From Clostridiales bacterium (GTDB taxonomy: Bacteria > Bacillota > Clostridia > Oscillospirales > Oscillospiraceae): DNA of 64,000 nt. Below are positions 1 through 64,000 of this stretch, piece after piece. The stretch covers positions 17,366 to 81,365 of the forward strand of contig JAAYBD010000004.1 of NCBI GenBank assembly GCA_012719035.1. Direction: 5' to 3'. The stretch's first letter is position 1, and each line of letters starts with the position of its first letter. The position numbers and the translations under genes were made by a program. The notes beneath the pieces were generated by a model, which searched no databases, was not told where the DNA came from, and saw only the letters and a list, made by a program, of their open reading frames with translations.

Positions 1-138
1 TGAATTCAAAGCCATGTTCTGGGCTTTGAAAGGCGCGACGCGGAAACCGTCCTGCTTGAAAACTCGGCACAGACCCGCGGTTAGTATGCTTTTTCCCACG
101 TTTGACATGGTTCCTTGAATCATTATAGGTTTAGCCAT
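1..138 (-). CDS. cbiP: Cobyric acid synthase CbiP/CobQ, N-terminal fragment (runs off the left edge)
   Basis: Reverse-strand translation [46 protein letters not shown], the characteristic CobQ N-terminus with P-loop; start overlaps the cobD stop. Confidence 0.9.
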
Positions 139-1168
139 ACAGCACCTCTTTAATGTTCTTTAGCAAAATTTCATTTGCCTCGCGGGTTTTTATGCAGATA
201 CGAATAAAATCACTGTTCAGTCCTTCAAAATTTGAACAGTCACGTACTAAAATTCCGCGACTTAGTAGAGGTTCATATAAAGACACATCACTTCTTATTA
301 ACAGGAAGTTTGCATCGGAGGGGATAACTTGAAGACCCATCTGACTGAGCCTTGAGATTAAAAATTCGCGCTCGGAACGCAAGATTTTCTTTGTCTCCTG
401 TACATATTCAACACACGAAAGCGCCGCAATACCTGCAGCCTGCGCAACGGTCGAAACGCTCCAGTATTGAGCGGCGTCATGTGTTTTTTTAAGGATGTTT
501 TTATTTGAGGTGAGCATGTAGCCAAGGCGAAGTCCTGCCATGGAATATAGCTTTGTAAAGGCTTTGAGTATGACGATATTATCAAAGTCCGGAAGAAGCT
601 CTTTAGCGGAGCTGCCATCCGTAAACGGAAGGAAGCACTCATCAATAATTAGGGTTATCCCTGCTTTCCAGCATTTTTTAGCGATTTTGAGCAGCAAATT
701 AAAATCGATAAGCAAGCCCGTAGGATTATTTGGATTGCACAGAAAAACAATATCTGTATCGGAGCCGATATCGTCCAATATACGATTTGAAACTAAAAAA
801 GTATCTTCATACGACAATTTATGATATTTTGTCGAGCCGCCGGATAGATGAACAGCTCTTTCATATTCTGAAAAAGTAGGTGAGCACAAAAGAGCTTTTT
901 TAGGCATCAGACATTGACACAGCCGAAAAATCAAATCGTCCGCTCCGTTGCCGCAGAGAATCCATTCCGGGGGACAACCCTCATGTTCAGCGATGGCGGA
1001 TACAAGCTCCCGACATTTTGGGTCCGGATATCCTGCAAAACTTTCAGCCTTATCGCGGATAACATTTACTACAGCTTTGGGCATTCCAAGAGGATTCAAA
1101 TTAACGGAAAAATCCAAATTGATTCCCGTATTTGTAAAAATATCGCCACCGTGTTCATATCGCTCCAT
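131..1168 (-). CDS. cobD: L-threonine-O-3-phosphate decarboxylase (PLP aminotransferase fold)
   Basis: 345 aa; HGGDI...[14 protein letters not shown] and [14 protein letters not shown] motifs; cobalamin operon context. Confidence 0.85.
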
Positions 1169-2147
1169 TTGACCCTCCTATAGTCAGAAAAAGTCCTATC
1201 CTGAAAAAAAGAGCTAAAATCAGCATAAGTGCTGATGAAACGAGCATTAGTGTGTTTGAACGCTTGATGTCATCAGGCTCAATAGGACGGATATCATCGC
1301 CAATATATGGTTTTTGAACGAGCTTTCCAAAATAATAGGCACTGCCGGCAAGGCGTATATTCAGCGCACCGGCACATACAGATTCCGTTTGAGCGGAGTT
1401 CGGGCTTGCATGATTGAATCTATCACGTTTAAATATTCTTATTGCACCGCGGAAATTATAGCCGCATATAGCGGAAGCAATTATCATAAAAACGGCCGAA
1501 AGGCGGGAAGGAATAAAATTGACAAAATCGTCAAGCTTTGCCGCACAGCGTCCAAAATGAATGTACCGCTCGTTTTTATAGCCGATCATGGAATCCATGG
1601 TGTTTACTGATTTGTAAATGCATCCGCCTACAGCGCCAAAAAACATTATGTAAACTAATGGAGCGATGACGCCATCGGAGGTGTTCTCAGCCACCGTTTC
1701 AACTGCGGCTCTTGCGATACCAGATTCATCAAGGGTATTCGTATCTCTGCCAACTATCATGGAAACAGCTTTTCTTGCACTTATGAGATCGTCATTTATA
1801 AGGCTTATGTAAACCTTAGTGCTTTCAATGCAGAGACTTTTGGCGGCAAGGAGCTGCCAGCAAAGGAAGGACTCAAGTGCAAAGTAAAAATAAGGTGAGA
1901 GGCGATAAGTAAAGTATAGCAAAAGGAGTGGAAGGATAGAGCATACGGAAAGAACAAGCAGGACAAGAGATGTCCCTGCCGTTTTTTCACCTTTTTCATT
2001 TTTCGGAAATATATTTCTAAGGCGTTTCTCAAGAGCAGAAATCAGTTTACCTATGCCAACAACAATGTGAGGAAAGCTATATGGATCACCGAAGATCAAA
2101 TCCAGTATAACGCCGGTAATAAGGGCGGCGGTTGAATAGAGTATCAT
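1155..2147 (-). CDS. cbiB: Adenosylcobinamide-phosphate synthase
   Basis: Starts MILYSTAALITGVILDLIFGDPYSFPH; CbiB-type membrane protein with GRDTNTLDESGIARAAVETVAENTSDGVIAPL. Confidence 0.9.
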   Translation of the reverse strand: MILYSTAALITGVILDLIFGDPYSFPHIVVGIGKLISALEKRLRNIFPKNEKGEKTAGTSLVLLVLSVCSILPLLLLYFTYRLSPYFYFALESFLCWQLLAAKSLCIESTKVYISLINDDLISARKAVSMIVGRDTNTLDESGIARAAVETVAENTSDGVIAPLVYIMFFGAVGGCIYKSVNTMDSMIGYKNERYIHFGRCAAKLDDFVNFIPSRLSAVFMIIASAICGYNFRGAIRIFKRDRFNHASPNSAQTESVCAGALNIRLAGSAYYFGKLVQKPYIGDDIRPIEPDDIKRSNTLMLVSSALMLILALFFRIGLFLTIGGSNGAI

Positions 2148-2719
2148 GATACACCACCTGAAATGCGGAGTTTTAGACCGCCGTCGAATTCCGCGTAGCA
2201 TTCAATAATACCGCAGTTTTCAATGAAGTAATCATAAAAATTCTTCTTTCTAATATCAAAGCGCTCCAAAATAGCCATTATGATTCCGCCATGGACAACA
2301 AAGCAAATAGAGTTTTTATCATCCTTATGTTCTGTGGCGATTTTTTGAAAAGCTTCGCAGCAGCGATTTTTGAAGCCATCTACGCTCTCGCCGTTTGGAA
2401 TGATTTCCTTGCAGCCGCCATTAACCCAATTGAGATAATGCGTATCGCAAACTAATTCATCTGCTGTCTTGCCTTCGAAATCTCCGAAGTCGCATTCGCG
2501 GAGGTCGTCAACTACAATTTTTTGTTTGTCGGGGTACAAAATATCCGCAGTCTGTTTGCAGCGAAGCATTGGACTGCGAAAAATTATGTCAACCTGGGGA
2601 GGAGTGATGCCGCGCGCAGTATCAAGCCCAATTTCGCAAAGAGGCTCATCGGTTCTTCCGATATATCGATGTTTCAGATTTCCTTGAGTCTGGGCGTGGC
2701 GAATAAGATATATACGCAT
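2144..2719 (-). CDS. cobC: Histidine phosphatase family protein, probable alpha-ribazole phosphatase
   Basis: N-terminal LIRHAQTQGN phosphohistidine motif, CDFGDFEGKTADEL, VVHGGIIMAIL; cobalamin operon context. Confidence 0.75.
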   Translation of the reverse strand: MRIYLIRHAQTQGNLKHRYIGRTDEPLCEIGLDTARGITPPQVDIIFRSPMLRCKQTADILYPDKQKIVVDDLRECDFGDFEGKTADELVCDTHYLNWVNGGCKEIIPNGESVDGFKNRCCEAFQKIATEHKDDKNSICFVVHGGIIMAILERFDIRKKNFYDYFIENCGIIECYAEFDGGLKLRISGGVS

Positions 2720-2983
2720 TATGTAAACCTCCCTGTAAAACTTTTGTTGTCCCTTAATAGAAATTGCGCCGGATTTCGCAGTTTCATTCCTGATTTTTAG
2801 AGTTTACCCCGTATAAGTACAAATATCAATTAAGGTATTACAGTGCCGGCATAGAAAAAGTAAATTAGAGTATTTAAGTTGTTATGTAAACCTAAATAAT
2901 CAAAATGATATAATAGAAATTACCGCTTAAACAAAACTAAAATTGAGTTGCTAATAATTTCTGCTTTCAGTTTCTGTGATTAG

Positions 2984-4330
2984 TCAATTGTGTTTTTCAG
3001 CAAAGCCCGCCGCTTTTTCAGCAAAGTGTTCTGCGCTTTTGGGGTTTGAAGGAAAAAAGATGTGCGGAAATCCGGCAAAAAGGGTTTCCGATGAGTGAAT
3101 ACAAGGGTATTCAACATCCCGCCTTGCCTTTTTGGCAGTGAAAGTATTTCCATCGTCAGTGCTGTTCCAATAATGGAATTCGTGTGCCTTGATAGAATCT
3201 CCAGATTTGCAAAGAAGATTGTTGCTCTTTGCCTCAAGTGTAATATAGCCGAAATGCTTTAGACTTTTCGTTTCAAAAGCCTTTGCCGGGATAACGCCGA
3301 CCATTGGAAAATCTGAAAGCTGTTCGTGGAGATACATAAAGCCGCCGCACTCGGCAATAGTGGGCAGTCCGCCGTTTACTGCGTTTCTGACAGAAGTGAG
3401 CATAGATTTGTTGGACGACAATTTCTGCGCATAAAGCTCAGGATATCCTCCACAGAGATATAATCCGCCAATATTATCCGGTAAAGCAGAGTCGTTTAAA
3501 GGAGAAAACCATGCTATTTCGCAGCCAAGGCTTTCGAGCACTTCAATGTTCTCATCATACAGAAAACAGAACGCGGGGTCACGGGCAACAGCTATTCGTA
3601 CTTTTGCCGGCAAAACAGGAGATACTGTGGAGTGCTGTTCGATTGGGGGCGCAGTTTCAGCCAGAGCAAGAAGACCGTTGAGGTCGATATACTTTTCCGC
3701 CAAATGACCCATAGTTTCAACTTTTTCCCGCAGCTTATCCTTTTCAATATCAGTGCTTAGTCCTAAATGCCGCGAAGGAATTTGAATATCTTCGTTTTTC
3801 GGCAGAAACCCGTAAGATATCAGACCTGCGTCGGAAGCAATCTTCTGCATAGTCTGATACATTTTTTCATTAAGTCCGTTGAAAATGACGCCCTGCAGCC
3901 CGATGCTTTGATGGAAGCGCGTATATCCATATAAAATAGCGCCTGCAGAAGCACACATGCCTTTTGGGTTCATCACGAGGATTGCAGGCGTTTTAGTTTT
4001 TTCTGCGACCTCGTGCGTGCTTGCCTCGCTGCTTGCGCCGATGCCGTCATAATAACCCATAACGCCCTCTATAACTGCGATATCAAAGGAGGAAGATGCT
4101 GAAAGGCTTTTGTTTAAGCCCTCGGCATCAAGAAAAAAAGGGTCGAGATTTCTGGTTTTTACACCGAGAATCTGCCTATGGAACATCGGGTCAATATAAT
4201 CCGGACCGCATTTAAAGGAGGCAGCATTGCAGCCTCGCATCTTGAGCGCGGAGAGAATAGCCATGGTGACTGTAGTTTTACCGCAGCCGCTGCCTGTACC
4301 ACCGATGAGAATTCTTTTAATAAGCTCCAC
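2984..4330 (-). CDS. cbiA: Cobyrinate a,c-diamide synthase
   Basis: GGTGSGCGKTTVTMAIL P-loop and a glutamine amidotransferase C-terminus (GLYLCGGYPELYA, AECGGFMYL). Confidence 0.9.
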   Translation of the reverse strand: MELIKRILIGGTGSGCGKTTVTMAILSALKMRGCNAASFKCGPDYIDPMFHRQILGVKTRNLDPFFLDAEGLNKSLSASSSFDIAVIEGVMGYYDGIGASSEASTHEVAEKTKTPAILVMNPKGMCASAGAILYGYTRFHQSIGLQGVIFNGLNEKMYQTMQKIASDAGLISYGFLPKNEDIQIPSRHLGLSTDIEKDKLREKVETMGHLAEKYIDLNGLLALAETAPPIEQHSTVSPVLPAKVRIAVARDPAFCFLYDENIEVLESLGCEIAWFSPLNDSALPDNIGGLYLCGGYPELYAQKLSSNKSMLTSVRNAVNGGLPTIAECGGFMYLHEQLSDFPMVGVIPAKAFETKSLKHFGYITLEAKSNNLLCKSGDSIKAHEFHYWNSTDDGNTFTAKKARRDVEYPCIHSSETLFAGFPHIFFPSNPKSAEHFAEKAAGFAEKHN

Positions 4331-5504
4331 CTCCAGAAATTATGTAAACTGGATTATCGGCAATCATCATATGTGCTGACCCAATATAGCGTCCGTTTGA
4401 CGTGGACACCTGGACAATGTCAGATGCTAAACCGACACACTCAAGCGCGTAAATGGCGTTTGAGGCAGTTTGAGGAGAGACAGCGTTTATTACGATTCTT
4501 ACTTGTGGGTTTTTAGAACGGAGAGCTGAAACGATGTCCGCTATTTTTCCGCCGCTGCCGCCTATAAATGCAAAATCCGGAGCAGGATATCCGTCTATAA
4601 TTTCTGGTGCGGAGCCGCAAATGCACTGCACATTTCCGACTTTAAATTTGCGGCAGTTTTCCTTAGTCAGCCCAATGGCGGCCATATCCTTATCAAAGGC
4701 AAACACCTTTCCTTCAAAGGCTGATAATGCCATCTCGACCGTAACGGAGCCTGTGCCGCATCCGATGTCATAGCAGACGGCACTTTCGTGCAGACCAAGT
4801 TTTGAGAGCGTGACCGCACGAACAGCAGACTTAGTCATGGGAATCCCGGTTCTGATAAATTCGCTGTCCGGTATTCCGGTACGCACTCTTTTATCGGCAC
4901 TGGGATTTTCAATAATAAGAACAGTAAGGGTCGGGCAGCTTGACACAAGAAGTTCGGATACAGCAGCGGAGTAAATTTTTTCATCAGAGGTCCCGAGATT
5001 TTCACCTACTCTAACGATAAGATTTCCGAAGCCAACATTGTACAGCGACTGGGCAAGATCTCTTACATTTCCCCCTGTAAGCGCAAAGACATAAGTGTCG
5101 CGCCTTACTGCGCTGACAATATCACAGTCTCTTCCATGCGCGCTGATAAGCTTTGCGTTTTGCCACGGGAGTTTGCATTTTGCAAAGAAATAGTTTACAG
5201 ATGAGATACCGGATATAAATATAATGTCGCAATCAGATAACAGCTCGGATACAACTTTTGCACCGCTGTAAAAGCCTACGTCTCCGGACACAAGGACCGC
5301 GATGCGCTCCATGGAGGATTTCACGATAATTTCAGCTATCTCCTGAGGCTTGACGGCAGAGCGGATATCACAATCGGATCTATTAAAAATATCCGTTAAT
5401 CGTGAGGCACCGATAATGAGTTGAACCTCATTTAAAGCCGTTATTGCCTCCGAAGTCAGAGAATCGGCTCCCATGCCCATACCGATTATGTAAACCCTTT
5501 TCAT
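4317..5504 (-). CDS. cbiET: Fused cobalt-precorrin-7 C5-methyltransferase / cobalt-precorrin-6B C15-methyltransferase (CbiE-CbiT fusion)
   Basis: N-terminal tetrapyrrole methylase (YIIGMGMG, LVSGDVGFYS) and C-terminal SAM fold (YDIGCGTGSVTVEMAL). Confidence 0.88.
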   Translation of the reverse strand: MKRVYIIGMGMGADSLTSEAITALNEVQLIIGASRLTDIFNRSDCDIRSAVKPQEIAEIIVKSSMERIAVLVSGDVGFYSGAKVVSELLSDCDIIFISGISSVNYFFAKCKLPWQNAKLISAHGRDCDIVSAVRRDTYVFALTGGNVRDLAQSLYNVGFGNLIVRVGENLGTSDEKIYSAAVSELLVSSCPTLTVLIIENPSADKRVRTGIPDSEFIRTGIPMTKSAVRAVTLSKLGLHESAVCYDIGCGTGSVTVEMALSAFEGKVFAFDKDMAAIGLTKENCRKFKVGNVQCICGSAPEIIDGYPAPDFAFIGGSGGKIADIVSALRSKNPQVRIVINAVSPQTASNAIYALECVGLASDIVQVSTSNGRYIGSAHMMIADNPVYIISGGGAY

Positions 5505-6253
5505 CGTATGAACTCTCCTATAGCGTTGATTGCATCTTCAATGGTAAGCCCGGGGTCTTTTTCCGGACGTGCCAGAACAAAGATATCCATCGAGCAGTCA
5601 TGTGCTGCGAGGAGCTTTTCCTTAAAACCGCCGTATGTACCCGACTCCTTGGTAAGAAGTATTTTTGAGCCTGTCTCGCGGAACATTGCAGCGTTCAGTT
5701 CGCGGGAAAAGGGACCCTGCATACATATAATGTTTTTAGGCGGGTAGCCAAGTTCAAGACAATGATTCAGCGCATCGGTAATGGGTAAAATACGCAGTAT
5801 CACTCGATTTTGAAAATCAATGATTTTTGTAAGCTCATCAGCTTCTTTTGCACCAAGTGAAGAGAAAATGACTCCCCCTGTATTGTTAAGTTTTTCAATG
5901 AGCTGAGGCATACTGCGGTATATGTCAGAGCTTTCAGCATCAAGGCTGCTTCGCGAGACTCTCATATAGTTAACAGACGTAAGTTGGCAGGCTTTTTTTA
6001 TATTCCTGCTGGCTTCATAGGCATAAGGATGCGTTGCGTCAATCACAAGCTTCGGTGCTTCCTGAATAAAGAGTCTTTCCATGGCGGACAGATCGAGCTT
6101 GCCTGCCCGAACATCGATATAATAACTTATGTCAACCAAACTCTCGCCGTAATCGCTTGCAACGCAAACGAGGGATTTGATCTTTTTTTGGCTGAGTACC
6201 GAGGAAAGCAATCTGCCCTCAGTTGTTCCTCCGAAAAGTATTAGTTCATACAT
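5501..6253 (-). CDS. cbiJ: Cobalt-precorrin-6A reductase
   Basis: MYELILFGGTTEGRLLS N-terminus and DATHPYAYEAS motif. Confidence 0.87.
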   Translation of the reverse strand: MYELILFGGTTEGRLLSSVLSQKKIKSLVCVASDYGESLVDISYYIDVRAGKLDLSAMERLFIQEAPKLVIDATHPYAYEASRNIKKACQLTSVNYMRVSRSSLDAESSDIYRSMPQLIEKLNNTGGVIFSSLGAKEADELTKIIDFQNRVILRILPITDALNHCLELGYPPKNIICMQGPFSRELNAAMFRETGSKILLTKESGTYGGFKEKLLAAHDCSMDIFVLARPEKDPGLTIEDAINAIGEFIR

Positions 6254-6977
6254 TTTTGTATCCCCGCGGCGTGACCATCTTCCCGCCAATCAGCTTTGTC
6301 TGAGAATTTCCGATGAAGACAGTGGAGAACATATCGACCTCAATATTACGCAAGCCACCGAGAGTGGTGATAAGCTTATTTTCACCGACTCTGCCGATAT
6401 TTTGTGCAATTCCGCAGAGAGTAGTTTCGGGAAGTTTACACAAAAGTATGTCGCATGCTTTCTGAAGATAGTTATATCGTCTGCGGCTGGATGGATTATA
6501 TAAGCAAATGCAAAAATCGCCCTCCGCAGCGAGACTGAGTCGCTTTTCGATGGTTTCCCATGGAGTCAGCAGGTCTGATAGGCTTATTACCGCAAAATCA
6601 TGCCCCAAAGGCGAGCCTAAAAGCGCTGCGCCGGAAAGTGCGGCGGTAACGCCGGGTACAATAATTATGTCAACCGAATTATCCTCACCGGCAAGCTCAA
6701 AAATAAGGCTTGCCATACCGTAAACCCCGCTGTCACCGGAGCAGACGACAGCAGTAATTTTACCCGCCGCTGCATAAGAAAGGGCTTTTTCACAGCGTTC
6801 CTTTTCTTTTAGCATGGGAGTGGAATAGAAAAGCTTTTCGGGGTATGCCTCTTTTATAAGCTCTATATATTTTGTATATCCTACGATAATATCTGCGGAG
6901 CTTATTGCTGCGTCCGCATCAAAGGTCATGCCCGATTTACCGCCGGGTCCGATTCCAACAACATAAAGTATGTTCAT
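6246..6977 (-). CDS. cbiH: Cobalt-precorrin-3B C17-methyltransferase
   Basis: VVGIGPGGKSGMTFDADAAI, CSGDSGVYGMA, LYNPSSRRR. Confidence 0.88.
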   Translation of the reverse strand: MNILYVVGIGPGGKSGMTFDADAAISSADIIVGYTKYIELIKEAYPEKLFYSTPMLKEKERCEKALSYAAAGKITAVVCSGDSGVYGMASLIFELAGEDNSVDIIIVPGVTAALSGAALLGSPLGHDFAVISLSDLLTPWETIEKRLSLAAEGDFCICLYNPSSRRRYNYLQKACDILLCKLPETTLCGIAQNIGRVGENKLITTLGGLRNIEVDMFSTVFIGNSQTKLIGGKMVTPRGYKNV

Positions 6978-8011
6978 TCTTCCTCCGATATATCAGGTTC
7001 CTTTATTGCCAAAGCCATTGTGACGCCGTCAAAGATCATTTTTCTTACAAACAGGTTTCCTCCGCTGCCGAGTACGGCACTGCGCTCGCAGACATTGTCC
7101 ACGCCTGCGACCTGTTCTACAAATTCCGATGGTGTAAATTTGCCGATTACGTTTGAAAGCTCATCCGAAGTGAAAGTTCTGAAAGGAAGACCGTGCTTTT
7201 CGCAGAACTCGATAAGACCGCCTTCCTGTGCTTTTAAATCTATGCTGCATACCTCCCTGACGGCAAGGGGATGGCAGCCGCATTTGCTGAGAAAATCAGT
7301 ATATGCCTCTTCAATGCTCTCGCAGCTTTTTCCTTTTTTGCATCCAATGCCAAGTGTTAGAACAGGGGGTACAAGATGCAGGATCTTATTCGGAACGCTT
7401 GAGAGATATGTTATGGAAAAATCGCTTGCATCATCGGGACCGGAAAGCTCGATACCTTTGGGAGTTGCACCTGAAATGGGGAAAATGCTGTCATAATGAA
7501 CTATCTCTCCCGAAAGGAGCTTTGAAGAAACATATTTTATCGCTTCGATATTTGCAATGCGAAGTCCTACAGATTTTGCCCAGACATCAACCGAAAACAC
7601 ATTTTCCAAATCAGTTGCAGTTGTTATGACAGGGATACCGTCCGTAAGCCTTGCAAGGGCCGATGCAAGCTTGTTTGCTCCTCCGATGTGTCCCGATAAA
7701 ATCGGTATCGCAAACTTGCCAAGCTCGTCCATTACAATCACTGCCGGATCAAGACTTTTTGAGCGGACATAAGGGGAGATGGCACGTACTGCAATCCCGG
7801 CTGCTCCAATAAAAACAAGTGCCTCGGAGGAAGAGAATTTCTCTTCTGTCCATTTGTATAGTTCGCCCTCGCCGCATCGGGAAAGCTCAATTACATCTTC
7901 TGAATTTTGCTGCAGCATTTTTCCAAGCTGCATTCCTTTATCCGTAAAAGCGACTGCCGATATTTTCAAAGCTGCAAGATCCTTTCTATATTTAGCTTGA
8001 TAAGAGCGCAA
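6974..8011 (-). CDS. cbiG: Cobalt-precorrin-5A hydrolase
   Basis: FIGAAGIAVRAISPYVRSKSLDPAVIVMDELGKFAIPILSGHIGGAN and GIGCKKG motifs; start codon uncertain. Confidence 0.87.
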   Translation of the reverse strand: MRSYQAKYRKDLAALKISAVAFTDKGMQLGKMLQQNSEDVIELSRCGEGELYKWTEEKFSSSEALVFIGAAGIAVRAISPYVRSKSLDPAVIVMDELGKFAIPILSGHIGGANKLASALARLTDGIPVITTATDLENVFSVDVWAKSVGLRIANIEAIKYVSSKLLSGEIVHYDSIFPISGATPKGIELSGPDDASDFSITYLSSVPNKILHLVPPVLTLGIGCKKGKSCESIEEAYTDFLSKCGCHPLAVREVCSIDLKAQEGGLIEFCEKHGLPFRTFTSDELSNVIGKFTPSEFVEQVAGVDNVCERSAVLGSGGNLFVRKMIFDGVTMALAIKEPDISEEE

Positions 8012-8062
8012 AAGCTTTCTGAGTGTACGATCTTACCTTTTATTTTGGAGTTCACTGTGGTT

Positions 8063-8818
8063 TTAGGATTTTGCCTGTCTGAATTCTGTTGAAAAATTGG
8101 GTGAATAGAGCTTTGAAAGCTCATAATCACTGCCGAGACATCCGCCTACAACTATAAGCGCTGTCTTTGTTATGCCGTTTTCATTTGCCATTTCATAGAG
8201 CTTTTCAACTGTGCCGCGAACGATCTTTTCATCGTCCCATGTTGCCTTGTAAACTACCGCCGCGGGAGTATCCGGACTGTATCCTCCCGCTATAAGCTCC
8301 TTTGAAAGCTCCTTCAAAAGTCCTGTGCTTAGAAAAATGACCATGGTAGCCCCGTGGGAGGCAAAGGAAGAGATGCTTTCTTTTTCGGGAACCTTTGTTT
8401 TTCCCGCCATGCGAGTGATGATAACACTCTGAGAAACATCGGGAAGTGTATATTCCGTCTTCAGCGCTGCCGCTGCGCCGCAGAAGCTTGAAACGCCGGG
8501 ACAGATATCAAAGTCAATGTTCATACGCATAAGCGCATCCATCTGTTCACGCACAGCGCCGTAAAGGCAGGGATCTCCTGTGTGCAGGCGAACAGTTTTC
8601 TTGCCCTCATTTTCAGCCTGTTGCATTGCCGAAATAACCTCATCCAATGTCATTTCGGCGCTGTTATAGATTTTGCAGCCGCTTTTGGCATAGCTGAGAA
8701 GCTGCGGATTTACAAGAGAACCGGCGTAAATAATGACATCCGCCTTTTCAAGAAGTGACTTGCCGCGAAGCGTGATAAGGTCGGGCGCGCCGCTCCCCGC
8801 GCCTACAAAATGCACCAT
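8063..8818 (-). CDS. cbiF: Cobalt-precorrin-4 C11-methyltransferase
   Basis: Starts MVHFVGAGSGAPDLITLRGK; RLHTGDPCLYGAVREQMD; start placed at the internal Met. Confidence 0.9.
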   Translation of the reverse strand: MVHFVGAGSGAPDLITLRGKSLLEKADVIIYAGSLVNPQLLSYAKSGCKIYNSAEMTLDEVISAMQQAENEGKKTVRLHTGDPCLYGAVREQMDALMRMNIDFDICPGVSSFCGAAAALKTEYTLPDVSQSVIITRMAGKTKVPEKESISSFASHGATMVIFLSTGLLKELSKELIAGGYSPDTPAAVVYKATWDDEKIVRGTVEKLYEMANENGITKTALIVVGGCLGSDYELSKLYSPNFSTEFRQAKS

Positions 8819-9951
8819 CAGCTTTGCCTCCAGATTTCTAAAAGTTTTACTGCGTTTTTGCTCTCTGTAAGAATTCTTGGCTTTGGTTCGTTGGTAAAGC
8901 ATATAAAGCCTATTTGCGCGGAATCCGGCACTCTCCGGTTTACATAATATTCAATACGCTGTCCCAATTCCGACATTGTATCAGACAAAAGACCGGCGTT
9001 TTCAAGGATTTCAAGTGCTGCATCCGTTGTAACGCAGGCTGATATTTCGCGCAGGGTTGCAGTGTTTGCTCCAACCGCGAGAGCGCAGGCTATAAGGCAC
9101 TCAATGCGCCCGTCGCCGCAGCTTGAGTGTGTATTCATCATGCCGAGGCCAAGCTTTGACAGCTTGCCGAGATGCCCGATTATAAGTATCTTTTCAAATC
9201 CGTTTTCAACCGCTGAATCAATTGCATCTCCTATGAAATTGCTGCACTTTATGTGGGAATCAAGCGAGAGCATAAGCTCGTTTTCGGCAAAGTCCTCGCC
9301 GTAGTTGCCCAAGGTAATTAAAATCTCCCGCTTTCCCTGTGACGCAATAACGCTCGCTTCAAGCCTTATGCTGTCCGAAAGTGCCTTGTCGCTCATAGGC
9401 TCAACGATGCCGCTTGTACCTAAAATTGACAGCCCACCCTCGATTCCCAAACGGGGATTGAAAGTTTTCTTTGCTATTCTTTCGCCATCGGGAATAGAAA
9501 TAAGGACGGAAATTCCTCCGTTATAAGAGGTTTCGCAAATGGCGCTCTGTATGGCTTCCGTAATCATGCGGCGGGGAACTGTATTGATTGCGGCGTCGCC
9601 GACGGGTCTGTCAAGCCCCTTTTTCGTGACCCGCCCGATGCCCTCGCCGCCTTCGATTTCAATGCCGAATGCAATTTTTCTTGACTCGGCGAAAACAAGA
9701 ATCCCGTTTGTTATGTCGGGGTCGTCGCCGCTGTCTTTTCGTACGGCGCATTTGACGCTGTCTTCTGTACGGCTTATTTCTAAAACATCAAGCGTGAGGG
9801 GGATACCGCGCGGTGTTTCAATGTTTATTTGCGGAACCTCGTGTCCCGTTAAAAGGATGAGCGCAGCCGCCTTAGAAGCTGCCGCGGCACAGGAACCCGT
9901 CGTATAACCGCAGCGGAGCAGTTTTCTGTTGATAAGTCGCTTTTCGTCCAT
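8818..9951 (-). CDS. cbiD: Cobalt-precorrin-5B C1-methyltransferase
   Basis: LRCGYTTGSCAAAASKAA and LGTSGIVEPMS; start placed at MDEKRL. Confidence 0.9.
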   Translation of the reverse strand: MDEKRLINRKLLRCGYTTGSCAAAASKAAALILLTGHEVPQINIETPRGIPLTLDVLEISRTEDSVKCAVRKDSGDDPDITNGILVFAESRKIAFGIEIEGGEGIGRVTKKGLDRPVGDAAINTVPRRMITEAIQSAICETSYNGGISVLISIPDGERIAKKTFNPRLGIEGGLSILGTSGIVEPMSDKALSDSIRLEASVIASQGKREILITLGNYGEDFAENELMLSLDSHIKCSNFIGDAIDSAVENGFEKILIIGHLGKLSKLGLGMMNTHSSCGDGRIECLIACALAVGANTATLREISACVTTDAALEILENAGLLSDTMSELGQRIEYYVNRRVPDSAQIGFICFTNEPKPRILTESKNAVKLLEIWRQS

Positions 9952-9974
9952 GCGCGGCACTCCAGTCGTCTGAT

Positions 9975-10667
9975 TTAAGGCTTGATAATTATTGTTGTAA
10001 AATATCCCAAGTTGTCGCAATCGGAGAATATATGGTTCTTGTATATCCTTTGGGTTGGCAGACCGCAATCTGAAATAAGTGAAGTTTTGTCTGACAGACC
10101 GTTTTTGTTTATGAAATCGAGTACCTCGTTTATCGCCTTACCGGACTTCATGATAACCTTTCCGCCATTAAGTTTAAGTGCCTCCTCAAGGCCATCGAAA
10201 GAGGCGGGAAAAATATGAAGCGGCTGTTTCATTTCCGTAAGCGAGGTGTTAAGCTCTGCGGCACAGGCGCAGAAACTTGGAACTCCGGCAATCGAGAAAA
10301 CGTTAAAGCCGCGGTCTTTTATTATTTTGCTGATATATGTAAAAGTTCCGAAAATAGAAACATCACCCAAATTGAGCATTGCGACATCCATACCGCTTTC
10401 AAGAAGGGCACAGATATCATCTGCAATTTTCAAGTGTCTGTCCGCAAGGATTTCGGCATCATCGGTCATCGGAAAGTCGAGGCAGAGTATCTGCTTATTT
10501 GATAAATCAACACACTGCTTTGCTATATCGAGGGCAAGCGTTCTGCCGCCTGATGTCCTTGGCGCCGCGATGACTGGGCAGTTTTCAATTGTTTTAATGG
10601 CCTTCAGGGTGATAAGCTCTGGATCGCCCGGACTGACGCTGACGCCGAAATGAGTAGCTTTTGTCAT
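9975..10667 (-). CDS. cbiL: Cobalt-precorrin-2 C20-methyltransferase
   Basis: GVSVSPGDPELITLKAIKTI, AMLNLGDVSIFGTFTYI, IAGVPSFCACAAELN. Confidence 0.88.
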   Translation of the reverse strand: MTKATHFGVSVSPGDPELITLKAIKTIENCPVIAAPRTSGGRTLALDIAKQCVDLSNKQILCLDFPMTDDAEILADRHLKIADDICALLESGMDVAMLNLGDVSIFGTFTYISKIIKDRGFNVFSIAGVPSFCACAAELNTSLTEMKQPLHIFPASFDGLEEALKLNGGKVIMKSGKAINEVLDFINKNGLSDKTSLISDCGLPTQRIYKNHIFSDCDNLGYFTTIIIKP

Positions 10668-10839
10668 AGTTTTACCGCCAAATCTTAATGTGTTGGTAGT
10701 TTTTTGTGTTTACCAGACGATGATTTGATTCCGATATGCGAATTACGTGCCCCGAACTAAAGTGGTTTGCAGGACAGCATAAGGGAATTATTTATACCTA
10801 ATTATGGTGCTCTGAACCGACTTTGTCAAGCTGTTTGCA

Positions 10840-10868
10840 TTGACAAACGCAATATGTAGTGATATGAT
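10840..10868 (+). promoter_or_regulatory. Sigma-A promoter TTGACA-17 bp-TATGAT upstream of the cobalamin riboswitch
   Basis: TTGACA 10840-10845, 17-nt spacer, TATGAT 10863-10868. Confidence 0.8.
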
Positions 10869-10885
10869 TTAGAAAATTTAATATT

Positions 10886-11075
10886 TGGAACAGGTACTGG
10901 AAGTGGGGTGAAATTCCCCCGCAAGGCCGTTGCCGTGATTCGTTTGATGCCGGAAGCATTGCCACTGATTTTTATTGGGAAGGCGTTTCCGGAAGGGGTA
11001 TTTAGCCCCGCGCGATAAGCCGGAATACTTGCCTGCTCCCACGCTATGGCGTTGTTGTTCCACTCTGCGGACCCC
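10886..11075 (+). promoter_or_regulatory. Cobalamin (B12) riboswitch
   Basis: GGAAGTGGGGTGAAATTCCCCCGCAAGGCCGTTGCCGTGAT and B12-box-like GATAAGCCGGAATACTTGCCTG, upstream of B12-type ABC transporter genes; exact ends approximate. Confidence 0.88.
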
Positions 11076-11136
11076 CGGAGTGCTACGAAAGTTTATACGA
11101 TTACACGATTTTTATCTCATGAAATATCGTGATGTC

Positions 11137-11174
11137 TGCCGTTCGCGTGGTTTTGCGGGCGGCATTTTCTTTTT
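11137..11174 (+). terminator. Intrinsic terminator, probable riboswitch expression platform
   Basis: TGCCGTTCGC-GTGGTTTT-GCGGGCGGCA followed by TTTTCTTTTT, between riboswitch and first CDS. Confidence 0.75.
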
Positions 11175-11235
11175 GTATGCGTGAACAAGCGATTTTGCTG
11201 TTTGGAAAGACTTGATCGTGAGTGGAGAAAATTCG

Positions 11236-12300
11236 ATGAAAGATATGGACGCGCTAAAAAAATATAAACAGTCCAGAAAAAAGTGCTTCCTCTTCGGACT
11301 TGCGCTTGCCGCCGCTATTTTTCTTCTGATAACGTATACAGTTGGCCTTGGAGCAATGGAGCTTACATACCCTGACGTTCTGAAAATCATATGGGGCAAG
11401 ATATCCGGAAATGAGGAAGTACTTTACGGTATAAAAGAGGGGGCGATTGCTGTTGTATGGAAGATTCGCCTGCCGCGTATTATTTGCGGTGCTTTTGTGG
11501 GCGCGGGCCTTGCAACTGCAGGCGTTATTTTTCAATCTATTCTGCAGAATCCTCTTGCCGACCCCTATACTCTCGGAATTTCGACCGGGGCGGCTTTCGG
11601 TGCCTCTCTCGCCATACTGCTTAATATGATGTTCGGGATTTTTCTTTCCGTACCTGTAACGGCACTTGCATTTTCGCTTCTTACGCTGATTGCGGTTACA
11701 GCGATTTCAATGCGGGGCGGCGGGCTTGTAAGTTCTAATCTTATAATTGCCGGAATCATCGTAAGCACGATTTTTTCAGCCGGTATAAGTTTTATGAAAA
11801 TGCTGGCAGGTGAAAGCGTAAACTCAATCGTGTACTGGATAATGGGCAGTCTTGGCTCCAAAACGTGGAGCGATGTGGCGCTTGTCGCTCCCGTAGTTCT
11901 TATCGGTCTTGCCGTTTCACAGTTTTTTACCTCTGACCTGAACGTGATGGCTTTGGGAGAAAGCGATGCGGAAGCGCTCGGAGTAAACACAAAACGTACG
12001 CGGTTTATGTATCTTGCCTTAGGCTCGTGCATAACGGCGGTGTGTGTCTCCGTCTGCGGGGTGATTGGCTTTATAGGGCTTGTTGTACCCCATCTTCTGC
12101 GCTTTTCTCTGACAAGCGATAACCGTATGCTCATGCCGCTTTCAGCGCTCTTTGGAGCATTCCTGCTGTGCGGAGCAGACAATGTGACTCGTCTTATTTC
12201 AAACGGGGAGATACCTGTGGGCGTACTTACGACACTTTTAGGCGGTCCCTTTTTCATATATATTTTTGTCCGCAGAAAGGGGAGTGTCCGTGCTGAATAG
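11236..12300 (+). CDS. FecCD/BtuC-type ABC transporter permease
   Basis: LPRIICGAFVGAGLATAGVIFQSILQNPLADPYTLGISTGAAFGA, GFIGLVVPHLLR; two candidate starts (11212 or 11236). Confidence 0.9.
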   Translation: MKDMDALKKYKQSRKKCFLFGLALAAAIFLLITYTVGLGAMELTYPDVLKIIWGKISGNEEVLYGIKEGAIAVVWKIRLPRIICGAFVGAGLATAGVIFQSILQNPLADPYTLGISTGAAFGASLAILLNMMFGIFLSVPVTALAFSLLTLIAVTAISMRGGGLVSSNLIIAGIIVSTIFSAGISFMKMLAGESVNSIVYWIMGSLGSKTWSDVALVAPVVLIGLAVSQFFTSDLNVMALGESDAEALGVNTKRTRFMYLALGSCITAVCVSVCGVIGFIGLVVPHLLRFSLTSDNRMLMPLSALFGAFLLCGADNVTRLISNGEIPVGVLTTLLGGPFFIYIFVRRKGSVRAE

Positions 12301-13066
12301 TCCTCTCTTGGAAGCGAAGAATGTAAGCTTCTCTTACGGCAAAGACAAGGTTTTGAGTGATGTTTCGCTTGTTGTGAACAGGGGCGAATACCTGAGCATA
12401 GTAGGGATGAACGGGAGCGGAAAAACAACACTTCTTTCCCTGCTTTCCGGACATTTGCGTCCCGATAAAGGCGCAGTTTTCCTCAACGGCAGAAATCTAA
12501 ATTCTATTTCTGTGAGAGAAAGGGCAAGGCAAATTGCACTTGTCAGCCAAAGCCGACAGATGAACTTTCCGTTTACCTGCCTTGAACTTGTGCTGATGGG
12601 GCTTCATCCTCACAGTGAAAGATTTGAGACCGTTTCGGATGAACAATTGGAAAAAGCGCGCGAAATAATGGAAAGTACAGATGTTTGGAGATTTGCCGAT
12701 AAACCGATTACAGAGATTTCAGGCGGAGAGAGACAGAGAGTTGTACTTTCGCGGGCGCTCATGCAGAACCCGAGTTTGCTGCTGCTTGACGAAGCGGTGA
12801 GTGAGCTTGATATTGCGGCAAAAATATCCATGATGAAGCTGCTGCTGCAGCAAGTACGTAAGACAGGAATGTCTGTTGTTTCAATACACCATGACCTTAC
12901 AACGGTTTTTAGATTTTCGGACAGGGTAGCTGCGCTGAAACTTGGAAGCCTTGCTGAAAACGGAACTCCGGAGAAGCTTATGACTAAGGAGTTTTTCAAG
13001 GATGTGTTTTCCGTAGACGCTGAAATTCTAAGCAATAAAGGTTTTATCGTCTGCGATAATATTTAA
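12284..13066 (+). CDS. ABC transporter ATP-binding protein, BtuD/FepC type
   Basis: GMNGSGKTTLLSLLSG Walker A, ISGGERQRVVLSRAL signature, LLLDEA Walker B; probable GTG start overlapping the permease gene. Confidence 0.9.
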   Translation: MSVLNSPLLEAKNVSFSYGKDKVLSDVSLVVNRGEYLSIVGMNGSGKTTLLSLLSGHLRPDKGAVFLNGRNLNSISVRERARQIALVSQSRQMNFPFTCLELVLMGLHPHSERFETVSDEQLEKAREIMESTDVWRFADKPITEISGGERQRVVLSRALMQNPSLLLLDEAVSELDIAAKISMMKLLLQQVRKTGMSVVSIHHDLTTVFRFSDRVAALKLGSLAENGTPEKLMTKEFFKDVFSVDAEILSNKGFIVCDNI

Positions 13067-13084
13067 TGATAGGAGAGAAGAAAA

Positions 13085-14023
13085 ATGAAAAATCCCCAGA
13101 AAATCCTTGCATTCATCCTTTTAGCATCGCTGTGTCTCGGTCTTTCCGCCTGCGGTAAAAAGCCCCCGGAACAGAATTCCGCACCTCCGGAGGAAAAAGA
13201 AAGCGAAGCGCAAAAACCAGCAGGAGACCCCGACAAAAAGGCAATACTTGTCGTCAGCTTCGGAACAAGCTATAACGAGACTCGCGCCGTAACAATTGAA
13301 GCTATTGAAGGTGCCGTAACAAAAGCTTTTCCGGATTACGAGGTTCGCAGGGCATTTACAAGCCAGATAATCATCGACAAGCTTGAAGAACGCGACGGAC
13401 TTGAAATCGACAACGTGAAGGAGGCTATGGAGCGCCTTATTGCAGACGGTGTAGGCACTTTGGTCGTCCAGCCAACGCACGTTATGAACGGCTTTGAGTA
13501 CGATGAGATGAAAGAAGCCATCGCCCCTTATGAAGACAGCTTTAAAAACATTTCATATGGTCTGCCCCTGCTTATTTCCGATGAGGATTATGCTGAAGTA
13601 GTTTCTATCCTTGCCGATGAAACGGCTGAATATAACACTGATGATACGGCAATCGTGTTCATGGGGCATGGAACAGAGCATGAAGCTAATAGCACATACG
13701 CAAAACTCCAGCAAAAGTTTGACGATGCCGGATATACGAACTATTTTATTGGCACCGTCGAGGCAGAACCGACACTTGAGGATGTTGTGGCGGCTGTCGA
13801 AAAAACTGGAGCTAAAAAAGTGGTGCTGCTGCCTTTGATGATTGTTGCGGGAGATCATGCTAATAATGACATGGCCGGGGACGAGGAAGGTTCTTGGAAA
13901 ACGGAATTCAAGGCAGCAGGCTACGAAGTAGAGCCTGTGCTCAAGGGACTCGGGCAGTATGAGGGAATACAGAAGATGTTTGTAGAGCACGTACAGGCTG
14001 CCGTTGACGCTCTGAAAGCATAA
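13085..14023 (+). CDS. cbiK: Sirohydrochlorin cobaltochelatase, CbiK family, with predicted lipoprotein signal peptide
   Basis: ILVVSFGTSYNETR, VVQPTHVMNG, FMGHGTEHEAN and LMIVAGDHANNDMAGDE (CbiK-type); N-terminal lipobox LSAC. Confidence 0.87.
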   Translation: MKNPQKILAFILLASLCLGLSACGKKPPEQNSAPPEEKESEAQKPAGDPDKKAILVVSFGTSYNETRAVTIEAIEGAVTKAFPDYEVRRAFTSQIIIDKLEERDGLEIDNVKEAMERLIADGVGTLVVQPTHVMNGFEYDEMKEAIAPYEDSFKNISYGLPLLISDEDYAEVVSILADETAEYNTDDTAIVFMGHGTEHEANSTYAKLQQKFDDAGYTNYFIGTVEAEPTLEDVVAAVEKTGAKKVVLLPLMIVAGDHANNDMAGDEEGSWKTEFKAAGYEVEPVLKGLGQYEGIQKMFVEHVQAAVDALKA

Positions 14024-14028
14024 AAGCT

Positions 14029-15466
14029 ATGAAAAAAAAAATTTCTTTCGCTCATATTGTGTCTTGCCGCGCTGTTTTCGGTTTTTGCGGGATGCACCGC
14101 AAAAAATGATGAAACAGAAACAGAGGGCAAAGCTGCTATAAGCTTCGTCGATGACGATGGCTATCAGATAAACCTCGGCGCACCCGCCAAAAAGATAATA
14201 TCAATGTATTCAGCACATACGGAAAATCTGTATGCTCTCGGAGCGGGAGAGCAGGTGATAGGCGGTCATACTACCTGCATTTTTCCGGCGGAGGCAGCGC
14301 CAAAAGCGACCTATGACTATCAGGGGGACCCGGAATATGTGATTGCGGCTGAGCCTGATCTCGTTCTGATCCGACCCAGAATTTCGAGGGCTGCTCCGGA
14401 ATTTGTGGAGAGTTTGCGCAACGCAGGGATAACTGTTGTGTCTCTCTATCCAAATACCCTTGACGCTTTCCCGGACTATATCAATAAGCTTGCTGCGCTT
14501 GCCGGCAAGGAGGAAAAAGCCGAGGAGCTTTTGAAAGTGTTTGATGCTGGATTAAATGAGATATCGGACTTAACTTCAAAGGCGGAGGATAAACAGACCG
14601 TTTTCTTTGAATCTACAGAGGTCAATATCCGTACGGTCGCCGAAGGCTCTATGCCGGATATGGCTATCAAGTTTGCGGGCGGGAAGAATATAGCGCAGGG
14701 TGCACTGCCTATGACAGAGGGAAGCTCTATTGCCGAATTCGGAGCTGAAAGAGTGCTCGAAAACGGCGAAGGAATCGATGTATACGTTTCACAGCGGGGG
14801 GCTATGAATGCCGGAGGAAACTTGCAGTCTATCAGCGAGCGCCCCGGATTTGATACGGTGTCAGCAGTAAAAAACGGCAGGGTATACGTGATAAACGAAA
14901 AGCTTATCTCATCTCCCACTTTCCGGTATGTAAAAGGGGTAAATGAGCTGGCAAGATTTATGTACCCTGAAATCATGGATGATGTTTCCGCATATATAAG
15001 TGATGAGCCGGCAACCAAAAGGGACTTTGCGAACTTAATCACAAGATGTCTGCACATACCAGTTTATGTTCCCTCATCATCAAAATACTACCTTGAGAAC
15101 AGAGATACTCATACCTATGGAATGTTTGAGGATATTCACTGGTATGATCACGACTTCGACTATATTGAGACAGCCGTTTACAGCGGTTACGTTTCATGGC
15201 GGAAAGGGGAGGACGGGAAGGAGTATTTTGACCCCGACAGCGGTGTCACGCGTGAGGGACTTGCTAAGACTGTTTTTATAGCGGGAGACTTTTCTGCTAA
15301 GGAAGCAAATACCGCAATTTCCGACCTCGGCAAATGCGGGAACAAGCGCATAGTTCAAATTCTGGTGGACAACGGCGTGTTTGAGCTGGATGAAAACGGC
15401 AGCTTTTTACCCGATAAACAAGTGACACACAATGAAATCATACAGGCACTTCGATTTGTAAAATAG
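14029..15466 (+). CDS. ABC transporter substrate-binding lipoprotein (BtuF-like) with C-terminal SLH-like repeats; apparent frameshift in the A10 tract directly after the ATG
   Basis: ORF open from 14033 (no ATG in frame near the start; track uses TTG 14057); DDGYQINLGAPAKKIISMYSAHTENLYALG, AEPDLVLIRP, ISSPTFRYVKGVNEL; C-terminal FEDI...YIETAVYSGYV...FDPDSGVTREGLAKTV. Confidence 0.8.
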
Positions 15467-15474
15467 TATCATAA

Positions 15475-15508
15475 GGACGGGAAAGCTACTTTTCCCGTCC
15501 TGAATTTA
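15475..15508 (+). terminator. Terminator-like hairpin
   Basis: GGACGGGAAA-GCTACT-TTTCCCGTCC, weak U-tract. Confidence 0.55.
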
Positions 15509-15634
15509 TCCTGATCACATCCATTTGAATATCAGGATGCCATATGCTGAATCAAATATAAACATCCATTTTGGAAATAATAAAGAAATTGTATATTGCT
15601 CGAGACATACAAACAGAGGCTGTGAGGGGACACT

Positions 15635-16843
15635 ATGAAATCAATACGACAGGTCTATAAAATCGGGAAAGGTCCATCAAGTTCCCATACAATGGGACCG
15701 GAAAAGGCCGCGAGACTTTTTGCCCTGCTATGCCCTGAAGCGGAAAGCTTTGAGGTCATACTATACGGATCGCTCGCGAAGACGGGAAAGGGGCATAAAA
15801 CAGATGAGGCGATAACAGAAGCCCTCGCTCCAAGACCTGTGAAGATTATTTTCAATACTGACTCCGATATCGCACTTCTGCACCAGAACACAATGGATTT
15901 TGCTGCATTTTTAGGAGATGAGACGCTTCTAAAAAAACGCTATCTCAGTATAGGGGGCGGCGATATAATCTCAGAAGGGGAGTTTTCCGCTGAGGAAGAG
16001 GAGGTATATGAGCAGAACTCTTTTGCAGAAATTGCGCAGTACTGCAAATCTCACAATATAAGATTAAGTGAATATGTCCGGCGTATGGAGGGCGAGGAGA
16101 TTTTCGCATACCTTGCCGGGATATGGGATGCGATGCAGCAGTCGATTATGGAGGGTTTGTCCAAAACCGGTGCTTTGCAGGGCGGATTGAAAGTAGAAAG
16201 GCGTGCACAGCAGCTTTTTAACCAGCGCCATATGGATGAGAGCAAATCAACTTACCAAACCAGAGTTTGCTGTTCCTATGCTTTTGCTGCAAGTGAGCAG
16301 AATGCGGACGGCGGGAGAATTGTTACAGCACCAACCTGCGGCTCCTGCGGAGTCGTGCCTGCTGTTTTAAAATATTATAAGGATGAACATGCCCGCAAGG
16401 ATAAGGAGATACTTGACGCACTTGCCGTCGGCGGAATCGTCGGACTTCTTGTCAAGACAAACGCTTCGATAAGCGGAGCGGAATGCGGCTGCCAAGCGGA
16501 AATCGGAACAGCCTGCGCCATGGCTTCGGCAGCGCTTGCAGAACTTTCCGGAATGGGAATCGACCAGATAGAATATGCGGCTGAAATTGCTATAGAGCAC
16601 CATTTGGGTCTGACCTGTGACCCTATCTACGGGCTTGTGCAAATACCCTGCATAGAGCGCAACGCGGTTGCGGCAATGCGTGCCATTAACGCCGTTACGC
16701 TTGCAAATTTTCTGACCTTCACGAGAAAGATATCCCTTGACCTTATTATAAAGACCATGTACGATACGGGCAGGGATATGAACAGAAACTACAGGGAAAC
16801 CTCGGACGGAGGTCTCGCCAAGCTCTATAAGCTTCAAACATGA
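15635..16843 (+). CDS. sdaA: L-serine ammonia-lyase (iron-sulfur, single chain with beta and alpha domains)
   Basis: KIGKGPSSSHTMGPEKAA, TAPTCGSCGVVPAVL, GLTCDPIYGLVQIPCIERNA. Confidence 0.9.
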   Translation: MKSIRQVYKIGKGPSSSHTMGPEKAARLFALLCPEAESFEVILYGSLAKTGKGHKTDEAITEALAPRPVKIIFNTDSDIALLHQNTMDFAAFLGDETLLKKRYLSIGGGDIISEGEFSAEEEEVYEQNSFAEIAQYCKSHNIRLSEYVRRMEGEEIFAYLAGIWDAMQQSIMEGLSKTGALQGGLKVERRAQQLFNQRHMDESKSTYQTRVCCSYAFAASEQNADGGRIVTAPTCGSCGVVPAVLKYYKDEHARKDKEILDALAVGGIVGLLVKTNASISGAECGCQAEIGTACAMASAALAELSGMGIDQIEYAAEIAIEHHLGLTCDPIYGLVQIPCIERNAVAAMRAINAVTLANFLTFTRKISLDLIIKTMYDTGRDMNRNYRETSDGGLAKLYKLQT

Positions 16844-16874
16844 AAAAGGCATCACAAATTATGTGATGCCTTTT
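16843..16874. terminator. Bidirectional terminator between convergent sdaA and sigE
   Basis: AAAAAGGCATCACA-AATTA-TGTGATGCCTTTT. Confidence 0.8.
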
Positions 16875-16901
16875 CTGCTGATAATACACTGATGGGAACA
16901 G

Positions 16902-17639
16902 TCATCTCGCCTGACGTATCATCTCGCGGCGCAGGCGGACGATTATACGTTTTTCCAAGCGGCTTATATATGACTGGGAAATGCCCATTATATCCGCAAC
17001 TTCCTTTTGCGTGTACTCCGTGGAACCGCAAAGCCCGAAGCGCATTATAATTATCATCCGTTCACGCTCGTCAAGACCGTCTACGGCGTTCATGAGCATT
17101 TTCTTATCTGCGTCCTCTTCCATCGGGCGGGAAACCTCATCACCGTCAGTACCCAGAACATCGGAGAGCAGCAGTTCGTTTCCGTCCCAATCAGTATTAA
17201 GCGGCTCGTCCAGTGAAACTTCTGCTTTCTGAGAGCTTATTTTTCGTAGATACATCAAAATTTCATTTTCAACGCAGCGGGAAGCATAGGTAGCAAGTTT
17301 GATTTTTTTATCGGACTTGAAGGTACTTATTGCCTTGATAAGTCCAATTGTCCCTATAGAGATAAGGTCCTCCAGACCGACTCCCGTATTTTCAAACCTG
17401 CGTGCTATATAGACAACAAGGCGCAGATTGTGCTCGATGAGCGTTTGCTTTGCCAGTTCGTCCCCGTTCTCCAGAGCGTCTATTGCTTTCCGCTCCTCGG
17501 ACTTCGACAAGGGCGGAGGGAGAACATCGCTGCCCCCTATATAATGCACTCCCGGAGGAAGCGCAAGACCGAGCCGATTAAGTGCGTCAAGAAACGCTAT
17601 GTAGAGCTTTGCTGACAATCCAAATGACTTTTGGTTCAT
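16902..17639 (-). CDS. sigE: RNA polymerase sporulation sigma factor SigE
   Basis: [65 protein letters not shown]; directly downstream of spoIIGA. Confidence 0.93.
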
Positions 17640-17702
17640 TTTTATCGTTGACCTCCATTTTACGATAATCACCACTTTTACCGCAAAACAGCGGTATTTT
17701 AT

Positions 17703-18536
17703 CTAAATTACAGCAGAAAACTCGCCATCATTGCATAGTTTAGTGGGAGCAAGTCCCACTAACGTGTTTTTATCCTCCTTTCCGTCCACCAATAATCCGT
17801 CCGGACGAAAGACGGGTAAAAGCGCTGATTTCAGACCGACGGCAGAGTACGGCACCAGTCTGAATTTTGAACAAAGTGAATCCTCTATGCTCAATGCCTC
17901 AATAAATTCGGGAACTCCTGTTTTAAGCGCGTCTTTAAGCGCTTCGGGCAGCAGCTTGCCCGCCTCATCTATATCGGCGACCATGACGGGCAAGCCGCTT
18001 ATAGGGTCATAAAGCTCGTTTCCGGTGTCTTTTAGTGCTCTGAATTCCGCGCTTCTGCCGCAGAGCGTCACTTTAACGCTGTGAAATTCACGTGAGTACC
18101 TTTTACCGAAGCGCTTGAACACACAAGTAAGAACGGAGTAGCAAGCGGCAAAGGAAAGTGTAAGTACCCTCATAGAAGCGTTTATGTACAGACCATCTCC
18201 GATACTTTTTCCTGCAAGTATCGAAGCGGCATAAACTGCCCCTCCAAAGGCGGCGGAAACAGCAAGAAAAGCGAAAAACGGTTTTAGAATTTTGATTTCA
18301 AGACCGAATGCTATAAGGGTCATAAGAAAACCGAGAACGAGCTTTGTTACGGGAGAAGCAAGGAATTGAAACGGCTGAAGAAGCAGGAGAACGGAATACA
18401 GCGCACCGACAGCCGCTGAAACGGCGAATCGAAGACGCTTTAGAGGAAGCGCGCAGAGTTTTGCAGTTGCAAGGACGATGAAATAGTTGATTATAAGGTT
18501 AAGAGCGAACATTTCGTCCACATATACAGTTTTCAT
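17703..18536 (-). CDS. spoIIGA: Sigma-E processing peptidase SpoIIGA
   Basis: VYVDEMFALNLIINYFIVLATAKLC N-terminus, LKDTGNELYDPISGLPVMVAD aspartic protease motif; precedes sigE. Confidence 0.92.
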   Translation of the reverse strand: MKTVYVDEMFALNLIINYFIVLATAKLCALPLKRLRFAVSAAVGALYSVLLLLQPFQFLASPVTKLVLGFLMTLIAFGLEIKILKPFFAFLAVSAAFGGAVYAASILAGKSIGDGLYINASMRVLTLSFAACYSVLTCVFKRFGKRYSREFHSVKVTLCGRSAEFRALKDTGNELYDPISGLPVMVADIDEAGKLLPEALKDALKTGVPEFIEALSIEDSLCSKFRLVPYSAVGLKSALLPVFRPDGLLVDGKEDKNTLVGLAPTKLCNDGEFSAVI

Positions 18537-18593
18537 ATCAGCAGTATATGACGCGGGAGATAAAAAACGCGTTGCTTTAGGTCGGACAAATAT

Positions 18594-18626
18594 AAAAAAC
18601 CGCAAGCTGAAAGCCTGCGGTTTTTT
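18594..18626 (-). terminator. Terminator after glgP
   Basis: AAAAAACCGCA...TGCGGTTTTTT hairpin. Confidence 0.75.
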
Positions 18627-18644
18627 CAGACTGAGGTTAATTAA

Positions 18645-21041
18645 TCAGATTCCCCAGATGTTTTTAGCGTATTCATATACTGCGCGGTCGGCGGCGAAAC
18701 ATCCGCTTCGGGCTATGTTGCGGAGCGAAACTGCCGAACGCCTTTCCCTGTCGGACATGAGCCCGTAGAGTTTATCATGAGTCCCGGCATAGCTGTCAAA
18801 ATCGGCAAGAAGCATATAATCATCGCCGCCATATACCAGCTTTGAAACAAGGTCTGAATAACTCTCTCCATTGCGGAAGCCGCGGCTGATGCGGTTGAGG
18901 GCGCGTCGGACTTTATCATTGGTGCCGTATATTTTTGCGGGGTCATAGCCGCCCTTTTTAAGCGCGTCTATCTCGTCTGCGCGCAGCCCGAAAAGAAACA
19001 TATTTTCATTGCCGAGTCTCCCGTACATTTCAACGTTTGCCCCGTCAAGAGTGCCGATGGTGACTGCACCGTTCATCATAAGCTTCATGTTGCCCGTTCC
19101 GCTTGCTTCCTTGCCCGCGGTTGAGATCTGCTCGGATATCTGTGCCGCCGGCATCAGCTTTTCAGCAACGGAAACACGGTAGTTTTCAAGAAAAACCACC
19201 TGAAGCTTTCCCTTGCACAAGGGATCGGAGTTAACATCATCGGATATAGAACATAGCAAGCTTATTATGCGCTTCGCTGTTTTGTAGCTGCTTGCCGCTT
19301 TTGCCCCGAAGATGAAGCATCGGGGTGTAAATTCCTCATTCGGATTATCGTGTATGCGCATCTGAAGATTCGTTATAAGCATGGCGCAGAGAAGCTGCCT
19401 TTTATATTCATGCAAACGCTTGACCTGTACATCGAACACAGCGTCAGTGTTAAGGATGATACCGCTTTCGTCTTTTACGTATTCTGCAAGCCTCTGCTTG
19501 TTATGAAGCTTGATTTCCTCCAGTTCGCGGAGAACAGAGCCGTTTTCTGCATATTTTTCAAGTTCGGAAAGCAGTTCCGGCTGAAGCAGATAATCATCAC
19601 TTCCAAGAAGCTTTACTATGAGACTGTGCAGCTCGGGATTGATCTGAGAAAGCCAGCGTCTGTGGTCGATTCCATTTGTGACGCTGTAAAATTTTTCAGG
19701 CTGATGCGAGTGTATGTCGCGGAAAAGTTCGCGCTTTAAGATTTCGCTATGCATTGCGGAAACACCGTTTACCTTATAGCAGACGGCAAGACAGATGTTT
19801 GCCATATGCACCTTTCCGCCCTCTATGATGAGATTTCGTAAAATAGCATCCTCGCTGCCGGAAAAGCTCTTTTCAAGATAGCGCCGGTAGCGCGTATCAA
19901 GCTCGCGTATTATCTGCCAGATGCGCGGAAGCTGAGCCTCGATAAGCTCCTGAGGCCAGCATTCCAAAGCCTCTGACATCACCGTATGGTTGGTATAAGC
20001 GACACATTCGGAAACTATTTTGAAAGCCTCATCCCAGCCAAGACCGTCCTCGTCCATGAAAATACGCATAAGCTCGGGTATTATCATTGTCGGATGAGTG
20101 TCGTTGATTTGAAATACATGATGTTCGGCAAAGCTGCGTACATCACCGTATTTTTCTCTGTGCTTTTTTACAACGGACTGTGCAGTTGCAGAGACAAAGA
20201 AGTACTGCTGCTTTATGCGGAGGATCTTTCCCTCTGTGTGTTCATCGGCGGGGTACAGCACCTTTGTGATGACTTCCGCCAAAGTTCGCTGCTCCATGGA
20301 TTTTACATATTCTCCGCCGGAGAAAAGACGCATATCGAGAGATTTTGGAGACTTTGCGTCCCATAGCCTAAGCGTGTTAACACGATCTGACTTATATCCG
20401 GTTATCAGCATATCACGCGGAACAGCAAGAACGGATGTGTAGTCCTTGACAGTCGCTATGCATTTTCCCTCGCTGTCCCAGCATTCTTCAACTTTTCCGC
20501 CGAAACGGATCTCTACGGAGTCCTCATAGCGGGGAACAAGCCAGCTGTCGGCAGCTATGGTCCAGTTGTCGGCAAGTTCGACCTGCTCGAAGTCGATAAG
20601 CTTTTGGCGGAACATCCCCAGTTCATAGCAAAGAGAATAGCCGGTAGCGGGGAGGTCGAGTGTTGCCATGCTGTCCATATAACAGGCTGCAAGGCGCCCG
20701 AGCCCCCCATTTCCCAGACCTGCATCCGGCTCCGCTTCAAAAATGTCCGAAGGCTCAAGCCCCATTTCGCGCAGGGCGTCGCTAAGCTCTTCAAGTATAC
20801 CGAGATTATAAGCATTCTTGGCGAGTGAACGCCCCATAAGAAACTCCATGGATAGATAGTGGAGCTGCCTTTCGTCGTGTTTATTGCCTTTTACGAGATT
20901 ACGCGATGTCATTTCACGAAGAAGCATCGCGCAGGCGCAGAAAATTTCTGAAGGACTTGCTTCATGTGCCTTTTTTCCAAAATGCGCTTCGAGCTTATCC
21001 TCAATTTCCGTTTTTAGCCCATCTTTTCCACTTCGGGTCAT
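18645..21041 (-). CDS. glgP: Glycogen/starch phosphorylase
   Basis: LHYLSMEFLMGRSL, GNGGLGRLAACYMDS, EASGTGNMKLMMNGA PLP region. Confidence 0.95.
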   Translation of the reverse strand: MTRSGKDGLKTEIEDKLEAHFGKKAHEASPSEIFCACAMLLREMTSRNLVKGNKHDERQLHYLSMEFLMGRSLAKNAYNLGILEELSDALREMGLEPSDIFEAEPDAGLGNGGLGRLAACYMDSMATLDLPATGYSLCYELGMFRQKLIDFEQVELADNWTIAADSWLVPRYEDSVEIRFGGKVEECWDSEGKCIATVKDYTSVLAVPRDMLITGYKSDRVNTLRLWDAKSPKSLDMRLFSGGEYVKSMEQRTLAEVITKVLYPADEHTEGKILRIKQQYFFVSATAQSVVKKHREKYGDVRSFAEHHVFQINDTHPTMIIPELMRIFMDEDGLGWDEAFKIVSECVAYTNHTVMSEALECWPQELIEAQLPRIWQIIRELDTRYRRYLEKSFSGSEDAILRNLIIEGGKVHMANICLAVCYKVNGVSAMHSEILKRELFRDIHSHQPEKFYSVTNGIDHRRWLSQINPELHSLIVKLLGSDDYLLQPELLSELEKYAENGSVLRELEEIKLHNKQRLAEYVKDESGIILNTDAVFDVQVKRLHEYKRQLLCAMLITNLQMRIHDNPNEEFTPRCFIFGAKAASSYKTAKRIISLLCSISDDVNSDPLCKGKLQVVFLENYRVSVAEKLMPAAQISEQISTAGKEASGTGNMKLMMNGAVTIGTLDGANVEMYGRLGNENMFLFGLRADEIDALKKGGYDPAKIYGTNDKVRRALNRISRGFRNGESYSDLVSKLVYGGDDYMLLADFDSYAGTHDKLYGLMSDRERRSAVSLRNIARSGCFAADRAVYEYAKNIWGI

Positions 21042-21069
21042 ACTCGTTTCCTTTCCCTGTCGGTTTTAA

Positions 21070-22488
21070 TTATATCATAAGCGCTTTATATATGTTTATA
21101 TACTCTTTGGCAGAATGGTTCCACGATAAATCCTCGGTCATTCCTCTACACATCAAATTCCACCACTCATCTTTGCTCTGCCAGATGTCTATCGCATAGT
21201 CTATTGCTCCCAGCATAGCGTCTGCGGAGTAGTCATAAAACGTGAAACCGTTTGAGTTTTCGGCAGGATACGGACGCACAGTGTCCCTCAGACCGCCAAC
21301 GGCGCGAACGATAGGAACCGTGCCGTAGCGCATTGCAATCATCTGAGTCAACCCGCAAGGTTCGCTGCGTGAAGGCATCAGCATAATGTCGGCTCCGGCA
21401 TAAAGCTTTGAGGCGCGTTTTTCGGAATACATGATATTCGCGGAGACCCTGCCTTTGTACCTTGCTTCTGCATCGCGGAAGAAATTCTCGTAAATCCCAT
21501 CGCCTGTTCCGAGGATAACAAGCCGTGCGCCCTTTGATACGATTCTATCCAAGGCATCGCTTACGAGGTCAAAGCCCTTGTGTCCGACAAGCCTTGAAAC
21601 ACAGGCGATTATAGGACTGTATTCATCTTCGTCCAGACCGATTTCGCGGCAAAGGTCTTTCCTGCATTCTTTTTTTCCATCCGGAGAGTGAGGACCATAT
21701 TGTTCAATAATGGTGCCGTCTGTCATCGGATTGAAGCGCCCTGTGTCAAGACCGTTCACAATGCCTGTGAGTTTAAAAGAATTATACTCTATTACCTTGT
21801 GAAGCCCGCAGGCAAAATAGGGGTCGCGAAGCTCAAAGGCATAGGAGGGGCTGACGGTAGTAATATGGTCTGCCTTTAAGATAGCTCCCTTCATAAGGTT
21901 TAAATCATCATCATAGCGGATTTCCCCGCTGTCATACAGCTCATTGGGAAGACCGAAGACATCATCTAAGGTTTCTTTGCCGAAGCGCCCCTGATATTCT
22001 ATGTTGTGGATGGTAAAAACGGTTTTTATGCTGCCGTAGAACTCTGCTGGCTCCTGCCTTAGATAAATTGGGATCAGCGCCGTTTGCCAGTCGTTGCAAT
22101 TTATTATATCGGGTTTCCAGCCTATAAGCGGCAGGATTTCCGCCACCGCCTTTGAAAAAAATCCAAAGCGCTCGCCGTCATCGTAACAGCCGTAGACGCT
22201 TTCGCGCTTGAAGTAATATTCGTTATCAATGAAATAGTATATAACGCCCTCATGTTCAAGACTGAACAAACCGCAATACTGCTTTCGCCAAGCAAGATGA
22301 ACGTAAGTATAAAAAAGAAAATTCATCTGCGAGCGCCATTTTTCCGAGATAGCGCTGTAAAGCGGGAGGATAACGCGGGTGTCTGTTCCCTCTGAGCACA
22401 GGGTTTTGGGAAGCGAACCCGCAACATCGGCAAGACCGCCTGTTTTGACGAAAGGTGCGGACTCACTGACAGCGTAGAGTATATTCAT
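21070..22488 (-). CDS. glgA: Glycogen synthase
   Basis: SESAPFVKTGGLADVAGSLPK N-terminus, PSRSEPCGLTQMIAMRYGTVPIVRAVGGLRDTV. Confidence 0.95.
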   Translation of the reverse strand: MNILYAVSESAPFVKTGGLADVAGSLPKTLCSEGTDTRVILPLYSAISEKWRSQMNFLFYTYVHLAWRKQYCGLFSLEHEGVIYYFIDNEYYFKRESVYGCYDDGERFGFFSKAVAEILPLIGWKPDIINCNDWQTALIPIYLRQEPAEFYGSIKTVFTIHNIEYQGRFGKETLDDVFGLPNELYDSGEIRYDDDLNLMKGAILKADHITTVSPSYAFELRDPYFACGLHKVIEYNSFKLTGIVNGLDTGRFNPMTDGTIIEQYGPHSPDGKKECRKDLCREIGLDEDEYSPIIACVSRLVGHKGFDLVSDALDRIVSKGARLVILGTGDGIYENFFRDAEARYKGRVSANIMYSEKRASKLYAGADIMLMPSRSEPCGLTQMIAMRYGTVPIVRAVGGLRDTVRPYPAENSNGFTFYDYSADAMLGAIDYAIDIWQSKDEWWNLMCRGMTEDLSWNHSAKEYINIYKALMI

Positions 22489-22528
22489 GCTTAACCCCCT
22501 TGGGATTTTTACTTTTTCTTCATTAAAC

Positions 22529-23647
22529 CTATACTGTCTTTCCTTTAGGCACTGTTATCGGAAGCGCATTGCTTCCTGACAACACAAGATTATCGGAAAA
22601 GACAACGTACTTATCAGATATGACATAGCTTAGCTCTGTATTTTCGCCGATTACCGTATCCTGCATTATAACACAGTTTTTGAGTTTCGCACCTTTTTTG
22701 ACCCGCACTCCGCGAAATAGTACGCAGTTCATCAGCTCGCCCTCAATGTAGCAGCCGTCGGCCACAAGGGAGTTTGTTGCGGAAGCATTTTCACCGTAAT
22801 ATGTGGAAACAGAGCTGCGCCCTCTTGTGTATACCGGGTTGTCATCGGGAAAAAGATCCCTTCGGCAGGAATATTTGAGCATATCCATATTGGCGTTAAA
22901 ATAGTCCGAGACTGAACATATATGGGCAGTATAGCCCTTGTGAATATAAAGACCGATTTTGCCGCCGCATTTCAAATAGTGTGCAAGAGCGTCCCGATGG
23001 AAGTGAAATTTTCCGTTTGCGCGGCACCAGTCGATCAGCTCAAGAAGCAGCGGCTTACGGATTATGTAAACCTCGAGTGAAGACAATGCCTTTCTATGAT
23101 CCGAACCGGGGAAGAGCATACGTTTTGAGGTTATCGGGGTATCCGGAACAAATCTTATTCTTGTACCGCTGTTGCAGAATGATTTTTCTGTGCAGATCGC
23201 CGTGATCTCGCATCCGGATGTTAGATGTGCGTCGAAAACTTCCTTGAGGTCGATATTGACCGCAAGATCTCCCCGAAAGAGCACGACATGGTTTTGCTTT
23301 ATATTGCGGATATAGGAACGAACAGAAGAGAGCGCCTCCATGCATCCTTTGTACTCGCCTAAGTCGCTGTCGTGCATGCCGAAGGGAGGAAGAAGGGAAA
23401 GACCGCCGCTCAATTGGCTGAGGTCCCAGTCTTTGCCGCTGCCGAGATGGTCAAGAAGTGACTGATAGTCGCGCTGCATTATGACGCCGACATCGCGGAC
23501 GCCCGCGTTGGCCATGGACGAGAGAGCAAAATCTATCAGCCTGTATCTGGAGCAGAAGGGAAGGGAAGCGCCGGTTCGTTGAGTAACAAGCTCGCCAAGC
23601 GCAGGGTGGGAGTGATATGCGTATACTATTCCATGTAAATCCGGCAT
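22529..23647 (-). CDS. glgD: Glucose-1-phosphate adenylyltransferase regulatory subunit GlgD
   Basis: GlgC-like fold lacking the N-terminal AGGQGSRL loop; RYRLIDFALSSMANAGVRDVGVI. Confidence 0.92.
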   Translation of the reverse strand: MPDLHGIVYAYHSHPALGELVTQRTGASLPFCSRYRLIDFALSSMANAGVRDVGVIMQRDYQSLLDHLGSGKDWDLSQLSGGLSLLPPFGMHDSDLGEYKGCMEALSSVRSYIRNIKQNHVVLFRGDLAVNIDLKEVFDAHLTSGCEITAICTEKSFCNSGTRIRFVPDTPITSKRMLFPGSDHRKALSSLEVYIIRKPLLLELIDWCRANGKFHFHRDALAHYLKCGGKIGLYIHKGYTAHICSVSDYFNANMDMLKYSCRRDLFPDDNPVYTRGRSSVSTYYGENASATNSLVADGCYIEGELMNCVLFRGVRVKKGAKLKNCVIMQDTVIGENTELSYVISDKYVVFSDNLVLSGSNALPITVPKGKTV

Positions 23648-24843
23648 TACTTGTTCTCCTTCTTTGCATAAATGATTGTACCCGCTTCGATATGGGAATT
23701 TGCTTCAATGATTGAATCAGGTCCGCAGGTAGTGATTTTTATTTCGCTTTGCCCGTTGGGGGGTGTTCCGATAATAGCTTTTTCACCGATTTTTACGTTT
23801 TCTCCAATGATGGAATATTCTATATGAGCACCATTTCCGATTTTGCAGCCGGGCATAAGAATGCTGTAGTTGACAATCGCGTCTTCGCCAACTGTAACGC
23901 CGTTGCTCAAAATAGAATTGCTGATTTTACCTCTGATATCACATCCCTCTGTTATTATACTGTGGTGGATCTCCGATTTTTCACCTATATAGTGCGGAGG
24001 TTTAATAGGACTTCTGCTTCTTATCGGCCATGTACGGTCGTAAAGGTCGATAAGGGAGGGCGAGAGCATATCTATGTTCGATTCCCAAAGGCTGTCTATT
24101 GTTCCTACATCTCGCCAATAACCCTCAAAAGCATAAGCCCAGAGCTTTTCGCCGTTTTTGAGCATTGCGGGGATGATGTTTTTTCCAAAGTCCTTTTCCG
24201 AAAGCAGATCCTTTTCGTCTTCAATGAGGTATTTTTTGAGTTTTTTCCATTTAAAGATATAGATGCCCATTGAGGCAAGGTCGCTTTCGGGCGTTTTCGG
24301 CTTCTCGGTGAATTTGCAGATAAACCCGTTTTCGTCCGTACCCATTATCCCGAAGCGTGAGGCATCCTCAAGCGGTACCTGTATGACGGCGATAGAACAA
24401 TCCGCGTCATGCGATTTGTGCTGCTCAAGCATGTCGGAGTAGTCCATTTTATATATATGGTCACCGCTGAGAATAAGCACATATTCAGGCTCCCACATAT
24501 CTACAAAACCCATGTTCTGGTAAATAGCGTTTGCTGTGCCGGAGAACCATTCTCCCTTTGCCCCTGCGATCTGGTATGGGGGAAGAATATAAACTCCGCC
24601 GCGCTGCACATCCAGATCCCAAGGCTGGCCGCTTCCGATATAGCTGTTGAGCTGCAAAGGCTGATACTGGGTCAGCACACCGACAACATCGATTCCGGAA
24701 TTTGCACAGTTGCTCAGGGGAAAATCGATTATGCGGTATTTACCTCCGAAGGGCATTATCGGTTTTGCAGCCCTACTCGTCAGAGCATAGAGCCTTGAGC
24801 CTTGTCCGCCTGCCAGAAGCATTGCGATGCACTCTTTTTTCAT
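23647..24843 (-). CDS. glgC: Glucose-1-phosphate adenylyltransferase
   Basis: [39 protein letters not shown]. Confidence 0.95.
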
Positions 24844-24871
24844 GAGCCGAACCTCCAATCTCGTCTTCTGA

Positions 24872-26812
24872 TTAGGTTTTTTTGCCGTTTGGCTTTTTTT
24901 GCGGCTTATCGCTTGAACACGAGGGACGTGGGGACGTACTCCGCGTTCTTCTCATAAATACTGCTGTAAGTGGGGGGATATTCATGGTAATTGAATAATT
25001 TTGTCCATGAAATGGGATTTTCTCAACATTGAAAGCTTCGCTTTCGGTGAGAGCGCCGCTTCCTCCAAAGCGGGGCTCGTCCGTTGACAGGAGAATTTTA
25101 TAACTGCCTGTGCCCGTAACCCCGAGGCGGAAATCATTGACCGAAATGCCCGAAAAATTACAGATGAAAATCAGCTCCCGGCCGGAGCGGTCCTTCCGTA
25201 CAAAAGCGATTATGTTCTTTTCGCGCTCATCGGGACAGAGCCATTTAAAACCCTCTGCTGCAAAGTCTATATGCCAAAGAGGTTTGTTTGACTTATAGAA
25301 CTTGTTGCTCTCTGCAAAATATGTGTGCAGAGCGGCATTTTCCGCGTTTTCAAGAAGCTCCCACGGAAGCTCAGATGAATAATCCCATTCGCTCAGCTGT
25401 CCAAGCTCCGCACCCATGAACAGAAGTTTTTTGCCCGGATGGGCAAGCATATACGCCCAAAATGCCCGAACGCCTGCAAATTTTTGCTCAATAGTTCCGG
25501 GCGCCTTACCCATCAGCGAGCCTTTCATATGAACTACTTCGTCATGGGAGAGCGGCAGGATAAAGTTTTCGGAAAAGGCGTACATGAGTGAGAATGTCAG
25601 ATCGCTGTGATGATCCGCTCGGAAATATGGGTCTGTTTTAAGATAGCGCAAAGTGTCATTCATCCAGCCCATGTTCCACTTTAGGTTAAAACCCAAGCCT
25701 TCGGCAGATGTTGGAGCTGTGACAAGCGGCCATGCGGTGCTTTCTTCCGCAACCATTAATACGCTGTCGTCATAGGCAAAGCAGACCTCATTGAGCTGTT
25801 TCAAAAACTCGACTGCATGGAAGTTTTCCTTTCCTCCGTACTTATTCGGTTTCCATTTTCCGTCCTGCCTGTCATAGTCGAGGTAGAGCATGGAAGCAAC
25901 GGCATCAACGCGCAGACCGTCTATATGATATTTTTCGAGCCAAAATAGGGCAGAGGAAATTAGAAAGCTCCTTACCTCGCCTTTGGAGAAGTCAAAAATA
26001 CGTGTCCCCCAGCTCGGATGCTCCGCCATCTCGGGATCAGAATCCTCATAGAGCCTGCTCCCGTCGAACTCTACCAGTCCCTGAGGGTCTTTTGGAAAGT
26101 GTGCCGGAACCCAGTCCATTATCACTCCTATGCCTGCTTTATGGCATGCGTCTACGAAATACATGAGGTCATGCGGAGTTCCAAATCTTGAGCTTGGCGC
26201 AAAGTAGCCCGTACACTGATAGCCCCATGAACCATCATATGGAAACTCCGTCAAGGGCATGAGTTCGATATGAGTAAATCCTAAAGCCTTTACATAAGGG
26301 ATAAGCTCTTCTGTCGCTTCGCGATAGGTGAGAAAAGCGCCATTTTCACCGCGCTTCCATGAACCTAAATGCACTTCATAAATATTCAGAGGATTGCTGT
26401 ATACCTTATGGTTTCGGCGATGAGCGAACCATTTTTCGTCCCCCCATACGTAGCCGTCGGGATTAGAAAGAAGCGAGGCATTAGCTGGTCTAAGTTCTGA
26501 AAAAAAGCCATAGGGATCGGCTTTCCAGAGCATTTGCCCGTCTCTTGCGTTTATTACATATTTGTACGGCTGCATTTCTTCGATGTTATTTATCTCAGCT
26601 TCCCAGATACCGCCGCTGAGATATGACATTGGATTTGCCTTTGGGTCCCAGCCGTTGAAAGCACCGGCTACAAAGACGCTTACGGCATTCGGCGCCCAGA
26701 CGCGGAAAACAGCTCCTTTATCCGTCATATGAGCGCCGAGAAAATCTTCGGCATGGGTGCATTTTCCGCTTGTAAAGCTGTCTAAAAAAGCTTCTGTATG
26801 ACTGTTTGTCAT
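24872..26812 (-). CDS. glgB: 1,4-alpha-glucan branching enzyme
   Basis: [39 protein letters not shown] motifs. Confidence 0.95.
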
Positions 26813-26918
26813 TAGAGTATCACAACCTTCGCTAAAGTGTTTCAGGCAGCTTCCGCCGTTCTGCCTGTTTGTTCAAGGACAGGTGGGACGCGGCTTTATA
26901 AATTGGTTTTGCGTATTA

Positions 26919-26946
26919 TAAAACAGCGGGAGTATAACTCCCGCTG
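26919..26946 (-). terminator. Terminator after pth
   Basis: Reverse strand CAGCGGGAGT-TAT-ACTCCCGCTGTTTTA, directly at the pth stop. Confidence 0.75.
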
Positions 26947-27543
26947 TCAGTTGAATATATTCATGGCTCTTTCCATACCATCGCTAATGATAACAGAAAC
27001 AGCTTTCGCAGCTTTTTCACACGTCTCCGCAATAGTATCTGCGTCTTTGCCGCAGAATCTCCCCAAAACCCAGTTAATGATATCTTCTTCGCTTGCGTTT
27101 GAGGGCGGTGCGCCGACTCCGACTTTTATGCGCGGAAAGTTGTCGGTTCCCAATGCGGAAATAATGCTTTTCAGCCCGTTATGTCCGCCGCTTGAGCCTT
27201 TTGCCCGTATACGGATTTTTCCGACGGGAAGCGAAATATCGTCGCCAATGACAATAACGCGCTCTGCGGGAACTTTGTAGTACGCCGCGGCGGGAGCAAC
27301 GGCGTTACCTGATAAATTCATATAAGTCTGAGGCTTCATAAGTAAGATTTTTTCGCCGTTAATGGTAATGATTGAAGTCAAAGCATTGAAACGCAGCTTG
27401 TTTATTTTTATGTTCTCGGTCTTTTCCAGAGCATCGGCCGCCATGAAGCCTACGTTATGACGGGTAGAGCTGTATTTCGGTCCGGGGTTTCCAAGAAATA
27501 CGACCAGCCATTCTACGCCGCCGCTTTTATTTTTAAAAAACAT
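26947..27543 (-). CDS. pth: Peptidyl-tRNA hydrolase
   Basis: VVFLGNPGPKYSSTRHNVGFMAADAL, GHNGLKSII; start choice approximate. Confidence 0.93.
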   Translation of the reverse strand: MFFKNKSGGVEWLVVFLGNPGPKYSSTRHNVGFMAADALEKTENIKINKLRFNALTSIITINGEKILLMKPQTYMNLSGNAVAPAAAYYKVPAERVIVIGDDISLPVGKIRIRAKGSSGGHNGLKSIISALGTDNFPRIKVGVGAPPSNASEEDIINWVLGRFCGKDADTIAETCEKAAKAVSVIISDGMERAMNIFN

Positions 27544-27660
27544 AACAGCAAAATCCTTTCGCCGTCTATACGATGCAAAAAAATCGCAGAAACGGCATAC
27601 CGAACTGAACAAAGCTTATTCAGCCAGTATTACAGAGTCTAACTCAGATGAGATAAATTA

Positions 27661-28620
27661 TCAGTCGAAAAGTGAAGATATGGAAACTTCTTCATAAATG
27701 CGTGCAATCGCTTCGGAGAACAAAGCGTCTACGGAAAGATACTTAATCTTATCGCACTCTTTATTAGAGGGATAGGGAATAGTATCAAGAAGGACAAGCT
27801 CTTTGATACAGCTTTCGTTGATGCGGTCTATAGCCGGTCCCGAGAGAACACCGTGGCTTGCGCAGGCATATACTTCCTTTGCGCCGCCCATCTCTGTAAG
27901 CGCTTTTGCGGCACCGCAAAGGCTTCCCGCCGTGTCGACCATATCATCAAGCATGATGACACGTTTATCCCTTACATCGCCGATTATGTTCATTACCTCG
28001 GAACTGTTTGCTTTCTCGCGGCGTTTGTCAACTATGGCGAGGTTAAGACCAAGCTTGTGGGAAAACTTTCTGGCTCTTGCAACGCTTCCCACATCGGGAG
28101 AAACAACGATACAGTCGCAGTTGCCGGGACCAAACTTTTTGTTGTAATAATTTGCAAAGAGCGGGCTGCCCATTAAATTATCAACCGGAATATCAAAGAA
28201 GCCTTGGATTTGGGAAGCGTGGAGATCCATTGTCAGAACTCTGTCGGCGCCTGCTTCGGTTATCAAATTAGCAACGAGCTTTGCCGAGATGGGGTCGCGG
28301 CTCTTTGCTTTTCTGTCCTGACGTCCATAGCCGAAATACGGCATTACGGCGGTAATGCGTCCTGCGGAGGCTCTGCGCATAGCATCGATCATGATGAGCA
28401 TTTCCATCAGGTTGTTATTTACGGGGCCGCACGTTGACTGCACTATAAATACATCAGCTCCGCGGACAGGCTCATTGATTGATATAGAAATTTCTCCGTC
28501 GGAAAAAGCGGTCGCAACGGATTTGCCGATTTCTATATTGAGTTTTTTACAAATCCCCTCTGCAAGTTTTGGATTAGAGTTTCCGGCAAAAACCTTTATC
28601 TCCTTGCCATGTGAAATCAC
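27661..28620 (-). CDS. prs: Ribose-phosphate pyrophosphokinase
   Basis: KVFAGNSNPKLAEGICKKLNI, YFGYGRQDRKAKSRDPISAKLVANLI, DMVDTAGSL. Confidence 0.95.
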   Translation of the reverse strand: MISHGKEIKVFAGNSNPKLAEGICKKLNIEIGKSVATAFSDGEISISINEPVRGADVFIVQSTCGPVNNNLMEMLIMIDAMRRASAGRITAVMPYFGYGRQDRKAKSRDPISAKLVANLITEAGADRVLTMDLHASQIQGFFDIPVDNLMGSPLFANYYNKKFGPGNCDCIVVSPDVGSVARARKFSHKLGLNLAIVDKRREKANSSEVMNIIGDVRDKRVIMLDDMVDTAGSLCGAAKALTEMGGAKEVYACASHGVLSGPAIDRINESCIKELVLLDTIPYPSNKECDKIKYLSVDALFSEAIARIYEEVSISSLFD

Positions 28621-28873
28621 TATAATCGTCCTCTCTTTTTGTTTTTTTATAATTTCCTGAAGCGGACATTATATCAGGCGCTGAAAGCGCCCTTAACTCG
28701 TCAGAAACATTATAACAAATCTTTATTATAAATAAAAGTCCAAAGACAAACATTTTGCGTGAATTTGGAAACCTTTTTATAATTTTCCGTATAAATATGA
28801 TTATTTGAAATATATTTACAATTTAAGAATTTTTGTATATACTATACGGGATATATTACAAGGGGAGCAATTT

Positions 28874-29983
28874 ATGCTTGAATTTGAAGAATACAAAGTA
28901 AAACTTAGCACTATTAAGCCGACACTTGATGATTTGGGAGTGGCGCTGAAGCTTTCGGAGGCAAAGCTTGAACTGAAAGACCTTGAAAACGAAACGGAAA
29001 AAGCAGGTTTTTGGGATGACATCGAAAACTCTCAGAAGGTTTTAAAACGCATGAAGCAGCTGAAGCAAAAGTGCGACAGATATAAAAAGCTGCAGAACAC
29101 CTTCGATGACCTCTATACGATATGTGAGATGGCGCTTGAAGAAAACGATGAATCCATGCTTGAAGAGCTTGTAGCAGGTTTCGAAGCTTTTGAAAAGAAG
29201 CTTCAGGACGAGCGTCTTACGACCCTGCTGTCCGGCGAATACGATTCCTGCGGGGCTATTTTGTCATTCCATGCCGGTGCAGGCGGGACAGAGGCGCAGG
29301 ACTGGGCTTCCATGCTGTACCGTATGTATACGCGGTGGGCAGAGCGACATGGCTTTACCTATAAGATTTTGGACTACCTTGACGGCGAGGAAGCGGGAAT
29401 AAAAAGCGCCACTATTTCCATAGAAGGGGAGAACGCTTACGGATATCTTAAAAGCGAACACGGAATTCACCGTTTGGTCCGTATTTCTCCGTTTGACTCA
29501 TCCGGACGCCGTCACACAAGTTTTGCCGCGGTCGAGGTAATGCCGCAGATAAGCGACGATTCCCAAATAGAAATACGCCCGGAGGATTTGAAGGTCGATA
29601 CTTACCGCAGCTCGGGAGCGGGCGGTCAGCATGTCAATAAAACGGAGAGCGCCATACGTATAACCCATATTCCGTCGGGTGTGGTAGTGTCCTGCCAGAC
29701 GGAACGAAGCCAGCACCAGAACCGGGAGTACGCTATGAGTATGCTGCGTGCACGCCTTGCAGAAATTAAGGAACGAGAGCACCTCGAAAGAGTTGAGGAT
29801 ATCAAGGGCGTGCAGATGAAGATCGAATGGGGAAGCCAGATACGCTCATATGTATTTATGCCCTATACGCTTGCAAAGGATCACCGAACCAATTATGAAA
29901 ACGGCAATATTAACGCCGTAATGGACGGCGATATCGACGGCTTCATCAATGCATTCCTTACCATGAACGCAGGAAAGCATTGA
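28874..29983 (+). CDS. prfB: Peptide chain release factor 2 (no frameshift needed)
   Basis: SGAGGQHVNKTESAIRITHIPSG GGQ motif; AGAGGTEAQDWASML; ORF continuous from ATG at 28874. Confidence 0.94.
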   Translation: MLEFEEYKVKLSTIKPTLDDLGVALKLSEAKLELKDLENETEKAGFWDDIENSQKVLKRMKQLKQKCDRYKKLQNTFDDLYTICEMALEENDESMLEELVAGFEAFEKKLQDERLTTLLSGEYDSCGAILSFHAGAGGTEAQDWASMLYRMYTRWAERHGFTYKILDYLDGEEAGIKSATISIEGENAYGYLKSEHGIHRLVRISPFDSSGRRHTSFAAVEVMPQISDDSQIEIRPEDLKVDTYRSSGAGGQHVNKTESAIRITHIPSGVVVSCQTERSQHQNREYAMSMLRARLAEIKEREHLERVEDIKGVQMKIEWGSQIRSYVFMPYTLAKDHRTNYENGNINAVMDGDIDGFINAFLTMNAGKH

Positions 29984-30003
29984 TGTGCTTATGTGTAAAT
30001 TAT

Positions 30004-30040
30004 AAAAGGCAGATATCTTATTTAAGATATCTGCCTTTTT
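30004..30040. terminator. Bidirectional terminator between convergent prfB and hppA
   Basis: AAAAGGCAGATATCTTA-TT-TAAGATATCTGCCTTTTT, near-perfect palindrome. Confidence 0.85.
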
Positions 30041-30052
30041 GTTATTAGTGAT

Positions 30053-32179
30053 TTAGAAAATGGAATATGCGACAACAAGTCCGCAGAAAACGATGGAAAC
30101 GGTTGAGCAGAGCTTGATAAGAATGTTGAGACTGGGGCCGGAGGTATCCTTAAAAGGATCGCCTACGGTGTCGCCGATGACGGCTGCCTTGTGGCAATCA
30201 CTGCCCTTGCCGCCGTGCTTGCCGCTTTCGATATACTTCTTAGCGTTATCCCAAGCACCGCCTGCGTTTGCCATATATACCGCCATTACAAATCCGGTAA
30301 CAGTGGTGCCGGCAAGAAGTCCGACAACGCCTTCGACTCCGAGAACCAGACCGGTAACTATAGGTACAATAACAGCAAGAAGCGAGGGTTCTATCATCTC
30401 TCTAAGAGCGCCTTTTGTGCAGAGGTCGACACAGCGCTCGTAGTCGGGGCTTCCTTCGCCGGTCATGATGCCCTTTATTTCGCGGAACTGACGGCGAACT
30501 TCAACAACGATGCTCTCTGCTGCACGCTGAACTGCGCTCATTGTGAGGGCGCTGAACACGAAAACAAGCATAGCGCCGATGAAAAGTCCGGTGAGAACGG
30601 CGGGGTTTGTTACTGTAAGATCAAGAGTATAGGGATTAGCACTGCCTGCAATCTCAGTTTTTGCAATGTCAATGTAGGAAACAAGCAGGGCAAGAGCTGT
30701 AAGAGCAGCCGAACCGATTGCAAAGCCTTTGCCGGTTGCGGCTGTTGTGTTGCCAAGACTGTCGAGGGCATCAGTGCGCTCGCGAACTTCTTCGGGAAGT
30801 CCTGACATTTCAGCAATTCCGCCAGCGTTGTCTGCTACGGGACCATATGCGTCGGTTGCAAGAGTGATGCCGAGGGTAGAAAGCATACCGACTGCAGCTA
30901 TACCGATGCCGTAAAGACCGCGGCTGAAGAATTCCACATAATTTTCAGAGCCGGTAACAAGAGTACCGCCGGCTGAGAGGAAGCTGACTATAACAGCAAT
31001 GCCGACTATAAGGACGGGAGCTATAGTTGACTTGAGACCGAGAGAAATGCCGCCGATTATAACAGTTGCAGCGCCGGTTTCAGATGCATCAGCAAGTTCC
31101 TGAGTCGGTTTGTAGGTATCCGATGTGAAATATTCGGTGAAATAACCAATCAGGCATCCGCCTGCAAGACCGCTGAAAATAGCGATGAGGATTCCCCACC
31201 AGTTGGCTCCGTCTACATCTTTCATGATATAGTAGGAGAGAGGAGCAGCCGCGATGGCTGCAAGTCCTGCTGCGATATAGGTTCCTCTGCGGAGAGTTGA
31301 GAGAAGTTCTTTCTGGGAAGCCTTTTCTCCGGTGCGGATGAAAAATGTGCCGATAACCGAGCAGATAATGCCGGCAACTGCAATTGCAACAGAAAGGAAC
31401 ATACCGTTCCAGCCGTAGCCTGCAGAAGCACCGATTGCGAATGTAGCAAGGATGGAGCCTACATAGCTCTCGTAAAGGTCTGCGCCCATGCCTGCAACGT
31501 CGCCTACGTTGTCGCCTACGTTATCAGCTATTGTTGCAGGGTTGCGGGGGTCATCTTCGGGGATGCCGGCTTCAACCTTGCCGACAAGGTCGGCGCCGAC
31601 ATCGGCAGCCTTGGTGAAGATACCGCCGCCGACACGCGCAAACAGGGCAGCAGCAGAAGCACCCATTCCGAACATAACCATGGTTGTAGCAATCTCGTTT
31701 GCGTCACAGTGGAAGCCATAGCGAAGAATTGTAAACCATAAGGTGATGTCAAGTATTCCGAGTCCGACTACGGTGAAGCCCATAACAGCGCCGGATGAGA
31801 AAGCGACCTTTAATCCCTGATTAAGGCTTTCGCTTGCCGCGTTAGCTGTACGTGCGTTTGCGGAAGTTGCAATTTTCATGCCGAAAAATCCGGCAAGGCA
31901 GGAATAAATTCCGCCTGTGACGAATGCGAAAGGCACGAATTTCGATACTAATTCATAGTAAGCAAGAACACCAAGGATAAGCGCCATGATGGCAAAGAAA
32001 ATTGCTACTGATTTGTATTGACGTTTAAGGTACGCGTTTGCACCGCTTCGTATAGCAGCGGCGATTTTTTGCATGGTCTCGTTTCCTTCGGAGAACTTCA
32101 AGACCTTGCGGCTCTGAACAAAGGCATACAGCAGGGCAATGAATGCTCCTACGAAGCCTATCCAGAAGAACTGTTGCAT
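30053..32179 (-). CDS. hppA: Membrane-bound ion-translocating pyrophosphatase, K+-dependent subtype signature
   Basis: GGGIFTKAADVGADLVGKVEAGIPEDDPRNPATIADNVGDNVGDVAGMGADLYES; GNTTAATGKGFAIGSAALTAL. Confidence 0.94.
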   Translation of the reverse strand: MQQFFWIGFVGAFIALLYAFVQSRKVLKFSEGNETMQKIAAAIRSGANAYLKRQYKSVAIFFAIMALILGVLAYYELVSKFVPFAFVTGGIYSCLAGFFGMKIATSANARTANAASESLNQGLKVAFSSGAVMGFTVVGLGILDITLWFTILRYGFHCDANEIATTMVMFGMGASAAALFARVGGGIFTKAADVGADLVGKVEAGIPEDDPRNPATIADNVGDNVGDVAGMGADLYESYVGSILATFAIGASAGYGWNGMFLSVAIAVAGIICSVIGTFFIRTGEKASQKELLSTLRRGTYIAAGLAAIAAAPLSYYIMKDVDGANWWGILIAIFSGLAGGCLIGYFTEYFTSDTYKPTQELADASETGAATVIIGGISLGLKSTIAPVLIVGIAVIVSFLSAGGTLVTGSENYVEFFSRGLYGIGIAAVGMLSTLGITLATDAYGPVADNAGGIAEMSGLPEEVRERTDALDSLGNTTAATGKGFAIGSAALTALALLVSYIDIAKTEIAGSANPYTLDLTVTNPAVLTGLFIGAMLVFVFSALTMSAVQRAAESIVVEVRRQFREIKGIMTGEGSPDYERCVDLCTKGALREMIEPSLLAVIVPIVTGLVLGVEGVVGLLAGTTVTGFVMAVYMANAGGAWDNAKKYIESGKHGGKGSDCHKAAVIGDTVGDPFKDTSGPSLNILIKLCSTVSIVFCGLVVAYSIF

Positions 32180-32468
32180 AATTTCACTCCTCTTAGAATT
32201 TTCCTCTTATGAGCATTTTTTAAAAAGCTCTTTACTCAACAATTATCTATAATAAACCATACGGACATAAAATTCAAATGTTTATTTCAAAAATAAGCAA
32301 AATATTTGCATACTTTTCCTATAAGTATTTTAGCATTTTGACCAATCTACATATATAATAAACATTCTTGCCGCAGAGAGGAGAATTTCACTTCGCTGTT
32401 TAGCTTGAAGGAATTACCGCCATGTGCTATACTCGGACAGTGCACAGCAGTACATTACGGAGGTTAAA

Positions 32469-33341
32469 ATGAAAGGTATTATTCTTGCCGCGGGAAAAGG
32501 GACCCGTCTTTATCCTATTACTCATTCTGTCTGCAAACCGCTTTTGCCGGTCTATGATAAGCCGATGATATATTATCCGATATCAATACTTCTTGAAATG
32601 GGGATAACGGATATCCTAATTATAGTTCCGCCGGATGAGCAGGAGCAGTTTGAGCATCTCCTTGGCAACGGAGACAGCTTCGGAGCAAACATAACTTATA
32701 CAAAGCAATATGAAAGACGCGGGATTGCGGATGCTTTTATTCTGGGTGAGGACTTCATCGGGGAAGACAGGGTCTGCCTTGCGCTCGGCGACAATATTTT
32801 TTTTGGAAGCAATCTGCGGGAAAAACTGATGACCGCGAAAAACAGCAAATCTGGTGCGACGGTTTTCGGCTGCTATATGGACGACCCAAGACCTTTTGGT
32901 GTAGTGGAGTTCGACGGCGATGGAAAAGTTATCAGCATTGAGGAAAAGCCGGAAAACCCGAAGTCAAACTATATTGTACCCGGTCTGTATTTCTACGATA
33001 ACAGAGTAGTGGAAATAGCGAAAACGGTCAAACCATCTGCAAGAGGCGAGCTTGAGATTACATCCGTCAACAACGCATATCTAAATATGGGCGAACTTCA
33101 CATAGTCCCGCTCGACAAGGATATAACATGGTTTGATACAGGCAACTCCAATACCTTGCTTGACGCCGCCTGTGCGATCAGGAACTATAAGGACAGCACA
33201 GGAACGCAGATCGGATGCCTTGAGGAAACCGCATATAAAAACGGTATGATTACACATGAAAAGCTTTTGTCAGTAGCAGAATCTATAAAAATGTCTGATT
33301 ACGGCGAATACTTAATGGGCTTTGCAATGGCAAACAGATAA
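32469..33341 (+). CDS. rfbA: Glucose-1-phosphate thymidylyltransferase
   Basis: MKGIILAAGKGTRLYPITHSVCKPLLPVYDKPMIYYPISILLEMGI; GGAGG RBS at 32459; no rfbBCD neighbours. Confidence 0.92.
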   Translation: MKGIILAAGKGTRLYPITHSVCKPLLPVYDKPMIYYPISILLEMGITDILIIVPPDEQEQFEHLLGNGDSFGANITYTKQYERRGIADAFILGEDFIGEDRVCLALGDNIFFGSNLREKLMTAKNSKSGATVFGCYMDDPRPFGVVEFDGDGKVISIEEKPENPKSNYIVPGLYFYDNRVVEIAKTVKPSARGELEITSVNNAYLNMGELHIVPLDKDITWFDTGNSNTLLDAACAIRNYKDSTGTQIGCLEETAYKNGMITHEKLLSVAESIKMSDYGEYLMGFAMANR

Positions 33342-33366
33342 AATAAATATACCGCTAAAAGCGGAT

Positions 33367-33396
33367 AAAAGCACGGAGATTTATCTCCGTGCTTTT
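33367..33396. terminator. Bidirectional terminator
   Basis: AAAAGCACGGAGAT-TT-ATCTCCGTGCTTTT. Confidence 0.8.
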
Positions 33397-33505
33397 ACAA
33401 TATAAATAATAGAAACCTATTTTATTGTCTATGCAGGCAGGAAACGGACAAGAACGGTTTTTCAGCGTATAGTTTTCCGCCTCACATCTCAGAGTACGCA
33501 GATAT

Positions 33506-34210
33506 TCATCTATATATCGTAGTGCCCCCGGAAATGGTTTCATCTATTGAGCGGGAGATAACTTCTTTCGCGGAATCCAGATCACGAGCCCTTATTGCAA
33601 TGCAAAGCGCATTGGTGCGCCGGCGCATACTCTCAAATCCGTGCAGCCTGAAAAATCTTTCAAACAGCGTTGTGTTGGGAGCTTTGAAAGAATAGAATAT
33701 TAAAGGCAGGAGTGTGTTGCCCGAAAATATGCATAGAAGATGGTCAAATTCAAAAACAATTTCCGCTGCGCGGGTACAGTCATTGGCTTTATCGAGCTGT
33801 GCGGAGCATGTGAAAAGCTGCTTTATCTCGTCATCGGTTATTCTGGTAACGGCAAGCTCAAGCGCAAGTGCAGTCAGAACCTTACGTATTTGCAATATAG
33901 ATAGTATATCGGCATCGGGAAGACTGCCCCCGTTGAATTTCATAATTGAAATGAGCGTGTCAAGTTTTCCCTTTTTACGGTAATCAGCAACATAGGTGCC
34001 GCTTCTTGGGACGATTTCCAAAAAGCCCTTGTCCGCTATTTCAGTCAGCCCCGCGTTAACTACGCTTCTGCTTATTTGCATTGACTCGGCAAGCTCGCGT
34101 TCCGAAGGGAGTTTTTCCCCAATCGATAGCTTCCCTGACAAGATCATATTTTCAAGCTGTTCAATAAAAAGTTCTTTTAAAGTCGGTGCGCTAAGTTTAG
34201 AAAATTCCAT
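33506..34210 (-). CDS. GntR-family regulator, FadR-like (FCD-type C-terminal domain)
   Basis: GEKLPSERELAESMQISRSVVNAGLTEIADKGFLEIVPRSGTYV wHTH plus alpha-helical effector domain. Confidence 0.87.
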   Translation of the reverse strand: MEFSKLSAPTLKELFIEQLENMILSGKLSIGEKLPSERELAESMQISRSVVNAGLTEIADKGFLEIVPRSGTYVADYRKKGKLDTLISIMKFNGGSLPDADILSILQIRKVLTALALELAVTRITDDEIKQLFTCSAQLDKANDCTRAAEIVFEFDHLLCIFSGNTLLPLIFYSFKAPNTTLFERFFRLHGFESMRRRTNALCIAIRARDLDSAKEVISRSIDETISGGTTIYR

Positions 34211-34233
34211 TAAATCATCGCCTTTCTACTCTG

Positions 34234-34246
34234 TGGTTCAACCACG
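34234..34246. promoter_or_regulatory. Probable GntR/FadR-subfamily operator
   Basis: Perfect palindrome GTGGTT-C-AACCAC (contains TGGTTCAACCA, fits TNGTNNNACNA) just upstream of the gntR start. Confidence 0.6.
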
Positions 34247-34327
34247 TGCCAGATGTATATTATATCATAACGAAAAGCCATATTGCAAGCAAATTTGCTA
34301 AAATTATAACGGAAATTATAAGTTTTG

Positions 34328-34356
34328 TTGACACCCGGGGGAGGGCATGGTATTCT
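34328..34356 (+). promoter_or_regulatory. Sigma-A promoter for the oxidoreductase gene
   Basis: TTGACA 34328-34333, 17-nt spacer, TATTCT 34351-34356. Confidence 0.65.
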
Positions 34357-34530
34357 ATATTCAGAATAATTGGAGCAACCAGCGGCACATTTTTATTATG
34401 CAAAGTTGCTTATTCCGAGAATGTAAGTTTTAATTTTAACGAATGGAACCGTCAGTGTGTAAAACAAACGGAAAAGAGAGAAACTTAGACCCTTAATCTT
34501 AGAACAAAAAATGAAGAGAGGTAAAGTGAT

Positions 34531-37227
34531 ATGGAGCACAAGGAAAAGGTTCTGATGTTTGCCAACAAAGTCGGCAACAAAAAGAACGGCGCAAAGTCCG
34601 GCATGGCTGCGTCCTATACATGGGATGACCCCGAATACAAAATTCTGGAACCGGTTGTTACTGATGAAATGGCCGAGGTTGCTTTGGGAATGGATTTCCG
34701 CGTCCGCAAGAATGCCGAGGAAATAGCAAAGGCCTGCGGAAAAGACCTCGAAACTACGAAACGCTGTCTGTATGAGCTTGCTGATGCAGGCGTTTGCTTT
34801 GTCAATAACATTGACGGTGTGGACGTGTTCTGGTATGACTCATGGATTCCCGGCATTATGGAAATGATGGTAAACCATCCAACAAACCCATATAAATATC
34901 CTCAGATCGCTGAGGCATTTGAAGCATACGGCAGAATTCGCGGACCGAAGTCATCAGGTGCGTTTCCTGTCGGCGTTGGTCTTATGCGCGTTATTCCGGT
35001 TGAAAAAGCTATCGACGGCAATTCACGTGCCTGTTCTTATGAAGAAATTTCAAAATATCTTGATGAGGCACACAAGTTTTCAGTTTCTAACTGCTCCTGC
35101 CGTACATCGAGAGAGATTTTAGGCGAAGGCTGCGGTCACCTGAAAGAGGATATGTGCATACAGCTTGATCACGCGGCGGAATATTATATCCGCACAGGAC
35201 GCGGACGCGAGATAACACGTGAAGAAGCGTATGAAATCATAAAAAGGGCAGAAGAAAACGGTCTTATGCACCAGATACCCAATACCGATGGTTCCGGTAA
35301 GACACATGCTATCTGCAACTGCTGCGGCTGCAGCTGCTATGCCCTGCGCACAAGCACAATGTTCAAGAACAACGATATGTCCCGTTCAAACTATGTCGCC
35401 AGAGTTGACAAGGAAAAGTGCGTTGCCTGCGGTCAGTGCGTTGAAAACTGCCCCACAAACGCCATCCGCCTCGGTCAGAAGCTCTGCGCAAAGACACCTG
35501 TTGTAACAGACATCACCACAAAGGTCACTCCGCGTGACTATAAATGGACAGAAGATAAATGGGATAAAGATTACCGCGTAAACCGCAAAAATGTTGTTGA
35601 TACAGGTACTTCCCCGTGTAAAACAACCTGTCCTGCACATATTGCCGTTCAGGGATACATAAGACTCGCTGCTCAGGGAAAATATAGAGAAGCGCTTGAT
35701 CTTATAAAGAAAGAAAACCCGTTCCCCGCGGTCTGCGGACGCATCTGCCCCCATGCCTGTGAATCCGAATGTACACGAGGCGAAATCGACCAGCCGATCG
35801 CAATTGACGAAATCAAGAAGTTTATTGCCGATCAGGAACTCAGATCCGATGTCCGCTTTGTTCCGAAAAAGCGCCACGACTACAGCGACAAGAAGATCGC
35901 TATTGTCGGTGCAGGTCCTGCGGGTCTGTCTTGCGCTTATTTCCTTGCTCTTGACGGTTATTCTGTTACCGTATTTGAAAAGCAGGAAAAGCTTGGCGGT
36001 ATGCTGACTCTTGGAATTCCCTCCTTCCGTCTTGAAAAGGACGTTGTCAATGCCGAAATTGATATTCTCCGCGAATTGGGCGTTGAATTCAAGACAGGCG
36101 TTGAGGTAGGAAAAGATGTTACACTTGACGAACTGCGTGCCAAGGGGTACAAGGGCTTCTATCTCGCAATCGGAGCACAGGCCGGACGCAAGCTCGGCAT
36201 TGAGGGTGAGGATGCGAAAGGCGTTATTGCCGGCGTTGATTTCCTGCGCGATGTCAATCTTGGCAAGGATGCAAAACTTTCCGGTAAAGTCGTTGTCATA
36301 GGCGGCGGAAATGTTGCAATAGACGTAGCAAGAACCGCAGTACGTGAAAATGCGGAGACAGTCAATATGTACTGCCTTGAGAGCGCAAGCGAAATGCCTG
36401 CTCTTCCGGATGAAATTGAAGAAGCAAATGCTGAAAATATAAACATCAACAACGGATGGGGTCCGAAGCGCATATTAGTGGCGGACGGCAAGGTCACCGG
36501 AGTTGAGTTCAGAAAGTGCATATCCGTATTTGAAAACGGCAAATTTGCTCCGAAATACGATGATAACAACGTCATTACAGTTCCTGCTGATTATGTTCTC
36601 CTCTCGGTCGGACAGTCCATCGATTGGGGCAAGCTCCTTGAGGGCAGCAAGGTTGAACTTGGACGCGGAAATGCAGCAGTTGCGGATGGATTTACCTATC
36701 AGACCGCGCAGCCGGATGTTTTCGTCGGAGGCGACGTTTTCACCGGACCGAAGTTTGCTATCGATGCCATTGCAGCCGGTAAGCAGGGTGCTGTTTCACT
36801 CCACCGTTTTGTACAGCCCGGTCAGGATCTTCGCTACGGCAGAGACCGCAGAGAATATTGCTCACTCGACAAGAGCAGCCTTATCATCAGCGGATTCGAT
36901 AACACACCCCGTCAGTCTGCAGGTCACAATCATGAGAGCAGCAAGTCCTTCAAGGATACTCGCCTGACCTTCACAGAAGAGCAGATGAAGAAAGAAACCG
37001 AACGCTGCCTCGGATGCGGAGCCGCAATTGTTGACGAATACACCTGCGTCGGCTGCGGTCAGTGCACAACAAAGTGCAAGTTTGATGCTATCCACCTTGA
37101 GAGAATTTATGATGGCGAGGGCGTATCATTTGAAAAAATGAAGCCTGTTGTTCTTAAAACTATGCTCAAGCGCGAGGGTAAAATCGCAGTGAGAAAGGTA
37201 AAGGATGCTTTTTCAAAGAAAGATTAG
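34531..37227 (+). CDS. FAD-dependent NAD(P)-disulfide-type oxidoreductase (GltD/NfnB-like) with N- and C-terminal [4Fe-4S] modules
   Basis: CVACGQCVENCPTNAIRLGQ; CGRICPHACESECTRGEIDQPIAI; IAIVGAGPAGLSCAYFLALDGYSVTVFEKQEKLGGML; VVIGGGNVAIDVARTA; C-terminal CVGCGQCTTKCKFDAIHL. Confidence 0.88.
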   Translation: MEHKEKVLMFANKVGNKKNGAKSGMAASYTWDDPEYKILEPVVTDEMAEVALGMDFRVRKNAEEIAKACGKDLETTKRCLYELADAGVCFVNNIDGVDVFWYDSWIPGIMEMMVNHPTNPYKYPQIAEAFEAYGRIRGPKSSGAFPVGVGLMRVIPVEKAIDGNSRACSYEEISKYLDEAHKFSVSNCSCRTSREILGEGCGHLKEDMCIQLDHAAEYYIRTGRGREITREEAYEIIKRAEENGLMHQIPNTDGSGKTHAICNCCGCSCYALRTSTMFKNNDMSRSNYVARVDKEKCVACGQCVENCPTNAIRLGQKLCAKTPVVTDITTKVTPRDYKWTEDKWDKDYRVNRKNVVDTGTSPCKTTCPAHIAVQGYIRLAAQGKYREALDLIKKENPFPAVCGRICPHACESECTRGEIDQPIAIDEIKKFIADQELRSDVRFVPKKRHDYSDKKIAIVGAGPAGLSCAYFLALDGYSVTVFEKQEKLGGMLTLGIPSFRLEKDVVNAEIDILRELGVEFKTGVEVGKDVTLDELRAKGYKGFYLAIGAQAGRKLGIEGEDAKGVIAGVDFLRDVNLGKDAKLSGKVVVIGGGNVAIDVARTAVRENAETVNMYCLESASEMPALPDEIEEANAENININNGWGPKRILVADGKVTGVEFRKCISVFENGKFAPKYDDNNVITVPADYVLLSVGQSIDWGKLLEGSKVELGRGNAAVADGFTYQTAQPDVFVGGDVFTGPKFAIDAIAAGKQGAVSLHRFVQPGQDLRYGRDRREYCSLDKSSLIISGFDNTPRQSAGHNHESSKSFKDTRLTFTEEQMKKETERCLGCGAAIVDEYTCVGCGQCTTKCKFDAIHLERIYDGEGVSFEKMKPVVLKTMLKREGKIAVRKVKDAFSKKD

Positions 37228-37251
37228 AATAATTTAAGGCAGGTATAATCT

Positions 37252-37599
37252 ATGCATGAGCTTGGAATTGTTATGGAGATTGTCCGCGTCGTAGAAGATC
37301 TTGCCAAGGAGCAAGATATTACCGAAGTGGATACAATCGTCCTGCAGATAGGCGAGCTTTCTCCCGTTGTTCCCAAGTATATTGAAGAGTGTTATCCTGC
37401 TGCCATTGATGGCACATTTATGGAGAAAACCAAACTGGAGATCGAAATAATCCCGGGTAACGCTATGTGCAAAAATTGCGGCACGGTATTCAACTTGCTG
37501 TCAAGAAACGGAATATGCCCGAAGTGTCAGAAAAAAGAGTACGAGATTCTAAGCGGAAAAGACTTTTTCATAAAGGAAATCCGCGTTCCCGGCGAATAA
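37252..37599 (+). CDS. hypA: HypA-family nickel metallochaperone
   Basis: MHELGIVMEI N-terminus and zinc motif CKNCGTVF...CPKCQKKEYEILSGKDFFIKEI. Confidence 0.85.
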   Translation: MHELGIVMEIVRVVEDLAKEQDITEVDTIVLQIGELSPVVPKYIEECYPAAIDGTFMEKTKLEIEIIPGNAMCKNCGTVFNLLSRNGICPKCQKKEYEILSGKDFFIKEIRVPGE

Positions 37600-37647
37600 A
37601 ATTTTAGCAGGTATTTTTTCTTGCTGATGTTCCACACAAAGCAGAAA

Positions 37648-37692
37648 CCGTTCCGTGTGGTCTCCTTCTCCTCACCGGAGCGGTTTTTGCTT
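37648..37692 (+). terminator. Probable terminator after hypA
   Basis: AACCGTTCCG...CGGAGCGGTTTTTG hairpin with long loop. Confidence 0.5.
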
Positions 37693-37750
37693 TGCTTCAG
37701 AAGCAATTGCCTGCCAGACAAAGTAAGCCGTTTTATAATTACTGCACTAT

Positions 37751-37791
37751 GACAGAAGTCCCCCGTTTACAGTAAACAGGGGACTTCTGTC
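37751..37791. repeat. Long near-perfect inverted repeat
   Basis: GACAGAAGTCCCCCGTTTAC-A-GTAAACAGGGGACTTCTGTC, 20-bp arms with one C/T difference (G:U pair in RNA). Confidence 0.85.
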
Positions 37792-37824
37792 ATGCTTCTA
37801 ATGTGCCGGCGCACAATTTCAGGT

Positions 37825-39213
37825 TTATTTTCTTTTATCGCTAATTTTAGGGCTCTCTTTTTTATTAATAAATGCCGAACCGATAATCATGATGATTAGG
37901 AAGATTATAAGATAGAATGCAACTATCATGCGGTGTGAGAAACAAGCTGCAATAATCATGAATATGCAGCCGCAGATGGCAAGAAAGGGCATTATGAATC
38001 GCTTGAATACGCTCAAGTCTTTTTCCTTAATCATCATAGCGATGAAAATCGGAATGTATAAGGCATAAATCGTAACTATGGGCAGCTCTGAACTATCAAA
38101 GGAGAAATTGCCGAACCATGGCGTTCCTTCAATTCCCACAAGAATTGCACCATAGAAATAGAGAAGCCAGAATCCGCAGAGAAGCAGCCCAAAAATAGAA
38201 GAGTTTGTGGGCATGTTGGTTACAGGATCGATCTGCTTGAAAAGCTCGGGCTTAGGTCCCTGATCTCTGACGGCAAGAGAGTACATGCCGCGTGTGCAGC
38301 CAAGCATGAGACCATTGAGCGTACCAAGGCAGGAAATAACTATGAACACAAAGAGGAGAGTTCCGCCGGCCTTGGAGAAAATGCTTTCAAAGGCTATCTT
38401 TGCGCCTGCTTCTCCGCCATTCATCATAATTTCATTTGAAACTCCGCCGGCAAGACCAATATAATATAGGATATATATCAACACAACAGTGATTGATCCA
38501 ATCGTGAGGGCTTTGGGAAGGTTTTTCTTTGCGTCTTTCAATTCGGCGTTAATGCTTGTTGCAATAATCCAGCCCTCATATGCAAACGCTGTTGCGACAA
38601 CCGCCGTAAAAAGGGCGGTACCTTTGCTGCTGACGGGTTCGACTACAGTTGTAAAATTCTCTACAGTCATACCTGAAGAAAGTCCGACAATTAGACCGAC
38701 AACACCCATCAGGCAAAGCGGAATTAGCTTGATTATTGTTGTGGAAACTTGAAATTTTCCTGCCATGACGGGGGAGAGCGCGTTAACAGCATAGCTTGCG
38801 CAGAGATAGAACGCGGCGATAGCCATTGCCTCTCCGCCGGCTATAGGAAAGCCGAACAGGACACAGGTATAGCATGCACTGACCCAGGCAAGTACACTTG
38901 TCAGAGTTGGGTAATATATGATCGTCATAAACCAACCGACCATATATGCATATTTGCTGCCCATAGTGACTTCCGCATAGTCAACCAAACCGTTTACATA
39001 GCTGTAGCGTGTTGCCATAGTTGCAAAGGTATAGGCGCATACGACCATGATTGCTCCGCCTATGAGCCATGCAAGGATACCGAGAGGCTGATTTCCGCCC
39101 GTTTTGACGAGGATTTTTTCAGCTTTGAAGAAAACGCCGCTGCCGATTACTATTCCGACTACCATGGCTATAGCGGTCAGCAGCCCGTATTTCTCCTTTA
39201 GTTTTGTTTCCAT
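37825..39213 (-). CDS. APC-superfamily amino acid permease
   Basis: MVVGIVIGSGVFFKAEK, multi-TM; start placed at METKLKEKYG. Confidence 0.85.
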   Translation of the reverse strand: METKLKEKYGLLTAIAMVVGIVIGSGVFFKAEKILVKTGGNQPLGILAWLIGGAIMVVCAYTFATMATRYSYVNGLVDYAEVTMGSKYAYMVGWFMTIIYYPTLTSVLAWVSACYTCVLFGFPIAGGEAMAIAAFYLCASYAVNALSPVMAGKFQVSTTIIKLIPLCLMGVVGLIVGLSSGMTVENFTTVVEPVSSKGTALFTAVVATAFAYEGWIIATSINAELKDAKKNLPKALTIGSITVVLIYILYYIGLAGGVSNEIMMNGGEAGAKIAFESIFSKAGGTLLFVFIVISCLGTLNGLMLGCTRGMYSLAVRDQGPKPELFKQIDPVTNMPTNSSIFGLLLCGFWLLYFYGAILVGIEGTPWFGNFSFDSSELPIVTIYALYIPIFIAMMIKEKDLSVFKRFIMPFLAICGCIFMIIAACFSHRMIVAFYLIIFLIIMIIGSAFINKKESPKISDKRK

Positions 39214-39440
39214 ATTATTTTCTCCCTCTTTCGTTGTGCTTGACTGAATAATCAGCCGCATGTATGATAACATACATATTAGGCAAAATAAAGAAAAAAT
39301 TATATAATACGGCAATTCCTTAACTTGAAAAAGCACATTGATTGTGCGAAGTAACGAATTAATTCGATGCAATAATAAAGAATCTTTGCTTTTAAGCAGA
39401 CTCCCATACCATAAAAAAGAAATCAGCCGTTTAAATAATA

Positions 39441-39477
39441 TAAACCTGCTCATATTATTAACATACGAGCAGGTTTA
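39441..39477. terminator. Terminator hairpin downstream of the nitroreductase gene
   Basis: TAAACCTGCTC...GAGCAGGTTTA. Confidence 0.6.
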
Positions 39478-39493
39478 TACTTTACCTATACAA

Positions 39494-40027
39494 TTAAATA
39501 ATCTTCAGAACCTCGTTGAGAGGGCGTCTTTGAGGCGCAGGGGGGGCGGATTCGTGAAAACCGCAGGCTATAAGGACAAGCAAATCCTCGTTTTCCGGAA
39601 TATTCAGGATTGATTTGATTTTTATAGGGTCGAAAATGCCAAGGATAACTGTGCCAATGCCAAGGTCATGTGCGGCAAGGCAAAAGGTCTGTGCGGTAAG
39701 ACCGCAGTCAAAATATGTGTATGCTTCACCGTAAATCGTAGTGGGTGTACCGTCTTTCTCATAACCGCTCCTTTTTGTAACGGCAGACAGAGCTATAAGT
39801 AGGGGGGAAGTGCTGACGATAGCTTTGTTCCAGTCGCCCAAGGTGCTGCAAATCTCATCAAGGACTGCTTTATCGGTTACTGCGGTAAAGCGAGTGGTTT
39901 GAGAGTTTTTCCACGTCGGAGCATACTGGGCTTCAGCAACAAGCTTTTCAATCAAGCCTTTTTCAATCGGTTTATCAGTGAACTTCCTTACGCTTCTTCG
40001 CGTTTCAATACACTTCAAAGTTTCCAT
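39494..40027 (-). CDS. Nitroreductase family protein
   Basis: CIETRRSVRKFTDKPIEKGLIEKLVAEAQYAPTWKNSQTTRF, AHDLGIGTVILG. Confidence 0.85.
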   Translation of the reverse strand: METLKCIETRRSVRKFTDKPIEKGLIEKLVAEAQYAPTWKNSQTTRFTAVTDKAVLDEICSTLGDWNKAIVSTSPLLIALSAVTKRSGYEKDGTPTTIYGEAYTYFDCGLTAQTFCLAAHDLGIGTVILGIFDPIKIKSILNIPENEDLLVLIACGFHESAPPAPQRRPLNEVLKII

Positions 40028-40037
40028 TGTTGCCTCC

Positions 40038-40688
40038 TTATATGTTGTTGGGTTGTCCATATTTTTTTGCAACAAATTCCTGCATTGCAGCAATGTCAGA
40101 TTCTAAAAGCGGAATATAATTTCCGCCGACGGAGCGAATTCGGAAATATATTTCCGCCGTCATTTCAAGCACTTTAGCGACTTTAAAAGCCCCTTTTATG
40201 TCCTGCCCGAGGCAGACCGCGCCGTGCGACTGAAGCAGGCAGGCATTTGCCTTTTTGCCAAGTGCCTCAACACAGTTGTTTGCAAGCTCCATCGTTCCGG
40301 GAAGAGCATAGGCGGCGGTCTTTACTTCGTCTCCCAATGCCTGTGCTGCCTCATCAATAATAAGCGGGATGCCCTCGCCCATGCAGGAGAAAACCGTTGA
40401 GCAGATCGGATGAGTATGCACAAGTGCCTTGACCTCCGGACGGGCGCGGTAAACGCTGAGGTGAAGATCGGTTTCGATGGACGGGCGCCGCGTTCCTGAA
40501 ACGATCTCCTTATCTATTGTCATAACCACAACATCATCAGCAGTACAGGTTTCATAATCCATTCCGCTTGGTGTTATGTAAACCAAGCCGCTGTCGTCGC
40601 GTACACTAATATTTCCCCATGTATCAACTGTGAAGCCCTCGCGTATGAGCTTTTTTCCTGCCGATACTATAACTTCTCGCATATCCAT
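40038..40688 (-). CDS. Class II aldolase/adducin family protein (L-fuculose-phosphate aldolase-like)
   Basis: TWGNISVRDDSGLVYITPSGMDYE, ALVHTHPICSTVFS, LLQSHGAVCLGQDIKGAF; start among clustered Mets approximate. Confidence 0.87.
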   Translation of the reverse strand: MDMREVIVSAGKKLIREGFTVDTWGNISVRDDSGLVYITPSGMDYETCTADDVVVMTIDKEIVSGTRRPSIETDLHLSVYRARPEVKALVHTHPICSTVFSCMGEGIPLIIDEAAQALGDEVKTAAYALPGTMELANNCVEALGKKANACLLQSHGAVCLGQDIKGAFKVAKVLEMTAEIYFRIRSVGGNYIPLLESDIAAMQEFVAKKYGQPNNI

Positions 40689-41003
40689 AATCATGTGTCC
40701 TTTCGTTTGCGATGCTGCCGAATTATGGCTATTGTTATTATAGACAAGTATTACAGCTATGGCTGTACATGTCAAGTATGGATTTTTACTATATGGCATG
40801 ATAAAATAATCCCGGCTAAAGATATATTATTCAAAGAACAATATAATGATTTATTTTAGAATATTTCAGCGCTTTTATGCGCTGTGGCGGGAAATTCGCA
40901 AAGATTCCCGCAGATTACCGAAAACTTGCCCTAACATCCAAGAAGCGTACCGCGATGCAATGACGTTATATCAAGTTAATTTAAACTATAAGTGAGGTGC
41001 TGT

Positions 41004-41939
41004 ATGAAGGGTTTATTTTTTGACGGAGAAAAAGCAGTATTTAAAAATGATTTGCCTATGCCCGAGCCTCTCCCGCATGAGAGCCTTGTTTGTATATCTA
41101 TAGCTGCAATCTGCAATACGGACAGAGAGATAATGCGCGGATACAAGCCCGATTTTAAGGGAGTGCTCGGACACGAGTTTGTTGGTGTTGTTGAAAAATC
41201 CAGTGACCCTGAGCTTGTCGGGAAGCGTGTGGTAGGCGAACTGAACGAAGGATGCGGTGAATGCATCTACTGTAAAACCGGACGTGAACGCCACTGCGAA
41301 AGCCGGAAATGCATAGGTATAACGCAGAAAAACGGCTGCTTTGCGCAGTATATGACTATTGCAACAAGACTTCTGCACGTGATACCGGATAGCCTGACGG
41401 ACGAAAAAGCCGTTTTTACAGAACCTTTGGCGGCTGCGCTGGAAATCCCGGATCAGATACAGATCCGCCCGTCAGAGGAAGTCTGCGTAATAGGAGACGG
41501 AAGACTGGCGTTTATGATTGCTCAGGTTCTTGCTCTTACGGGTGCGGAAGTAACCGTTCTGGGAAAGCACGAAGAAAAACTCAGCCGTTTTAAGAGTTTT
41601 GCAAAAACTGCAACAGACTGCGGACGCCGATTTGAAATAGTCATCGATGCCGCAGGTTCGCCGACAGGAATCGAAACCGCTATGAAACTTGTCCGAAGCA
41701 AGGGCACGATAGTTCTGAAAAGCACGTATGCGGGAAATGCAAGCGTAAATCTTTCCCAGATTGTTGTGAATGAAGTGACTGTACTCGGAAGCCGCTGCGG
41801 ACCTTTTGCTCCAGCCGTCAGGCTGCTTTCGAGAGGGCTTCTTGATTTGCCGCAGATTGAGCTTCATGAACTTTCGGAATGGCAGAACGCCTTTGAAAGC
41901 CGGGCTTTCAAGGTCGGCTTTGACATGCGTCTGCCCTAA
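41004..41939 (+). CDS. Zinc-dependent MDR-family alcohol dehydrogenase
   Basis: GVLGHEFVGVVEKS, CGECIYCKTGRERHCESRKCIGI structural zinc motif. Confidence 0.85.
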   Translation: MKGLFFDGEKAVFKNDLPMPEPLPHESLVCISIAAICNTDREIMRGYKPDFKGVLGHEFVGVVEKSSDPELVGKRVVGELNEGCGECIYCKTGRERHCESRKCIGITQKNGCFAQYMTIATRLLHVIPDSLTDEKAVFTEPLAAALEIPDQIQIRPSEEVCVIGDGRLAFMIAQVLALTGAEVTVLGKHEEKLSRFKSFAKTATDCGRRFEIVIDAAGSPTGIETAMKLVRSKGTIVLKSTYAGNASVNLSQIVVNEVTVLGSRCGPFAPAVRLLSRGLLDLPQIELHELSEWQNAFESRAFKVGFDMRLP

Positions 41940-42070
41940 ATTAGTAAAATTATCATTATATGGTGCATTTTGCTTGCAAAGAAATAGAATATATACTATA
42001 ATATGTGATATATTTGAGAATACTCTCAAATACGAGAAACGAAAACCATATAAGATTATGGAGGTAAAAA

Positions 42071-43225
42071 ATGAAGAAGATTCTTGCTCTTACCTTGGCA
42101 CTTGTAATGGCGCTTGGGCTTGCTGCCTGTGCTCCTAAGGGTGCCACATCCGGAACTGATGTTCCCCCCGCCGAAACGCCCGACGAAACAGCCGAACTCA
42201 AAATCGCTATAGTGACAAGCCCCTCCGGCGTTGACGACGGCTCTTTCAATCAGGACAACTATGAAGGTATCAAAAACTTCATAAAAAACCATCCCAATGC
42301 CACTGTCAAAGCTGTTCAGGAACCCGATATAACTAAGGCAGCCAGCGCCGTTGCAGAGATTGTTGCAGACTATGATGTCATCGTAACTCCGGGATTCCAG
42401 TTTGGTCCTATAACAACAATTGCACAGGAGAACCCCAGCAAGAAATTTATTCTTGTTGACTCCTTCCCCACAGATCCTGCAGACGACAAGGAGACCATTG
42501 TAGTTGACAACATCTATGCAATGCAGTTTGCAGAGCAGGAGAGCGGCTTTTTCGCAGGTGTTGCTGCCGCTATGGAAACAAAGACCGGCAAGGTCGCTGT
42601 TGTAAACGGACAGGCATTCCCCTCCAACGTCAACTATCAGTACGGCTTTGAAGCAGGCGTTGCATATGCAAATGCAAAGTTTGGAACAAAGGCGGAATGC
42701 GTTGAACTCGCATCCTATGCCGGAATAGATGTAACTAATGCCAAAATCGGCGGCAACTATATCGGCGGATTCAGCGATCCCGAAACCGGAAAAGTTGTCG
42801 GCAAGGCTCTTATCGCAGAGGGCGTTGATATCATGTTCGTAGCTGCCGGCAACTCCGGAAACGGCGTTTTCACTGCAGCTAAGGAAGCAAAAGACGTTAA
42901 GGTTATCGGCTGTGACGTCGACCAGTATGATGACGGTGTAAGCGGCGACAGAAACATCGTTCTGACTTCTGCTCTCAAGAATATGTCCATCAACGTCGAG
43001 CGTCAGCTCAACGCCATTGCAGACGGCACTTTCAAGGGCGGCAACTATCTGCTCAAGGCGGACACAGACTCCACAGGCTTTGTATTTACGGAAGGACGTC
43101 ACCAGCTCAGCGAAAATACTATCAAGGCACTCAATGAAGTATACGAGCTTGTCAAGAACGGCACTATCGTTCCTCCCTCCAACTTCAGCGAAGAGACCGT
43201 TGAGAATTTCCCCGGACTTGCATAA
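42071..43225 (+). CDS. BMP/PnrA-family substrate-binding lipoprotein
   Basis: MALGLAACAPKG lipobox; GVDDGSFNQDNYEGIKNF; FFAGVAAAMETKTGKVAVVNGQ; ABC transporter genes follow. Confidence 0.88.
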   Translation: MKKILALTLALVMALGLAACAPKGATSGTDVPPAETPDETAELKIAIVTSPSGVDDGSFNQDNYEGIKNFIKNHPNATVKAVQEPDITKAASAVAEIVADYDVIVTPGFQFGPITTIAQENPSKKFILVDSFPTDPADDKETIVVDNIYAMQFAEQESGFFAGVAAAMETKTGKVAVVNGQAFPSNVNYQYGFEAGVAYANAKFGTKAECVELASYAGIDVTNAKIGGNYIGGFSDPETGKVVGKALIAEGVDIMFVAAGNSGNGVFTAAKEAKDVKVIGCDVDQYDDGVSGDRNIVLTSALKNMSINVERQLNAIADGTFKGGNYLLKADTDSTGFVFTEGRHQLSENTIKALNEVYELVKNGTIVPPSNFSEETVENFPGLA

Positions 43226-43282
43226 GCTGATTTGATTTACGGCGGTTTAAGCTGTAAAAAGCATATAATCAAATAAACCTAC

Positions 43283-43318
43283 AGACCGATATGGAAATTT
43301 CCATATCGGTCTTTTTTC
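43283..43318 (+). terminator. Strong terminator between the BMP gene and the ABC ATPase
   Basis: AGACCGATATGGAAA-TTTCCATATCGGTCT-TTTTT, perfect palindrome plus U-tract. Confidence 0.85.
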
Positions 43319-43417
43319 TGCAGCATCGTTATTTTAGGACTTGCTGTCAAATAATAAGTATATATTTGCAATTTTTTGATAATTCATATTTACGTACATG
43401 AAAATGCATAAAACTCT

Positions 43418-43446
43418 TTGACAGTCTATTAATAAACGAGTAGAAT
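43418..43446 (+). promoter_or_regulatory. Sigma-A promoter upstream of the ABC ATPase
   Basis: TTGACA 43418-43423, 17-nt spacer, TAGAAT 43441-43446. Confidence 0.65.
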
Positions 43447-43492
43447 ATACTCATAATTCCACGAATATTGCCGCAGCAAAGGAGAAAGCCGG

Positions 43493-45025
43493 ATGGACGA
43501 ATATATTGTTGAAATGCGCCACATTACAAAGCGTTTTCCCGGAGTGGTCGCAAATGACGACGTTTCCGTCTCAATAAAAAAAGGAGAGATTTTTGCGCTT
43601 TTAGGTGAAAACGGTGCGGGAAAATCTACGCTGATGAGTATGCTTTTCGGTATGTATGAGCCGGACGAGGGAGAAATATTCATTCGCGGCAAAAAGGTGA
43701 AGATTACATCACCGGCGCAAGCAACGCAGCTTAATATAGGCATGGTTCACCAGCATTTCAAGCTGGTGGAAAACTATACTATTACCGAGAATATCGTTTT
43801 GGGACAGGAACCGCCTTCGCGCTTCATGGGCTTTTTGCCCTCCGTCGACATCAAAGGCTCAAATAAAAAAATAGCAGAGCTTTCGAAGCGCTACGGACTC
43901 GAGGTTGATCCAAGGAAAAAAATCGAGGATATCAGTGTCTCAACACGCCAGCGTGTCGAGATTTTGAAAATGCTGTACAGAGAAGCCGAAATACTCATTT
44001 TTGACGAACCAACGGCAGTTCTGACACCTCAGGAAATTGAGTTTTTGCTTGATATTATCCGTGAGCTTAGAAACTCAGGCAAGACAATAATCCTTATCAC
44101 GCATAAACTTGAGGAAATCAAGAAAGTTGCCGACCGCTGTGCGATTTTGAACAGGGGCAAGCTTGTTGGCGTGCTGGATGTTGCCTCCACCACTACGAAA
44201 ACGATGGCAAACATGATGGTTGGACGCGAGGTCAGCTTTAAAATAGAAAAGAATCCCGCAAATTTCGGACCGGAGGTTTTGAATGTGGCGGGGCTTACAG
44301 TTAAAAATCAGGATGGTCTGCAAGTTGTAAAGAATGTGTCTTTCTCAGTCCGGCGGGGCGAGATATTTGCAATTGCAGGCGTTTCCGGCAATGGTCAAAT
44401 CGAGGTGGCGGACGCAATAACGGGGCTTATCCCTGCGAGCGGAGGGACTATTTCGCTTAACGGGAACGATATTACGAACTCGGGCGTACGGGAGCGAACT
44501 GTGGCGGGAATTTCCTATATTCCTGAGGATAGGCAAGAGGTCGGTTTGGTTTTGGATTTTAGTCTTGCCGAAAACCTTGCCATGAAGAAATATTTCCGCG
44601 AACCCTTCTGTGAAAAGGGGATTTTGAATAACGAAGCCTTTGAAGAACACGGCAAAAGGCTGATTGAAGAGTATGATATCAGAAGCGGTCAGGGCATTTC
44701 AACGACTGTCCGCTCAATGTCTGGCGGAAATCAGCAGAAAGCGATAGTAGCGCGAGAAATCGAGCTTTCCTCGGAGCTTATGATTTTTGTACAGCCCACG
44801 CGCGGACTTGATATAGGCGCCATTGAGAACATACACAGGCAGATCCTCGCTCAGCGCGATGCGGGACGCGCAATCCTGCTCATATCACTGGAGCTCGATG
44901 AAATTATCGGGCTTGCAGATACCATAGGCGTTATGTATAACGGAGAAATGCTGAACATCGCCCCTGCCGAAACGCTGACAGCCAATCAGGTGGGCGAATA
45001 TATGATGGGGGTGAAGGCTGAATGA
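43493..45025 (+). CDS. Nucleoside/simple sugar ABC transporter ATP-binding protein (two NBDs)
   Basis: LLGENGAGKSTLMSMLFGMYEPDEGEIFIRGKKV; second domain GVSGNGQIEVADAITGL and MSGGNQQKAIVAREI. Confidence 0.92.
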   Translation: MDEYIVEMRHITKRFPGVVANDDVSVSIKKGEIFALLGENGAGKSTLMSMLFGMYEPDEGEIFIRGKKVKITSPAQATQLNIGMVHQHFKLVENYTITENIVLGQEPPSRFMGFLPSVDIKGSNKKIAELSKRYGLEVDPRKKIEDISVSTRQRVEILKMLYREAEILIFDEPTAVLTPQEIEFLLDIIRELRNSGKTIILITHKLEEIKKVADRCAILNRGKLVGVLDVASTTTKTMANMMVGREVSFKIEKNPANFGPEVLNVAGLTVKNQDGLQVVKNVSFSVRRGEIFAIAGVSGNGQIEVADAITGLIPASGGTISLNGNDITNSGVRERTVAGISYIPEDRQEVGLVLDFSLAENLAMKKYFREPFCEKGILNNEAFEEHGKRLIEEYDIRSGQGISTTVRSMSGGNQQKAIVAREIELSSELMIFVQPTRGLDIGAIENIHRQILAQRDAGRAILLISLELDEIIGLADTIGVMYNGEMLNIAPAETLTANQVGEYMMGVKAE

Positions 45026-46224
45026 GAAAAGATAAAAATACTGCCGGAAGAGACAAAAATACTACTATAAATCCATTTGTACGGGGAGCCGTAACTATAC
45101 TGGGCAACGAAAAGCACCAGTCTATTTCAATTCCGCTGTTTGCAATCCTGCTCAGTCTTCTTGCCGGAGCTATTGTTATTTTGTTTTTAGGAAAAAATCC
45201 GATTGACTCATTTATAAGTCTTCTTCAGGGCAGCGGGATTCTGCCCAAGGCGCAGTATGCCGCAAAAAAGAACATGCTGACGGATTTTCTAAGCATGATA
45301 AACTCACTGACTCCGATGATTTTCGCAGCTCTCGCAGTTGCAGTTGCTCTTAAAACCGGTCTTTTTAATATCGGAATATCGGGACAGATGCTCGTTGCGG
45401 GATTTGCGGCGACCGTAACGGTCGGCTATTCAAATTTGCCTATGGCGGCTGCCCTTCCTCTTGTTCTCGTTGTTGGTATTGTCTTCGGCGGAGCTGTGGG
45501 AGCGCTGATTGGCTGGTTGAAGCACAGGTTCAATATAAATGAGGTCGTTTCATCTATAATGCTGAATTATATTTTTCAGTATATCATTAGTTTTTTCATC
45601 AATTCATATTATATGAATCCGGTGACACGCCAGTCTCGGCAGGTAAGTGCCGCCGCAAGGCTTACGCTGACGGATGTCGAGTTATACGGTCTTAAAATGG
45701 ATATACCATTGGGATTTATTCTCACTATTCCAGTTGCATTTCTTGTTCTGTTCCTGCTTAATAAAACACGCTTGGGATATGAGCTGAAGATTGTGGGTCT
45801 TAACCGAAAGGCTGCAAAATATGCCGGAATCAAGGTCGGGAAAAGCATGGTTATCTCAATGGCTATTTCCGGAGCTCTTGCCGGCCTTGCGGGAGTTACA
45901 CTGTACCTGGGTACTTTTGCCAGCATCCAGCCGCGTGTGCTTACTTCTGTGGGCTTCGATTCTATAGCCGTATGCCTTCTGGGAAATGCGCATCCGATTG
46001 GGATACTGTTTTCATCACTGCTTATTACGATAATCTCCAAGGGCGGCAACTACATGAGTTCAATGGTGGGCATTCCGCAGGAGATAGCTCAGGTGATCAC
46101 GGGGCTGATTCTGCTGTTTTCCGCCTGCGGCGCATATATACGTTACAGAGTGGAGCTTGCAAAAGAAAATATCGGCAATGGAAAGCTCCGAATCGAGAAT
46201 AACGGCGAAGGAGGGCAAAAGTAA
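45022..46224 (+). CDS. Nucleoside-type ABC transporter permease 1
   Basis: TGLFNIGISGQMLVAGFAA, NINEVVSSIMLNYI. Confidence 0.9.
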   Translation: MRKDKNTAGRDKNTTINPFVRGAVTILGNEKHQSISIPLFAILLSLLAGAIVILFLGKNPIDSFISLLQGSGILPKAQYAAKKNMLTDFLSMINSLTPMIFAALAVAVALKTGLFNIGISGQMLVAGFAATVTVGYSNLPMAAALPLVLVVGIVFGGAVGALIGWLKHRFNINEVVSSIMLNYIFQYIISFFINSYYMNPVTRQSRQVSAAARLTLTDVELYGLKMDIPLGFILTIPVAFLVLFLLNKTRLGYELKIVGLNRKAAKYAGIKVGKSMVISMAISGALAGLAGVTLYLGTFASIQPRVLTSVGFDSIAVCLLGNAHPIGILFSSLLITIISKGGNYMSSMVGIPQEIAQVITGLILLFSACGAYIRYRVELAKENIGNGKLRIENNGEGGQK

Positions 46225-47186
46225 TGGATATAATCATTATAGAAGGACTTGCCTTTGCACTTCCTCTGTTCATCATCGCAATAGGAGGAATTTACAGCGA
46301 GAGAAGCGGCATTACAAACCTTGCGCTGGAGGGCTTTTTGGGCTTTGGAGCTTTTATAGGTGCTGCTGCGGTTACGGCATTTACACGCGGGAATGTAGCG
46401 GGTATCGAGGTGCAGATGTTCTTTGTTGCACTTTTATTCTCCGTAATAGGCGGAGCTGTTTTCGCAATGCTCCATGCGCTGCTTTGTATACCGTTCAAGG
46501 CAAATCAGGTAATAAGCGGCGTTGTCATCAATATTCTTGCTGTTGCACTCACTGCGTTTTTTACAAGCCAGATAAATTCTGTGATTTTCGGCAAGCCCAC
46601 GAATAAATTTGTTTTGGGCGTCTGCGAGAAGTTTACCGTACCGGGCATATCAAAAATTCCCATACTTGGGGCGTTTTTTACCGATGTGTATTACTATGTA
46701 CCGATAATCATAGTCGTTGCGCTGTTTGCTTCATATGTTCTGTATAAAAGCCGTTTCGGTCTGCGTCTGCGTGCTTGCGGCGACAATCCGCACGCGGTCG
46801 ATGCCGCCGGAGTCGATGTTTCAAAGGTGCGCTTTATTGCTGTTATGATTTCGGGTGCACTGTCAGGTCTTGGCGGTATCTGCTTTGCATATTCCATTTC
46901 TACAAGCTTTTCTCCAAGCATCTATGCGGGATATGGTTTCCTTGCGATTGCGGCGCTGATTTTCGGAAACTGGAAAATAGGACCTACCCTCGGTGCCTGC
47001 CTGCTTTTCGGTTTTGCCCGCTCTGCAGGATACAAACTTGCTCAGGTTCTGGAACTTGCGAGCACTTTCTCGGACATCATTATGATATTACCGTATGTGC
47101 TGACGCTTCTGCTGCTTATGTTCTTCTCATCAACCAACCGACCTCCGCGCGCTTTGGGCGAGATTTACGACAAGGGCAAGAGGTAA
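46224..47186 (+). CDS. Nucleoside-type ABC transporter permease 2
   Basis: ERSGITNLALEGFLGFGAFIGAAA, RACGDNPHAVDAAGVDV. Confidence 0.9.
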   Translation: MDIIIIEGLAFALPLFIIAIGGIYSERSGITNLALEGFLGFGAFIGAAAVTAFTRGNVAGIEVQMFFVALLFSVIGGAVFAMLHALLCIPFKANQVISGVVINILAVALTAFFTSQINSVIFGKPTNKFVLGVCEKFTVPGISKIPILGAFFTDVYYYVPIIIVVALFASYVLYKSRFGLRLRACGDNPHAVDAAGVDVSKVRFIAVMISGALSGLGGICFAYSISTSFSPSIYAGYGFLAIAALIFGNWKIGPTLGACLLFGFARSAGYKLAQVLELASTFSDIIMILPYVLTLLLLMFFSSTNRPPRALGEIYDKGKR

Positions 47187-47238
47187 AAGCCGGTTTTCCG
47201 CCACATGCATATTGTTGCGTGAGGGCGTTCACTACATG

Positions 47239-47276
47239 GGAAGAGCGTGCGTATGCATGCTCTTCCTGCTTTATTT
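47239..47276 (+). terminator. Terminator-like hairpin
   Basis: GGAAGAGCGTGC-GTAT-GCATGCTCTTCC followed by TGCTTTATTT. Confidence 0.55.
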
Positions 47277-47404
47277 ATAAACCCCGAAAGCTGGTATGCT
47301 TCTTAAAGCATAAGTCCGATTTATGTTATTGCGGCTTTTATTGCGTGTCAAAGACATGTATGCTATACTTTAAAAAACATGTTTAATGGACCGGAGATGA
47401 TTGG

Positions 47405-47782
47405 ATGTACAAACCAAAACTTGATAAGGACATTCGCTGCCCTCTTGAATATGCTCTTGATGTTTTTGGAGGTAAATGGAAGTCGCGTATTATATGTACC
47501 TTGGCGCTTAACACAACAATGAGATATTCGGAACTGCGCAGGGAATTGGGCAATATTACCGACACGATGCTCGCAAACTCTCTGAAAGAGCTTCAGGATG
47601 ACGGCATGATCATCAGGACGCAGTATAATGAGATACCCCCGAAGGTCGAGTATTCTCTTACTGAAAAGGGTAATTCAGTCATACCCATTCTGCTGAAAGT
47701 GTCAGAGTGGGGCTATAAGAATCGGGACGAAGAAAAGGCAGGTTCTTGCAAAAACTGTCCGTCACACTACTACTATTCTTAG
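47405..47782 (+). CDS. HxlR-family transcriptional regulator
   Basis: CPLEYALDVFGGKWKSRIICTLALNTTMRYSELRRELGNITDTMLANSLKEL. Confidence 0.92.
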   Translation: MYKPKLDKDIRCPLEYALDVFGGKWKSRIICTLALNTTMRYSELRRELGNITDTMLANSLKELQDDGMIIRTQYNEIPPKVEYSLTEKGNSVIPILLKVSEWGYKNRDEEKAGSCKNCPSHYYYS

Positions 47783-47888
47783 CTGATACTAAAATGATGT
47801 ACATCTAATTTTTCTCAGCATATTGTTTTTGTTTGGCGGCGTTATATAAATGATTTTGATTCTCTAATGAGAAGAATCGGATAAAAAC

Positions 47889-47920
47889 AAAGCGGAAAGC
47901 TGATCGGCTTTCCGCTTTTT
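47889..47920. terminator. Terminator hairpin
   Basis: AGCGGAAAGC-TGATCG-GCTTTCCGCTTTTT. Confidence 0.75.
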
Positions 47921-47987
47921 GCCCATTGAGCATACCGCTACTCTTAGAGCATATTTCCTGTTGTTTTAGAAAAAATTCTTCTTCTTT

Positions 47988-48179
47988 TTATGATTCTATG
48001 CTGAGAGTACGGACATAGGCTTCCATTTCTTCTTTGGAATTTATACTGTGAGTGCGCTCTATAACAGCGCGCTTCTGCTCATTCGTCATTGCGGAAAAGC
48101 TGTTCATAGCATTTGGGTTTTTCATAAGAGCCATACCCAGACCCATCGGCATTTCGGTGGGTTGTGAAAAAATATTCAT
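47988..48179 (-). CDS. Small uncharacterized protein (63 aa)
   Basis: Complete ORF with AGAGGTG RBS 6 nt before ATG; MNIFSQPTEMPMGLGMALMKNPNAMNSFSAMTNEQKRAVIERTHSINSKEEMEAYVRTLSIES; no competing gene. Confidence 0.65.
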   Translation of the reverse strand: MNIFSQPTEMPMGLGMALMKNPNAMNSFSAMTNEQKRAVIERTHSINSKEEMEAYVRTLSIES

Positions 48180-48238
48180 GTAATCACCTCTGAATAAGTG
48201 TCCGCATATTTTTGGATATTATTCAGGGATTTTTGAGC

Positions 48239-48817
48239 TTATTTTGAAAGAGCAAGAACAACAAACTGTGACCAGCTCTCCATCTGGTCATATAAGCCAT
48301 TCAGTTCAGAACGTTTTACCCAGAAGCCTTCAAGCTTTTCAGTTTCGCGGACGTATACCTTTCCGGAGACCTCAAGCGTGTAGAAAAGACCGAGATGAAC
48401 ACTGCCGACCTCTGTCGTATCATCGTTTATGATACCACGTGGCGTCAAGGCACCTGCGTTTTCGATATCGACTTCTTCTTCAATTTCCCGTTTCATACCC
48501 CGATGAAGAACATCGCTGCCGTCACCGTCCGTTTCTGGATTGATGTGACCGCCGATGCCTATGGATAAAAGCCCATGCAGACGTTTTTCACCGCCTTTGT
48601 TGAGTCTTCGTGTGACAAAAATCTCATCTCCCCTGCATATGACGACATAGGGGATTATCTGTTTGTGCGAAGTGTCGTTTTCTGCTTCGGGACGGGGCAG
48701 AAACTCGTGATTGGAAAGAATTATGTCAACCATTGTTCCGCAGTTTTCGGTGGTTATCCCTTTCTCGGGAATGAATTTTGAAATAAGCTCTCTTTTTACT
48801 GTAAGTACGTTTTCCAT
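48239..48817 (-). CDS. NUDIX hydrolase family protein
   Basis: Nudix-like GIGGHINPETDGDGSDVLHRGMKREIEEEVDI; start at MENVLTVKREL. Confidence 0.82.
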   Translation of the reverse strand: MENVLTVKRELISKFIPEKGITTENCGTMVDIILSNHEFLPRPEAENDTSHKQIIPYVVICRGDEIFVTRRLNKGGEKRLHGLLSIGIGGHINPETDGDGSDVLHRGMKREIEEEVDIENAGALTPRGIINDDTTEVGSVHLGLFYTLEVSGKVYVRETEKLEGFWVKRSELNGLYDQMESWSQFVVLALSK

Positions 48818-48992
48818 ATGTAAGAGACCGCTCCTTTCGGTGAATAAGGCAATGATACCATAAAATTCACAGGCAGGAAAGCATATCCTGCCTAACATTT
48901 GCTTTTTTCCGACATTTTTCAGCGAACTATTGCTAAATGCCTGAGGGTTTGATAATATTTACTGAACAATGCGTTTTGGAGGGTTCTTTTAT

Positions 48993-50246
48993 ATGGAAAA
49001 GCTTTTTATCCCCGGCGATATTCTTTTACCAAACGATGCCGACATGGGTCTGTGGAGCGTTATTGCCTGCGACCAATATACTTCTCAGCCCGAATACTGG
49101 GATTCTGTTGACAAAAAAGTGGGGGAAGCTCCGTCTACGCTCAGACTTATTCTTCCCGAGGCATATCTGGAAATAAAAGACAACCTTTCCGAGACTGAAA
49201 AAATAAACAAGACCATGAAAGAATACCTTGACAGCGGGGTATTCAAAACCATTGAAAATTCCTATATATTTGTTGAAAGGGAATTGACAGTGAATGAGAC
49301 ACGCCGAGGAATAGTGGGGCTGATAGATCTTGAAGAATATGACTACAGGGCGGATTCCGTTTCACCGATCCACGCGACTGAGGGAACAGTTGAAAGCAGG
49401 CTTCCTCCCCGCGTAAAGATACGCGAGGGTGCCTGCCTTGAGCTTCCTCATATAGTTGTGTTTATCGACGATCCCGAAAATAAGGTTTTCGGCTGTATCG
49501 AAGAGGGAGAAAAGCTCTATGATTTCAATCTTATGGACGGAGGCGGACATATCACAGGAACGCGAATCTGCGGCGAAGCGGCAGAAAGGGTTCAAAATGC
49601 CCTGTCTGAACTGTGCGACCCTGAATATCTTGAAAAGCGCTATGCTTTAAACGGCAAACCTCCTGTAATAATCGCCATGGGCGATGGCAACCACAGTCTT
49701 GCAACGGCACGTCTTTGCTGGGAGAGAATAAGAGAAGAGCTAAATCCCGAAGAACGCAAAAAGCATCCTGCGCGCTACAGTCTCGCAGAGCTTGTAAATA
49801 TCCACGACGCCTCAATCGTCTTTGAGCCTATTCACCGCGTTATTTTTGAAACCGACCCCAAAAGCTTTTTTGATGAGGCTGCAAGCTACTTCAAAGGAGT
49901 GAGCAGGGAGGGAAAAACGGCCCACAAAATCACACTTGCATGCGGAACGGAGACAGAGGAGATTACAGTTGCGGGTCTTACGATAGGAAACCTTATTTCT
50001 GCTGCACAGCAATTTTGCCTTGAATATATCAAAGCTCACGGAGGCAAGCTCGATTATATCCACGATGACGATACCGCTTTGGAGATGTCAAGCCGCGCTG
50101 GCTGCGCCGGACTGCTTCTTCCCGCCATGGACAAAAACGAACTGTTCCCGTCCATCATGGACAGCGGGGTGTTTCCCGCGAAAAGCTTTTCAATCGGCCC
50201 CGCACGCGACAAGAGATATTACCTTGAGTGCAGAAAGATAAAATAA
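48993..50246 (+). CDS. DUF1015 domain-containing protein
   Basis: MGLWSVIACDQYTSQPEYWD, VIIAMGDGNHSLATARLCWE, typical of DUF1015. Confidence 0.8.
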   Translation: MEKLFIPGDILLPNDADMGLWSVIACDQYTSQPEYWDSVDKKVGEAPSTLRLILPEAYLEIKDNLSETEKINKTMKEYLDSGVFKTIENSYIFVERELTVNETRRGIVGLIDLEEYDYRADSVSPIHATEGTVESRLPPRVKIREGACLELPHIVVFIDDPENKVFGCIEEGEKLYDFNLMDGGGHITGTRICGEAAERVQNALSELCDPEYLEKRYALNGKPPVIIAMGDGNHSLATARLCWERIREELNPEERKKHPARYSLAELVNIHDASIVFEPIHRVIFETDPKSFFDEAASYFKGVSREGKTAHKITLACGTETEEITVAGLTIGNLISAAQQFCLEYIKAHGGKLDYIHDDDTALEMSSRAGCAGLLLPAMDKNELFPSIMDSGVFPAKSFSIGPARDKRYYLECRKIK

Positions 50247-50284
50247 CTCTGAGATAATTGAACGAATATTTCAACTTAAAATTT

Positions 50285-50320
50285 AAGCTCCGATAACCTT
50301 TGGGTTGTCGGGGCTTTTTT
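50285..50320 (+). terminator. Terminator
   Basis: AAGCTCCGATAACC-TTTG-GGTTGTCGGGGCTTTTTT. Confidence 0.8.
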
Positions 50321-50363
50321 AATTCCGCTTTTAAAGTAAGATAAAATGAATTTTCCTGTGCGG

Positions 50364-50392
50364 TCATATTAGACGGACAAGTCAAATACAAT
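50364..50392 (+). promoter_or_regulatory. Predicted sigma-E promoter of the spoIIIA operon
   Basis: TCATATT-14 nt-AATACAAT, close to sigma-E consensus (KMATATT, CATACAHT), 18 nt upstream of the spoIIIAA ATG. Confidence 0.65.
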
Positions 50393-50409
50393 TTAGCGGG
50401 GGTGAAACT

Positions 50410-51306
50410 ATGACGTCACTTACTACACAGGAATTTTTTAGGGCAGCGAGACTTCTGCCGCCCTGCCTTCGAACCGAGGTTTTGAATTTGCCGGACGATG
50501 TGGCGGAGGGGGCGGAGGAAATAAGACTTCGGACGGGCAGAACGCCTTCTGTGGTCATTGCCGACGATGAAGTGCAAATCCTGCCTTCACATATCGTAAC
50601 GGCATCGGAGCTTCAGCTGGTTCTGGAGATTGCAACGCGTGCATCTGCGCATACATATGCTGACAGCATAAAAATGGGGTTTGTGACCGCTGAGGGCGGC
50701 TGCCGTCTCGGGCTTTGCGGAACGGCGGTAACGGACGGAAACAAAATTTCAGCTCTGCGGCGGCTTTCCTCCGTTTGCATCCGGATATCGCGTGAGAAGC
50801 GCGGCTGTGCGGATGCAATATATAAGGGACTGACGGACGGAGGATTCAAATCCACGCTCATAATTTCACCTCCCGGCGGAGGCAAAACAACGCTTCTGCG
50901 AGAGCTTGTACGGCTCTTATCAGACAGCGGAAAAAGGATATCTCTTGCGGACGAGAGAAGCGAAGTGGCGGGTACTTTTGAAGGACAGCCCTGTTTTGAT
51001 GTAGGAGCAAGGACCGATGTGCTTACAGGTGCTCCGAAAAGCGAGGGCATTTATCTTCTCCTGCGTTCCATGGCGCCGCAGATCATCGCATTTGACGAGA
51101 TCACATCTCCCCTCGACATTGAGGCTGCGGAAACGGCGGCAAACTGCGGGGTTTCGCTTCTGGCGACTGCGCATGGAGCGGGTGTTTTTGACTTGAAGCA
51201 GCGCGACCTTTATAAAAAGCTCGTTGACAAACAGATTTTCCGCAGAGCGGTGATAATCGAAAACATCAAAGGAAAGCGCCGTTATACGGTGGAGGAGCTT
51301 TCATGA
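50410..51306 (+). CDS. spoIIIAA: Stage III sporulation protein AA (ATPase)
   Basis: IISPPGGGKTTLLRELVRLLSDSGKRISLADERSEVAG; first gene of the complete spoIIIA cluster. Confidence 0.94.
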   Translation: MTSLTTQEFFRAARLLPPCLRTEVLNLPDDVAEGAEEIRLRTGRTPSVVIADDEVQILPSHIVTASELQLVLEIATRASAHTYADSIKMGFVTAEGGCRLGLCGTAVTDGNKISALRRLSSVCIRISREKRGCADAIYKGLTDGGFKSTLIISPPGGGKTTLLRELVRLLSDSGKRISLADERSEVAGTFEGQPCFDVGARTDVLTGAPKSEGIYLLLRSMAPQIIAFDEITSPLDIEAAETAANCGVSLLATAHGAGVFDLKQRDLYKKLVDKQIFRRAVIIENIKGKRRYTVEELS

Positions 51307-51815
51307 AAATTTTAGGTGCACTTTTACTTGTGGCTGCATGCACGCTTATCGGAATCGGACAGGCAAAGAAGCTGTATTTTAGGCAAAGATGCCTTGAGGG
51401 AGCTCTTGATGCGCTGAGATTTATGGATGCGGAGCTGAAAAACGCTGCTGTGCCTATACCTGAAATATTCAGGAACCTGATAAGACTTCCCGATAATAAA
51501 TTAAGCAGTTTTTTTAACAACCTTAACACGAAAATGGCGGGCTTTGGGGAAGAGAGCCTTGCGGATATATGGAGCGGCTGTGTTTTAAACGACAGGAGCA
51601 TTTCACTGTCCGAAAGGCAAAGGCAGGAACTCTGCAGAGTAGGGACGTTTCTCGGCAGATATTCCGAAAACGAACAGTCGGAGGCTATTGCTGCCTGCAT
51701 AGCTCATTTGGAAGGTGAACTTGAAAGAACCTCCGAAAAAGCACGGGAGGGGGCAAAGCTCTACACTGGCTTGGGGCTTACTTTTGGATTAATGCTCGCC
51801 ACGGTGCTGATCTGA
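51303..51815 (+). CDS. spoIIIAB: Stage III sporulation protein AB
   Basis: Position and size; LVAACTLIGIGQAKKLYFRQRCLEGALDALRFMDAEL. Confidence 0.88.
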   Translation: MKILGALLLVAACTLIGIGQAKKLYFRQRCLEGALDALRFMDAELKNAAVPIPEIFRNLIRLPDNKLSSFFNNLNTKMAGFGEESLADIWSGCVLNDRSISLSERQRQELCRVGTFLGRYSENEQSEAIAACIAHLEGELERTSEKAREGAKLYTGLGLTFGLMLATVLI

Positions 51816-51863
51816 ATCAAGTCCAGCACATAAGAAGCGTTTAATACTACACAGGAGGATACT

Positions 51864-52058
51864 ATGGACGTTGACCTCATTTTTAAAATTGCGGCAGTTG
51901 GAATACTTGTGGCGGTGCTCAATATATTGCTTTCCCGATCCGGACGGGATGATCAGGCGCTGATGGTCACTTTGTCCGCGCTCGTCGTTGTTCTTGCTCT
52001 GGTGGTACAGGAAATCAGTCAGCTGTTCGATTTGATTAAAAACCTTTTTGGACTTTAG
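51864..52058 (+). CDS. spoIIIAC: Stage III sporulation protein AC
   Basis: 64 aa two-TM protein, DLIFKIAAVGILVAVLNILLSRSGRDDQA. Confidence 0.92.
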   Translation: MDVDLIFKIAAVGILVAVLNILLSRSGRDDQALMVTLSALVVVLALVVQEISQLFDLIKNLFGL

Positions 52059-52060
52059 TT

Positions 52061-52447
52061 ATGGAACTCATAATAAAAGCGACTGTAATCGGAGTTGCCG
52101 GTGCGATACTTACGCTGATAATAAAAAAGACGAATCCTGAGATTTCTACGGTTTTGACCTTGGCGGTATGCACCGTAATAGCGGGTCTGACGCTAAAAGC
52201 ATTTTCGTCCGTAAAGGAAGTCCTTGAGCTTGTCGAAGTGGGTACGGGGTTTTCCTCGGCGTATACCGCACCTGTTTTAAAGTGCGTAGGCATAGGAATA
52301 ACGGCAAGGCTCGGCAGCGACATTTGCAAGGATTCAGGACAGGCTGCGGTGGCTTCAAGCGTTGAAATCTGCGGAGCGGTCTGTGCGCTCTATGTATCAC
52401 TGCCGCTCATAAAAACTCTATTACGAATGATAGGTGAGCTTGCATGA
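52061..52447 (+). CDS. spoIIIAD: Stage III sporulation protein AD
   Basis: Position and multi-TM composition; VGTGFSSAYTAPVLKCVGIGITARLGSDICKDSGQAAVASSVEICG. Confidence 0.92.
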   Translation: MELIIKATVIGVAGAILTLIIKKTNPEISTVLTLAVCTVIAGLTLKAFSSVKEVLELVEVGTGFSSAYTAPVLKCVGIGITARLGSDICKDSGQAAVASSVEICGAVCALYVSLPLIKTLLRMIGELA

Positions 52448-53649
52448 AAACAGTACATATTATTATTTTCTGCGCACTTATGGTATTTCTGCTGTCCGGA
52501 AACGCGGGAGCAGAGCCCCTTGAAGGACAAGCTGCGCCGAAAACATCGGAGGAAAACGCATCACCTGCGGCGGAAGAGAATTTGGGGGAGGAGTACGCGG
52601 TCGTACCGCCAAAGACGTTTGAGGAGCAGGCAGAGGCAATGGACGCCGAAGGTTTGAAGAAGGCGCTTCCCCGGGAAGCGAGAGAAATACTGGGGGATAT
52701 TTCACCCACAGATATTAATTTGGGCGACGAGGGCTTCAAATCGATTCTTGATGAAATTAAAGGCAGTTTTTTCAGCATATTTAAAAGTGCCCTGAAGTCC
52801 GCGGCAAAGATGCTGACGGTTATCATACTTTGCTCGACTGTTACTTCCGCCATGAATGAGGGTGGGATACGGGACATGGTAACTCTCAGCGGAAAAATTG
52901 CGGTTTCGGCAATAGCTATCAGCAATGTCAGTTCCTTTTTGGGAATGGGAATGGATACTTTGCTGAAACTTTCTGATTTTTCTAAAGCACTTCTACCGGT
53001 AATGTGCACAGCGGCGGCAAGCGCCGGCGCAATAACTTCGGCATCCGCGAAATATGCCGCGACAGCAATGTTTATGGACGTTTTGATTACGGTTGCCGCC
53101 AATATTATAATGCCCTTGATAAGCATTTACCTTGCCGCTGTCATTGCGAATGCAGCACTTTCGAAGGACTCTCTCACAAATGTCTCAAAGCTCCTCAAAT
53201 GGGTATGCACAACTTCCCTTACCTTGCTGATGACGGCTTTTACAACATATCTTGGTTTTTCCGGATTGATTTCCGGAAAAGCAGATGAGTTTGCCACAAA
53301 GCTTACAAAATCAGCATTGGGTACGGCAATGCCCGTAGTCGGAAGCATTATTTCCGATACAGCGGAGACCTTGGTTGCCGGAGCCGGAATGATTAGAAAC
53401 GCAATCGGTGTTTTTGGCTTTTTGGCTGTAGCCGCCATATGCATTACACCCTTTCTTACTTTGAGTGCGCACTACCTTGTGTATAAGGGAACCTCGGCAC
53501 TCTCTGAGGCGCTTACGGAAAAACGCATGGGGGAACTGATTTCCGATATAGGCACAGCCTTCGGAATGCTTCTTGGACTTGTGGGGGCAGGCAGCATAAT
53601 GCTGTTTTTCTCGGTGATTTCAAGCATGAAGGCGGTGAATATCCTATGA
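52444..53649 (+). CDS. spoIIIAE: Stage III sporulation protein AE
   Basis: Signal peptide and multi-TM; position in the operon. Confidence 0.92.
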   Translation: MKTVHIIIFCALMVFLLSGNAGAEPLEGQAAPKTSEENASPAAEENLGEEYAVVPPKTFEEQAEAMDAEGLKKALPREAREILGDISPTDINLGDEGFKSILDEIKGSFFSIFKSALKSAAKMLTVIILCSTVTSAMNEGGIRDMVTLSGKIAVSAIAISNVSSFLGMGMDTLLKLSDFSKALLPVMCTAAASAGAITSASAKYAATAMFMDVLITVAANIIMPLISIYLAAVIANAALSKDSLTNVSKLLKWVCTTSLTLLMTAFTTYLGFSGLISGKADEFATKLTKSALGTAMPVVGSIISDTAETLVAGAGMIRNAIGVFGFLAVAAICITPFLTLSAHYLVYKGTSALSEALTEKRMGELISDIGTAFGMLLGLVGAGSIMLFFSVISSMKAVNIL

Positions 53650-54140
53650 TTGGATTTGCGGGCGAATGGGTCAGGGCAATTGCCGGAGCGGCGATGATCT
53701 GCGCTGCCGCAACAATGATGACGCCGAAAGGCAGGGTGAAAAACGTCATCAAGCTTGTATGCGGGATAGTTATTGTATGCGCAATGATTAATCCGCTGTT
53801 AAAAAAAGATTTTCCGGTTATGTCGATGGATATGTCGCAATACCGCCAGAAAGCGGACGAGATAATAAAAAACACAGAGGAAACTCAAAACAACCTCAGC
53901 AGATCTATCATAGAGAACAAGCTGAAAGCATATATATTGGACAAAGCAAAAGGCTTGAATGCAGAAATTCAAAGTGTGAGCGTTTCGGTAAAGTGGGGTG
54001 ATGAGGGATGCTGGTATCCTCATGAGGTTTATCTGACCGCCAATATCCCGCAGAGGGAAATGAATCTTATTTCAAATGCTATAGAAGCGGAATTGGGAAT
54101 TCCTAAAGAACGACAGTATTGGAGCGGCTATGAAGAATAA
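53646..54140 (+). CDS. spoIIIAF: Stage III sporulation protein AF
   Basis: Position; MMTPKGRVKNVIKLVCGIVIVCAMINPLL. Confidence 0.88.
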   Translation: MIGFAGEWVRAIAGAAMICAAATMMTPKGRVKNVIKLVCGIVIVCAMINPLLKKDFPVMSMDMSQYRQKADEIIKNTEETQNNLSRSIIENKLKAYILDKAKGLNAEIQSVSVSVKWGDEGCWYPHEVYLTANIPQREMNLISNAIEAELGIPKERQYWSGYEE

Positions 54141-54606
54141 CGATGAGAAAAAACAATTTAAACTGCTTGACATTTTGAAAAACAAATATGCGCTCATAGT
54201 GCTTGCGGCAGGGCTTTTGCTTATTCTTCTGCCGACGGGGAATAAGCCCGAGGATAAAGCCGAGAGAAATGAAATAAAGGCTCCCGAATTCTCAATTACC
54301 GATGAAGAAAGCAGACTTGAAAAGCAACTGTGCAAAATTAGAGGAGCGGGCAGGGTTTCCGTGCTTTTATCCGTAGAGGGAAGCCCCTCACGAGAGCTTG
54401 CCAATAGCGGGGACGAAACTTTGGTAGTTTCCGAAAACGGCAAAGAGAGGGTGGTTGAACTATATTATGTAAACCCGGAATACATGGGGGCAATAATCGT
54501 TTGCGATGGCGCAGATTCTGCGGAGGTGAGACTTGCTATAACTAAAGCGGTTTCCGCTTATACAGGACTCAGTACAAACAAAATAACGGTTATGAGCATG
54601 AGCTGA
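54130..54606 (+). CDS. spoIIIAG: Stage III sporulation protein AG
   Basis: Position; LEKQLCKIRGAGRVSVLLSVEGS, VVCDGADSAEVRLAITKAVSAYTGLSTNKITVMSM (ring-building-type domain). Confidence 0.9.
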   Translation: MKNNDEKKQFKLLDILKNKYALIVLAAGLLLILLPTGNKPEDKAERNEIKAPEFSITDEESRLEKQLCKIRGAGRVSVLLSVEGSPSRELANSGDETLVVSENGKERVVELYYVNPEYMGAIIVCDGADSAEVRLAITKAVSAYTGLSTNKITVMSMS

Positions 54607-54671
54607 TTAGTTCGGCTTATGCAAATACAATATGTATGAAAGGATATCGGGAACGAAACGGGGGAGGAAAA

Positions 54672-55535
54672 ATGAATAATACCAAAAAGTACGTAACAAT
54701 CGCGGCAGTGCTGCTGTGCGTCTGCGCCGCAGTATATCTGAACTGGTCATACAACAACAGTACGGTAGGAAGAAGCGAATTGCTGGATGCCGAGCTTGCA
54801 AACGCAAAATCATCTGAGGAAATGTCCGCGGCAGACGGAGCGGTTTCAGCCTCAGTTTCCGACTACTTTGCAGAGGCAAGGCTGACAAGGCAGCAATCGA
54901 GGGATGAGGCTTTGAATCTTTTGAAAGCTGCCGCCGCTGCGGAAACGGCTTCTCAGGAAACGATAGACGGGGCGATGAATGCTATAGCGGCAATGGCAAA
55001 CTACTCGATGATGGAAACGCAGATTGAAAACCTTCTGCTTGCAAAGAACTTTGCCGAGTGTGTTGCTTTTATAAGCGCCGACGGCGTTACGCTTGCTGTT
55101 CCAGCTCCTGATGAGGGATTAAAAGCCGAGGATGTGGCAAAAATAACAGATACAATCGTTACAGAAACGAATTTTAATCCCACGCAGATTAAAATAATTG
55201 AGGTTAAAAGCCATCCGGGCGGTACCGCCCAGCCGAAAAGCAGCGGCGGAAAAACTGAAAATGGAGCCGGCTCGACGGCAAGTCCCGGCACAGCAAGTCC
55301 CGGAACAGCGAGCCCCGGCACGACAAGCCCCGGTACAACAAGCCCCGGCACAACAAGTCCCAGCACAGCAAGCCCCGGCACAACAAGCCCTAATGCGAAT
55401 CAGCCCAATAATTCCGGCACACAACCAGGCACACCTAATAACTCAGGCAATAACCAAAATAATAACCCGGGGAATAACGCAAATAACAGCATGACGAATC
55501 AAACAATGACCGATACCGGAGAGGTATTGGAATAG
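54672..55535 (+). CDS. spoIIIAH: Stage III sporulation protein AH with TASPG repeat and Asn-rich C-terminal tail
   Basis: N-terminal TM, YFAEARLTRQQSRDEALNLLKAAA, C-terminal domain, then low-complexity tail. Confidence 0.88.
   Translation: MNNTKKYVTIAAVLLCVCAAVYLNWSYNNSTVGRSELLDAELANAKSSEEMSAADGAVSASVSDYFAEARLTRQQSRDEALNLLKAAAAAETASQETIDGAMNAIAAMANYSMMETQIENLLLAKNFAECVAFISADGVTLAVPAPDEGLKAEDVAKITDTIVTETNFNPTQIKIIEVKSHPGGTAQPKSSGGKTENGAGSTASPGTASPGTASPGTTSPGTTSPGTTSPSTASPGTTSPNANQPNNSGTQPGTPNNSGNNQNNNPGNNANNSMTNQTMTDTGEVLE
55275..55394 (+). repeat. In-frame 15-nt tandem repeat, 8 units encoding TASPG/TTSPG
   Basis: Degenerate unit ACA-RCA-AGY-CCC-GGC repeated from 55275 to 55394. Confidence 0.92.
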
Positions 55536-55628
55536 TGTGCGATTTTTCTTTATTTTTTCGGAAAACTGTGGTAAAATACTTTAAAAGACATTTATGATAA
55601 GTATCAGACCCTAAGGAGGAGCAATAAA

Positions 55629-55997
55629 ATGGCTGATAATTATATAACCACAGAAACCGAAAAAGGAAAAGTCAGCATATCAGAAGATGTGATTGTTGTA
55701 ATGGTGGGTGCCGCTATTACCGAGGTGGATGGAGTAGATGGTCTTGCAAACACCGTGGGTAACGACATACTTGAGTTCATCGGGAAAAAGAACCTCGCAA
55801 AGGGTGTCAAAGTCACGCTTCAGGAAGACCATATTACGGTCGATGTCCTTATTATGGTAACATTCGGATGTGTCATAACGGAGGTTGCGGCCAAAGTACA
55901 ACAGGCAGTTTCCAATGCCATTGAAGCCATGACGGGACTTTCGCCTACGGTAAATGTCCATGTTAGCGGAGTTACTTTCCCGAAAAGTAAGCAGTAG
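55629..55997 (+). CDS. Asp23/Gls24 family envelope stress response protein (YqhY-like)
   Basis: GKVSISEDVIVVMVGAAITEVDGVDGLANTV, VQQAVSNAIEAMTGLSPTVNVHVSGVTF; upstream of nusB. Confidence 0.88.
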   Translation: MADNYITTETEKGKVSISEDVIVVMVGAAITEVDGVDGLANTVGNDILEFIGKKNLAKGVKVTLQEDHITVDVLIMVTFGCVITEVAAKVQQAVSNAIEAMTGLSPTVNVHVSGVTFPKSKQ

Positions 55998-56078
55998 TAA
56001 TTTTTGGAAAGCGGAGCAATATTTGCAGCCGCTTTCCAATTATTTGCTTAGCAGGGGCAATAAACATTATTCGGAGGA

Positions 56079-56633
56079 ATGAAATACATGACCAGAACAG
56101 TGGCGAGAGAGATATCCGTTCAGATAGGGTTCAGCCTTGCCGATAATACGGAAAACATCGAAGAAGTGCTTGATGCTTTTTTGGACAAAGAGTACTTTGC
56201 CACTCTTGCCGGAGAGAACGAGCTTTTTGCCGAATATCCCAGCAAAAAACAGATCGAGTATATAAGAAAGACCGTTAAAGGCACTGCCGAGCACCGTGAA
56301 GAGCTTGACCGATATATCGAAAAATACTCCAAAGGATGGAAGCTGTCGCGCATCTCGCGAATAGCCCTTTCGATTTTGCGGACAGCGATGTTTGAGGTTC
56401 TTTATATGGATGATGTACCGGACAGCGTAGCTATAAACGAGGCGGTAGAGCTTTCTAAAGGATATGAGGAACAGGAAACTGTTTCGTTCATAAACGGTAT
56501 TTTAGGTTCATTTATGCGTGCAGAGCGCGGAGTGGAAGTGCTCCCCGAGAAAGAAAGCGGTTTTTCCGAGCCTGACGAAAAAAGCATAAGTGAAAATGAA
56601 GCCCCCAAGGTTGAGCAAACGGAGGGGAATTAG
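56079..56633 (+). CDS. nusB: Transcription antitermination factor NusB
   Basis: ARISRIALSILRTAMFEVLYMDDVPDSVAINEAVELSKGY-type motif, FINGILGS. Confidence 0.9.
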   Translation: MKYMTRTVAREISVQIGFSLADNTENIEEVLDAFLDKEYFATLAGENELFAEYPSKKQIEYIRKTVKGTAEHREELDRYIEKYSKGWKLSRISRIALSILRTAMFEVLYMDDVPDSVAINEAVELSKGYEEQETVSFINGILGSFMRAERGVEVLPEKESGFSEPDEKSISENEAPKVEQTEGN

Positions 56634-56636
56634 TCC

Positions 56637-57836
56637 ATGGGCAATACGGTTTTATCTGTTACCGAAGTCAACAGGCACATAAAAGAACTGATGGACAGCG
56701 ACTATCTGCTTATGGGACTTGCCGTTAATGGTGAGTTGTCCAATTACAAGATATATCCTTCAGGTCATCATTATTTTACATTGAAGGATGCGGAAAGCTC
56801 GATCCGCTGCGTCATGTTTAAAGGAAACGCCTCAAAGCTGCGCTTCAGACCTGAAAACGGTATGGTTGCGACGGCTGTGGGGCGCGTAACTGTTTTTCCC
56901 CGCGACGGCGCATATCAGCTTTATTGCAATGACCTGCTGCCGGAGGGAATGGGGGACTTGCACATAGCCTTTGAGCAGCTTAAAGAGAAGCTGTCGAAGG
57001 AAGGTCTTTTCGATACATCCCATAAAAAACCTCTGCCGAGATATCCGAAGACTATTGCGGTAATAACTTCGTCTGCGGGGGCGGCTGTGCGGGATATAAT
57101 CCGCGTTTTAGGCAAGCGCTGGCCAATGGCAAAGGTCGTTATTCTTCCTGTCCGCGTTCAGGGAGCTGAAGCTCCGCCTGAAATTGCGGGAGCCATCCGC
57201 TATGCGAATAAATATAAAGTCGGAGACCTCATAATAACGGGTCGCGGAGGCGGTTCGATCGAGGATCTCTGGGCGTTTAATGATGAAAGAGTCGCAAGAG
57301 CGATATACGAGTCCGAGATTCCTGTTATCTCTGCCGTTGGGCATGAACCGGATGTGACTATTTCCGACTATGTGGCAGATTTGCGGGCGGCAACGCCTTC
57401 AAATGCGGCAGAGCTTGCCGTTCCCGATCAGAGCGAGATGAGAGAGGTCCTTGCTTCTGAGGAGGTAAGGGCGATGCATTCGATTCGGAAGAAGCTCTCG
57501 GAGATGAGATTAAAGCTTTCCGATGTAAGTTCGCGCCGCGTTATGCAGAATCCGACGGCATATATAGATCAGAAAAGGCTTGAGCTTGACAGCGCGGCAA
57601 ATGCTTTGACTTCCCGCTACGAAAGGCTTATAGGTTCAAAAAAGCACGAGTATATACGCTATGCCGCTTCACTTGATGCGCTCAGCCCGTTGAAAGTGCT
57701 GGGAAGAGGATATGCAATAGCCACTGACGAAAACGGAAGCCCGATCAGCAGCGCTGAAGCTGTAAGCGTAGGAGACGAGCTGACGGTAAGTTTTAGTAAA
57801 GGCGGCCTAAAGTGTACTGTAGATGAAGTGATTTAA
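56637..57836 (+). CDS. xseA: Exodeoxyribonuclease VII large subunit
   Basis: LSVTEVNRHIKELMDSDYLLMGLAVNGELSNYKIYPSGHHYFTLKD; ITGRGGGSIEDLWAFNDERVARAIYESEIPVISAVGHEPDVT. Confidence 0.95.
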   Translation: MGNTVLSVTEVNRHIKELMDSDYLLMGLAVNGELSNYKIYPSGHHYFTLKDAESSIRCVMFKGNASKLRFRPENGMVATAVGRVTVFPRDGAYQLYCNDLLPEGMGDLHIAFEQLKEKLSKEGLFDTSHKKPLPRYPKTIAVITSSAGAAVRDIIRVLGKRWPMAKVVILPVRVQGAEAPPEIAGAIRYANKYKVGDLIITGRGGGSIEDLWAFNDERVARAIYESEIPVISAVGHEPDVTISDYVADLRAATPSNAAELAVPDQSEMREVLASEEVRAMHSIRKKLSEMRLKLSDVSSRRVMQNPTAYIDQKRLELDSAANALTSRYERLIGSKKHEYIRYAASLDALSPLKVLGRGYAIATDENGSPISSAEAVSVGDELTVSFSKGGLKCTVDEVI

Positions 57837-57861
57837 AGCTGATAAGTGGGAGGTAAACCCT

Positions 57862-58095
57862 ATGACGACAAAGAAGATGACCTTTGAGCAATCGATGGAA
57901 CGGTTGAATGCAATAGTAAAACAGCTCGAAAAAGGCGAAGTTCCTCTTTCGGAGTCTCTGGCACTTTTTGAGGAGGGAACGACGCTGATTTCTTCCTGCG
58001 GAAAAATGCTTGATGAGGCAGAACAGAAAGTTGTGATGCTCAGAAAAGGCGAAAACGGAGAGCCTGTTGAATTGCCTTTTGAGGACGGTGAATAG
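57862..58095 (+). CDS. xseB: Exodeoxyribonuclease VII small subunit
   Basis: MTFEQSMERLNAIVKQLEKGEVPLSESLALFEEGTTLI. Confidence 0.93.
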   Translation: MTTKKMTFEQSMERLNAIVKQLEKGEVPLSESLALFEEGTTLISSCGKMLDEAEQKVVMLRKGENGEPVELPFEDGE

Positions 58096-58096
58096 C

Positions 58097-58969
58097 TTGC
58101 ATTCTCTCTATAACGAATATAAGGCAATGGTTGAGGATTTTCTCGGTTCATGCTTTTGTGATAAATCGTCTTCATATGCGGAGCTGCTTGAGTCTATGCG
58201 CTACAGCCTGCTTGCCGGAGGCAAGCGGATACGTCCGGTTTTGACGCTCATGTTTTGCAAAGCTGCGGGGGGCGACCCTAAAACAGCGCTGCCTGTGGCC
58301 TGTGCTGTCGAAATGCTCCACACTTATTCGCTGATACATGACGATCTTCCATGTATGGATAACGACGATTTGCGGAGGGGAAAGCCGACAAACCACAAGG
58401 TTTTTGGTGAAACTATTGCCGTTCTCGCGGGGGATGCTATGCAGGCTGAGGCGTTCAAAGCTGTATTGTCAAGCAGCCTGCCCGCTGAGGTTAGAGCCGA
58501 ATGTGCAAGGATACTTGCCGGTGCGGCCGGTGAAAACGGCATTTGCGGCGGTCAGTACCTCGATATGAAGGGTGAGGGCAAACCGCGGAACAGCGAAAAA
58601 CTTTTTGATATGTGCAGAAGGAAAACGGCTTCTCTTATATCGGCGGCATGTCAAATGGGCGCGCTTGCGGGCGGGGCGGACAAAGAGCAGCTTTGTGCCG
58701 CGGAAAGCTATGGCTATGACATCGGGCTTGCTTTTCAGATACGCGACGACATTTTGGATGAGCTGAGTACGGCGGAGGAGCTTGGAAAGCCGATAGGTTC
58801 GGACAAACGCGAGGGAAAAACCACGTTTATGAACCTGCTGGGACAGGATAAATGCGAGGAATATTTAAAGCTGCTGACAGACAGGGCAAAGGACACTGCC
58901 GCCCGGGCATACCCGCAATCGGATTTTCTGATCGGTTTTGCGGACGAATTGTGCGTTAGGCGCAGCTGA
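58097..58969 (+). CDS. ispA: Polyprenyl synthetase (farnesyl/geranylgeranyl diphosphate synthase)
   Basis: GGKRIRPVLTLMF, HDDLPCMDNDDLRRGKPTNHK, IRDDILDELSTAEELGKP; TTG start just after xseB, or ATG at 58067. Confidence 0.92.
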   Translation: MHSLYNEYKAMVEDFLGSCFCDKSSSYAELLESMRYSLLAGGKRIRPVLTLMFCKAAGGDPKTALPVACAVEMLHTYSLIHDDLPCMDNDDLRRGKPTNHKVFGETIAVLAGDAMQAEAFKAVLSSSLPAEVRAECARILAGAAGENGICGGQYLDMKGEGKPRNSEKLFDMCRRKTASLISAACQMGALAGGADKEQLCAAESYGYDIGLAFQIRDDILDELSTAEELGKPIGSDKREGKTTFMNLLGQDKCEEYLKLLTDRAKDTAARAYPQSDFLIGFADELCVRRS

Positions 58970-59010
58970 TGACCTATATATAAATATTCGTTTTTTAATG
59001 AATATAGCCG

Positions 59011-59050
59011 AAAAAACGCCTGTTAACACTTGTATAAGCAGGCGTTTTTT
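59011..59050 (+). terminator. Terminator between ispA and dxs
   Basis: AAAAAACGCCTG...CAGGCGTTTTTT. Confidence 0.8.
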
Positions 59051-59134
59051 GCTATGATGTATGGCGGTTCTATAGATAAATATGATTTACCGCAAACAAT
59101 ATGTTTGCGCAATATTTTATGAGGTAAGACTGAT

Positions 59135-61006
59135 TTGAATATACTGAAGACTATTAATTCGCCCGATGACTTGAAGTCCCTGTCTGTACGTGAGCTTGAG
59201 ATTCTGAGTTCTGAGATAAGAGGCTTTTTAATAGATAATGTTTCAAAAACAGGCGGACATCTCGCTTCAAATCTCGGGGCTGTGGAGCTTACGCTTGCAC
59301 TTCACCGCGTATATGATACAGAAAAAGACAGGCTTGTTTTCGATGTAGGGCATCAAAGCTATGTACACAAAATAGTAACAGGCAGGAGAGATGATTTCAA
59401 AACTCTTCGCCAGCTGAACGGAATCTCCGGCTACCCGAAGCCGAACGAAAGCATACATGATGCGGCGGTCGCGGGACATGCTTCAAACTCTGTTTCAGTT
59501 GCCCTTGGAATGGCAAGGGCGCGCACTCTTGGAAACGAGGATTACAGCGTAGCCGCTATCATAGGAGACGGAGCCTTAACAGGCGGGCTTGCCTACGAGG
59601 GGCTTTGCGATGCGGGAGAATCCGGAGAAGCTCTTGTGGTCATACTCAACGACAACGGAATGGCCATCGACTCAAATGTGGGCGGAATTTCGACTTTGCT
59701 TGCCTGTATGAGGGTAAAGCCCGCATATTTTAGATTTAAGCGCAGATACCGTCAGCTTTTCAGCCATGTTCCCGCTTTGTATAATTTTAACCATACAATA
59801 AAAGAATGGCTGAAACGCCGCCTGCTTCCCGGCAATATTTTCGATGATCTCGGATTTCATTATCTCGGTCCCGTTGACGGGCATGATCTTGTACAGCTTG
59901 AGGCTGTTCTGAGCTGGGCAAAGGAACTGAAAACCCCGGTACTTGTCCATGTTATTACGCAGAAGGGCAGGGGTTACGGCTATGCGGAGCAGGAGCCGGA
60001 AACCTATCACGGAGTAGGGGCCTTTGATACCGGCTGCGGCGTAGATAAGAGCGATAACATGAGCTTTTCGTGTACTTTCGGGCGGGCATTGACTGAATTT
60101 GCTGAAAAAGATGATAAAATTGTGGCAATCACAGCCGCTATGTGCAGCGGAACAGGGCTCAGCGAGTTTGCTAAAAAGTTTCCGAATCGATTCTTCGATG
60201 TGGGTATTGCGGAGGGACATGCCGTATCCATGGCGGCAGGAATGGCAAGCCGGGGGGCGAAGCCTGTGTTTGCTGTATATTCAAGCTTTTTGCAGCGCGG
60301 GTACGATATGCTCATTCACGATGTTTCACTCTCAAAACTTCACGTAGTATTCGCTGTTGACAGAGCGGGAATCGTCGGACATGACGGGGAAACACATCAG
60401 GGAGTTTTTGATGTTTCATTTTTATGCAGTGTTCCGCATATGGCGGTGCTCTGTCCCGCAAGCTACGCGGAGCTGCGCGACATGCTGAATCTTGCACTTT
60501 ACCGTATTGAGGGACCTGTTGCTGTTCGTTATCCGCGCGGTGGCGAGGAAACATATACGCAAAGCTCGGGAACGGCTCCAAGCACGGTTATTCGCGAGGG
60601 CAAGGACATGACGATAGTCACGTATGGGATTATTATCAATCAGGCAATTGCCGCCGCGGAAAAACTTGCGGATTCGGGAATTGAAGCCGAAATAATAAAG
60701 CTTAACTTTATAAATCCTATTGATACCGAAACAGTGATGCGCTCACTTAAAAAAACGGGCATACTTTTGACAGCGGAGGATGTATGCGCCCAGGGCAGTG
60801 TTGGCTCAAGACTTCTTGCCGCCTGCGCAAAAGAGGGTGTTTTGCTTGAATGCTCCGAAATGCTTGACTTGGGCAGCGGAATTGTTACACACGGAAGTAC
60901 GGAGGACTTATACAGGCTGAAGGGCATAGACGCGGAGGGAATTTTCCTCTCTGCGATGAAGCTTATAAAAAGTGCGGAGACAAAATCCGCCGAGGTGAAT
61001 GCCTGA
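59135..61006 (+). CDS. dxs: 1-deoxy-D-xylulose-5-phosphate synthase
   Basis: GGHLASNLGAVELTLALHRVYDTEKDRLVFDVGHQSYVHKIVTGR; DRAGIVGHDGETHQGVFDVSFL. Confidence 0.95.
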   Translation: MNILKTINSPDDLKSLSVRELEILSSEIRGFLIDNVSKTGGHLASNLGAVELTLALHRVYDTEKDRLVFDVGHQSYVHKIVTGRRDDFKTLRQLNGISGYPKPNESIHDAAVAGHASNSVSVALGMARARTLGNEDYSVAAIIGDGALTGGLAYEGLCDAGESGEALVVILNDNGMAIDSNVGGISTLLACMRVKPAYFRFKRRYRQLFSHVPALYNFNHTIKEWLKRRLLPGNIFDDLGFHYLGPVDGHDLVQLEAVLSWAKELKTPVLVHVITQKGRGYGYAEQEPETYHGVGAFDTGCGVDKSDNMSFSCTFGRALTEFAEKDDKIVAITAAMCSGTGLSEFAKKFPNRFFDVGIAEGHAVSMAAGMASRGAKPVFAVYSSFLQRGYDMLIHDVSLSKLHVVFAVDRAGIVGHDGETHQGVFDVSFLCSVPHMAVLCPASYAELRDMLNLALYRIEGPVAVRYPRGGEETYTQSSGTAPSTVIREGKDMTIVTYGIIINQAIAAAEKLADSGIEAEIIKLNFINPIDTETVMRSLKKTGILLTAEDVCAQGSVGSRLLAACAKEGVLLECSEMLDLGSGIVTHGSTEDLYRLKGIDAEGIFLSAMKLIKSAETKSAEVNA

Positions 61007-61806
61007 TGAAAAAAGTGAGACTTGATCAGCTCGTTTTTGAGCGGGGATTGACCGAGAGCCGGGAAAGGGCAAAAACCTCTATTATGTCCGGGCTTGTATT
61101 TGTGAATGGGCAGCGTATGGATAAGCCGGGAACGCCGGTGGAAGAGAATGTAAATATTGAAATAAAGGGAGATGCTATTCCCTATGTCAGCCGAGGGGGA
61201 TTGAAGCTTGAAAAGGCTCTCAGTATTTTCGAATTCGACCCCAAGGAGCTTGTCTGCATAGACTGCGGAGCGTCTACAGGCGGATTTACCGATGTTCTGC
61301 TGAAAAACGGTGCGAAAAAGGTCTATGCAGTTGATGTAGGATATGGGCAGCTTGCGTGGAGTCTCCGCTGTGACGACAGGGTCGTATCTATGGAGCGCAC
61401 AAATATCCGCTATGTAACGCCGGACATGCTTGATGAAGTGCCGGATTTGGCGGTTATGGATCTTTCTTTCATTTCTGTCCGCCTTGTGCTTCCCGTTGTA
61501 AAAGAACTGATACGCGATGAGGCATACGTTATCTGCCTTATTAAGCCTCAGTTTGAGGCGGGGCGTGAAAAGGTCGGAAAAAAAGGAGTGGTACGCGAAA
61601 AATCGACCCATATTGAGGTTGTTCGCGATTTTCTGGATTTTGTGCCGTCTTTGGGTTTTACTCCGCTTGGACTTGGATATTCTCCTATAAGGGGACCGGA
61701 GGGAAATATTGAATATCTTGCTTTGCTGCGAAAGGGTGAATTTGATGCCCCCATACTTGACCCTGTTTCCGTAGTCGAAGCATCGCACAGCGAGCTTGAG
61801 CGCTGA
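61006..61806 (+). CDS. tlyA: TlyA-family rRNA methyltransferase / hemolysin A
   Basis: S4 domain RLDQLVFERGLTESRERAKTSIMSGLVFVNG; CIDCGASTGGFTDVLLKNGAKKVYAVDVGYGQL. Confidence 0.93.
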   Translation: MKKVRLDQLVFERGLTESRERAKTSIMSGLVFVNGQRMDKPGTPVEENVNIEIKGDAIPYVSRGGLKLEKALSIFEFDPKELVCIDCGASTGGFTDVLLKNGAKKVYAVDVGYGQLAWSLRCDDRVVSMERTNIRYVTPDMLDEVPDLAVMDLSFISVRLVLPVVKELIRDEAYVICLIKPQFEAGREKVGKKGVVREKSTHIEVVRDFLDFVPSLGFTPLGLGYSPIRGPEGNIEYLALLRKGEFDAPILDPVSVVEASHSELER

Positions 61807-61824
61807 TATGAAAGGAAATGCTGC

Positions 61825-62697
61825 ATGTCAACTGAAAGCAGACAAATAGTATTGTGTCCTAACCCTAAGAAGGATATAGGGCTTGAAACGACACTTAGAG
61901 CATATGCTATGCTCGAAAAGGCGGGACACAATGCAGTTATCAGCCCCGTTTCGCCCTATGCCTGTGCCATGTCCCTGCCGGATACGGTTAAAACCATGCC
62001 GCTTTCCGATTCTGTGAAAAATGCGGCACTGCTTATCTGTTTCGGAGGAGACGGGACTATTCTGAAAACTGCAAGAGCGGTAATGAAATCACCCGTTCCG
62101 ATATTGGGAGTCAATCTTGGGCATAAGGGTTTTATGGCGGAGCTTGAGCCGAAAGATCTGGAGCTTATTGTCGCCGCTGCGAACGGCAGTTACGAGCCAA
62201 TAAACAGAATGATGATAGACGTTGAGCTTATACGGGACGGCAAGGTGATTTTTTCCGACAGCGCCCTTAACGAGGCAGTGGTCTGCGGAACGGCCACAAC
62301 TGTCAAAATCTCCGCATACGGCGACGGGTCTAAAATAACAGAATATACGGGCGACGGAATCATAGTTGCGACGCCGACGGGATCAACGGCATATTCGCTT
62401 TCCGCCGGAGGCGCGCTTGTAGAGCCAACTGCAAAAAACATTTTACTTACGCCGATTTGCGCGCATATAATTACAGTCAGACCCTTTGTTCTTGCTCCGG
62501 ACAGAATCGTTACTATCAAAACGGGGGAAAACGACGGGAAAAAGATCTGGCTTACAGTTGACGGCGGAGAGCTAATTCCGTTTGAACCGAATGATGAGCT
62601 GTACGTTAGGCAATCACAGCATTATACGATAATGGCGCACGTGTCCGGTAAAAGCTTTTATGATATTGCTTTTGAGAAATTGGGGGAAAGAACATGA
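61825..62697 (+). CDS. nadK: NAD kinase
   Basis: [49 protein letters not shown]. Confidence 0.95.
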
Positions 62698-63143
62698 AGT
62701 CGTCAAGGCAAGAGAAAATATTGGAAATAATAGCTTCAAAAGATGTGGAAACGCAGGGACAGCTTATAGAAGAGCTTTCAGCTCGAGGAATCAAGAGCAC
62801 GCAGGCGACGCTTTCAAGGGATATCAAGGATCTACGCCTTGTAAAAGAGCTGACGAGCGCGGGTAAATACAGATATGTTGCGGCATCGAGGGATGAACTT
62901 ACAGACTTCGATCTTCGCCTTAAAAAGATTTTCCGCGAGAGCGTCACATCATACGCAGCGGCACAGAACATACTTGTAATAAAAACGCTTCCGGGACTTG
63001 CATCAGCTGCCTGTGCCGCGCTTGACGGTATGGATATAGAAGGGCTGGTTGGCACGCTCGCCGGCGACGATACGGCGTTTATTGCCATGAAGGACATGGA
63101 AGCGGCAGAAAATTTTGAGCGGGAGATCGAAAAACTCCTTTAG
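62694..63143 (+). CDS. argR: Arginine repressor
   Basis: [42 protein letters not shown]-terminal [11 protein letters not shown]. Confidence 0.94.
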
Positions 63144-63173
63144 AATTTTGGCTTTTAAAAAGGGGGAAAGGAT

Positions 63174-64000
63174 ATGCTTCAAGACCTCCACATTGAAAAT
63201 ATCGCTGTAATTGAGAGGGCGGATATAAGCTTTGCACCCGGTCTCAATGTCCTGACGGGCGAAACCGGTGCGGGAAAATCCATAGTGATCGATGCACTTT
63301 TTGCTGTTATGGGTGCAAGGACAAGCCGTGAACTTGTGAGGTCGGATGCGAATAAGGCATCTGTAACAGCCGTGTTTACGAGTGACAAGGCTGCAAAATG
63401 GCTTTCCGATAATGAGCTTGACGCGGAGGATGAACTCATTTTGCAGCGACGTATTTCAGACGGCGGAAAATCCTCCTGCCGCGTAAACGGTTTTCCCGTA
63501 ACGGCATCTCAGCTGCGTGAATTTTCCGCTATGCTTCTGGATATTCATGGGCAAAACGATGGGCGTCAGCTTATGGATGAAGACCGCCACAGGGAGTATT
63601 TAGACAGCTTCGGAGCGCACGATGATGTTTTGGATGAATATAAAGCGGCATATTCTAAGTTTTCGGCGATTCAGAAAGAAATAAAGCACCTTTCGATGAA
63701 CGAAACTGAAAAAGAGCGCCATGCCGATAATCTAAGGACTATGATTGAAGAATTGGAGAGCGCGGAACTTCGCGAGGGCGAAGAGGAAGAGCTGTCTGAA
63801 AGACGCGATTTGCTCCGCAACGCTGAAAAGCTGACGGAAGCTCTTAACTCCGCTTATGAAGCACTGTACGGCGGCGAGGAAAACGCGATTTCTCTCACAG
63901 ACAGCGCGGCGGCGGAAGCTGCGCGCGCGGCAAGGTACAGTTCGGGATTATCTAATGTTGAAAAAACACTTTCCGATGCTTCGTTTATGCTTAGGGATGC
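63174..64000 (+). CDS. recN: DNA repair protein RecN, N-terminal part (runs off the right edge)
   Basis: Translated by eye from ATG 63174: MLQDLHIENIAVIERADISFAPGLNVLTGETGAGKSIVIDALFAVMGAR...LLDIHGQNDGRQLMDEDRHREYLD; no stop, so missing from the ORF track. Confidence 0.93.
   Translation, partial: MLQDLHIENIAVIERADISFAPGLNVLTGETGAGKSIVIDALFAVMGARTSRELVRSDANKASVTAVFTSDKAAKWLSDNELDAEDELILQRRISDGGKSSCRVNGFPVTASQLREFSAMLLDIHGQNDGRQLMDEDRHREYLDSFGAHDDVLDEYKAAYSKFSAIQKEIKHLSMNETEKERHADNLRTMIEELESAELREGEEEELSERRDLLRNAEKLTEALNSAYEALYGGEENAISLTDSAAAEAARAARYSSGLSNVEKTLSDASFMLRD

Follow-up and report, generated by a model that had tools for sequence, protein, structure and literature searches.

The genome of this gut-type Clostridiales bacterium carries the genes to build vitamin B12 from its first ring-shaped intermediate onward, but none of those tested for making that ring. 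Its only CbiK-family chelatase bears what looks like a lipoprotein export signal and is encoded next to a FecCD-type ABC importer under a cobalamin riboswitch. This suggests that the bacterium may scavenge the ring, probably as sirohydrochlorin, from its neighbours and start making B12 outside the cell.

The window (the whole stretch of DNA that was analysed, 64,000 nucleotides) covers positions 17,366 to 81,365 of contig JAAYBD010000004.1 (assembly GCA_012719035.1). The original prediction, of a promoter, riboswitch and terminator leader preceding a permease, an ATPase, a CbiK homologue and a binding protein, was confirmed. The features of the locus are listed in Table 1. The riboswitch was the only Rfam hit in the window.

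Table 1. Features of the uptake operon and the divergent corrin operon (positions in the window)
Position	Strand	Feature	Basis
10840..10868	+	sigma-70-like promoter (TTGACA-17-TATGAT, TG-extended) of the importer/chelatase operon	11 of 12 matches; 3 promoter-like sites in the region against 1.1 expected
10801..10829	-	promoter-like site for the divergent cbi operon	consensus match only
10875..11050	+	cobalamin riboswitch aptamer	RF00174, 51.9 bits (gathering cut-off 31.5), E 4.9e-10
11137..11174	+	intrinsic terminator, the likely expression platform	11-bp stem (11137-11164) plus T tail
11236..12300	+	FecCD-family ABC permease (BtuC-like)	PF01032, 290 bits
12290..13066	+	ABC transporter ATPase (BtuD/heme/Fe-siderophore type)	PF00005
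13085..14023	+	CbiK-family chelatase with lipoprotein signal (LSA^C23) and linker; the only CbiK in the genome	PF06180, 305.4 bits (cut-off 26.2)
14029..15466	+	Peripla_BP_2 substrate-binding lipoprotein with C-terminal SLH domain; as assembled, frameshifted at an A10 run (14032-14041), open frame from 14057	Peripla_BP_2, 67 bits
131..10667	-	corrin operon cbiL-cbiD-cbiF-cbiG-cbiH-cbiJ-cbiET-cbiA-cobC-cbiB-cobD, continuing left of the window with cbiP, a btuR/cobA-type adenosyltransferase and cbiC; no cbiK, cbiX or tetrapyrrole-synthesis gene seen in it	

Three details of the original prediction had to be corrected. The natural ATG of the binding-protein gene (14029) is out of frame with the rest of the gene because of the A10 run, which is the only homopolymer of 9 or more in the 64 kb, and the listed open reading frame starts at an internal TTG. 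The same protein ends in an S-layer homology domain, which had not been noted. Finally, the transporter genes can be named Btu only by resemblance, as all three proteins scored well below the equivalog cut-offs: the permease reached 273 bits against the 461 required by the best BtuC model, the ATPase 130 of 281 for BtuD and the binding protein 37 of 234 for BtuF. A function as a B12 importer is not shown. The similarity of the binding protein to other proteins could not tell heme, B12 or siderophore ligands apart.

The N-terminus of the CbiK protein has the features of a textbook lipoprotein signal (K2...K6, a hydrophobic core and L20-S21-A22-C23) and is followed by a low-confidence linker (residues 22-41) before the catalytic domain. 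The motifs GHGTEH and AGDHANND were confirmed. Residues E138, H195 and H258 align with the metal-binding E89, H145 and H207 of Salmonella enterica CbiK, and this Glu/His/His set was kept in 98 of 98 exported domains. The fold matches CbiK, FetB and CbiKP at 1.8 A (for Salmonella CbiK, PDB 1qgo, TM 0.94 by target and 40% identity). However, the protein scored 267 bits against the 400-bit cut-off of the NCBI equivalog for sirohydrochlorin cobaltochelatase (NF047852), and is not filed as that equivalog.

Searches of the genome (2.29 Mb, 100% complete) revealed no other CbiK and no separate CbiX. In addition, neither hemB nor hemC was found (hemA, hemL and hemD were not included in the search). 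The only TP-methylases present were CbiE/F/H/L and RsmI, so the uroporphyrinogen methyltransferase CobA is absent. In contrast, the cbiL-to-cbiC operon is open throughout, with cbiL, D, F, G, H, J, ET, A and C present. The corrin pathway of this genome therefore has no internal substrate. This strongest evidence was not part of the original prediction.

To see whether this combination is found more widely, 119 relatives were compared. Of the 11 hemC-less genomes with cbiD, 11 lacked hemB and 10 lacked cobA. A sole exported CbiK was found in 9 of these 11, against 1 of 18 hemC-positive genomes (p 5e-5). In 50 further genomes with an exported CbiK, a second CbiK gene occurred in 14 of 26 hemC-positive but in only 1 of 24 hemC-negative genomes (p 1.3e-4). 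The first set had suggested that an exported CbiK marks hemC-less genomes, but this was rejected, as 26 of the 50 further genomes have hemC. Of those 26, 12 show no second CbiK gene. The statement that survives is that hemC-less genomes keep only the exported copy. After correction for CbiK phylogeny only 8 well-supported independent contrasts were left, of which mostly 4-5 agreed and 0-1 disagreed (p 0.06-0.125, up to 0.6).

The gene set itself is widespread. The lipoprotein signal was seen in most of 80 homologous loci, the permease was adjacent to the exported CbiK in 67 of 80, and corrin genes were nearby in 34 of 80. A cobalamin riboswitch was located directly upstream in 28 of 36 exported-CbiK loci. 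A lipoprotein with two NEAT domains (heme-type; PF05031, up to 43.7 bits) was usually present, with a NEAT lipoprotein in 69 of 80 loci. No NEAT gene was found between the four genes of the window operon or in the G010 locus L066.

Based on these results, we consider it more likely than not that the locus is a B12-repressible tetrapyrrole salvage system. This supports one of the two readings in the original prediction, metal loading of an external tetrapyrrole before uptake, over a metal/heme-binding role. In this model the lipid-anchored CbiK outside the membrane inserts Co2+ into sirohydrochlorin (or a close relative such as precorrin-2) scavenged from neighbours. The binding protein, in most relatives preceded by a double-NEAT lipoprotein, then hands the cobalt-sirohydrochlorin to the FecCD/ABC importer, and CbiL, CbiH, CbiF and the rest build the corrin ring inside. 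When adenosylcobalamin is plentiful, the riboswitch shuts the uptake operon. The identity of the substrate, the insertion of cobalt outside the cell and the direction of transport are inferred without ligand or activity data, and free sirohydrochlorin in the gut is assumed. The frameshift in the binding-protein gene as assembled and the lack of the NEAT partner in this genome also count against the model.

Heme-iron acquisition was weighed seriously as an alternative, but is considered unlikely. In this reading the lipoprotein CbiK works in reverse, as proposed for Porphyromonas gingivalis IhtB/FetB, removing iron from heme, and the importer takes up iron or heme. FetB is the closest solved exported homologue, the Iht system pairs a CbiK-like lipoprotein with an ABC importer and is read as a heme/iron system (PMC10913741), the associated NEAT domains resemble Isd hemophores, NEAT domains and FetB are known as heme binders, and the binding protein is distantly similar to iron and heme binders. 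However, the upstream signal in most of the loci examined is a cobalamin riboswitch and not an iron signal, corrin genes are adjacent in 34 of 80 loci, and the copy number of CbiK tracks hemC. Moreover, this reading would leave the intact cbi operon without a chelatase or substrate, and IhtB itself is reported as not Fur-regulated (PMC10913741).

It is equally unlikely that the importer is an ordinary BtuCDF for cobalamin/cobinamide, with the lipoprotein CbiK as a cobalt store or chaperone that happens to share its operon and the cbi operon as a relic or working on another salvaged precursor. Riboswitch-controlled btuCDF appears to be common, Desulfovibrio has cbiK-cbiL and btuCDF under one B12 element (PMC545781), and the best model for the permease is BtuC. 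Against this stand the intact cbi operon, the full metal site kept in the exported CbiK, the retention of this CbiK and the lack of the cytosolic one in hemC-less genomes, and the low scores of the importer mentioned above. Slightly less likely still is siroheme recycling, in which the surface chelatase exchanges iron for cobalt on siroheme or another metallated isobacteriochlorin released by lysed neighbours before the product is imported. The gene content fits this equally well, and siroheme is a plausible external source of the dimethylated ring, but there is no evidence for iron removal by CbiK enzymes in these lineages and no dedicated demetallation partner was seen.

The closest known relatives are P. 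gingivalis IhtABCDE with IhtB/FetB (PDB 9b86) and Desulfovibrio vulgaris periplasmic CbiKP (PDB 2xvx). In P. gingivalis, an exported CbiK-fold lipoprotein is encoded with a binding protein, permease and ATPase, in a bacterium that lacks precorrin-2 synthesis (Roper 2000, as cited in PMC6461909) but keeps later B12 genes. P. gingivalis is Gram-negative, and its system has a TonB receptor and is interpreted as heme/iron uptake; no receptor gene is present in the operon described here, nor is one expected in a Gram-positive cell. The present locus has a cobalamin riboswitch, an adjacent cbi operon and, in relatives, NEAT proteins. CbiKP is exported and has the same fold and metal residues, but is from another phylum and forms a separate long branch in the CbiK tree, although this long-branch placement is unsure. 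Salmonella CbiK is cytosolic and acts on internally made sirohydrochlorin. The Isd/NEAT hemophore relays of Gram-positive bacteria share a surface NEAT lipoprotein, a binding lipoprotein and a FecCD-type importer with most relatives of the locus, but differ in that B12-riboswitch control and a chelatase are found here.

The tetrapyrrole (precorrin-2) precursor salvagers of Shelton et al. (PMC6461909) also lack the early hem/cobA steps and keep corrin synthesis. That work defined the phenotype, and since 2000 it has been unexplained how bacteria such as P. gingivalis, and later many gut bacteria, keep a B12 pathway while lacking the steps that make its first ring. In the literature searched, which did not include most subscription journals, we found no paper naming an uptake system for these bacteria, none evidently about sirohydrochlorin uptake and none joining NEAT domains with cobalamin riboswitches. 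The operon and its many relatives are a candidate mechanism. If right, this would reassign a group of proteins now annotated as cytosolic cobaltochelatase, BtuCDF or heme-uptake parts, and correct predictions of who can make B12 in the gut. More tentatively, it is possible that in many anaerobic gut Firmicutes and some spirochaetes vitamin B12 synthesis begins outside the cell, with a dedicated, B12-riboswitch-controlled surface machine (lipid- or S-layer-anchored cobaltochelatase, tandem-NEAT relay and ABC importer) that captures sirohydrochlorin made by other microbes, inserts cobalt at the surface and imports cobalt-sirohydrochlorin. This would make sirohydrochlorin a shared, cross-fed currency of gut communities.

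The absence of a cobalt importer was also considered as a signature of external cobalt loading. A short cob-linked CbiM was missing from exported-CbiK genomes, but some genomes with cytosolic CbiK lacked it too, and no weight was given to this observation. The present genome contains a fused CbiM-type transporter gene elsewhere (Co or Ni not distinguished), so that cobalt shortage inside the cell is not implied.

Downstream of a promoter, a cobalamin riboswitch (RF00174, 51.9 bits) and an intrinsic terminator lie four genes, encoding a FecCD-type permease, an ABC ATPase, a CbiK-family lipoprotein and a Peripla_BP_2 protein ending in an SLH domain. The coordinates of these and other features are listed in the table below. 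The riboswitch was the only Rfam hit in the window, so the divergent cbi operon has none at the gathering threshold. That operon reads cbiL-D-F-G-H-J-ET-A-cobC-cbiB-cobD and continues outside the window with cbiP, an adenosyltransferase and cbiC. All these frames are open.

Features of the window and of related loci discussed in the text
Feature	Location	Position
Promoter	window	10840-10868
Cobalamin riboswitch	window	10875-11050
Intrinsic terminator	window	11137-11174
FecCD-type permease	window	11236-12300
ABC ATPase	window	12290-13066
CbiK-family lipoprotein	window	13085-14023
Peripla_BP_2 protein	window	to 15466
Start of the binding-protein gene (ATG + A10)	window	14029-14060
A10 tract	window	14032-14041
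C-terminus of the binding protein (SLH domain)	window	15320-15466
Divergent cbi operon	window	10667 leftwards
Tandem-NEAT lipoprotein	locus L186	9031-9972
CbiK fused to SLH domains	locus L070	8468-10318
CbiK fused to SLH domains	locus L078	6321-8201
Decayed CbiK	genome G123, contig C57	22877-23296

The SLH domain is an unusual way to hold an ABC binding protein in the wall. As assembled, the binding-protein gene is frameshifted at an A10 tract just after its ATG, which puts its lipoprotein signal out of frame. The tract is the only homopolymer of nine or more in the 64 kb of the window, and the homologue in genome G010 is intact. The frameshift may be an assembly error, phase variation or transcriptional slippage.

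The chelatase matched PF06180 at 305 bits. The closest solved chains were those of S. enterica CbiK, P. gingivalis FetB and Desulfovibrio CbiKP, and an AlphaFold2 model (pLDDT 86) superposed on these at 1.8 A. Residues E138, H195 and H258 align with E89, H145 and H207 of Salmonella CbiK. The first 26 residues form a lipoprotein signal (LSA^C), followed by a linker of low model confidence. However, the NCBI equivalog cut-off for sirohydrochlorin cobaltochelatase was not reached (267 of 400 bits), and we therefore refer to it as a CbiK-family protein and not as that equivalog.

The genome from which the window derives (2.29 Mb, 49 contigs, 100% complete, 0.54% contamination) contains one CbiK, the one described here, and the only hit of the CbiX profile was the same gene. 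Porphobilinogen deaminase (hemC) and porphobilinogen synthase (hemB) are absent. The five tetrapyrrole-methylase hits are CbiE, CbiF, CbiH, CbiL and the rRNA enzyme RsmI, so uroporphyrinogen-III methyltransferase (CobA) is absent. Judging from these genes (hemA, hemL, hemD and SirC were not included in the searches), the organism can run the corrin pathway from cobalt-factor II onward but cannot make its substrate. From what is known of the pathway, the missing input must be at the level of precorrin-2/sirohydrochlorin or their metal forms.

To compare this with related genomes, 119 relatives, many of which are metagenome assemblies, were searched for CbiK, hemC, CbiD, CobA, CbiM and hemB, and the loci were inspected. 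Of the 29 genomes with CbiD, 11 lack hemC; all 11 lack hemB and 10 lack CobA. Nine of the 11 carry an exported CbiK as their only CbiK. Of the remaining two, which are both without CobA but have corrin operons, one (G094, locus L073) has a CbiK without signal and one (G090, locus L102) has none; these two genomes need another solution. Of the 18 hemC-positive genomes, 16 have a cytosolic CbiK, five have an exported one (four of these have both) and only one relies on the exported form alone (p 5e-5). In three genomes (G024, G049 and G061), CobA scored over its cut-off in the absence of a hemC or CbiD hit. In addition, a CbiK without export signal, next to a binding protein, a FecCD permease and an ATPase, was found in genome G104 (locus L075). 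It branches just outside the exported clade, in a genome without a hemC hit (76% complete), and is possibly an intermediate stage.

In a wider sample of 80 loci, most CbiK proteins have a lipobox or signal peptide, as judged by a heuristic of our own and not by SignalP. The permease lies within 6 kb in 67 of the 80 loci and corrin genes in 34 of the 80. Record titles include Oscillospiraceae, Lachnospiraceae, Christensenellaceae, Treponema and other spirochaetes. In the first 50 of these genomes hemC is present in 26 and absent in 24, showing that there is no strict link between an exported CbiK and the absence of hemC. However, a second CbiK gene exists in 14 of 26 hemC-positive genomes but in only 1 of 24 hemC-negative ones (p 1.3e-4). 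Contrasts that respect the CbiK tree are few: 8 pairs, mostly with 4-5 in agreement and 0-1 against (p 0.06-0.125). In genome G123 (locus L117), which also has an exported CbiK, a decayed CbiK with three stops lies about 4-5 kb from hemC, as if the cytosolic copy were being lost.

We scanned 36 exported-CbiK loci, including the window, with Rfam. In 28 of these a cobalamin riboswitch lies just upstream of the chelatase/importer operon on the same strand, and two more have one on the opposite strand. Locus L117 has two riboswitches back to back, one for the importer operon and one facing the cbi operon. This ties the system to B12 rather than iron.

In 69 of the 80 loci a protein with NEAT-like domains, usually two in tandem and usually a lipoprotein, lies beside CbiK (for example in locus L186). 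NEAT proteins are otherwise known as heme hemophores. The best member passes the Pfam NEAT cut-off (43.7 against 32.8 bits), 17 of 19 match at E below 0.01, and a structural model gave NEAT hemophore domains as its best folds. The window's locus and that of G010 lack the NEAT gene and use the order permease-ATPase-CbiK-binding protein.

Since the only chelatase is outside and no internal ring is made, the simplest scheme is capture of sirohydrochlorin, cobalt insertion at the surface, import of cobalt-sirohydrochlorin, and corrin synthesis inside, with shut-off by the riboswitch. All 98 exported domains keep the metal site, which argues for retained catalysis rather than passive binding. We consider this scheme more likely than not, although substrate, metal, activity and direction of transport are inferred.

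Pieces of this arrangement are known. P. gingivalis lacks precorrin-2 synthesis but has a functional later corrin pathway (Roper 2000, cited in PMC6461909). Its Iht system pairs a CbiK-like lipoprotein with an ABC importer and is interpreted as a heme/iron system, in which IhtB is not Fur-regulated (PMC10913741). Tetrapyrrole precursor salvagers were defined by Shelton et al. (PMC6461909), and a review gives precorrin-2 salvagers as 0.6% of genomes (PMC8123684). In Desulfovibrio, Rodionov et al. noted a B12 element over cbiK-cbiL and btuCDF (PMC545781). In our literature searches, which did not cover most subscription journals, we did not find the salvage role, the NEAT partner or the correlation with the hem genes described.

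Finally, CbiK also occurs in other domain arrangements. It was found fused to three SLH domains (loci L070 and L078), with a C-terminal domain similar in sequence to the first NEAT-like domain (loci L070, L077 and L078), and in tandem with itself, repeated two to three times in one protein (loci L076 and L135).
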